Positions 1 to 32,176 of a stretch of DNA of 32,176 nucleotides are shown in pieces. Origin of the DNA: an uncultured Thiodictyon sp. (GTDB lineage Bacteria > Pseudomonadota > Gammaproteobacteria > Chromatiales > Chromatiaceae); NCBI RefSeq assembly GCF_903946935.1, contig NZ_CAJAXH010000090.1:1-32176 (forward strand), given 5' to 3'. Numbering within the stretch: position 1 is the stretch's first letter; each line of letters starts with the position of its first letter. The position numbers were made by a program, and so were the translations under genes. The notes under the pieces were generated by a model. The model was given only the letters and a program-made list of their open reading frames with translations. It did not search any database and was not told the DNA's origin.

Positions 1-1
1 C

Positions 2-123
2 CTAGCAGCCTGTCGGACTTGATGGCGTAACCGATTGATTAAACAGGAAAACGACTTTTTGGCGCAAAAGAGGAAACTCTTTGCATTCAATCGGTTGCAT
101 CACTAAGTCCGACAGCCTGCTAG
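2..123 (-). mobile_element. MITE copy 1 (114-bp element between CTAG repeats)
   Basis: Non-autonomous element with no coding capacity. CTAG lies at 2-5 and 120-123, with 114 bp between. The element ends are 15-bp inverted repeats differing at one position (CAGCCTGTCGGACTT and CAGGCTGTCGGACTT). Further inside, a second inverted pair (AACCGATTGA/TCAATCGGTT) makes most of the element one long imperfect palindrome. By eye it is the exact reverse complement of the copies at 2068 and 7040. It lies at the 5' edge of a broken FGE-sulfatase gene, whose reading resumes at the right-hand CTAG. No transposase is present, so any movement would need one supplied in trans. Confidence 0.9.
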
Positions 124-2755
124 TCTGCCTGTTTACCGACGGACTCGGGCTCGCCCGCGCCCTGGACTCAGGCCCCGGCGGCGATGCGGACCAGCGCCGC
201 GCCCTGCGCGAACTGCGCACCTGGCCGCGCCTGTGCCTGGTCGACTTCGCCGCCCCGCAACTCGACCTGCCGACCCTGGCCGAACGCTTGAAGGTCACCC
301 CGGTCGCCCCCGACGCACTCCCCGCCTGGCTCGCCGAGCGCCCGCAGCGCCCGCCACCGGACCCTGCACCGCCGCCCACCCTGCTCGCGCTGCGCCCTGC
401 CCCGGCTGCCGATCACCGGCCCCCAGGCGCGGGCCCTCTACCGGGCCCTGGCCGAACCCCTGGGGCTACCCCACGCCTGGGTCCTGCCCGCGATCGGCGC
501 GGGCCAGCCCGGCACGGACGGCCCGCGCTTCACCGACGGCGAGCGCCAGGCCCTGCTCAAAGACCTGGCCCGCTGGGTCTGGGAGGACGGCTGGCAGCAC
601 CCCGCCGACCGCCAATCCGACGCCTGCCGCTGCCTGGCCACCGGCCTCAAGTACTGGCGTGAGCGCCTGGATGACGGCGCGAAACATCTGCGTGAACTCG
701 CCGCCCAAGACCCCGAGGCCCTGCCCTGGCAGGACGGCCCCGGCGACCAGGCCAAGACCATGGAGGGCCTGCTGCTCGACCTCTGGTGGGGGGACGCAGA
801 AACCGCCGCGGCCGTACGCGAGCTCTACCGCCTCTACCAGCAGGAGGCCCTCAAGCCGCTGATCCGCGAGCGGCTGCGCGACCTCAGCGCCCATGGCTTC
901 CCGGACGACGGGGGCATCTGCCTGCCCTGGAGCTGGCAGGACCTCCCGGAGGCCACCGACGCCGGCGGCACCCCGGAGCCCCACGACACCGCCCGGCGCC
1001 GGCTGCAACTCATGGGCTTCGCCCGCCATGAACCCGGCAGGCGCCGGGCGCTGCGCGGCGAGACCCTGATCGCGCTCGGCGCCGCCGCCGGGCTCGCCCT
1101 GGCCGGGCTGCTCGGGGTGGCGCAGCGGCTCGGCGCCGGGGCCGACGGCGGCCGGACCCACGACGCCGCGGTCTACGAGGGCGCACTGTTCCGCGGTCTG
1201 GTCATGGAGGGCCAGCAGGGCGCGCGCCACTATGCCGCCTCCCGCAAGCTCACCGCGACCACCGCCGCGACCGGGACCGCCCCGCCCCTGCACTGGTGCT
1301 GGAGCGGGCTCGCGGCGGACCAGGCGGCACCCGCCTGCCGGACGCTGTCTGGGAACCCCGCGGACCCCCACCGGGTCAATCCGCAGCCGTTGGGCCAGGG
1401 CGCACTGCTGCGGGCCGGCACCTTGGCCGAGCCCATCCGCGCCTGCGCCCCGGGCTGGCCGGCGCTCTCCGTCGCGGTCATCGCGGGCGAGCGCTGGGAC
1501 TGGCCGACGGATGAAAAGAACAACGAAGCCGCTCGTCGGCTCGCCATCCGCCTGCTCGACCGTGGCACCGCGGACCTGGTGTTCATCGGCCCCGACTGGG
1601 CCGAGCAGGCGCGCCGGCTCGCCGCGGATTGGGCCTTCGCCGCGGACAGCCAGTGGCTCTTTTTCTCGCCGTGGAGCGCGGGCGTCCCGCCCGCGAAGGA
1701 CAGCAAGCCCCAGGTCCCAACCCTCGGCACCCACCGCGCCCTGCTGACCGGCGACCTGGAGGCCATGGCCCGCGCCCTGGACTTCCCCGGCGCCCGCCCC
1801 GCGACCGCGGCCCTGGGGCGCGCCGCCCGGGTCAGCACCCTGGCCGGCAACCCACGACTCTGGGGCGGACCCGAGGTGGAGACCGGCCCCCAGGGCATCC
1901 CCTTTGTCCACATCTGCCCCGGCACCTTCACCATGGGCTCACCGGCCGCCGGGCCGGACACGCCCGATCACCTCAAGCCCTACGACGACGAGCAACCCGC
2001 CCATCCGGTGATCCTGGACGGCTTCTGGATCGCCCGCACCGAGACCACCCAGGCCCAGTATGCCGCCCTAGCAGGCTGTCGGACTTAGTGATGCAACCGA
2101 TTGAATGCAAAGAGTTTCCTCTTTTGCGCCAAAAAGTCGTTTTCCTGTTTAATCAATCGGTTACGCCATCAAGTCCGACAGGCTGCTAGGCGGCGCGCCC
2201 GCCGCCACGACCGCGAATCAACCGGTCGCCAACATGGACTGGACCCGGGCCAGCGACGCCTGCAAGCACCTCGGCGCGGACGCTGGCTTGCCCACCGAGG
2301 CCCAATGGGAATACGCCGCGCGCGGCGGCAGCCAGGACGCCTATCCCTTCCCGTCCGACTTGGCCGAACTGTGCGGCTATGCCAACGGGGCCGGCAATGA
2401 GCGCCCAGAGTGGGCTATCAGGAACAAGGAGTGTTCCGACCCCTTCAAAGATGCTGCCCCGGTCGGCCGCTTCCCGCCCAACTCGCTCGGTCTCTACGAC
2501 ATGCACGGCAACCTCTGGGAGTGGGTACTCGATGCCGGAGGCAACGGAGCGTACGCCGATCGCGGACCCGATCCAACGGCCGAACCGCTGTCCACTGGCC
2601 CCGAATGGAAGACGCGGGTGCTCCGCGGCGGGTCCTTTGGCGACACACCCCTGCGCCTGCGATCTGCCATACGAAACTGGCGCATGCAACAGCTTCAGTA
2701 CCCGATCATCGGATTTCGATGTGTGCGTGGTGCCGGTCGCCAGCCGAATCCTTGA
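120..2755 (+). pseudogene. FGE-sulfatase-domain membrane protein, disrupted
   Basis: This is the remnant of a large protein ending in a formylglycine-generating-enzyme-type (SUMF1/C-lectin fold) domain. The 5' end is cut by MITE copy 1 and the window edge. Coding runs in one frame from 120 (LVCLFTDGLGLAR) to about 330-400, then continues in the next frame (RQALLKDLARWVWEDGWQH, about 550-607). The first frame cannot be swapped earlier, because the second has a stop at 289-291. A hydrophobic segment at about 1063-1130 (TLIALGAAAGLALAGLLG) is a probable membrane anchor. The FGE domain starts near 1890 (GTFTMGS) and is interrupted at 2068 by MITE copy 2. Without one CTAG and the element, the frame reads on through NQPVANMDW, PTEAQWEYAARGG, GNLWEWV and GFRCVRG to a TGA at 2753. 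FGE-like proteins of this kind often have no known substrate. A sequencing error could explain the frameshift but not the insertion. Confidence 0.85.
2068..2189 (+). mobile_element. MITE copy 2, inserted in the FGE-sulfatase gene
   Basis: CTAG at 2068-2071 and 2186-2189 flanks the 114-bp element 2072-2185. It introduces a stop shortly after the FGE residues QAQYAAL. The frame upstream (codons starting at 2068) and the frame downstream (AAT at 2216) differ by 118 bases, which is the element plus one CTAG. Deleting exactly that amount joins them as YAAL-GGAPAATTANQPVAN. This makes CTAG a 4-bp target duplication rather than part of the element. Confidence 0.93.
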
Positions 2756-2769
2756 CCCGCGCTCCTCTG

Positions 2770-2824
2770 GTGACGCCGCTCCAGCGGTGTCACCCCTGTG
2801 TCAGGCGCTGTGCGCCGCGAGCAC
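2770..2824. repeat. Dispersed hairpin repeat, copy 1
   Basis: The arms GTGACGCCGCT (2770-2780) and AGCGGTGTCAC (2783-2793) pair around a 2-nt loop, with one G-T pair. The tail GGCGCTGTGCGCCG follows. A second copy with the same stem and tail lies at 31842-31894. It could act as a bidirectional transcription barrier between the FGE pseudogene and the next gene, but there is no T-run. Confidence 0.6.
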
Positions 2825-2971
2825 CGACGGCCGGAACCGAGCGGCGGCGGGATGCCCCCCCCAACACTGGGACATTCAACGCCGTTAACGCTGGTCTCAG
2901 CGACCATCTGCCTGTCGCCCGAGAGCACTGCCCGGTTGTCCCCCTCACCGATCCGCCCTAAACTCCCCCTC

Positions 2972-3877
2972 ATGCGCCACGCCATCGACCCCAAGATCGA
3001 CTGTGTCTTCAAGGCCCTGCTGGGGTCTGAGGAAAACCGCAACCTGCTGATCCACTTTCTTAACGCCATCCTCGGCGCCGATCTGGTCCGCCCGGTCACG
3101 CAGGTGCAGATCCTCAACCCCTACAACGAACGCGAGTTTCTGACCGACAAACTCAGCATCGTCGACATCAAGGCCCGCGACGACCAGGCCCGGCGCTATC
3201 AGATCGAGATCCAGTTGTTGACCCATGCGGACCTGCTCCCCCGCATCCTGTACACCTGGAACGACCTCTACAACCATCAGCTGGAGAGCGGCCAGGATTA
3301 CGGCACACTCAAACCCGCCTACGCCATCTGGATTTTGGGCGAAAATCTACTGGTGGGGGACCCGTACTATACGCACCGCTACCGGTTGCGCGACGAGCGC
3401 GGCCAGTGCCTACTGAACCACGGCGGGATCTACCTCCTGGAGCCGAGCAAGTTCGCCACCGAGCAGGTTGCGACCGAAGAGCAACGCTGGCTCAAGTTCT
3501 TCAAAGAGGGCGAGCACCTGGATGCCGACCAGCTCCCCAGGTGGATGCAGACCGCAGAAATGAGGCAAGCCATGAATACCCTGAAAGCCTTCTCCGACAA
3601 AGAGCGCGCCTACGACACCTATCAGGCGCGGCAGGATTTTTTGCGGCAACAGCGCTCCATTCAACGCGAGCAGCGCTCGCTCCAGCAGGCGCTCGAGGCG
3701 GAGCGCGCCGCGCGGGAAGCGGAGCGGCAGGCCAAAGAGGCCGAACGGCAGGCCAAAGAAGCCGCATTGCAGGAAAAGGAGGCCGCGTTGCAGGCGAAAG
3801 AAGTCGAGTACCAAGCCAAAGAGGCCGCCCTCGCTGAGGTCGAACGCCTGAGTGCGTTGCTCAAAGCCAAGGAATAA
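2972..3877 (+). CDS. Rpn family PD-(D/E)XK nuclease / putative transposase
   Basis: A 301-residue protein of the Rpn (recombination-promoting nuclease, PDDEXK_2) family. The ATG at 2972 begins MRHAIDPKIDCVFKALLG, the usual start of the family; the open frame continues upstream, but that part has no family similarity. The nuclease core is at about residues 15-150. DKLSIVDIKARDD supplies the Asp, and QIEIQ gives an E-x-Q in place of the usual E-x-K. Residues 200-301 are a charged coiled coil with five consecutive 7-residue repeats (AERQAKE-type). E. coli RpnA raises RecA-independent recombination and cleaves DNA; the role of this paralog is not known. It has no operon partner, sits between two decayed FGE genes, and is convergent with the second one. 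Confidence 0.85.
   Translation: MRHAIDPKIDCVFKALLGSEENRNLLIHFLNAILGADLVRPVTQVQILNPYNEREFLTDKLSIVDIKARDDQARRYQIEIQLLTHADLLPRILYTWNDLYNHQLESGQDYGTLKPAYAIWILGENLLVGDPYYTHRYRLRDERGQCLLNHGGIYLLEPSKFATEQVATEEQRWLKFFKEGEHLDADQLPRWMQTAEMRQAMNTLKAFSDKERAYDTYQARQDFLRQQRSIQREQRSLQQALEAERAAREAERQAKEAERQAKEAALQEKEAALQAKEVEYQAKEAALAEVERLSALLKAKE
3719..3823 (+). repeat. Five tandem 21-bp repeats in the Rpn coiled coil
   Basis: Five in-frame 21-bp units encode AERQAKE, AERQAKE, AALQEKE, AALQAKE and VEYQAKE. The first two units are nearly identical in DNA, as expected for slippage-driven expansion of a coiled coil. Confidence 0.8.
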
Positions 3878-3931
3878 GGGGTTGGCATAAATGCCCGGGC
3901 TCAATTGACCCTGAGCGCTTTCCCGCGACAA

Positions 3932-4954
3932 TCAAGCCACAGGCGGGCGACCGGCACCACGCACACAGCGGAACCCAATGGCCTCGTGCGGGTAGTCGGG
4001 CGTGAACCTGCCCCGGACCGCGGAGCGCAGGATCCGGGGCTCGTCGATGAACGAACCGCCGCGCACCACCCGCCTCCCATCGCGGACCGCCCCCCGCGGA
4101 TCGTCCACTGCCTGCGGGTCATAGGGGCCATACCCATCCCAACACCACTCCCAGCAATTGCCGGCGAGGTCATAGAGGCCCCAGGGGTTGGGGTCTTTGG
4201 TGGCGACTGGATGGGGCTGGCCACCGGAGTTGCCGGAAAACCAGGCATAGCGCCCGGCCTGGCCCTGGTCCGCACCCCAGAACCAGGGGGTCTCGGTGCC
4301 GGCGCGGCAGGCGTATTCCCACTCCGCCTCGGTCGGCAGTCGGTAGCCGTCGGCCGCCCAGTCGCAGTCCCAGCCGGAGGCGGTCCGGCGATAGCAGGAC
4401 GGGCGCCCGCTGGACAGAGACAGGGCGTTGCAGAAACGCACCGCGTCTTCCCAGGTGACGTGGGTGGCGGGCAGGGTGTCGTCAATGCTGTCATACCTCC
4501 ATTCCTTTGGGCGGTGCTTCGTCAGGGAGTAGTAGAAGTCGCGCGTCACCGGGGTCGTCGCCATGGCGAAGGGGCTTAGGCGCACCTCCCGGCTGGGGGA
4601 CTCATAGTCATAAAGTTACGGGTCCAGGGCCTTGTCCGAACCCATCCGGAAGCTGCCGCCGGGCAGTTCCACCATGGCGATTAGGGGGTCCGGTGCCTTG
4701 AGCCGCGCCGGGGTCGGCAGGTCAACCTCCCCCGCCAACCGCACCCGCCTCCCCTGCCACCGCACGACCGGCGGGAGCAGCAGCAGGACCAGGGCGGTGG
4801 CCGCCGGGCTGCGCAAGGCGAGTGCGCCGAGGGCGAGCGTGGGCAGCAGGCCCACAGCGACCAGCAGGGCCGTCGGCCAGCGGTCCAGCACACTGGGAGA
4901 CAGGCGCGGGACCAGCCGGCGGGCGGCGGCGATTTGGGCGATAAGGCGTGACAT
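3932..4954 (-). pseudogene. FGE-sulfatase-domain membrane protein split by an in-frame TAA
   Basis: The likely ATG at 4954 begins MSRLIAQIAAARRLV. Two hydrophobic segments follow at about residues 30-75 (ALLVAVGLLPTLALGALAL and ALVLLLLPPVV), then the start of an FGE domain, GGSFRMGSDKALDP. The next codon is TAA (plus-strand 4616-4618). Reading in the same frame continues LYDYESPSREVRLSPF and gives the rest of a normal FGE-sulfatase domain: TPVTRDFY, RLPTEAEWEYACRAG, GNCWEWCWDGYG, VVRGGSF and GFRCVRGAG, ending at 3932. One substitution (such as CAA to TAA) would therefore explain the break, and the 217 codons downstream show no further lesion. The downstream part has in-frame start codons and could in principle be made as a soluble FGE domain. 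This gene is paralogous to the broken gene at 120-2755 and faces the Rpn gene. Confidence 0.82.
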
Positions 4955-5022
4955 GGCCCAATGATAGCGCGGCTTCTGGCCGATCCCCAGAGGAGCCGGG
5001 GCGTCCCGCCCCGGCGCGGCTT

Positions 5023-5180
5023 CTGGCTCCAACGCTCCTGCGTTAGGAGCCAGTGCGGGCGCTCTGCGTCCAGCGCCAGGACCGGACGCGGAGCGCCCGC
5101 GCGGCATTCCCACGCGGGAGCGTGGGAACGAGAAGAGCGCCCGCACGGCATTCCCCTGAGTCCGCGTGGGAGCGAGAAGC
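5023..5180. repeat. Palindromic and 44-bp direct repeats upstream of yqgE
   Basis: The 294-bp gap between the FGE pseudogene and yqgE holds no gene. It contains a stem CTGGCTCC...AGGAGCCAG (5023-5053), a perfect 9-bp stem TTCCCACGC/GCGTGGGAA with a 4-nt loop (5107-5128), and a direct repeat of about 44 bp. The repeat units start GAGCGCCCGC at 5091 and 5135; the second copy has lost the perfect palindrome. This looks like a cluster of REP-type dispersed repeats. Confidence 0.65.
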
Positions 5181-5248
5181 GCGCGGGCGGGACGCCCTCG
5201 CCCCTTTTCCGACTTGCCTCCCCCCCCGCCGAACGGGATACTAGTACC

Positions 5249-5812
5249 ATGGGCTTCAGCACTTCACTTACGAACCACTTCCTGATCGCGATGCCGGGTC
5301 TTGCCGACCCCAACTTCGCGCATACGGTCGCCTATGTCTGCGAACACTCGGACCAGGGGGCCATGGGAATTATCATCAACCGACCGCTGGAGGTGACCCT
5401 GGGCGAACTGCTCGACCAGTTGGACATCCACAGCGGCCTCGCGGCCGTGCGCAAGACACCGATCTATCAGGGCGGGCCGCTGCAGACCGACCGCGGCTTT
5501 GTGCTGCATACCGCCGGCCCGGCCTTCGACTCCACCCTCAACATCAACGATGAGATGAGCGTGACCACCTCGCGCGACATCCTGGAGGCCATCGCCGAGG
5601 GCGAGGGCCCGCTCCAGTGCATGATCGCACTGGGTTATGCCGGTTGGGGCAGCGGGCAACTGGAGCAGGAACTGAGCGCCAACGCCTGGTTGAGCGGCCC
5701 GACCGACGGACACATCATCTTTCGGCTGGAGGCGCCGTCGCGCTGGCTGGCCGCCGCCAAGCTGCTGGGGATCGACATGAACCTGGTGAGCGGCGAGGCC
5801 GGACATGCTTGA
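5249..5812 (+). CDS. yqgE: YqgE/AlgH family protein
   Basis: A 187-residue cytoplasmic protein of the YqgE/AlgH family (DUF179), close to the usual family length. The ATG at 5249 gives the typical start (GFSTSLTNHFLIAMPGL). Conserved family stretches are visible: VAYVCEHSDQGAMGIIINRP near residue 27, the YQGGPLQTDRGFVLHT region near residue 72, and LGYAGWGSGQLEQEL near residue 130. The biochemical role is unknown; the family is nearly always next to ruvX in gammaproteobacteria, as here. The open frame extends far upstream, but only into the repeat cluster. A 219-bp gap with an inverted-repeat element separates it from ruvX, so the usual tight coupling seems to be broken. Confidence 0.93.
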   Translation: MGFSTSLTNHFLIAMPGLADPNFAHTVAYVCEHSDQGAMGIIINRPLEVTLGELLDQLDIHSGLAAVRKTPIYQGGPLQTDRGFVLHTAGPAFDSTLNINDEMSVTTSRDILEAIAEGEGPLQCMIALGYAGWGSGQLEQELSANAWLSGPTDGHIIFRLEAPSRWLAAAKLLGIDMNLVSGEAGHA

Positions 5813-5828
5813 TCCAGTTAAGAATGTC

Positions 5829-6018
5829 GTCCGCAAATGAACGCGAATGAACGCCAATCAGCCGATAGCCAACGGCGACTAACCGTACACTGGAGCCAGG
5901 AGGCACGAACAATGCATCAAGGGATCAACGACTTGAGCAACGGGGCGTCACTGAGGGCGATGCTTGCCCCCGCCCTACACTCTCTTAAATTTGCGTTTAT
6001 TCGCGTTTATTTGCGGAC
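5829..6018. repeat. 190-bp element with 26-bp inverted arms, between yqgE and ruvX
   Basis: The left arm 5829-5854 and right arm 5993-6018 are inverted copies differing at only 2 of 26 positions (GTCCGCAAATGAACGCGAAT... against ...ATTCGCGTTTATTTGCGGAC). The 138-bp centre has no convincing gene. Each arm itself contains a GAACGC-type repeat in tandem. The layout fits a non-autonomous mobile element or a pair of inverted dispersed repeats. The right arm ends 13 bp before the ruvX start codon. Confidence 0.75.
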
Positions 6019-6031
6019 AAATCTTCTTTAG

Positions 6032-6463
6032 ATGCCCACCCTGCTCGGATTCGACTTCGGCCTGCGCAAGATCGGGGTGGCGGTCGGCCAGACCGTCACC
6101 GGCTCCGCCACGGCACTGACGACCCTGCGCAGTCGCGGGGAGCGCCCGGACTGGGCGGGGATCGAGGCCCTGGTGCGCGAATGGCAGCCAGCCGCGGCCG
6201 TCGTCGGGCTGCCATTCAACATGGACGACACGGAGGAGGCCTGGTCCCCCCGCATCCATCGCTTCGCCCGCCAACTCGAGGGGCGCTTTCGGCTGCCGGT
6301 CCATCTGGTCGATGAACGACTGACCTCAATCGAGGCCCGTCGTCAATTGGCCGAACGCCCCGGCGCCAAACACTCGAGAGGCGACAATCACCACGCGGTC
6401 GACGCCCTGGCGGCGGCCCTGATCCTGGAAACCTGGCTCAGTGAGCAACCACGCACCCCTTAA
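6032..6463 (+). CDS. ruvX: Putative pre-16S rRNA nuclease / Holliday junction resolvase YqgF
   Basis: A 143-residue RNase H-fold protein of the RuvX/YqgF family, the usual length. The first acidic residue is in [17 protein letters not shown] (D8). The second acidic motif is [12 protein letters not shown], and the C-terminal Asp is in [13 protein letters not shown]. YqgF takes part in maturation of the 16S rRNA 5' end and, by homology, in branched-DNA processing. It follows yqgE as in most gammaproteobacteria and overlaps pyrR by 23 bp. No good Shine-Dalgarno is visible before the ATG, because the inverted-repeat arm occupies that position. Confidence 0.93.
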
Positions 6464-7022
6464 TCCGCTGCCCGTCGGGCAGACCCTGTGGCTGGACGCC
6501 GACGCCATCGACACGGCCATCGCGGCGATGGCCGCCGAACTGCGCACCCTGATCGCGGAGCGCGCCATCGCCGCCCCACTGATGGTCGGCATCCACACCG
6601 GCGGGGTCTGGGTCGCCGAGCGGCTGCACGCCGCGCTCGGCATCGTTGACCCCCTGGGCCATCTGGATATCTCATTCTACCGGGACGATTTCAGCCGTAT
6701 CGGTCTGCACCCCCAGGTGCGCCCATCGCACCTGCCGGCGGCGGTGGACGGTCGCCATGTCATCCTGGTGGACGACGTGCTCCAGACCGGGCGCACCATC
6801 CGCGCCGCGCTCAATGTGCTGTTCGACTATGGGCGGCCCAAGTCGGTGATCCTCGCCGCCCTGGCCGAGCGCGGCGGGCGCCAATTGCCGATCGAGCCCA
6901 ATGTGGTCGGCCTGCACGCCCGACTGGCACCGGGCGAACAGCTCAAGCTCACCGGACCCGTCCCCCTGGAGTTGGTCCGCGGCCTGGCCCCGGCCGCGCA
7001 CCCGCCGGCCGAGCCGGCCTGA
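6441..7022 (+). CDS. pyrR: Bifunctional pyr operon regulator / uracil phosphoribosyltransferase
   Basis: A 193-residue PRTase-fold protein. The PRPP-binding motif [19 protein letters not shown] is near residue 110. The N-terminal family signature [15 protein letters not shown] and the flexible-loop sequence ISFYRDDF are also present. PyrR converts uracil and PRPP to UMP; in Gram-positive bacteria it also binds pyr mRNA, whereas in gammaproteobacteria such as Pseudomonas the regulatory role is less certain. The start is a GTG at 6441 inside the end of ruvX, a 23-bp overlap that implies translational coupling. The proline- and alanine-rich tail ([10 protein letters not shown]) makes it slightly longer than usual. 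The path to pyrB is interrupted by MITE copy 3. Confidence 0.92.
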
Positions 7023-7039
7023 CAGGATATGGCGATCAC

Positions 7040-7161
7040 CTAGCAGGCTGTCGGACTTAGTGATGCAACCGATTGAATGCAAAGAGTTTCCTCTTTTGCG
7101 CCAAAAAGTCGTTTTCCTGTTTAATCAATCGGTTACGCCATCAAGTCCGACAGGCTGCTAG
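7040..7161 (+). mobile_element. MITE copy 3, between pyrR and pyrB
   Basis: CTAG at 7040-7043 and 7158-7161 flanks the same 114-bp element, identical by eye to copy 2 in sequence and orientation. It begins 18 bp after the pyrR stop and ends 23 bp before the pyrB start, so it separates two genes that are normally co-transcribed. A transcript through it could fold into a long imperfect hairpin. Confidence 0.93.
7096..7125 (+). promoter_or_regulatory. Possible outward promoter inside MITE copy 3
   Basis: TTGCGC (7096-7101) and TTTAAT (7120-7125) resemble sigma70 -35 and -10 boxes (4/6 and 5/6 matches) with an 18-bp spacer, pointing towards pyrB. The element is much more A+T-rich than its surroundings, so a chance match is possible. 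Confidence 0.3.
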
Positions 7162-7184
7162 ACTCCACCTATCCCACGGACCCC

Positions 7185-8180
7185 ATGAACACCGCCAACA
7201 TCCAACTGGACGACGCCGGCCATCTCAAGCACCTGCTGACCGTCGAGGGCCTGAGCCGCGAGCTCCTCACCGCCATCCTGGACCAGGCCGAGGGGTTCAC
7301 CGGCGTCACCCAGCAGGCCGTTAAGAAGGTCCCGCTGTGCCGCGGCAAGGTCATCGCCAACCTCTTCTTCGAGACCAGCACCCGCACCCGCACCACCTTT
7401 GAGCTGGCGGCCAAACGGCTGTCGGCCGACGTGCTCAATCTCAACATCGCCGCCTCCTCCACCTCCAAGGGCGAGACGCTGCTCGATACACTGCATAACT
7501 TGGAGGCCATGCATGTCGACATGTTCGTGGTGCGCCATGCCGCCAGCGGGGCCGCCCATTTCATCGCCGAGCAGGCCGCGCCCCATGTGAGCGTGATCAA
7601 CGCCGGGGACGGGCGCCACGCCCACCCCACCCAGGGCCTGCTGGATATGTTCACCATCCGCCGCCACAAGGGCGGTTTTGAGCACCTGCGCGTGGCCATC
7701 GTTGGGGACATCCTGCACTCGCGGGTCGCCCGCTCCCAGATCGCCGCCCTGAACACCCTGGGCGCGGCGGAGATCCGGGTCATCGGCCCACGCACCCTGA
7801 TCCCGGATGCCGCCGAGTCCTTAGGGGTGCGGGTCTGCCATGACCTGCGCGAAGGGGTGCGGGATGCGGACGTGGTGATCATGCTGCGGCTCCAACGCGA
7901 ACGCATGAGCGGTGCCTTGCTGCCCAGCGCGCACGAGTATTACCAGCTCTATGGGCTGACCGAGGAACGGCTCTCCACCGCCCGGCCGGACGCCATCGTC
8001 ATGCACCCGGGCCCGATCAATCGCGGGGTGGAGATGGATTCACAGGTGGCGGACGGGCCGCGCTCGGTCATCCTGGAGCAGGTGAGCAACGGTATTGCGG
8101 TGCGGATGGCGGTGATCGCCATGTGTATCGGCACCCAGAATCTGCGCGGCCCTGGTGGCGAGGGGACCTACGATGCATGA
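7185..8180 (+). CDS. pyrB: Aspartate carbamoyltransferase, catalytic subunit
   Basis: Condenses carbamoyl phosphate with aspartate in the second step of UMP synthesis. The protein has 331 residues. The carbamoyl-phosphate loop is [10 protein letters not shown] (residues 61-70). [12 protein letters not shown] near residue 92 is the 80s-type loop, [10 protein letters not shown] is near residue 148, and the MHPGPINRG motif lies near residue 275. The form with a following inactive dihydroorotase-like gene is the Pseudomonas-type (PyrB-PyrC') dodecamer rather than the E. coli PyrB-PyrI type; no pyrI is seen. The ATG at 7185 has only a weak purine-rich site upstream, and the MITE has replaced the sequence just beyond it. 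The end overlaps the pyrC' start by 8 bp. Confidence 0.96.
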
Positions 8181-9519
8181 GGGCATGAAAATCAGCATCC
8201 GCAACGGCCGGCTCATCGACCCGGCCAGCGGCATCGACCGGGAGGCGGACCTGCACTGCGCCGAGGGCAAGGTGGTGGCCATCGGCGCCGCGCCGGCCGG
8301 CTTCCAACCGGATCGCACGCTCGACGCCCGGGGGCTGGTGGTCTGCCCTGGCCTGGTGGACCTCTCGGCCCGGCTGCGCGAGCCCGGCGACGAGCAGAAG
8401 GCTACCATCGCCAGCGAGACCCGCGCCGCCGCTGCCGCCGGCATCACCACCCTGTGCTGCCCGCCGGACACCAACCCGATCATCGACACCCCGGCGGTCG
8501 CCCAGCTCGTCCATCAGATCGCGGCCCGCCATGGCCTGGCCCGGGTGCTGCCCGCCGGGGCCATCACGCGGGGACTGGATGGCAGCCAGATCACCGAGAT
8601 GGCGGCCCTAAAGGAGGCCGGCTGCCCGGTCCTGAGCCAGGGCGACCGGCCCATCCGCAGCGCCCAGGTGCTGCTGCGCGCGCTGGAGTATGCCTCCACC
8701 TTTAGCCTCACGCTGTTTCTGCAACCGCTGGATGCGGATCTCAGCGAGGGCGGTTGCGCCCACCAGGGCGCGGTCTCGACCCGCCTGGGGCTGCCCGGCA
8801 TCCCGGAGGCGGCCGAGACCGTGGCGGTCGCCCGCGCCCTGGCACTGGCCGAGCAGACCGGGGCGCGCATCCATTTCCGCGGGCTCTCCACCGCCCGCGG
8901 GGCGGAGTTGCTGGTGGAGGCGCGCCGCCGCAGCATCCTCGCCAGCGGGGATTGCGCCATCCATCAGTTGTTCCTCACCGAGGACGACCTGCACGGATTC
9001 AATTCAAACTGTCACCTGCTGCCGCCGCTGCGCACCGCCGCCGACCGGCAATCGCTGCGCATGGCGGTCGCCGAGGGCGCCATCCAGGCGCTGTGCTCCG
9101 ACCACCAGCCACACGACGCAGACGCCAAGCAGGCCCCCTTCCCCGAGACCATCCCGGGCATCTCCGCCCTGGAGACCCTGCTGCCGCTGGCGCTGCGCCT
9201 GGTCGCCGAGGGCGTGCTGGACCTGCCCACCGCCATCGCCCGGCTCACCACCGGACCCGCCGAGGTCTTAGGCTCCGGCTCCGGCTCCGGCTTCGGCCGC
9301 CTCAAGCCGGGGCGCAGCGCCGACGTCTGTGTCTTCGACCCGGCGGAGACCTGGGTCCTGAGCCCAGAGACGCTGGTCAGCCATGGTCACAACACACCCT
9401 TCCTGGGCATGGAGTTCCAGGGGCGGGTGCGCTGGACGCTGCTGGGCGGGCGGATGGTCTTTGAGCGATCCGGAACCACCGGCGCGGCGGCCGCACCGCC
9501 CCGTCATCAATCGAACTGA
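8173..9519 (+). CDS. pyrC': Non-catalytic dihydroorotase-like subunit (PyrC')
   Basis: A 448-residue amidohydrolase-fold protein related to dihydroorotase. The metal-binding HxH motif is lost: [13 protein letters not shown] has Ser65 and Arg67 where active enzymes have histidines. The sequence CSDHQPHD near residue 315 keeps the later metal-site pattern. In Pseudomonas, PyrC' has no dihydroorotase activity and is needed to assemble active aspartate carbamoyltransferase; the same job is inferred here, with a true pyrC elsewhere. The ATG at 8173 has GAGGGG upstream and overlaps pyrB; GTG 8155 and ATG 8185 are alternatives. A Gly-Ser run (GSGSGSGF, about 9271-9294) is coded by a 6-bp repeat. The 3' end overlaps the converging ATPase gene by 13 bp. 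Confidence 0.93.
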
Positions 9520-10988
9520 ACCTGCTGATTGGCCGAGGCCGGCGTCGCCCGGTCCCAGGCCCAGTCGCGGATAAACCGGATCTGTTCGTTCATGCTCTTG
9601 GCGAGCGGCACCAGCCGGCGCGCGTGGGCCAGGATGTGCTCGGTGCCGAAGGGGGCGCCGTCGCGCTCGGAGTCGATCCGCGCGGCGATGACCATCTGTT
9701 CGATCTCGGCGGCGGTCCACTCATGGCTGTCGCGCACCAGTCGCGCCAGATCGAAGGTCGCGGGGTCGCCGCGATTGTGGCGGATATGCACCGCAAAGAT
9801 CGCGGCGCGCTCCTCGTCGTTCGGCAGGTCGAAAAAGAACACCTCGTCGAAGCGACCCTTGCGGATCATCTCCGCGGGTAGTGCCTCGATCCGATTGGCG
9901 GTGGCGGCGACGAACACCAGTGGCGGCTTCTCCTGCATCCAGGTCAGAAAGGCCGAGAGGATGTGCGCGCCGGCGTCCCCCTGCCCCTTGCCCCCACCCA
10001 GACCGTTCTCGATCTCGTCGATCCACAGCACCGCGGGGGCCACCGATTCGATGGTCCGCAGCGCCTTGTGGAAGGTCGCCTGGGGGTTGCCGTAGAGGTC
10101 GGCATAGATCAGGTTCATGTCCAACCGGAACAGCGGCACCCGCCAGGCATGGGCGATGAGCTTGGCACACAGGCTCTTACCGCAGCCGCTGATGCCCATC
10201 AACAGCAGCCCCTTGGGCACCGGCAGGCCCGAGTCCACGGTGCGCTGATTGAAGAGCGGGGCACGCCGGGCGATCCAGTCCTTGAGGCTCATCAGACCGC
10301 CGATCCGCTCCAGGTCGATCAGGTCAGGCACATAGTCGAGAAAACCGGCACCGCTCACCGCCGCCTTTTTGGCCGCCCCGACCGCGGCCAGCATCCCGTC
10401 GCGGCTGAGGCGTCCGGTCGCGAGCGTCCGGTGCATGACATGACTGACCTCATCGAGCGTCAGCCCCTTCAGCGCCAGGATCAACTCGCCCAGGGCCTCC
10501 TCGGGCAGCACCTTGGAGGTGTAGCCGGACCACAGCACCCGCACCAACCCGGCGATCTCATCGGCATCCGGCAGCGGCAGCTCCAGCAGCAGGACGTCTT
10601 GGCGCAGCGCAACTGGGATCTCCGCCACCGGCGACACCATCAGCAGCGCGCTCCCCGGCCGCCCCATCAGCACCGCATGGGCGTCCCGCAGGGCGCGCGC
10701 GACCTCCGGGCGGTCCAGAAAGGGCACCAGGTCCTGAAACAGATAGAAGCCGGGGGCGCTGTCCGCGGTCACCGCCTGGATGGCGGCGACCGGGTCGCGG
10801 GTGTCGGGCGCCGACGGCGGCGCTGGCTCAAGCCCCCGGGTGCAGGTCCAGGTGGTGAGCGGGCGGCCCGGGGCGAGCTCGGCGGCCAGTTGCCGCACCA
10901 GCCCCAAGACCCGCACCTCCTCGGCACAGTGGAGATAGATCAGCGGGTGCCGGCCCTCGATGGCGGCGCGCAATGGATCGGTGGCCAT
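9507..10988 (-). CDS. Ycf46-like AAA+ ATPase
   Basis: A 493-residue protein with one C-terminal AAA+ module. Walker A is LLLMGISGCGKS (about residues 262-272), Walker B is AVLWIDEIE (about 319-327), sensor 1 is VAATAN, and the arginine finger is in RKGRFDEVFFFDLP. The N-terminal half (residues 1-230) resembles the degenerate ATPase-like N-domain of cyanobacterial and plastid Ycf46, with HPLIYLHCAEE near the start and the strand FYLFQDL. Its function is unproven; a role in CO2 use or photosynthesis regulation has been suggested for cyanobacterial Ycf46. The ATG at 10988 is preferred, because GAGGTG lies 6 bp upstream and includes the alternative GTG at 10997. The GNAT gene lies 23 bp upstream on the same strand, so the two are probably co-transcribed. 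Confidence 0.85.
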   Translation of the reverse strand: MATDPLRAAIEGRHPLIYLHCAEEVRVLGLVRQLAAELAPGRPLTTWTCTRGLEPAPPSAPDTRDPVAAIQAVTADSAPGFYLFQDLVPFLDRPEVARALRDAHAVLMGRPGSALLMVSPVAEIPVALRQDVLLLELPLPDADEIAGLVRVLWSGYTSKVLPEEALGELILALKGLTLDEVSHVMHRTLATGRLSRDGMLAAVGAAKKAAVSGAGFLDYVPDLIDLERIGGLMSLKDWIARRAPLFNQRTVDSGLPVPKGLLLMGISGCGKSLCAKLIAHAWRVPLFRLDMNLIYADLYGNPQATFHKALRTIESVAPAVLWIDEIENGLGGGKGQGDAGAHILSAFLTWMQEKPPLVFVAATANRIEALPAEMIRKGRFDEVFFFDLPNDEERAAIFAVHIRHNRGDPATFDLARLVRDSHEWTAAEIEQMVIAARIDSERDGAPFGTEHILAHARRLVPLAKSMNEQIRFIRDWAWDRATPASANQQVQFD

Positions 10989-11011
10989 GGTAGGCACCTC
11001 GCGAGCGGTGG

Positions 11012-11503
11012 TTAGAGCATGCCACCATAGACCCCGGGGTCCGAGCCTTCAATCGCGACAGCACCGACCGCCTTCGCATAAAACCCCTGCACGTCCGATC
11101 CGACCCCGCCGATGATCGCATAGGCATGCCCCTGGGCGCGCATGGCATGGAGCGTGGCCAGCAGCAGCGTCCGGCCGATCCCCGCGCCCTGCTCCGCCGG
11201 GCGCACCCCGGTGGGTCCAAAGAACCCGCGGCAGGTAGACTCGTAACAGGCAAAGCCCAGGATGTCATCGGCGTCCGGGTCCTTACCCGCGCGGGTCGCC
11301 AGGATGCAGGCGACGGGCTGGCGGGCAAAGGCGACATCGCACTCGCTCGCCCACCCGCGGCCCCAGTGGCGCTTGACCCATTTCAGCACCGCCTGCTTGT
11401 CCGGGGCCAGGGCGCGCTGAATCGCGATCGAGCGCCCCCGCTGGCGGGCAAGCTCCGCCTCCAGGCCGGGCAGGTCATAGAGTTTCACCAGCAGGTCGGG
11501 CAT
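11012..11503 (-). CDS. GNAT family N-acetyltransferase
   Basis: A 163-residue acetyl-CoA-dependent transferase. The acetyl-CoA pyrophosphate loop is in GVRPAEQGAGIGRTLLLATL (about residues 105-124), preceded by the strand DDILGFACYES. The C-terminal part (YAIIGGVGSDVQGFYAKAVGA) fits the last strands and helix of the GNAT fold. The substrate cannot be told. The ATG at 11503 has GGAG about 7 bp upstream; a GTG at 11545 would add 14 residues with no GNAT similarity. It is the first gene of a two-gene unit with the AAA+ ATPase, which could be a partner or a target. Confidence 0.8.
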   Translation of the reverse strand: MPDLLVKLYDLPGLEAELARQRGRSIAIQRALAPDKQAVLKWVKRHWGRGWASECDVAFARQPVACILATRAGKDPDADDILGFACYESTCRGFFGPTGVRPAEQGAGIGRTLLLATLHAMRAQGHAYAIIGGVGSDVQGFYAKAVGAVAIEGSDPGVYGGML

Positions 11504-11621
11504 CGGGGGCTCCGGTTGAGTGATTCGCGCGCCGGAATCGGGCACCTACAGGAGCCCGGCAGCCGACCGGAGCGGCGGTGCCTACAGGTCGCCTCGATCA
11601 GCCGCTCCAGCGGCCAAGTAG

Positions 11622-11638
11622 GGTCCGCTGTGCGGACC
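11622..11638. repeat. Short palindrome GGTCCGC-TGT-GCGGACC
   Basis: A perfect 7-bp stem with a 3-nt loop, in the 185-bp gap between the GNAT gene and the tRNA gene. It resembles short dispersed palindromes seen in many proteobacteria. No gene lies in this gap. Confidence 0.5.
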
Positions 11639-11650
11639 GACGAGCCAGGA

Positions 11651-11676
11651 CCGGCCCCGGACGCTCCGGGCCGGCC
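11651..11676 (-). terminator. Hairpin downstream of tRNA-Leu
   Basis: CCGGCCCCGGA and TCCGGGCCGG form a G+C-rich stem (one bulge) around a 3-nt loop, 13 bp beyond the CCA end of the tRNA. There is no clear T-run, so factor-independent termination is uncertain. Confidence 0.4.
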
Positions 11677-11688
11677 ATCGATGTTAGA

Positions 11689-11773
11689 TGGTGCGCGGAG
11701 GGGGACTCGAACCCCCACGGGTTGCCCCACTGGAACCTAAATCCAGGGCGTCTACCAATTCCGCCATCCGCGC
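11689..11773 (-). tRNA. tRNA-Leu (anticodon UAG)
   Basis: An 85-nt class II tRNA with encoded CCA. The acceptor stem is GCGCGGA/TCCGCGC. The D-arm contains GGCGGAATTGGTAGAC. The anticodon stem CTGGA/TCCAG encloses the loop TTTAGGT, giving UAG (reads CUA/CUG). A short variable arm (TGGGGCAACCCG) follows, then the T-arm GGGGGTTCGAGTCCCCC. A possible -10 box TAGAAT lies about 30 bp upstream (plus-strand 11802-11807), but no good -35 is visible. Confidence 0.97.
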
Positions 11774-11891
11774 TAAGGATCGACCTTGGGTCGAGGGTGA
11801 GATTCTACACCGGATGGGGGGTCCGGCGCCCAAACCGTCGCATCAAGTCCCCGTGGGAGCGGCGTGACTTTCACCCCAGAAAGAGCAGTTG

Positions 11892-12021
11892 TCACGCCAA
11901 GGCGCCAAGCTCGCCAAGGCTTTGCAGTACGTTATCGGCGTTGCGCCAGTCACCCGGAGGGCGATTTGGATAGTGGATCGACCCGATTGTATTTCTTGGC
12001 GAGCTTGGCGCCTTGGCGTGA
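11892..12021. repeat. Palindromic element, short form (130 bp)
   Basis: Perfect 27-bp inverted arms at 11892-11918 and 11995-12021 (TCACGCCAAGGCGCCAAGCT... and its complement) enclose 76 bp. The same arms and a related centre occur at 24121-24319. Each arm is itself built from CGCC/CCAAG repeats. The element lies between tRNA-Leu and the 3' end of the STAND gene, in a 282-bp stretch with no other gene. Confidence 0.85.
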
Positions 12022-12055
12022 GCAATTCCCGGGTTTAGGCTCAGGGTAACGACGA

Positions 12056-15000
12056 TCAAGAGCGCCGCGAGTTAGCGCCGCGTGGCATCGCGGCCGGAGG
12101 CCGCTCATACCGGGGCTTGGGTTTGCCGGCCGTTGCCGCCGGTTTCTCGCCGGCCTTCAGCAGCGCCTCGATCCGTTTCATGTCGGGGTGGTCGATGCCG
12201 CGTTGGCGCAGCTTGGCGAAGTCGTCGAGGACCGCCGCCGCGAAGGTCCCGTCGTTCACCTGGTCATGCGCGTGTACCCGATAGATGGCCTGGGCCTGGT
12301 CGAACTGGCCGGAGAGCAGGTAGCCATGGGCCTGGTTGGTGGCCCACACAATCTGGCTCGGATCGAGCGCCAGGGCCTCCTCTGCGGCGGCGATGGCTTC
12401 TCGGTATTGGCGGTCGAAAAGCAGGACGAATGACCGATTGCCGAGGACCAGGACGAGCAATGCCCGGCTGGTGTCGTCCGGTTGGCGCTGGTAGAGGTCA
12501 CGCGCAATCGTCAGTGCCTCAGTGTTCGTCGCAAGCGCGGCCTTGGTGTCGCCCACCTGGTCCTCGAGGTCATACAGCGCCAAGAGCGATTGCGCCAGGG
12601 CGGGCGGATCCCCGATCTTGCGCCACTGTGCCACGGATTCGCGTTGATAACGCAGCGCCGCCTGGGAATCGCCCTGAACGGAAGCAACCAACACCAAATC
12701 GCCATAAAGCGAATCGAGAAAATCTAGCGCCTCGGCGGCCTGGGTCTGGGCAAAGAGCGGCAGGGCGATGGCCAATGCCTGTTCATACGACGCGCGCGCC
12801 CCAACGAGGTCTCCCTGCGCTCGCCGCACCATACCGATCCCCCTGTGGCTCACCGCGAGGCCGCTTTGCCACCGGGCATTGGCCGGGTTCTGTCGGGCCA
12901 GCCGCTCGCGGATCAGCAGACTCGCCTCAAAGGCCGTCAGTGCCCCGGCCAGGTCGTCTTGGAACCGGCGCAGGTAGCCGATCTTCTCGTGGCTCACCGA
13001 AAGGTCGTGTTGCCACCCGGCATTGGCCGGGTCTTGCCGCGCCTGCCGCTCGGTGATCGCCAGAGCCTCCTCATAGGCCGTCCGTGCCCCGGCGAGGTCA
13101 CCCTGGGCCTGGCGCACGTCGCCGATATCCTCGTGGCTAACCGCGAGGTCGCGTTGCCACTCGGCATTGGCCGGGTCCTGCCGCGCCAGCCGCTCACGGA
13201 TCGACAGACTCGCCTCATAGGCCGTCAGCGCTCCGACTAGATCTCCCTGGGCTTGGCGCACCTCGCCAATGTTCCGGTGGCTGAACGCGAGGTCGCGTTG
13301 CCACTTGGCATTGGCCAGGTCCTGACGCGCCAGCCGCTCAGAGATCGACAGGCTCGCCTCATAGGCCGCCAGCGCCCCGGCCAGGTTTCCCTGGGCCTGA
13401 AGCACCTCGCCGATCCGCTCGTGGTTGACCGCGAGCTCGCGTTGCCACTCGGCATTGGCCGGGTCCAGCCGCGCCAGCCGATCAATGATCGCAAATCCAG
13501 CCTCATGGGCCGTCAATGCACCTGCTAAATCTCCCTTGGCCCGGCGCACATCGCCGACGTCGTCGTGACTAATCGAGAGGGCGCGTTGCCACTCGGCATT
13601 GTCCGGGTCCTGCCGCGCCAGCCGCTCGCGGATCGCGAGACTCGCCTCATAGGCCGTCAGTGTCCCAGCCTGGTCCCCCTCGGCCTGGCGCACGCTGCCG
13701 ATCTTCTCGTGGCTGTTCGCGAGGTCACTTTGCCACCCGGCATTGTCCGGGTCCTGCCGCGCCAGCCGCTCGCGGATCGCCAGACTCGCCTCATAGGCCG
13801 TCAGTTCCCCAGCCAGGTCCCCCTGGGCCTCGCACACGCCGCCGATCTTCTCGTGGCTGAGCCCGAGGTCGCATTGCCACCAGGCATTGGCCGGGTCCTG
13901 CCGCGCCAGCCGCTCAAAGATCGCCAGACCCGCCTGATAGGCCGTCAGTGCCCCGGCCAGGTCCCCCTGGGCCCGGCGCACGGCACCGACATTGTGGAGT
14001 GCCACCCCCCGCTTGCGCTCACTGTCCGCCGACACCCGATCGGCCGGTAGCTTCTCGAAGTACTCCGCCGCCTTGCGCGACACCCCGTCGAGTAGCTCCA
14101 ACCGGCCGATGGGTTCGAGCTTGTCGCGCAGGTCAAATAGCATGTAGTTGATCAGGTCCTCCGCCTGTCCCCGCGCCAGGGTCGCCACGCGCTCGGCCCG
14201 GTAGTCCCACCAGGCCGCCCCGAGCGCGGTGAGGGTCAACACCAGCAGCGCGGCCACCGAGCCACCCTTGACCAGCCGCTCGCGCCGCTCCCGGCGGGCG
14301 GCGGCGCGGTAGAAGCGCCCTTGCAGCGCGGTCAGTTCGGTGCCGTGGCGCTGCGCATAGCGGCGCAGCAGGTCCAAGTCCGGCCGGCGCCACAGAAGCC
14401 CCGCCGCCTCGCGCTGCCCTTCCCAGTGCTTGGCCGCCGCCTCCAGCCGGGCGGCCAGGCGCAGGTCGTCGCGGTCGGCGGCCAGCCAGTCGCGCAGGGT
14501 GCCCCAGTGGGCGATGAGCGCATCGTGGGTGATCTCGACCTGCTCGCGGCCGTCGTCGCCCCGCCAGACGGTGAGGAAGCGGGCATCCGCGGCGGCAAAG
14601 CGGCGCAGCGTAGCGAGCAGGTCGGCCCGCGTCTCGTCCTCGGCCAAGAGGTCATCCAGCGCGACCCGTCGGCGGGTGTCGGGCCCGCCCTCGCCGAGTT
14701 GTACCAGCCGCAGCAGGCAGCGGCGGGCCACCGCCTGGGCGGCCGGGGTGAGTGCGGTATAGACCTGCTGGGCGCGCCCGGCCAAGGCCCCGCCCACCCC
14801 GCCGCAGGCGTTCAGGGTCTGAGCGGCCGATTGGCCGGTCTGGAGCCCGCGCCAGACCTCAGTGAGTGCATATTGCAGCAGCGGCAGGGCACCCGGTCGG
14901 TCGGCGCTCTGCTCCAGCAGCAGTTGCACCGCCGCCGCGTCCAGCGGTTGGCCGGCCAGGCGCGCCGGCTCGGCGATGGCCAGGCGCAGCCCGGCCTCGT

Positions 15001-16072
15001 CCAGCACCGGGACGATGCGCTCATGACCGGTGAGCAGGGTGTTGAAGGCGGGGAAACGCTGGGTCTCGCCCAGAAAGTCGCTGCGCAGGGTCAGCAGCAG
15101 ATAGAGGTGGGGCGTGGGGTCATTGACGGCGGCCAGCAGGTTATCGAGAAAGCGGCCCTGCTCGGCGGCGTCCGGGCACAGGCTGAACAGTTCTTCGGCC
15201 TGGTCCAACAGCAGCACCAGCGGCACCCGGTCGGGTCCCCACAGCAGGGTGGCGATGCGGCTCAAGCCCTGGCCGTCGGCCGCCAGCAGGGCGCGGAATT
15301 CCTCGGCCTTGCCGGCCGGGGCCGGGTCGTCGGGCAGTGCATGGCGCGCCAGGGCATTGGCCAGGGCGGCGAGCGGGGCATGGGTGGGGGTGAGGGTCAG
15401 CAGCCGGCAGGGCATCCCCGCTTTGATCCGCGGCAGCAGCCCGGCGCGCGCCACCGAGGATTTGCCGGAACCCGACGGGCCGAGCAGGGCCAGGAAGCGC
15501 GGCGGACCGGCCATGAGTGCCTGGAAGTCCGGCCACAGGTCCTGTCCCACCAGCGCCTCGCGCCCGAAGAAGCGCTCCGCGTCCTTTTCCTGGAAGCTGT
15601 CCAGGCCGAGATAGGGGTTGGGGATGACGGGCGGCGGCGCGGCGCCGGGGGCAACGGGGCCGAGCGCCTCGCCGAAGCCGTGCCTGTAGTCGATGATGTA
15701 CCAGCCGACTACCGCCGCCAGGGCGACGAAGGCCTGTCGGACCTCCTGGTCGGCGATCGGCTTGTTGGGGTGGGCGCCCAGATTGCCGAGCTGGTTCACA
15801 TAGCCCATGGCCGCCAGCACGGCATCGGGCACCAGGTCGCGAAAGCGCGGGAGCAAGCCGGCCAGCGGCTCGGTACCGCGCTCGCGCTTCAATTCGCGCT
15901 CGCACAGCTCGATGACGATGACCTCCAAGGCCCGGCGGGCACGGATCAGGGCCGTGACCAGGTCCAGGCTGTTGAGTGCGGCGTTGAGTTCCTCCTCCAG
16001 GGCCACCGCCCGACCGCGCATCCGGTCGTAATAGGCGTGCAGTTCCTGTCGTTCGCGTGGCCAGTCGGTCAT
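12056..16072 (-). CDS. HEPN/DUF4145-like, STAND NTPase, TM, TPR protein
   Basis: A 1338-residue multidomain protein. Residues 1-130 resemble DUF4145 (HEPN-type fold): RARRALEVIVIELCERE, then QLGNLGAHPNK, where the usual R-x-GN-xx-H has Gln for Arg, so RNase activity is doubtful. PYLGLDSFQEKDAERFFGRE (153-172) opens an nSTAND1-type NTPase module with Walker A GPSGSGKSS (198-206) and Walker B LVLLLDQAEELF (285-296). A winged-helix-like part follows to about 560. LLVLTLTALGAAWWDY near 610-625 is a single membrane helix. Nine TPR-like units of about 48 residues (687-1119) follow, then more TPR-like helices and a basic tail. STAND proteins act as ligand-triggered switches, some in antiphage defence. 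Here the NTPase would be cytoplasmic and the TPRs probably on the other side of the membrane, or the helix may be buried. The ATG at 16072 has GGAG 10 bp upstream. It is apparently monocistronic. Confidence 0.85.
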   Translation of the reverse strand: MTDWPRERQELHAYYDRMRGRAVALEEELNAALNSLDLVTALIRARRALEVIVIELCERELKRERGTEPLAGLLPRFRDLVPDAVLAAMGYVNQLGNLGAHPNKPIADQEVRQAFVALAAVVGWYIIDYRHGFGEALGPVAPGAAPPPVIPNPYLGLDSFQEKDAERFFGREALVGQDLWPDFQALMAGPPRFLALLGPSGSGKSSVARAGLLPRIKAGMPCRLLTLTPTHAPLAALANALARHALPDDPAPAGKAEEFRALLAADGQGLSRIATLLWGPDRVPLVLLLDQAEELFSLCPDAAEQGRFLDNLLAAVNDPTPHLYLLLTLRSDFLGETQRFPAFNTLLTGHERIVPVLDEAGLRLAIAEPARLAGQPLDAAAVQLLLEQSADRPGALPLLQYALTEVWRGLQTGQSAAQTLNACGGVGGALAGRAQQVYTALTPAAQAVARRCLLRLVQLGEGGPDTRRRVALDDLLAEDETRADLLATLRRFAAADARFLTVWRGDDGREQVEITHDALIAHWGTLRDWLAADRDDLRLAARLEAAAKHWEGQREAAGLLWRRPDLDLLRRYAQRHGTELTALQGRFYRAAARRERRERLVKGGSVAALLVLTLTALGAAWWDYRAERVATLARGQAEDLINYMLFDLRDKLEPIGRLELLDGVSRKAAEYFEKLPADRVSADSERKRGVALHNVGAVRRAQGDLAGALTAYQAGLAIFERLARQDPANAWWQCDLGLSHEKIGGVCEAQGDLAGELTAYEASLAIRERLARQDPDNAGWQSDLANSHEKIGSVRQAEGDQAGTLTAYEASLAIRERLARQDPDNAEWQRALSISHDDVGDVRRAKGDLAGALTAHEAGFAIIDRLARLDPANAEWQRELAVNHERIGEVLQAQGNLAGALAAYEASLSISERLARQDLANAKWQRDLAFSHRNIGEVRQAQGDLVGALTAYEASLSIRERLARQDPANAEWQRDLAVSHEDIGDVRQAQGDLAGARTAYEEALAITERQARQDPANAGWQHDLSVSHEKIGYLRRFQDDLAGALTAFEASLLIRERLARQNPANARWQSGLAVSHRGIGMVRRAQGDLVGARASYEQALAIALPLFAQTQAAEALDFLDSLYGDLVLVASVQGDSQAALRYQRESVAQWRKIGDPPALAQSLLALYDLEDQVGDTKAALATNTEALTIARDLYQRQPDDTSRALLVLVLGNRSFVLLFDRQYREAIAAAEEALALDPSQIVWATNQAHGYLLSGQFDQAQAIYRVHAHDQVNDGTFAAAVLDDFAKLRQRGIDHPDMKRIEALLKAGEKPAATAGKPKPRYERPPAAMPRGANSRRS
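12720..14011 (-). repeat. Nine tandem 144-bp coding repeats (TPR units)
   Basis: About nine 144-bp units in the STAND gene, each coding a variant of SHEKIGxVRQAQGDLAGAL followed by TAYEASLAIRERLARQDPAN. Landmarks such as GTTGCCACTCGGCATTGGCC recur every 144 bp. Units 2-3 and 6-7 are the most alike. The boundaries are approximate. Confidence 0.8.
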
Positions 16073-16152
16073 GCCGGTGATGCTCCTTGGGTGGGCAGGG
16101 TTACCGGCGTCTTATTACCACAAATCTTGCAGCAGTGGAATACGTTCGGCCC

Positions 16153-16211
16153 GTAGGAGCGGCCCCCCGGCCGCGACGCGGCGGCGCGTCGCGGCCGGGG
16201 GCCGCTCCTAC
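16153..16211. terminator. Long inverted repeat overlapping the cfa stop codon
   Basis: GTAGGAGCGGCC... pairs with ...GGCCGCTCCTAC over about 26 bp with a single bulged C and a short GGCG-type loop. The cfa stop codon (16208-16210) lies inside the right arm. With no T-run it may be a REP-type barrier rather than a classical terminator. The remaining gap up to the STAND start (about 60 bp) shows nothing. Confidence 0.65.
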
Positions 16212-17458
16212 AGGCGGATCGCGGGACTGTCGGCGTTCGGGACCTCATAGACGGCTTGCACCAGGTCGGTCACGCCGTTGTCGAAACCGACCTCGCAATA
16301 GGCCAGGTAGTAATCCCACATGCGGCGGAAGCGCGCGTCATAGCCCAGCGCTGAGATCTGCTCCGCCTTGTCATGGAAGGTGCGACGCCAGCGGCGCAGC
16401 GTCTCGGCATAGTCGGGGCCGTACCAGCGGTCCTCGCGATGGATGAGCCCGGCGGCGCGCGCGTGCTGCTGGAGTCGTCCCGGGGAGGGCAACATGCCGC
16501 CGGGGAAGATATAGAGCTGGATGAAGTCGGCACTGCCCCGATAGCGCAGGAAGTCGTCCTCATTGATGGTGATGACTTGCAGGCTGATGCGCCCGCCCGG
16601 ACGCACCAGCCGGCGCAGGGCCTGGAAGTAGGTCGGCCAGTAGGCCTCGCCGACCGCCTCCAGCATCTCGATGGAGACACAATGATCGAATTGGCCGCCG
16701 ATGTCGCGGTAGTCCTGCAACCGCAGGTCGACCCGATCGCTGAAACCGGCGGCGGCGATGCGCGCCCGGGCATAGTCCAACTGCTCACGCGACAGGGTCA
16801 CGCCGGTGACATGCAGCCCGCGGCGCGCCGCCGCCTGGGCGAGCCCGCCCCAGCCGCAGCCGATCTCCAGGATGTGCTGCCCCGGCTGCGCCCCCAGGTC
16901 GTCCAGGAGGCGCTCATATTTGCGCGCTTGGGCGGCCTCCAATGACTCGGTCTCCCGGTCCGCGAACAGGGCCGCCGAATAGGTCATGCTCGGGTCGAGC
17001 CAGAGGCGGTAGAAGTCATTGCCCAGGTCGTAGTGACGGGCGATGTTGCGCCGGCTCATGGCGCGGTGGTTGTCGCGCAGCCGGTGGGTGAGGCGGTCCA
17101 GCCAGCGCGACCAACTCAGGCCCTTGGCGCCCAGGTGCGGCTCGTTGCGCTGGAGCACATCGAGCAGTCCCGGCAAGTCGGGGGTCCGCCAGTCGGCGTC
17201 CAGGTAGGACTCGGCAAAGCCGATGTCGCCCCGGGCCAGGACCCGCAGGAGCAGGCGCAAGGGCCGGTCAATGGCGATCTCGCCCGCCGGTCCGGCACAG
17301 GACCCCCGGTAAAGGTCCGCCCGGCCGTCGGGCAGGCGCACCAGCAGCGTGCCGAAGCGCAGTTGTCGGCCCAAGGCGGCATAGACCCTGGCTAGACCAG
17401 CGGGCCGCGCGGCCCCGCCGGTCAGGGATAAGGCATCGATCGGTTCTTCTGCAGACAT
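16208..17458 (-). CDS. cfa: Cyclopropane-fatty-acyl-phospholipid synthase family protein
   Basis: A 416-residue SAM-dependent enzyme that adds a methylene (or methyl) group to unsaturated acyl chains of membrane phospholipids. Residues 20-100 are the non-catalytic N-domain. ARHYDLGNDFYRLWLDPSMTY (140-160) is the family signature, and the SAM-binding loop is ILEIGCGWGG (196-205). CVSIEMLEAVGEAYW contains the active-site Glu region, and YIFPGGMLPS matches the conserved C-terminal motif. It is the last gene of the FAD oxidoreductase/DUF1365/cfa operon: the ATG at 17458 overlaps the DUF1365 stop by one base (TGATG), so re-initiation is likely. The exact product (cyclopropane or methyl-branched acyl chain) cannot be told from sequence. 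Confidence 0.92.
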   Translation of the reverse strand: MSAEEPIDALSLTGGAARPAGLARVYAALGRQLRFGTLLVRLPDGRADLYRGSCAGPAGEIAIDRPLRLLLRVLARGDIGFAESYLDADWRTPDLPGLLDVLQRNEPHLGAKGLSWSRWLDRLTHRLRDNHRAMSRRNIARHYDLGNDFYRLWLDPSMTYSAALFADRETESLEAAQARKYERLLDDLGAQPGQHILEIGCGWGGLAQAAARRGLHVTGVTLSREQLDYARARIAAAGFSDRVDLRLQDYRDIGGQFDHCVSIEMLEAVGEAYWPTYFQALRRLVRPGGRISLQVITINEDDFLRYRGSADFIQLYIFPGGMLPSPGRLQQHARAAGLIHREDRWYGPDYAETLRRWRRTFHDKAEQISALGYDARFRRMWDYYLAYCEVGFDNGVTDLVQAVYEVPNADSPAIRL

Positions 17459-18225
17459 CAGGTAACCTCCTCCCGGGGCGGCGTGGGCTTGGGAAAATAG
17501 GTGGCGCCACGGAGCCAAATCTTGAGCGCGTGCCAGTGGATCATGGTGACGACCTTGAACGTCAGCAAGGGGAAGGACAGGGCCGCCCGCAACAGATTGG
17601 CGTCGGTGAATGGACGCAAGCGGCCGCGTTGCACCGCCACCAACATCAGCCGGTCGTCCTGGTATTCGTGGATGACGATGCCCGATTCATCCCCGGCGCT
17701 GGTGAAGCGGAAACGGTAATCCGCCTGCATCCCGACAAAGGGCGAGACATGAAAGCCCTTGGCGCGGGATTGGCGCACCGGCCACTGCATGGGCATACCC
17801 TGTTGATGCAACAGGTAACCGTGGCGCTCGCCGAAGGTGTTGTGGACCTCGCACAGGATCGCCACCAGGTCTCCGGTGGGGCCATAACAGAACCAGGGGG
17901 TCATGGGATTGAAGCCATACCCGAGAACCCGCGGCATACACTGGATGTCAATCCGCTCGATCGGCAACCGCAGCCCCAGGCGCTCCACCTGGCCCAGGAG
18001 CCAGTCGCGCAGCGGGGTCCCGTCGCCGGCGCCGTGGTCCAGGTCATGAAAGGCGAAGAGGTTGAAGCGGTTGTGCGAAAACCAGCGGCTGGTGCGCGCC
18101 AGTTCGCCGATCCGATCCAGATCCAGCACCAGGCTGAAAATCCGATAGACGAAGCGGTACTGCACCGGAAAGAAGCGCCGGTGCATCACCTCACCCAACA
18201 GGAGCTGTCCAGCGGGCACGCTCAT
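17458..18225 (-). CDS. DUF1365 domain protein
   Basis: A 255-residue protein of the DUF1365 family. It starts at the ATG 18225 (MSVPAGQLLLGEVMHRRFFP), which overlaps the upstream FAD gene by 4 bp (ATGA). Visible family features are HRRFFPVQYRFVYRIFSLVLDLD near residue 17, PRVLGYGFNPMTPWFCY near residue 95, EVHNTFGERHGYLL near residue 122 and KGFHVSPFVGMQADYRFRF near residue 150. The biochemical function is unknown; it nearly always sits between an amine-oxidase-like flavoprotein and a Cfa-type enzyme, which implies a step in fatty-acyl modification. The open frame extends about 100 codons upstream, but only as a shadow of the FAD gene. Confidence 0.88.
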   Translation of the reverse strand: MSVPAGQLLLGEVMHRRFFPVQYRFVYRIFSLVLDLDRIGELARTSRWFSHNRFNLFAFHDLDHGAGDGTPLRDWLLGQVERLGLRLPIERIDIQCMPRVLGYGFNPMTPWFCYGPTGDLVAILCEVHNTFGERHGYLLHQQGMPMQWPVRQSRAKGFHVSPFVGMQADYRFRFTSAGDESGIVIHEYQDDRLMLVAVQRGRLRPFTDANLLRAALSFPLLTFKVVTMIHWHALKIWLRGATYFPKPTPPREEVT

Positions 18226-19514
18226 GACTGGACCGCCCGGGCGGCGGCGTCGCCCCAGGGCAGCGGCACCCCCAGGGCCGCGGCCACCGCGACCGCGGCG
18301 CGCAGCCCGTCCTCGTGGAAACCATAGCCCAGCCAGGCGCCGCTGAACCACAGACCGGACTGGCCCTGGATCTCGCCGATACGCCCCTGCGCGGCGACCG
18401 CCGCCGCGTCGAACACCGGGTGCCGGTAATCCATCTGCGCAATCGTGAGCTCGGCGCGGGGTGGCTGCGCCGGGTTCAGGCTGACGAACACGTCGTCGTC
18501 CTTCGGCAGGTCCTGTAGGCTGTTCATCCAATAGGTCAACGTGACTGGTTCGTCCGGGCGCGTCCCGCCCAGATAGTTCCAGGAGGACCAGACCCGGCGG
18601 CGCTGCGGCATCAGGGCCGGATCACGGTGCAGGTAGACTTGGTTCGGCTGGGTGCGAAAGCAGCCGAGCAGCTCAGACTCCAGCGGCGTCGGGTCCGCAA
18701 TCATGGCCAGGGCCTCGTCGCCGTGACAGCCCAGGACCACCGCATCGAAGGTCAGGCGCTCACCGGCGAGCGTCTCCACCGCGACGGCGCCCCCGGTACG
18801 TCGCACCCGTTGCACCTCGGTACCGGTGCGCACGCGCCCGCGCAACTGCCCCAACAGGCACTGCACGTAGCTTTGACTACCCCCGCTGACGGTGCGCCAT
18901 TGGGGCCGGTCCGCCAGGTCCAACAGCCCGTGGTTGTTGAAAAAGCGGGCGAAGGAGCGGAACGGGAAGGCGCGCATCTGCCGCGTGGGGCAGGACCAGA
19001 TGGCCGCGGCCATGGGCAGGAGATAATGGTCGGCAAAGCGCGCGCTGTAGTGTCCGCGATCCAAAAAGTCACCCAGCGACAGGGCATCCGTCTGCGGGCG
19101 ATCCAGATAGGCCTTGGCCGCGCGATTGAAACGCACGATGTCGAGCAGCATCCACAGGAACCCTGGGCTCCACAGGTTACTGCGCTGGCCGAAGAGGCCG
19201 CCGAAGTCGGAGCCGGCATACTCCATCCGCCCCCCGTCGATGCTCGCCGCGAACGACATATCGGTCGGGTAGGAGGACACCCCCAGATGGTCAAACAGGC
19301 CGCACAGCAGCGGATAGTTGCGGTCGTTGAAGACCATGAACCCGGTGTCTACCGGAAAGGCCCCGCCCGGGTGGTCCACCATCCGGGTGTTGGTGTGGCC
19401 ACCCACGTAGTCGTTGCGCTCCAGCAGTGTCACGTCATAGCGTCGATCCAACAGCCAGGCCGCCGCCAGCCCCCCAATTCCGCCCCCGACGACCCCAATC
19501 GATTGTAGTGGCAC
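18222..19514 (-). CDS. FAD-dependent oxidoreductase (amine-oxidase-like)
   Basis: A 430-residue flavoprotein. The dinucleotide-binding motif VVGGGIGGLAAAWLL is at residues 8-22, followed by the acidic end of strand 2 (LLERNDYVGGHTNT). FPVDTGFMVFN near residue 53 and the C-terminal FSGAWLGYGFHEDGLRAA form the rest of the FAD site. It belongs to the NAD(P)-binding Rossmann/amine-oxidase-like group that accompanies DUF1365 and Cfa. Similar operons in Rhodobacter belong to the singlet-oxygen response. The start is a GTG at 19514 with AGGGG 6-7 bp upstream; no ATG lies before the nucleotide-binding motif. It is first in a three-gene overlapping operon. No clear promoter was recognised upstream. 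Confidence 0.9.
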   Translation of the reverse strand: MPLQSIGVVGGGIGGLAAAWLLDRRYDVTLLERNDYVGGHTNTRMVDHPGGAFPVDTGFMVFNDRNYPLLCGLFDHLGVSSYPTDMSFAASIDGGRMEYAGSDFGGLFGQRSNLWSPGFLWMLLDIVRFNRAAKAYLDRPQTDALSLGDFLDRGHYSARFADHYLLPMAAAIWSCPTRQMRAFPFRSFARFFNNHGLLDLADRPQWRTVSGGSQSYVQCLLGQLRGRVRTGTEVQRVRRTGGAVAVETLAGERLTFDAVVLGCHGDEALAMIADPTPLESELLGCFRTQPNQVYLHRDPALMPQRRRVWSSWNYLGGTRPDEPVTLTYWMNSLQDLPKDDDVFVSLNPAQPPRAELTIAQMDYRHPVFDAAAVAAQGRIGEIQGQSGLWFSGAWLGYGFHEDGLRAAVAVAAALGVPLPWGDAAARAVQS

Positions 19515-19593
19515 CGATAACCCCTGCGTTGTTTACCCTTAGTAGTCCAATATTGAAACCCCGGGCGCAGAGTACAAGGGGGCGACTCGCAGC

Positions 19594-19610
19594 GCCGAAT
19601 GGCCTTCGGC
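19594..19610. terminator. Small palindrome GCCGAA-TGGCC-TTCGGC
   Basis: A 6-bp stem with a 5-nt loop, placed just after the 3' end of the lipoprotein gene at 19635 and about 80 bp before the FAD gene, both on the minus strand. There is no T-run, so it is weak as a terminator. Confidence 0.3.
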
Positions 19611-19634
19611 TGCTCTAGTTGATCCTTAGCTTTT

Positions 19635-20240
19635 TTACTGGAATGAAGAGTCCGACTGCGGCGGAGTCTGAGGCCCCGCCTTCGGCGTCCAGACATCTCC
19701 CCACGGATAGGGCTTGGCGCGGCCGAGCGGCAGATAGCCGAAGACGATGTCGCCCTTGGTGCCGTCGCTCAGGGTCAGTTGGCCGATGCCGTTGGCCCCG
19801 GTCTGATCGCGGATGGTCTCGGCCCAGCCGGCGCGACCGTCCTCGCAATAGACGTCGTAGAGCGGGGCCCGAGACCCGCGTGTGATGCTATAAGACCCCC
19901 GACAGGCATTGGACCCGCTGACCACCCGAAAGTGGCCCGCGAATAGGTTCGACTGGTAGGTGCCGAGATACAGCGCGCCCTCCATGGCCACGGCAAAGGG
20001 CCCCGAACTGGAGTGGCCGCGCGGCATGGTCTCGGCGAGCGGCACATCGAAATAGTCCAGGACCTGACTCGCGCAGGCGGGATAACTCTCCATGTCCACG
20101 CCGCGGCAGAGCCGCTCGGCATAATCGTCGGGCGAGACGTAGGTCACGATCCCCCCGATATGGCCGGGCAGGGCGGACCCACAACCACCCAGAAGGGCGG
20201 TCAGGGTCAGGCACGCGGTAACCAGGACGGGTTTCTGCAT
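19635..20240 (-). CDS. Putative lipoprotein of unknown function
   Basis: A 201-residue protein beginning at ATG 20240 (MQKPVLVTACLTLTALLGGC). A lysine, a hydrophobic stretch and the lipobox LGGC show a lipoprotein signal peptide, with lipidation at Cys20. The mature part has further cysteines (ERLCRGVD, YPACASQ, SNACRGSY, YDVYCEDG), suggesting disulfides in the periplasm, and a FAVAMEGALYLGTYQSNLFAGHF stretch that looks like beta-strands. It ends with a Pro/Ser-rich tail. I do not recognise the family. It lies upstream of the FAD operon on the same strand and is divergent from a second lipoprotein gene; the 290 bp between them is G+C-rich and shows no clear promoter. Confidence 0.7.
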   Translation of the reverse strand: MQKPVLVTACLTLTALLGGCGSALPGHIGGIVTYVSPDDYAERLCRGVDMESYPACASQVLDYFDVPLAETMPRGHSSSGPFAVAMEGALYLGTYQSNLFAGHFRVVSGSNACRGSYSITRGSRAPLYDVYCEDGRAGWAETIRDQTGANGIGQLTLSDGTKGDIVFGYLPLGRAKPYPWGDVWTPKAGPQTPPQSDSSFQ

Positions 20241-20530
20241 GGATGTTGCTCTCAACGGATGGCCCCCAGTCTGTCGCACCGCTCCCGGGGATCGCGGTCA
20301 GGCGCCGCGCGACGGCGCGACCGCCCAGGCGCAGACGGCGCCAGTGTACCCGTTTGCGGCGGCGGCGTGTGATGCCGCGCGCCGCGGGGCGGCCCGCGAT
20401 CCGACGGAGCCAGCCCCGGCGCCGCGGGTCGCTTAAGGGATGCACGGACCCGGCGTTCGGGCTAAAGTGGCAACCGCTGGGGCGCGACCGCCCCTGTCGT
20501 TCGTTACCTATCTTAGGCGGGATCGTCCAG

Positions 20531-20926
20531 ATGAGTCCAACCCACCGCACCCAAAGACCGGATCCCGCTGCGCCGCGGCGCCGCGCGGCCACCGGCGGGA
20601 TCGCCGTCGCGGCAGTCCTGCTGCTCACACTGGCGGGGTGTACCCAATTCGCCCAGCGCAGCCAGCAACTGGCCGAGCAGGCCCGTGAGATCACCTGCCT
20701 CAGCCAGTGCCGGGCGACCAAGGAGCACTGCGACGACGACGCCCGTTGGGATTACCAGCAGTGCCAGGCCGGTTACAGCACCGCCCAGCGCGATTACCTC
20801 TGGTGCAACTCATCCGACCAGCCGCAATGCGGCTACCCTTGGTGGTCGTGCAGCGAGAACCTCTACGGTTACTGCACTAATCGCTACCGGGAATGCCGGG
20901 TCAAATGCCGCCGGCCGGGCGGCTAA
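20531..20926 (+). CDS. Small cysteine-rich lipoprotein, unknown function
   Basis: A 131-residue protein from ATG 20531. A basic N-terminus (APRRRAATGG), the hydrophobic stretch IAVAAVLLLTLAGC and a lipobox (LAGC) indicate lipidation near Cys37. The mature region starts with a short helix (AQRSQQLAEQAREIT) and then holds about ten cysteines in pairs (CLSQC, KEHCD, QQCQ, LWCN, QCGYPWWSC, YGYC, RECRVKC), rich in Tyr and Trp. This is typical of a small disulfide-stabilised envelope protein, not of a known metal carrier. The frame is open upstream, but the lipobox fixes the start region. The last 26 bp overlap the converging dioxygenase gene. No function is assigned. Confidence 0.65.
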   Translation: MSPTHRTQRPDPAAPRRRAATGGIAVAAVLLLTLAGCTQFAQRSQQLAEQAREITCLSQCRATKEHCDDDARWDYQQCQAGYSTAQRDYLWCNSSDQPQCGYPWWSCSENLYGYCTNRYRECRVKCRRPGG

Positions 20927-21713
20927 CGGCCATGCCGCCCGGCCAGAGATAGGCATCCATCGCGAGCCCGCCATCGATGAATCCGGGGGCGAAGCGTTGC
21001 GGCGCCCCCGGCCCGCCTGCACCCCGGGCCACGAATAAGGGCAGCAGGTGCTCTTCCGTTGGGTGGGCGGCAGCGCCCTGGGGCGCGGTGCGGCGGTAGT
21101 CGATCAGGTTTTCAGATCCGGGAGCGGCGAGTCGGTCGGCGAGCCAATCGGCAAAGGCCGCGGCAGCGGGATAGGGTTGCGTCGCACCGACCGTCAGCCA
21201 GGCGAAATTGTGGGTGACGGCACCGGAGGCGAGGATCAGGACGCCCTCTTCACGCAGGGGTTGCAGCGCCTCGCCCAGGCGCAGATGCCAGCGCGGGCCG
21301 GCCTGGGGCTGGATCGCCAGTTGGGTCACTGGGATGTCGGCCGCCGGATAGAGCAGGCGCAGCGGCGCCCAGGCGCCGTGGTCGAGGCCGCGGGTCGGGT
21401 CCACCGACACCGGGATTCCCGCCGCCCCGAGCAACCCCGCCACGCGGTCCGCCAGCGTCGGTGCGCCCGGTGCGTCATAACGCAGCGAGTAAAGCGCGCG
21501 CGGAAAACCGCCGAAGTCGTGAATGGTCTGCGGTGCCGTCGCCCGGCTCACGGTCGGGACGGCGGACTCCCAATGTGCGGAGACCGCGAGGATGGCACTC
21601 GGGCGCGGCAGTGCGGCCCCGAGTTCGGACCAGCGTTGTCCGGTGGCGCCGGGGTCCAGCAGGAGATCGGGCGCGCCGTGGGAGACGAAGAGGACTGGGT
21701 GGAGCGGTTGCAT
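20901..21713 (-). CDS. DODA-type extradiol ring-opening dioxygenase (YgiD-like)
   Basis: A 270-residue member of the class III extradiol dioxygenase/4,5-DOPA dioxygenase family, the same size as E. coli YgiD. Candidate metal ligands are His12 (FVSHGAP), His47 (SAHWES) and His222 in HPTEEHLLP, with His112 in GLDHGAWAPL as the likely catalytic residue. YgiD-type enzymes cleave L-DOPA in vitro, but the natural substrate is usually unknown. The ATG at 21713 starts MQPLHPVLFVSHGAP, as in the family. It is divergent from the glycoside hydrolase gene across a 250-bp region and convergent with the small lipoprotein gene, which it overlaps by 26 bp. Confidence 0.9.
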   Translation of the reverse strand: MQPLHPVLFVSHGAPDLLLDPGATGQRWSELGAALPRPSAILAVSAHWESAVPTVSRATAPQTIHDFGGFPRALYSLRYDAPGAPTLADRVAGLLGAAGIPVSVDPTRGLDHGAWAPLRLLYPAADIPVTQLAIQPQAGPRWHLRLGEALQPLREEGVLILASGAVTHNFAWLTVGATQPYPAAAAFADWLADRLAAPGSENLIDYRRTAPQGAAAHPTEEHLLPLFVARGAGGPGAPQRFAPGFIDGGLAMDAYLWPGGMAVSRPAGGI

Positions 21714-21794
21714 GGGGACGCCCGTGTCTGGTTGGCCTGAGTCCCAATCTGAGCCGTCGATCGGAAAAAAGACAGTGCCGGATTACGAAAATCT

Positions 21795-21815
21795 CTGTTG
21801 CCCGATATGCAACAG
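21795..21815. promoter_or_regulatory. Inverted repeat CTGTTGC-N7-GCAACAG in divergent promoter region
   Basis: A perfect 7-bp inverted repeat around CCGATAT, in the 250-bp region between the divergent dioxygenase and glycoside hydrolase genes. The spacing (centres 14 bp apart) and position fit an operator for a dimeric regulator, but no such regulator is encoded nearby. Confidence 0.35.
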
Positions 21816-21928
21816 ACTGACGGACGCAATCGCCACGCTGCGGTGGCGCCCCGGTTACACTCTGCACCCTGGCCGTCGCCGCGGTGGCTGGAGGCGCCGG
21901 GACCCTGAACATTCACCCTGGAGCGGCC

Positions 21929-21967
21929 ATGAACCCGCACCGCACGCCAATCGCCATGATCCAATGA
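21929..21967 (+). CDS. 12-codon leader ORF upstream of the glycoside hydrolase gene
   Basis: The ATG at 21929 has GGAG 5 bp upstream and encodes MNPHRTPIAMIQ. Its TGA (21965-21967) overlaps the ATG of the next gene in ATGA form. The downstream gene lacks a Shine-Dalgarno of its own, so coupled re-initiation is plausible. Expression is not shown. Confidence 0.35.
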   Translation: MNPHRTPIAMIQ

Positions 21968-24090
21968 CACACTCCGGCCGATTCCTGTTGATCGCACTCG
22001 CCGCCTGGCTGCCGACGGCCACCGCGAACGAGACCGTGACCATCACGCTCGACCCGAACGCCCAGCCGCTCACGACCTTTGTCCCCGCGGACACCTTCGG
22101 CGCGGGCATCGACGGCCACGAGGCGGGCGTGACCCGGCGGCTGTTGCGTGGTGCCAATCTGGCGCGGATGAAGGAGGTGGGCTTCGGGCCGTTCAGCTAT
22201 CGCTTGCGCACGGAACTCGCGGTGGAGGCCTGGCACTGGAATCCGGCCGGGCGCTTCAGCGGTGCCGATGGCAAGTCAGGCTATTGGTTATCCGACACCA
22301 CACCGGGGCGACCCATTGCGGTCTCCTACGGCTATCGCTTACCGCGGCGCGGCACGAGCGGCGATCAGGCCAACAATGACGGCTATTCGCGCCTGGACGA
22401 TGGCGACCCGGCGAGCTTCTGGAAGTCCAATCCCTATCTCGACCAGCACTTTACCCACGAGGACAACGCGCGCCACCCGCAATGGGTGGTCGTCGACCTG
22501 AAAGAACCGCTGCCGATCGATGCGGTGCGTATCCACTGGGGACAACCGCACGCCCGCGCCTGGCGGATGGAATACTGTACCAATCTCCACGCCGATTACA
22601 TCGAGAATCGCATCTGCAACGCCTGGGCCGCCTTTCCACAAGGGGTGATCGCGGACGGCCAGGGCGGCACCGAGACCCGCCGCCTGGCCGCCGCGCCGAT
22701 CACGGCGCGTTTCGCGCGTCTGCTCCTGTTGCAGCATGCGGGCGACGCGGCACCGGCGACCTCCGATATCCGCGACTCCATCGGCTATGCCATCCGGGAG
22801 CTGGGCGTTGGCGTCATGGACGAGAACGGCGTCTTCCAGGACCGCATCACCCACGCCAAGGACGCGCATCGGCAGACCGCGATGTTCGTCTCATCGACCG
22901 ATCCCTGGCACACCGCCAAGGACCGCGACCCCGATACGGAACAACCGGGGCTCGACGCCTTTTATGCCAGCGGACTGGCCGGCACCGGTGCGCCGCTCAT
23001 CCCGGTGCCACTACTCTATGACACCCCGGAGAATGCGGCGGCGATCATCGCCTATCTCAAGCGTCAGGGGCATCCGGTCCTGCAGATCGAAATGGGCGAG
23101 GAACCCGACGGGCAATACGCCACCCCGGAGGACTATGGCGCACTCTACCTCCAGGTCGCCACCGCCCTGCACCGGATCGACCCCGCATTGCAGCTTGGCG
23201 GCCCCGGGTTTCAGACCGCCATCGACGGCTATCGCTCCTGGCCGATCAATGATGAGAAGCGGCCCTGGATGACCCGATTTATGGAGTATCTGCGTGCGCG
23301 CGGACGGGAGAACGACTTCAATTTTTTCACCTTCGAATGGTATCCCTTCGACGACTGCTGCGGGGAGGCATCGCTGCAATTGGCCATGCACCCGCGTATT
23401 CTCAAATCAGTGCTTGATGGGCTGCGCGCCGATGGGGTACCACGCGCACTCCCCTGGATGATCACCGAATATGGCTACTCCGCCTTCGGCTGCCGGGCCG
23501 AGGTCGACATCGAAGGCGCGCTGTTGAACGCGGAGACGGTGGGCCTCGCCTTGCAGGAGGGGGCCGCGCGGGTCTATCTGTACGGACTGGAGCCCGCCGA
23601 GCTCATGGATGAACTCAATTGCAACTCCTGGGGAAACAATGCCTTGTTCCTCGCCGACGCGCAGATGAACATCCGCTCCGCCACCGCGACCTATCACGGG
23701 GCGCGGCTGATCAATCAGGACTGGGTCGGCCCACCCGGCGCGCCCCATCAACTCCTGCCGATCGCTGTCACCGGCGGCACGGTCTTTGGCCTGCCGCGCG
23801 TGAGTGCCTTTGCCCTAAGACTCCCCGACGGCACCTTGAGCATCCTGGTCATCAACAAGGACCCGACCAACGCCTATGACCTGGCAGTCGAGTTTTTGGC
23901 ACCGGACGGCCCCACCCCGGCACCCGGGCCGGTAGCCCTAACCCAATTCTCCCGCACCCAATATCAATGGCATCCGGCGGGCGAATTGGGCCGCCCGGTC
24001 GTCAATCAGGGGCCGGTAAGCCTGACAGCACCGGCGCTGCCGGTCACCATCCCCGCCTATTCATTGAGCGTTGTGCGGCTGGGCACCTGA
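21964..24090 (+). CDS. Secreted glycoside hydrolase-like protein with TIM-barrel core
   Basis: A 708-residue exported protein. Residues 1-22 form a Sec signal peptide (FLLIALAAWLPTATA-N). Residues about 139-250 resemble a discoidin/F5/8-type carbohydrate-binding fold (DDGDPASFWKSNPY, then PQWVVVDLKEPLPIDAVRIHWG). A barrel-type domain follows at about 300-560: VLQIEMGEEPDGQYATPEDY gives Glu379/Glu380 as candidate acid/base, and PWMITEYGYSAFGC gives Glu502 as candidate nucleophile, as in clan A families such as GH39. The C-terminal 130 residues look like a beta-sandwich (LSILVINKDPTNAYDLAVEF). The substrate is unknown, and assignment to a numbered GH family is not certain. The ATG at 21964 is chosen for the signal peptide; the open frame continues about 440 bp upstream without meaning. 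Confidence 0.75.
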   Translation: MTHSGRFLLIALAAWLPTATANETVTITLDPNAQPLTTFVPADTFGAGIDGHEAGVTRRLLRGANLARMKEVGFGPFSYRLRTELAVEAWHWNPAGRFSGADGKSGYWLSDTTPGRPIAVSYGYRLPRRGTSGDQANNDGYSRLDDGDPASFWKSNPYLDQHFTHEDNARHPQWVVVDLKEPLPIDAVRIHWGQPHARAWRMEYCTNLHADYIENRICNAWAAFPQGVIADGQGGTETRRLAAAPITARFARLLLLQHAGDAAPATSDIRDSIGYAIRELGVGVMDENGVFQDRITHAKDAHRQTAMFVSSTDPWHTAKDRDPDTEQPGLDAFYASGLAGTGAPLIPVPLLYDTPENAAAIIAYLKRQGHPVLQIEMGEEPDGQYATPEDYGALYLQVATALHRIDPALQLGGPGFQTAIDGYRSWPINDEKRPWMTRFMEYLRARGRENDFNFFTFEWYPFDDCCGEASLQLAMHPRILKSVLDGLRADGVPRALPWMITEYGYSAFGCRAEVDIEGALLNAETVGLALQEGAARVYLYGLEPAELMDELNCNSWGNNALFLADAQMNIRSATATYHGARLINQDWVGPPGAPHQLLPIAVTGGTVFGLPRVSAFALRLPDGTLSILVINKDPTNAYDLAVEFLAPDGPTPAPGPVALTQFSRTQYQWHPAGELGRPVVNQGPVSLTAPALPVTIPAYSLSVVRLGT

Positions 24091-24120
24091 GTCCAAGGAG
24101 CCACCGGGAAAAAGAATTGG

Positions 24121-24319
24121 TCACGCCAAGGCGCCAAGCTCGCCAAGTTTTTCAGTGTGTCATTAGCGCTGTGCCGGCTAAAGCCTCGACCTCCAGTTAC
24201 GGAGTGATCCCCGTTGGCCGGGACGATGATCAAGGCCGCTGTGCCATTCACCCGGCGAATGATCTGGATACTTCATCTGCCCTCTTGTATTTCTTGGCGA
24301 GCTTGGCGCCTTGGCGTGA
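24121..24319. repeat. Palindromic element, long form (199 bp)
   Basis: The same perfect 27-bp arms as at 11892 occur at 24121-24147 and 24293-24319, and the flanking parts of the centre (TTGTATTT before the right arm, and a CACCCGG-containing stretch) are shared. This copy has about 69 bp more in the centre. The extra part is bounded by direct repeats GCTGTGCC at 24168-24175 and 24238-24245. It fills the gap between two converging genes. Confidence 0.85.
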
Positions 24320-24332
24320 GCCGTTCTTGGCT

Positions 24333-26384
24333 CTAGGACAAGGCGCTTGCCGCTGCGGGATCGGCGATCGGCGCCACGATGGTCCGATTGCGCCCCGCCG
24401 CCTTAGCGGCATAGAGCGCCCGGTCGGCCGCGCCGAGGAGTCCCCCGGGCTCGGCGGCGTGGGCCGGCCAGGCGGCCACGCCCGCCGACAGGGTCCTGCG
24501 CACTTCCCCCGTGTCGGCTTGAATAAGCAACTCGGAGAATGCCTTGCGCCAGGACTCCGCGTGCGCGTAAGCAACCTCCAGGGCCGCCCCGGGCAGGACC
24601 ACGGTGAACTCCTCCCCACCAAAGCGACAGGCGATGTCGCTGGCACGGGTGGTGGAGGTCAGGATCCGCGCCAAGGCCGTCAAGACCTGATCGCCGGCCT
24701 GGTGCCCCAGGGTATCGTTGACCTCCTTGAACCGATCGATATCGATCATCACCAGGCTCAGGGGTTGATCACGCGATTGAGTCAATTCACGCTGCAGGAC
24801 CAGCTCGAGATAGCGGCGATTGTAGAGACCGGTCAGCGGGTCACGCCTGGCCTGTTCGCGCAGGTCCTCCTGCAGACCCTCGATCTGCCTGATCTGGGTG
24901 TGCAGGGCCTGATTCGCCGCCTCCAGGTCGGCGCGGATCCGCTCGGCCTCGGTAATGTCCTGCGCCAGTGACAGCACGGCGCCGGGCTCGCCATGACCAT
25001 CGCGCTGCAGGACATTGCTCCAGCGGCACAGAATGGTCCGGCCGTCACGGGTCAGGTTGCGATTGACACCGCCTACCAGGCCGCCCTCCCACGCCTGCTC
25101 CATCACCTTGGCGACATAGTCCAGGTCGGCCGCCGGCACCATCCGCTCCAGCCCGACCCCCAACATCTCGATCCGCGGCCACCCGAAGATCCGCTCCGCC
25201 GCACGATTCCAGTCGATGACGCGATGCTCGCGATCGAACAGGATGAGTGCCAACGGGGCGGTCTCATAGATGAGTTGATAGTGCTGCTGACTGGCCTTGA
25301 GTGACCACTCGGTCTGCCGGCGTCGCTCCATTTCGAGCGACAAGCGGCGATCAATGCGCAGAATATAGAGCGAGATCGACCCGGCTGACAGGGTGAGCAG
25401 CAGCGCCCCGCCCACCCACCAATAGACCCACGGCGGGATGTGCAGGCGCTGCGGATCGTACAGGAAGCCGGTGAGCGCAATGCCGGCCGGCAGCATGCCC
25501 TGCTCGGCATAGACGTCCGCGATATGGCGCCAACGCCCGGGATACATATAGCCGACGGCGATCAGTTCATTGCGCAGCAGTGGGCGCATCTGCTCATATT
25601 CGTAGAGCAACTGCTCACGGGTCTTGCGCTGGGAATAGCGCTGAATGATGAGGTCGACGATCTCGGTCGGATGCCCCATGGCATAGACCCAGCCGCGCAG
25701 ACTGGCCTCGCGGAAGGCCTCCACCACCGCCGGGTGGGTGCGCAGATAGGACTCGGTGGTAAACAGATTGTCGCCGTAGAAGTCGATCCCCCCGGAACGC
25801 GGGGTGAAGAGCGAAAAATTGACCCCGGCCTGCGCGAACACGAAGGGCTCGTCGGTAATATAAACCGACTGGGCATCGACCGTCCCGGCGGACAACTCGG
25901 CAGTCCCGAAGCTGTGGGGGACGAGGTTGAGACTGCCGCGGGGGATGCCCTCGCGCTCCAGATAGGCAAATAACTCGGCCGAGTTGTCCTCGATCATCAG
26001 ACGCCGGCCGGCGACCTCGTGGATATTGCGGATGCCCGATCGCTCCAGGGCCATCAATGCCAGCGGTGAATGCTGAAAAATCACGGCCAGCACGACCACC
26101 GGCTGACCGCGGGCGCGGTGCAGGAGCAGATCGGAGGTGCCGACGCCGAACTCGGCCTGGCCGTTCAACACGGTCGCCACCGGGTCCTGCCCGGGGCGCG
26201 CCTCCAGCAAGCTGACCTCCAGCCCCGCCTCGCGATAAAAGCCCTGTGCCTGCGCGGCATAGTACCCGGCAAACTGAAACTGGTGAGTCCACTTGAGCTG
26301 CAACCGCACCGGCTGCAACGCCTGGGCACCCCAGGCACTCACGGAGCAGCACAATGACAACAGGAGAAGACTCAAGCGCATCAT
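24333..26384 (-). CDS. NMT1/THI5-like sensor, PAS, GGDEF diguanylate cyclase
   Basis: A 683-residue membrane-bound signalling protein. A signal peptide (LSLLLLSLCCSVSAWG) is followed by a periplasmic NMT1/THI5-type ligand-binding domain (about 25-310): LQLKWTHQFQFAGYYAAQAQGFY and EFGVGTSDLLLHRARG. WVYWWVGGALLLTLSAGSI (about 328-346) is the transmembrane helix. A PAS domain (about 370-490, FDREHRVIDWNRAAERIFGW) and a short coiled coil lead to a GGDEF domain (about 515-670). The active site is GGEEF (589-593), a functional variant of GGDEF, and RASD five residues before it is an inhibitory I-site. It should make cyclic di-GMP in response to a periplasmic ligand; THI5-like domains bind pyrimidine or amine-type molecules, but the ligand here is unknown. 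No EAL domain is present. The start could be either of two adjacent ATGs (26384, 26381). Confidence 0.93.
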   Translation of the reverse strand: MMRLSLLLLSLCCSVSAWGAQALQPVRLQLKWTHQFQFAGYYAAQAQGFYREAGLEVSLLEARPGQDPVATVLNGQAEFGVGTSDLLLHRARGQPVVVLAVIFQHSPLALMALERSGIRNIHEVAGRRLMIEDNSAELFAYLEREGIPRGSLNLVPHSFGTAELSAGTVDAQSVYITDEPFVFAQAGVNFSLFTPRSGGIDFYGDNLFTTESYLRTHPAVVEAFREASLRGWVYAMGHPTEIVDLIIQRYSQRKTREQLLYEYEQMRPLLRNELIAVGYMYPGRWRHIADVYAEQGMLPAGIALTGFLYDPQRLHIPPWVYWWVGGALLLTLSAGSISLYILRIDRRLSLEMERRRQTEWSLKASQQHYQLIYETAPLALILFDREHRVIDWNRAAERIFGWPRIEMLGVGLERMVPAADLDYVAKVMEQAWEGGLVGGVNRNLTRDGRTILCRWSNVLQRDGHGEPGAVLSLAQDITEAERIRADLEAANQALHTQIRQIEGLQEDLREQARRDPLTGLYNRRYLELVLQRELTQSRDQPLSLVMIDIDRFKEVNDTLGHQAGDQVLTALARILTSTTRASDIACRFGGEEFTVVLPGAALEVAYAHAESWRKAFSELLIQADTGEVRRTLSAGVAAWPAHAAEPGGLLGAADRALYAAKAAGRNRTIVAPIADPAAASALS

Positions 26385-26441
26385 TGATCAACCGAGTTGA
26401 GTGGCAACCGCCCGACGCACCTGCCAGCCGCCGGTGTCCAC

Positions 26442-27407
26442 TCAGCGGCGGCGCCGTTTCGGCGGGTAAAAGGGCGGCTCGCCCGGCGGGCGGGTCTTAA
26501 AGCGGCGATGGACCCAAAAATATTGCTCCGGCATGGTACGGATGCGCGTCTCAATCGCCCGGTTCATCAGGGACGAATCGGCCGCCCGATCCCCGGTCGG
26601 AAAGGGCTCGAGCGGCGGGTCGAAGTCCAGCTCCAGCCCCCGACCCCAAGGCAGATAGCGGGCGAAGGTCGGGATCACCACGGCCCCCGCCATGGCCGCG
26701 AAGCGCCCGAGCATGGGGACGGTGGAGGCCGGCACGCCGCAAAATGGGACGAAGATACCACGGCGCCCGCCGTCCTGGTCCGGCAGGTAAAAGAAGGGCG
26801 TGCCCCGGCGCACCTCGCGGATCAGACCGCGCAGGTCGTCGCTGCGCTCGATGGAGACACTGCCATACTGACGGCGCGCCCGCATCACCTGCAGATCCAC
26901 CACCGGGTCGCGGATCTTCTGATACATATAGACCCCGGCGTGGACCAGCCCGGTGAAGGCCGCGCCCCCCAGTTCCAGCCCCACGAAGTGCGGCACCAGG
27001 ACGATCACCGGCCGGCCGGCGGCGATGCAGGAGTCGATAAACTCTCGATTGCGGATACGCACCAGGCGCTTGAGGCGCGCCCGCGAGGCCCCCCAGACCA
27101 CGCTCTGCGTCAGCGAGGCCACCCCCAGCCAGCCGAAGTGGGCGCGCAGGATCCGCTCGCGCTGCGCGGTCGGCGTGTCGGGTAGACAGGCGGCTAGGTT
27201 GCGGCGGGCGACTTCACGCCGATCCGGTGCCAGGTGGTAGCCGAGCCGCCCAAGCCCCTGACCCAAGGCCCACAGGAGCGGAAATGGCAGCCGGCCCAAG
27301 GCATAGGCGATGCCCACGACGAACCAACTCGGCCAGTGCCGGGGGCGCCAGAGCGCGGGCTGCGGGGGGGGTGAATCCGGATGGGGGGTCGACTCGGGAG
27401 TGGTCAT
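26442..27407 (-). CDS. LpxL/HtrB family lipid A acyltransferase
   Basis: A 321-residue inner-membrane acyltransferase of the LpxL/LpxM family, which adds secondary acyl chains to lipid A precursors. An N-terminal hydrophobic segment (WFVVGIAYALGRLPFPLLWALG, about 28-49) anchors it. The catalytic HX4E motif is in VPHFVGLELGG (His140, Glu145). The conserved QDGGRRGIFVPFCGVPA region near residue 225 and the C-terminal YFWVHRRFKTRPPGEPPFY match the family. The acyl chain used cannot be told. The start is uncertain: ATG 27407 is taken, but GTG 27428 gives seven more residues; neither has a good ribosome binding site, and the first 20 residues are proline-rich. A hairpin repeat lies upstream. Confidence 0.88.
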   Translation of the reverse strand: MTTPESTPHPDSPPPQPALWRPRHWPSWFVVGIAYALGRLPFPLLWALGQGLGRLGYHLAPDRREVARRNLAACLPDTPTAQRERILRAHFGWLGVASLTQSVVWGASRARLKRLVRIRNREFIDSCIAAGRPVIVLVPHFVGLELGGAAFTGLVHAGVYMYQKIRDPVVDLQVMRARRQYGSVSIERSDDLRGLIREVRRGTPFFYLPDQDGGRRGIFVPFCGVPASTVPMLGRFAAMAGAVVIPTFARYLPWGRGLELDFDPPLEPFPTGDRAADSSLMNRAIETRIRTMPEQYFWVHRRFKTRPPGEPPFYPPKRRRR

Positions 27408-27427
27408 CCTGAAAAGTGCCGTTGTCA

Positions 27428-27495
27428 CGCGAAGACGCGCAGTTTACGCGCCCATTTTACCCGCGATTCTGCGCCGTGTTCTGCGCGTCTTCGCG
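27428..27495. repeat. Palindromic repeat with 15-bp arms
   Basis: CGCGAAGACGCGCAG (27428-27442) and its exact complement (27481-27495) enclose 38 bp, in the 102-bp gap between the acyltransferase start and the small exported protein. CGCGAAGACGCGCAG-type palindromes look like dispersed repeats. The centre has no gene. Confidence 0.7.
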
Positions 27496-27509
27496 CGCGC
27501 CCCGGGCAC

Positions 27510-27890
27510 TCACTCAAACATCGCCTGCGCGATGCGCACCACAAAGGGCAGGCCGGCCAGCCGCAATAGGACCTGCCGATAACCAGGCTGATGGGTGTTG
27601 CCGAGCACCAGCACCTGCGCGGGTCCGCAGCCGATCCGCCCGCGGCTGCCCGGTTGAAAGCGGGCGCTGGGGTCGATCGCCGCCACCTGACGCTGTGGCA
27701 CTTCACCCTGTGGGATGCAGAACTCGTAGTCCAGCGCCCGTTGACCGTCCGGCGGCCCCTGGAGCCCGGCGGCATCCAGACGACTCAGGTCGAAGGCGAT
27801 CACCGACAGCGGGTCGACGCCGTCGGCCGCGCTGGCGGCAATCGTGGCGCCCAGCAGCAGGAGCAACACGCGTGCGGATAGCGAATTCAC
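27510..27890 (-). CDS. Small exported protein, unknown function
   Basis: A 126-residue protein with a clear Sec signal peptide (ARVLLLLLGATIAASA, cleavage near residue 21). The mature part of about 105 residues has two cysteine sites (YEFCIPQGEVP and GRIGCGPAQVLVLGN) that may form a disulfide, and ends GLPFVVRIAQAMFE. I do not recognise the family. The start is a GTG at 27890, whose last two bases and the next A form the TGA stop of the upstream HTH-HATPase-DUF4325 gene (GTGA overlap). The two are thus translationally coupled, which is unusual for a cytoplasmic regulator and a periplasmic protein. A dispersed palindrome follows the gene. Confidence 0.7.
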   Translation of the reverse strand: MNSLSARVLLLLLGATIAASAADGVDPLSVIAFDLSRLDAAGLQGPPDGQRALDYEFCIPQGEVPQRQVAAIDPSARFQPGSRGRIGCGPAQVLVLGNTHQPGYRQVLLRLAGLPFVVRIAQAMFE

Positions 27891-28933
27891 ACCGGCGCCC
27901 CGGCACCCGAACCGGCCACGCGCGCCACTTCCTTTTGCACTTCCGCGTTCATGTTGACGGGGATGATCGTGATCTCAGGGTGGTTGCGTGCAAAGACGCG
28001 GAAGATCTCATCCACGAATGAGCGTCCAACCGTGTCAACCCCCTCGAAATCCAGCACGACGTTGGTGAAACGCTCAATGCGATTCATGATGCGCTTCGCC
28101 TGGGACCGAGAGACGAGCGCAACCCCCTCGTAGAGCGCCAAACGAACCGGCACAACGGTCTTTGAGAAATCAAACGTGTCTGCGTCGGTGTATTCGTCGA
28201 AGACCGAGGCCAGGGTACGTTCCGTCGCTGGCGAAAACATCATCATCACCCTGGTCCCACCAATCTCATTATCGAGATGACCAAGAAGCTCCGGTTTGCA
28301 TTCATCGTCATGGCTAAAGACTAATTCGCCGGAGGCGATCAAGAAGAAATCGAAGGCCCTTGACGTAAAAAAGATCCCCTCACCAGTATGGTTCGCCGGA
28401 TCAGTCGTGAGCTTGCCTTTACTCAACTCCAGGATCGCTTCCCGCGGGTCGCCGAGGTCCATCAAGCGTGCGATACGCCTGAAGATGCCCTCACCATCAT
28501 CCCAAATGTCCAGCACCAGCCGTTCGTCACCGCGATGTGCTGTGATCTCGACCTGGCTCCCGCTGGAATGGTCGATGGCATTGTTCAGCATCTCGGTAAA
28601 ACCGTAATGCCAGATGCCCTGGACGTTCTTCGACAGCCCGTCAACGATATAGGCGAAGTCGCTGGCGTACACGCGATCCTCAGCGATGGCCCCTAGGGTG
28701 TAGACACCGGATTGTTGCCGGTTAGGACCGAGCCGATAGGTGCGACCGCGCGTCGTGCCAAGGGCCTCCAGGAAGCCCTCCCGGGTCAGATGGGCCAAGT
28801 GTCGGTGGACGGCTTGGCGGGTGACGCCGAAGAGCTCGCAGGCGTCAGCGACGATGTCCGCCCGCCCGGATCGGACGACATCGAGCAGGTGGCGTCGAAT
28901 GACCTGCGATTTTTTCGTCTTGCCGATGACCAC
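27887..28933 (-). CDS. HTH-HATPase-DUF4325 (STAS-like) regulator
   Basis: About 348 residues. Residues 5-70 form a winged helix-turn-helix (DIVADACELFGVTRQAVHRHL, then a GRTYRLG wing). Residues 95-230 form a GHKL ATPase domain: N-box FTEMLNNAIDHS (112-123), G1 box DDGEGIF, and G2-like HTGEGIFFTSRAFD. Residues about 265-340 match DUF4325, a STAS-like domain (VVLDFEGVDTVGRSFVDEIF, then PEITIIPVNM). No histidine phosphoacceptor domain is seen, so this is not a classical sensor kinase. The mix recalls anti-sigma kinase/anti-anti-sigma pairs joined in one DNA-binding chain. The start is uncertain: GTG 28933 with AAGGTGG upstream is chosen, and GTG 28942 is possible; the frame stays open far upstream over acnB. 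It is divergent from acnB and coupled to the small exported protein. Confidence 0.82.
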   Translation of the reverse strand: MVIGKTKKSQVIRRHLLDVVRSGRADIVADACELFGVTRQAVHRHLAHLTREGFLEALGTTRGRTYRLGPNRQQSGVYTLGAIAEDRVYASDFAYIVDGLSKNVQGIWHYGFTEMLNNAIDHSSGSQVEITAHRGDERLVLDIWDDGEGIFRRIARLMDLGDPREAILELSKGKLTTDPANHTGEGIFFTSRAFDFFLIASGELVFSHDDECKPELLGHLDNEIGGTRVMMMFSPATERTLASVFDEYTDADTFDFSKTVVPVRLALYEGVALVSRSQAKRIMNRIERFTNVVLDFEGVDTVGRSFVDEIFRVFARNHPEITIIPVNMNAEVQKEVARVAGSGAGAPV

Positions 28934-29059
28934 CGGGTCCACCTTCAGGTCACTTAGATGCGCCGATTGTAAACTTATCAGATCCCGTTTGTAACTATTT
29001 CGACACCTCGCGAGCCTCGACCGGTCCCGCGCCAGCTGCGGATTCAGAAAGGTTGAGAA

Positions 29060-29088
29060 TTGGGCGGCGATTATCCAGAAGGCATAAA
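29060..29088 (+). promoter_or_regulatory. Possible acnB promoter
   Basis: TTGGGC (29060-29065), a 17-bp spacer and CATAAA (29083-29088) lie about 90 bp before the acnB start, in the region shared with the divergent regulator gene. Both boxes are only partial matches. Confidence 0.25.
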
Positions 29089-29179
29089 ATGGCCGATTGG
29101 CCGGCAGACCTTCCAACCGCGGTCCTGCGCACCCACCCGCCACTGCCCTTCCGCACATTGTTCCACAGGAGTCCCCGAG

Positions 29180-31768
29180 ATGTTGCAAGCCTATCTCCAA
29201 CATGCGGCCGAGCGCACCGCGCTCGGCATCCCGCCGCTGCCGCTGACCGCCCAGCAGACCGCCGACCTGATCGAGCTGATCAAGAACCCGCCAGCCGGTG
29301 AGGACGCCTTCCTGCTGGATCTCCTGACCCACCGGGTGCCCCCGGGCGTGGACGACGCGGCCAAGGTCAAGGCCAGCTTCCTGGCCGCGGTGGCGCACGG
29401 CGACCTCCAGGTCCGCCTGATCGACAAGACCAAGGCCACCGAACTCTTGGGCACCATGGTGGGCGGCTACAACGTCCATCCGCTGATCGAACTGCTGGAT
29501 GACGCGGAAGTCTCCGCCGTCGCCGCCGAGGGCCTGAAGAAGACGCTGCTGATGTTCGACTTCTTCAACGACGTGGCGGACAAGGCCAAGGCCGGCAACG
29601 CCAAGGCGAAGGAAGTCATCCAGAGCTGGGCCGAGGCCGAGTGGTTCACCAGCCGCCCCGAGGTGCCTAAGTCCATCACCGTCACCGTCTTTAAGGTGCC
29701 AGGGGAGACCAACACCGACGACCTCTCCCCGGCGCCCGACGCCTGGAGCCGCCCGGACATCCCGCTGCATTATCTGGCGATGCTCAAGATGACCCGCACC
29801 GACGCGGCCTTCAAGCCGGAGGAGGACGGCAAGCGCGGCCCCATCGCGTTCATCGAAGACTTAAAGAAGTTGGGCCACCTGGTCGCCTATGTCGGCGACG
29901 TAGTCGGCACCGGCTCCAGCCGTAAGAGCGCGACCAACAGCGTGGTCTGGGCTACCGGCCAGGACATCCCCTTTGTGCCCAACAAGCGCTTCGGCGGCGT
30001 GACCCTGGGCGGCAAGATCGCCCCGATCTTCTTCAACACCCAGGAAGACTCGGGCTCGCTGCCGATCGAGCTGGACGTGTCCAGACTGGAGATGGGCGAC
30101 GTGGTCGACATCCTGCCCTACGAGGGTCAGGTGGTGAAGAACGGCGTCACCGTGGCCGAGTTTGCGCTCAAGAGCGACGTGATCCTGGACGAGGTGCGGG
30201 CCGGTGGCCGTATCAACCTGATCATCGGCCGCGGACTCACCGCCCGGGCGCGCGACTTCCTGGGCCTGCCCGCCGCCACCACCTTCCGTCTGCCCGCCAT
30301 CCCGGCAGACACCGGCCACGGCTTCACCCTGGCACAGAAGATGGTCGGGCGCGCCTGCGGCCTGCCCGAGGGCACGGGCGTGCGCCCGGGCACCTACTGC
30401 GAACCCAGGATGACCACCGTCGGCAGCCAGGACACCACCGGCCCGATGACCCGCGACGAGTTGAAGGACCTGGCCTGCCTGGGCTTCAGCGCGGATCTGG
30501 TGATGCAGTCCTTCTGCCACACCGCCGCCTACCCCAAGCCGGTCGATGTGAAGACCCACCGCGAACTGCCGGCCTTCATCAGCAACCGCGGCGGCGTCGC
30601 CCTGCGCCCCGGCGACGGCATCATCCACTCCTGGCTCAACCGCCTGCTGCTGCCCGACACCGTCGGCACCGGCGGCGACAGCCACACGCGCTTCCCGATC
30701 GGCATCAGCTTCCCGGCCGGCTCCGGTCTGGTGGCCTTCGGCGCCGCCACCGGCGTCATGCCGCTGGACATGCCCGAGTCCGTCCTGGTGCGCTTCAAGG
30801 GCGCCATGCAGCCGGGCGTCACGCTGCGCGACCTGGTCCACGCCATCCCGATGTATGCCATCAAGGCGGGGCTCTTGACGGTCGCCAAGGCCGGCAAGGT
30901 CAACGCCTTCTCCGGGCGCATCCTGGAGATCGAGGGTCTGCCGGATCTGAAAGTGGAACAGGCCTTTGAGCTCTCCGATGCCAGCGCCGAACGCTCCGCC
31001 GCCGGCTGCACCATCAAGCTGAACCAGGCCCCGATCATCGAGTACCTGAACAGCAACATCGTGCTGATGAAGAACATGATCGCCGACGGCTACCAGGACG
31101 CACGCACCCTGGAGCGCCGCATCAATGCCATGGAGGCCTGGCTGGCCAACCCCAACCTGCTGGAAGCGGATAAGGACGCCGACTACGCGGCCGTGATCGA
31201 GATCAATCTCAATGAGCTGAAGGAACCGGTGCTCTGCTGCCCGAATGACCCGGACGACGCCAAGCCGCTGTCGGCGGTTGCCGGCACCAAGATTGACGAG
31301 GTCTTCATCGGCTCCTGCATGACCAACATCGGCCACTTCCGCGCGGCGGCCAAGCTGCTCGATGGCAAGCGCGACCTGCCGACCAAGCTGTGGGTGACGC
31401 CGCCGACCAAGATGGACCAGAGCCAGTTGGTGAAGGAGGGTCACTACTTCACCTTCGGCGTCGCCGGTGCCCGCACCGAGATGCCCGGTTGCAGCCTGTG
31501 CATGGGCAACCAGGCGCAGGTGCGCGAAGGCGCCACCGTGGTCTCCACCAGCACCCGCAACTTCCCCAACCGCCTGGGCAAGAACACCAACGTGTATCTC
31601 GCCTCGGCCGAGCTGGCGGCCATTGCCTCCAAGCTGGGGCGGATTCCCACGGTGGCCGAGTATCAGGCCGAGATGGGCATCATCGATTCGGACAAGGACA
31701 GCGTGTATCGGTATCTGAACTTTGATCAGATCGAGGAGTATGCGGAGACGGCGAAGGACGTGGCGTAA
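29180..31768 (+). CDS. acnB: Aconitate hydratase B
   Basis: An 862-residue bifunctional aconitate hydratase/2-methylisocitrate dehydratase, the standard AcnB length. It interconverts citrate and isocitrate in the TCA or glyoxylate cycle, using a [4Fe-4S] cluster. The N-terminal HEAT-like domain (residues 1-160, [15 protein letters not shown] start) is followed by the swivel domain with [20 protein letters not shown] (about 175-195) and [10 protein letters not shown]. The cluster ligands are the Cys in [15 protein letters not shown] and the pair in [31 protein letters not shown] is the conserved substrate-site motif. The ATG at 29180 has AGGAG 8 bp upstream; the open frame reaches 29060 but lacks a ribosome binding site. 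It is apparently monocistronic, ending in a strong hairpin. Confidence 0.97.
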
Positions 31769-31825
31769 GCAAAACGGCCCGCCGGCCGGCCCCCGCTGGG
31801 GGCCGGCCGGCGGGCCGTTTTGCTT
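31767..31825 (+). terminator. acnB terminator with perfect 28-bp stem
   Basis: The arms 31767-31794 and 31798-31825 are perfectly complementary around the loop GCT. The core is CGGCCCGCCGGCCGGCCCCC, flanked by AAGCAAAA and TTTTGCTT, so it can work in both directions. The left arm begins with the last two bases of the acnB TAA. Confidence 0.92.
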
Positions 31826-31841
31826 TGTGAAACAACTTCTC

Positions 31842-31894
31842 GTGACACCGCTGCGCGGTGTCACGCATGTATCCTGGCGCTGTGCGCCGAACAC
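31842..31894. repeat. Dispersed hairpin repeat, copy 2
   Basis: GTGACACCGC-TGC-GCGGTGTCAC is a perfect 10-bp stem (31842-31864), followed by the tail GGCGCTGTGCGCCGAACAC. Stem and tail match the repeat at 2770-2824. Confidence 0.65.
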
Positions 31895-32176
31895 ACGTGG
31901 TCCAGCAGATTTCCCCCTCCTTACCTTCGGCCTCCGGGTCTACCCCCAAGCCGCCCGCGGGTGCCGTTCGTTCCTCACCGCAACTACACCCCTACCCCGA
32001 TGCCGCTCACGAGACAACCGTCGAGGCTGATATGTTTTGGGCTCTTTGGGATCTCAGTAGGTCGGCATATTTATAAATTACATGATGTTATGACGACATG
32101 TAGGGCGTCATAGAGTCGCATAACGAGCCGCATCGACAAGCCCCTGACAGGGCTTGGAGCGATTACTGCTCTGCCG
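31895..32176. other. Right-edge non-coding stretch with A+T-rich shift
   Basis: No gene is supported here. From about 32030 the composition changes to A+T-rich (TATTTATAAATTACATGATG at 32069-32088), unlike the rest of the window. A 7-bp inverted repeat TATGACG/CGTCATA (32089-32095 and 32106-32112) and a stem AAGCCC/GGGCTT near 32140-32156 follow. This may be the start of a mobile or otherwise acquired segment that continues beyond the window. Confidence 0.4.

Follow-up and report, generated by a model that had tools for sequence, protein, structure and literature searches.

A high-copy MITE at CTAG sites in an uncultured Thiodictyon genome and its candidate IS1182-family partner

What kind of repeated element interrupts an FGE-sulfatase-domain gene between two CTAGs, and which transposase might have moved it? 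The question is raised by a stretch of 32,176 nucleotides from an uncultured Thiodictyon sp., analysed as a whole and referred to below as the window, which is contig C90 of a draft genome of 6.0 Mb in 321 contigs. Three copies of the element (n = 3), 100% identical, lie in the window, and each consists of CTAG, 114 bp and CTAG, i.e., 122 bp of non-coding DNA in total, with copy 1 inverted relative to copies 2 and 3. The palindrome that the element forms is imperfect, and its middle is asymmetric; arms of 37–38 bp, 84% complementary, flank 48 bp and contain terminal inverted repeats of 15 bp; an earlier note on this DNA, which described three identical 114-bp palindromic copies between CTAGs, was therefore right except that the palindrome is not perfect. 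A 17-base end motif is found six times in the window when up to three mismatches are allowed, compared with a mean of 0.06 in shuffles, and the hairpin predicted from either strand is far more stable than that of shuffled sequences (z −8.3 and −11.2). It is considered highly probable that the element is a MITE that inserts at CTAG, duplicates it and is linked to the IS1182 family, by which it would have been moved in trans. The features concerned are listed below in window coordinates.

2 to 123, minus strand: MITE copy 1 with both CTAGs, one base from the contig start, in the upstream part of the FGE-sulfatase gene; assigned by identity with copies 2 and 3, its other flank lying on contig C139, collinear with the relative G007
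124 to 2067, plus strand: segment from copy 1 to copy 2 that belongs to the broken FGE-sulfatase-domain gene (PF03781; homologue in G007)
2068 to 2189, plus strand: MITE copy 2 and its two CTAGs, which split the FGE-sulfatase domain, as judged from the joined frame
2068 to 2071, no strand: left CTAG of the 4-bp target duplication of copy 2, read from the empty sites of other copies; GTGG in G007
2072 to 2086, plus strand: left terminal inverted repeat CAGGCTGTCGGACTT, one base off the IS end CAGCCTGTCGGACTT
2171 to 2185, minus strand: right terminal inverted repeat, minus-strand reading CAGCCTGTCGGACTT, the same as both IS ends on contig C24
2186 to 2189, no strand: right CTAG of the same duplication, on the same basis; GTGG in G007
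2190 to 2755, plus strand: remainder of the FGE-sulfatase gene after copy 2 (PF03781; joined frame)
6441 to 7022, plus strand: pyrR, on the upstream side of copy 3 (201.9 bits with the NCBIfam PyrR model, cut-off 140)
7040 to 7161, plus strand: MITE copy 3 and its two CTAGs, in the pyrR-pyrB spacer; TTAG and no element in the relative G003
7185 to 8180, plus strand: pyrB, on the downstream side of copy 3 (412.5 bits with the NCBIfam aspartate carbamoyltransferase model, cut-off 263)

The whole draft genome was searched for copies, as the earlier note had suggested, by using a pattern with up to three mismatches that would have tolerated other letters at the CTAG positions. As a result, 67 copies were found in differing flanks (47 identical, 19 with one change and one with two), and flanking DNA was retrieved for every copy, in some cases cut short by a contig end. 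CTAG stands at both ends in 67/67, so that copies without flanking CTAG, which would have spoken against the proposed target, were not seen, and all changes are internal: C52A in 10 copies (and in one more together with a second change), G80T in six, G40A in two and A44C in one. Most of these differences define sub-variants common to several copies, at positions 52, 80 and 40, which suggests that several source copies were probably active. The near-identity of the copies agrees with the recent spread proposed from the window alone, and dozens of copies seem to have spread recently, in a burst from few source copies; alternatively, such near-identity could stem from gene conversion. The genome also contains more distant relatives of the element: contig C6 has one, and C17 has two that belong to a second subfamily. 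MITE and IS copies stand at several contig ends of the draft genome, and some of its genes are broken; for example, C139 and C73 share 18 bases and the MITE and then diverge, and C90 begins there too, a pattern that suggests assembly branching or recombination at MITEs.

In the FGE-sulfatase gene, Pfam PF03781 is matched with 28.9 bits near the end of the open reading frame at 760–2088 and with 104.8 bits on that at 2234–2755. Removing 118 bp at copy 2 lengthens the frame from 442 to 625 amino acids, and the joined frame of 625 amino acids aligns along its length, with gaps, to a stop-free stretch of 988 amino acids in G007, which runs open at the edge of the retrieved DNA. The claim that removal of the element exactly restores the host gene thus holds for the local frame, but not for the gene as a whole, since copy 1 also lies within it and the frame changes upstream: the stop-free segment in the FGE-domain frame begins only at 292, whereas position arithmetic shows that the frame which comes in from C139 across copy 1 coincides with the open reading frame at 81–662, and this is not the FGE-domain frame. 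As read from the assembly, the gene was hit twice by the MITE, and its frame changes at least once between 292 and 662; it has the appearance of a pseudogene, provided that the change of frame did not arise from a sequencing error. Next to the broken gene, an Rpn-type PD-(D/E)XK nuclease or putative transposase gene with many homologues in the genus occupies 2798–3877. A link between the FGE gene and a diversity-generating retroelement was sought by comparing 1801–5000 of the window with two reverse transcriptase loci, and no repeat beyond the MITE was found. Elsewhere in the window, a protein of 1,338 amino acids of the nSTAND1-TPR type is encoded on the minus strand at 12056–16072 (Pfam nSTAND1, 333.8 bits), with eight copies of DNA repeats at 144-bp spacing in its gene.

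The target of insertion can be read from element-free sites in relatives, a comparison that the earlier note had likewise suggested and that came out in its favour. For the window copies, the pyrR-pyrB region is collinear in G003 and reads TTAG without the element; the FGE homologue in G007 reads GTGG, again without it, at copy 2, and CTGG at copy 1, where C139 continues the same gene (letters read off alignments). In addition, 62 joined sites were built from the genome, and the first 39 and part of the 40th were compared with six genus members; 15 of these submitted sites had a junction-spanning match among the matches listed and were retrieved and aligned, and the remaining submitted sites had no spanning match among those listed for the six genomes. 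Selection by junction-spanning match biases the 15 sites toward collinear ones, and some of them lie in multicopy repeats and are not all strict orthologues. The best relative reads CTAG at eight of the 15 sites, one substitution at five, two substitutions at one and a one-base gap at one; at site L014, all four aligned relatives read GTAG or ATAG, and at site L003 (the copy at 1501) the relative is without eight bases of the left flank. In L003, at 781, one MITE sits in sequence that is highly repeated in the genus, with dozens of matches in G003, G005 and G007.

Together with the pyrB site and the two FGE sites, 18 comparisons are available, and CTAG-element-CTAG is replaced in the relatives by four bases at 17 of them and by three bases at one. 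With flank identities of 75–94%, about 8.5 intact CTAGs would be expected at the 15 sites (sum of identity to the fourth power) if every site had once been CTAG, and the eight seen fit a 4-bp target duplication. An exact CTAG is missing in the relative at the other seven sites and at all three in the window (TTAG, GTGG and CTGG), which divergence explains, without this proving it. The proposed CTAG target with its 4-bp duplication is thereby upheld by 18 element-free sites, and CTAG is, on these alignments, the target duplication of the element. An FGE homologue lacking the CTAG junction, which the earlier note had named as evidence against its reading, does exist in G007, but GTGG and CTGG are of equal length to CTAG and eight of the 15 other sites are exact.

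The same comparisons bear on a mechanism like that of IS1272, in which an IS1182-family transposase would replace a target stem-loop without any duplication and CTAG would belong to the element. IS1272 is an IS1182-family member reported, in the part of PMC5678879 that describes it, to replace inverted repeats without target duplication, and CTAG is itself a palindrome and invariant in the 67 copies. Nevertheless, this mechanism is regarded as extremely improbable: no relative carries the element or any further target sequence that was lost next to it here in the 18 comparisons (spanning matches favour collinear sites), the relative has CTAG at eight of the 15 sites, and palindromic flanks are not in excess, since the first six flanking positions form 1.74 pairs on average at 66 sites and 1.61 at 95 control CTAGs (permutation p 0.39). 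Replacement of inverted repeats was rejected, as loss of a target stem-loop was not found at the compared sites.

As for the transposase, the earlier note had inferred movement in trans, had suggested a search for a full IS with the ends of the element and had pointed to the IS5 and IS701 families. Such an IS is present on contig C24: an element of 1,565 bp has CTAGCAGCCTGTCGGACTT at both ends, the right end being the last base of the contig, and matches the MITE ends, CTAG included, at 19/19 and 18/19 bases. The difference of one base at one MITE end counts against the link; the IS ends read CAGCCTG, as does one MITE end, instead of the CAGGCTG given earlier. The IS encodes an intact transposase frame of 459 amino acids that scores 359.4 bits with the NCBIfam IS1182 model NF033551 (cut-off 270), and D146, D341 and E414, invariant in 12/12 aligned homologues, are read as an intact DDE triad. 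Further left ends of the IS were found on C58, C232 and C254 and right ends on C11, C83, C146 and C193, all at contig borders, which indicates at least four IS copies. An intact candidate for action in trans is thus present in the same genome, but as a member of the IS1182 family: IS5 models reach at best 75.8 bits against cut-offs of 110–140 (140 for the best model), and no IS701 or IS630 model is among the matches at E ≤ 0.001 in a library that may hold no IS701 model.

Descent of the MITE from this IS was also considered from its interior. Between the MITE middle and the right end of the C24 IS, similarity is weak: the score of 27 (15.6 on average in shuffles) is reached by 4/500 shuffles, and that of 23 for the other strand by 10/500; under a second scoring, several other ISs have 22–24 against 21 for the C24 IS, so the interior match singles out no parent. 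Parentage by interior similarity was therefore set aside, the likeness beyond the 19-bp ends being weak and non-specific.

Relatives of the IS extend the pairing of ends and target to other genomes. A genome collection was scanned for relatives of the transposase, which are encoded in 281 stretches; the best 80 of these were kept, several from the same genomes, and 67 of these 80 loci have paired inverted ends, and CTAG is found on both sides in 66/66 relatives with both flanks readable (flanks, not empty sites), although the end pattern held no letter of CTAG. Using an end pattern that included the last two letters of CTAG, CTAG was found on both sides in 64 of 65 paired loci, again of 80. 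The hosts of the best 80, going by organism names, are presumably in most cases Gammaproteobacteria, Betaproteobacteria or Alphaproteobacteria, so that IS1182 relatives with the same ends between CTAGs occur across a range of Proteobacteria.

It follows that movement of the MITE by a CTAG-using transposase of another family, i.e., IS5, IS701 or IS630, is very improbable. CTAG targets are on record elsewhere: MITEPsy1, of 100 nt, uses CTAG or YTAA with a 4-nt duplication and, in the portion of PMC3189936 that describes it, is given the family 'IS5?' and linked in the text to ISPsy2, and ISPsy32 has the target CTAG according to PMC8027508 and is listed as IS630 in PMC6053426. Nor is CTAG universal within IS1182, the target of ISPsy36 being given as GGCC (an entry of PMC8027508). 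However, the coding element with the ends found here is IS1182 among the first 100 of 156 end matches, at the 67 loci named above IS1182 transposase genes are enclosed by paired ends of this kind, and the IS5, IS701 and IS630 models behave as described for the C24 transposase.

Matches to the MITE occur in 7 of 55 genomes, its own included, all of the same genus, and in 17 of 210 genomes of the order, again with its own, at E ≤ 0.001, many of them over the shared end only. Full-length copies were found once in G005 (96%), at least 12 times in G006 (74–75%) and in G204 and G119 (69–70%); the MITE family looks old on these identities, and the burst of 67 copies appears private to this lineage, within the reach of genome searches that scored a capped number of candidates in each genome. 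G007 has neither a MITE match nor a close transposase, G003 has an intact transposase of 95% and one partial MITE match only, and in G001 a partial MITE match is accompanied only by remnants of the transposase; co-occurrence of MITE and transposase across the genus is thus loose, which counts against the pairing. In G002, a genus member of 3.0 Mb in about 670 contigs, the transposase has 115 matches; the matches listed are partial and often stand at the end of a contig, a picture that would suit an expansion of the IS in this genome. G004 has a longer mini-element at L036 1291–1525, which measures 235 bp with both CTAGs, has the same ends and contains an inner hairpin repeat.

Most scored copies of the MITE appear to lie outside genes. 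By a codon score, which recognised 206 of 218 test points in its own training genes, 7 of 59 scorable copies are inside genes, compared with 13 of 73 uninserted CTAGs (Fisher p 0.47; controls drawn from the retrieved loci and no random genome sample) and with 400 of 703 random points taken from these loci. CTAG is rare in this GC-rich genome; the window has 14, of which six are MITE ends, where base composition would predict 97. Because uninserted, rare CTAGs have a similar non-coding share, the placement probably needs no explanation beyond CTAG itself; avoidance of genes beyond this effect was rejected on the same counts. A base next to the target is also enriched, C adjoining CTAG at 72 of 134 element ends against 41 of 146 control ends (Fisher p 1.8e-5), a difference found post hoc. 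A second dispersed repeat with inverted ends and the core GCCAAGGCGCCAAGCTCGCCAAG lies at 11879–12039 and 24108–24337 of the window; the core is within 90 bp of 5 of 67 MITE copies, and five copies are at a GCTCTTT-CTAG edge.

On contig C319, a MITE (L260 2095–2216) splits a Cas6-RT-Cas1 gene (L260 292–3508) between its reverse transcriptase and Cas1 parts, the separate pieces of which match Pfam RVT_1, Cas6 and Cas1; translation of flanks points to NACHT-like NTPases, TPR proteins and a response regulator as further genes hit. At copy 3, which ends 23 bases before the start of pyrB, the position of the element means that a strong hairpin now lies in the pyrR-pyrB spacer. It is conceivable, yet doubtful, that an IS1182 subgroup in Proteobacteria has specialised on the rare, mostly extragenic CTAG as a safe haven, and that MITE hairpins settle in operon leaders (pyrR-pyrB) and accessory defence-like genes (NACHT-like NTPases, RT-Cas1 and FGE) as switches or quick inactivators.

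The stable hairpin, the mostly non-coding positions and the near-identical copies would equally suit a functional host repeat, such as a REP- or BIME-like sequence, a terminator or a regulatory RNA, kept by selection or gene conversion. Such a function is nonetheless judged highly unlikely, as it is at odds with the 4-bp duplications and empty sites, with the disruption of genes by the element (the FGE gene twice, the RT-Cas1 gene once) and with ends common to MITE and IS; moreover, the non-coding share is about that of uninserted CTAGs, and no Rfam match was obtained at the gathering threshold in window 1–9000. The element is accordingly best treated as a MITE of the IS1182 type, for which the following course is proposed. 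The DDE transposase of the IS1182 element would bind the ends common to IS and MITE and would cut out (or copy) the MITE in trans; a 4-bp staggered cut would then be made at CTAG, and joining of the MITE ends to it would leave CTAG duplicated. A young, high-copy MITE with an intact candidate transposase and empty sites would offer a convenient natural system for the study of IS1182 transposition.

Both IS1182-linked MITEs and CTAG-inserting MITEs are already in print, so the kind of element is known; a description of this particular element was not found in searches of an open-access library of papers. The MITEs linked to ISMac2 in Methanosarcina acetivorans are likewise paired with an IS1182-family IS, and one row of a table in PMC3852290 gives 160 bp, 14 copies and the figures 26 and 4, taken to be the lengths of the inverted and the direct repeats, and a second row 169 bp, seven copies and the figures 25 and 0, read as no direct repeat; they differ in their archaeal host, greater length and lower copy numbers. 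MITEPsy1 of Pseudomonas syringae pv. phaseolicola is alike in size, target and duplication, and it alters the reading frames of genes and has been demonstrated to be mobile by trapping; it differs in its GGAAGGTCTGAAAAAGCC-like ends, its six copies and the link to ISPsy2 and family 'IS5?' drawn by its authors (the MITEPsy1 passages of PMC3189936). The MITE-like arrays of Thiohalocapsa PB-PSB1, another purple sulfur bacterium, are similar in having hairpin repeats that match IS ends at FGE/CLec-fold loci, whereas they are tandem repeats at diversity-generating retroelement loci, a likeness drawn by description from parts of PMC10907252.

Among autonomous elements, ISPse1 of Paracoccus is an IS1182 member of 1653 bp, with the figures 16/16 and 4 in its entry in PMC3281130 read as inverted and direct repeat lengths; it differs in being an autonomous IS. 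Similarly, ISPsy36 of P. syringae pv. actinidiae is an IS1182 member with a palindromic target of four letters, but GGCC and not CTAG (entries of PMC8027508 and PMC6053426). IS1272 of Staphylococcus has the same transposase family as the partner found here and terminal repeats of about 16 bp, according to the section of PMC5678879 on this element; unlike the replacement of target inverted repeats without duplication reported there, the Thiodictyon MITE gives a simple 4-bp duplication of CTAG.
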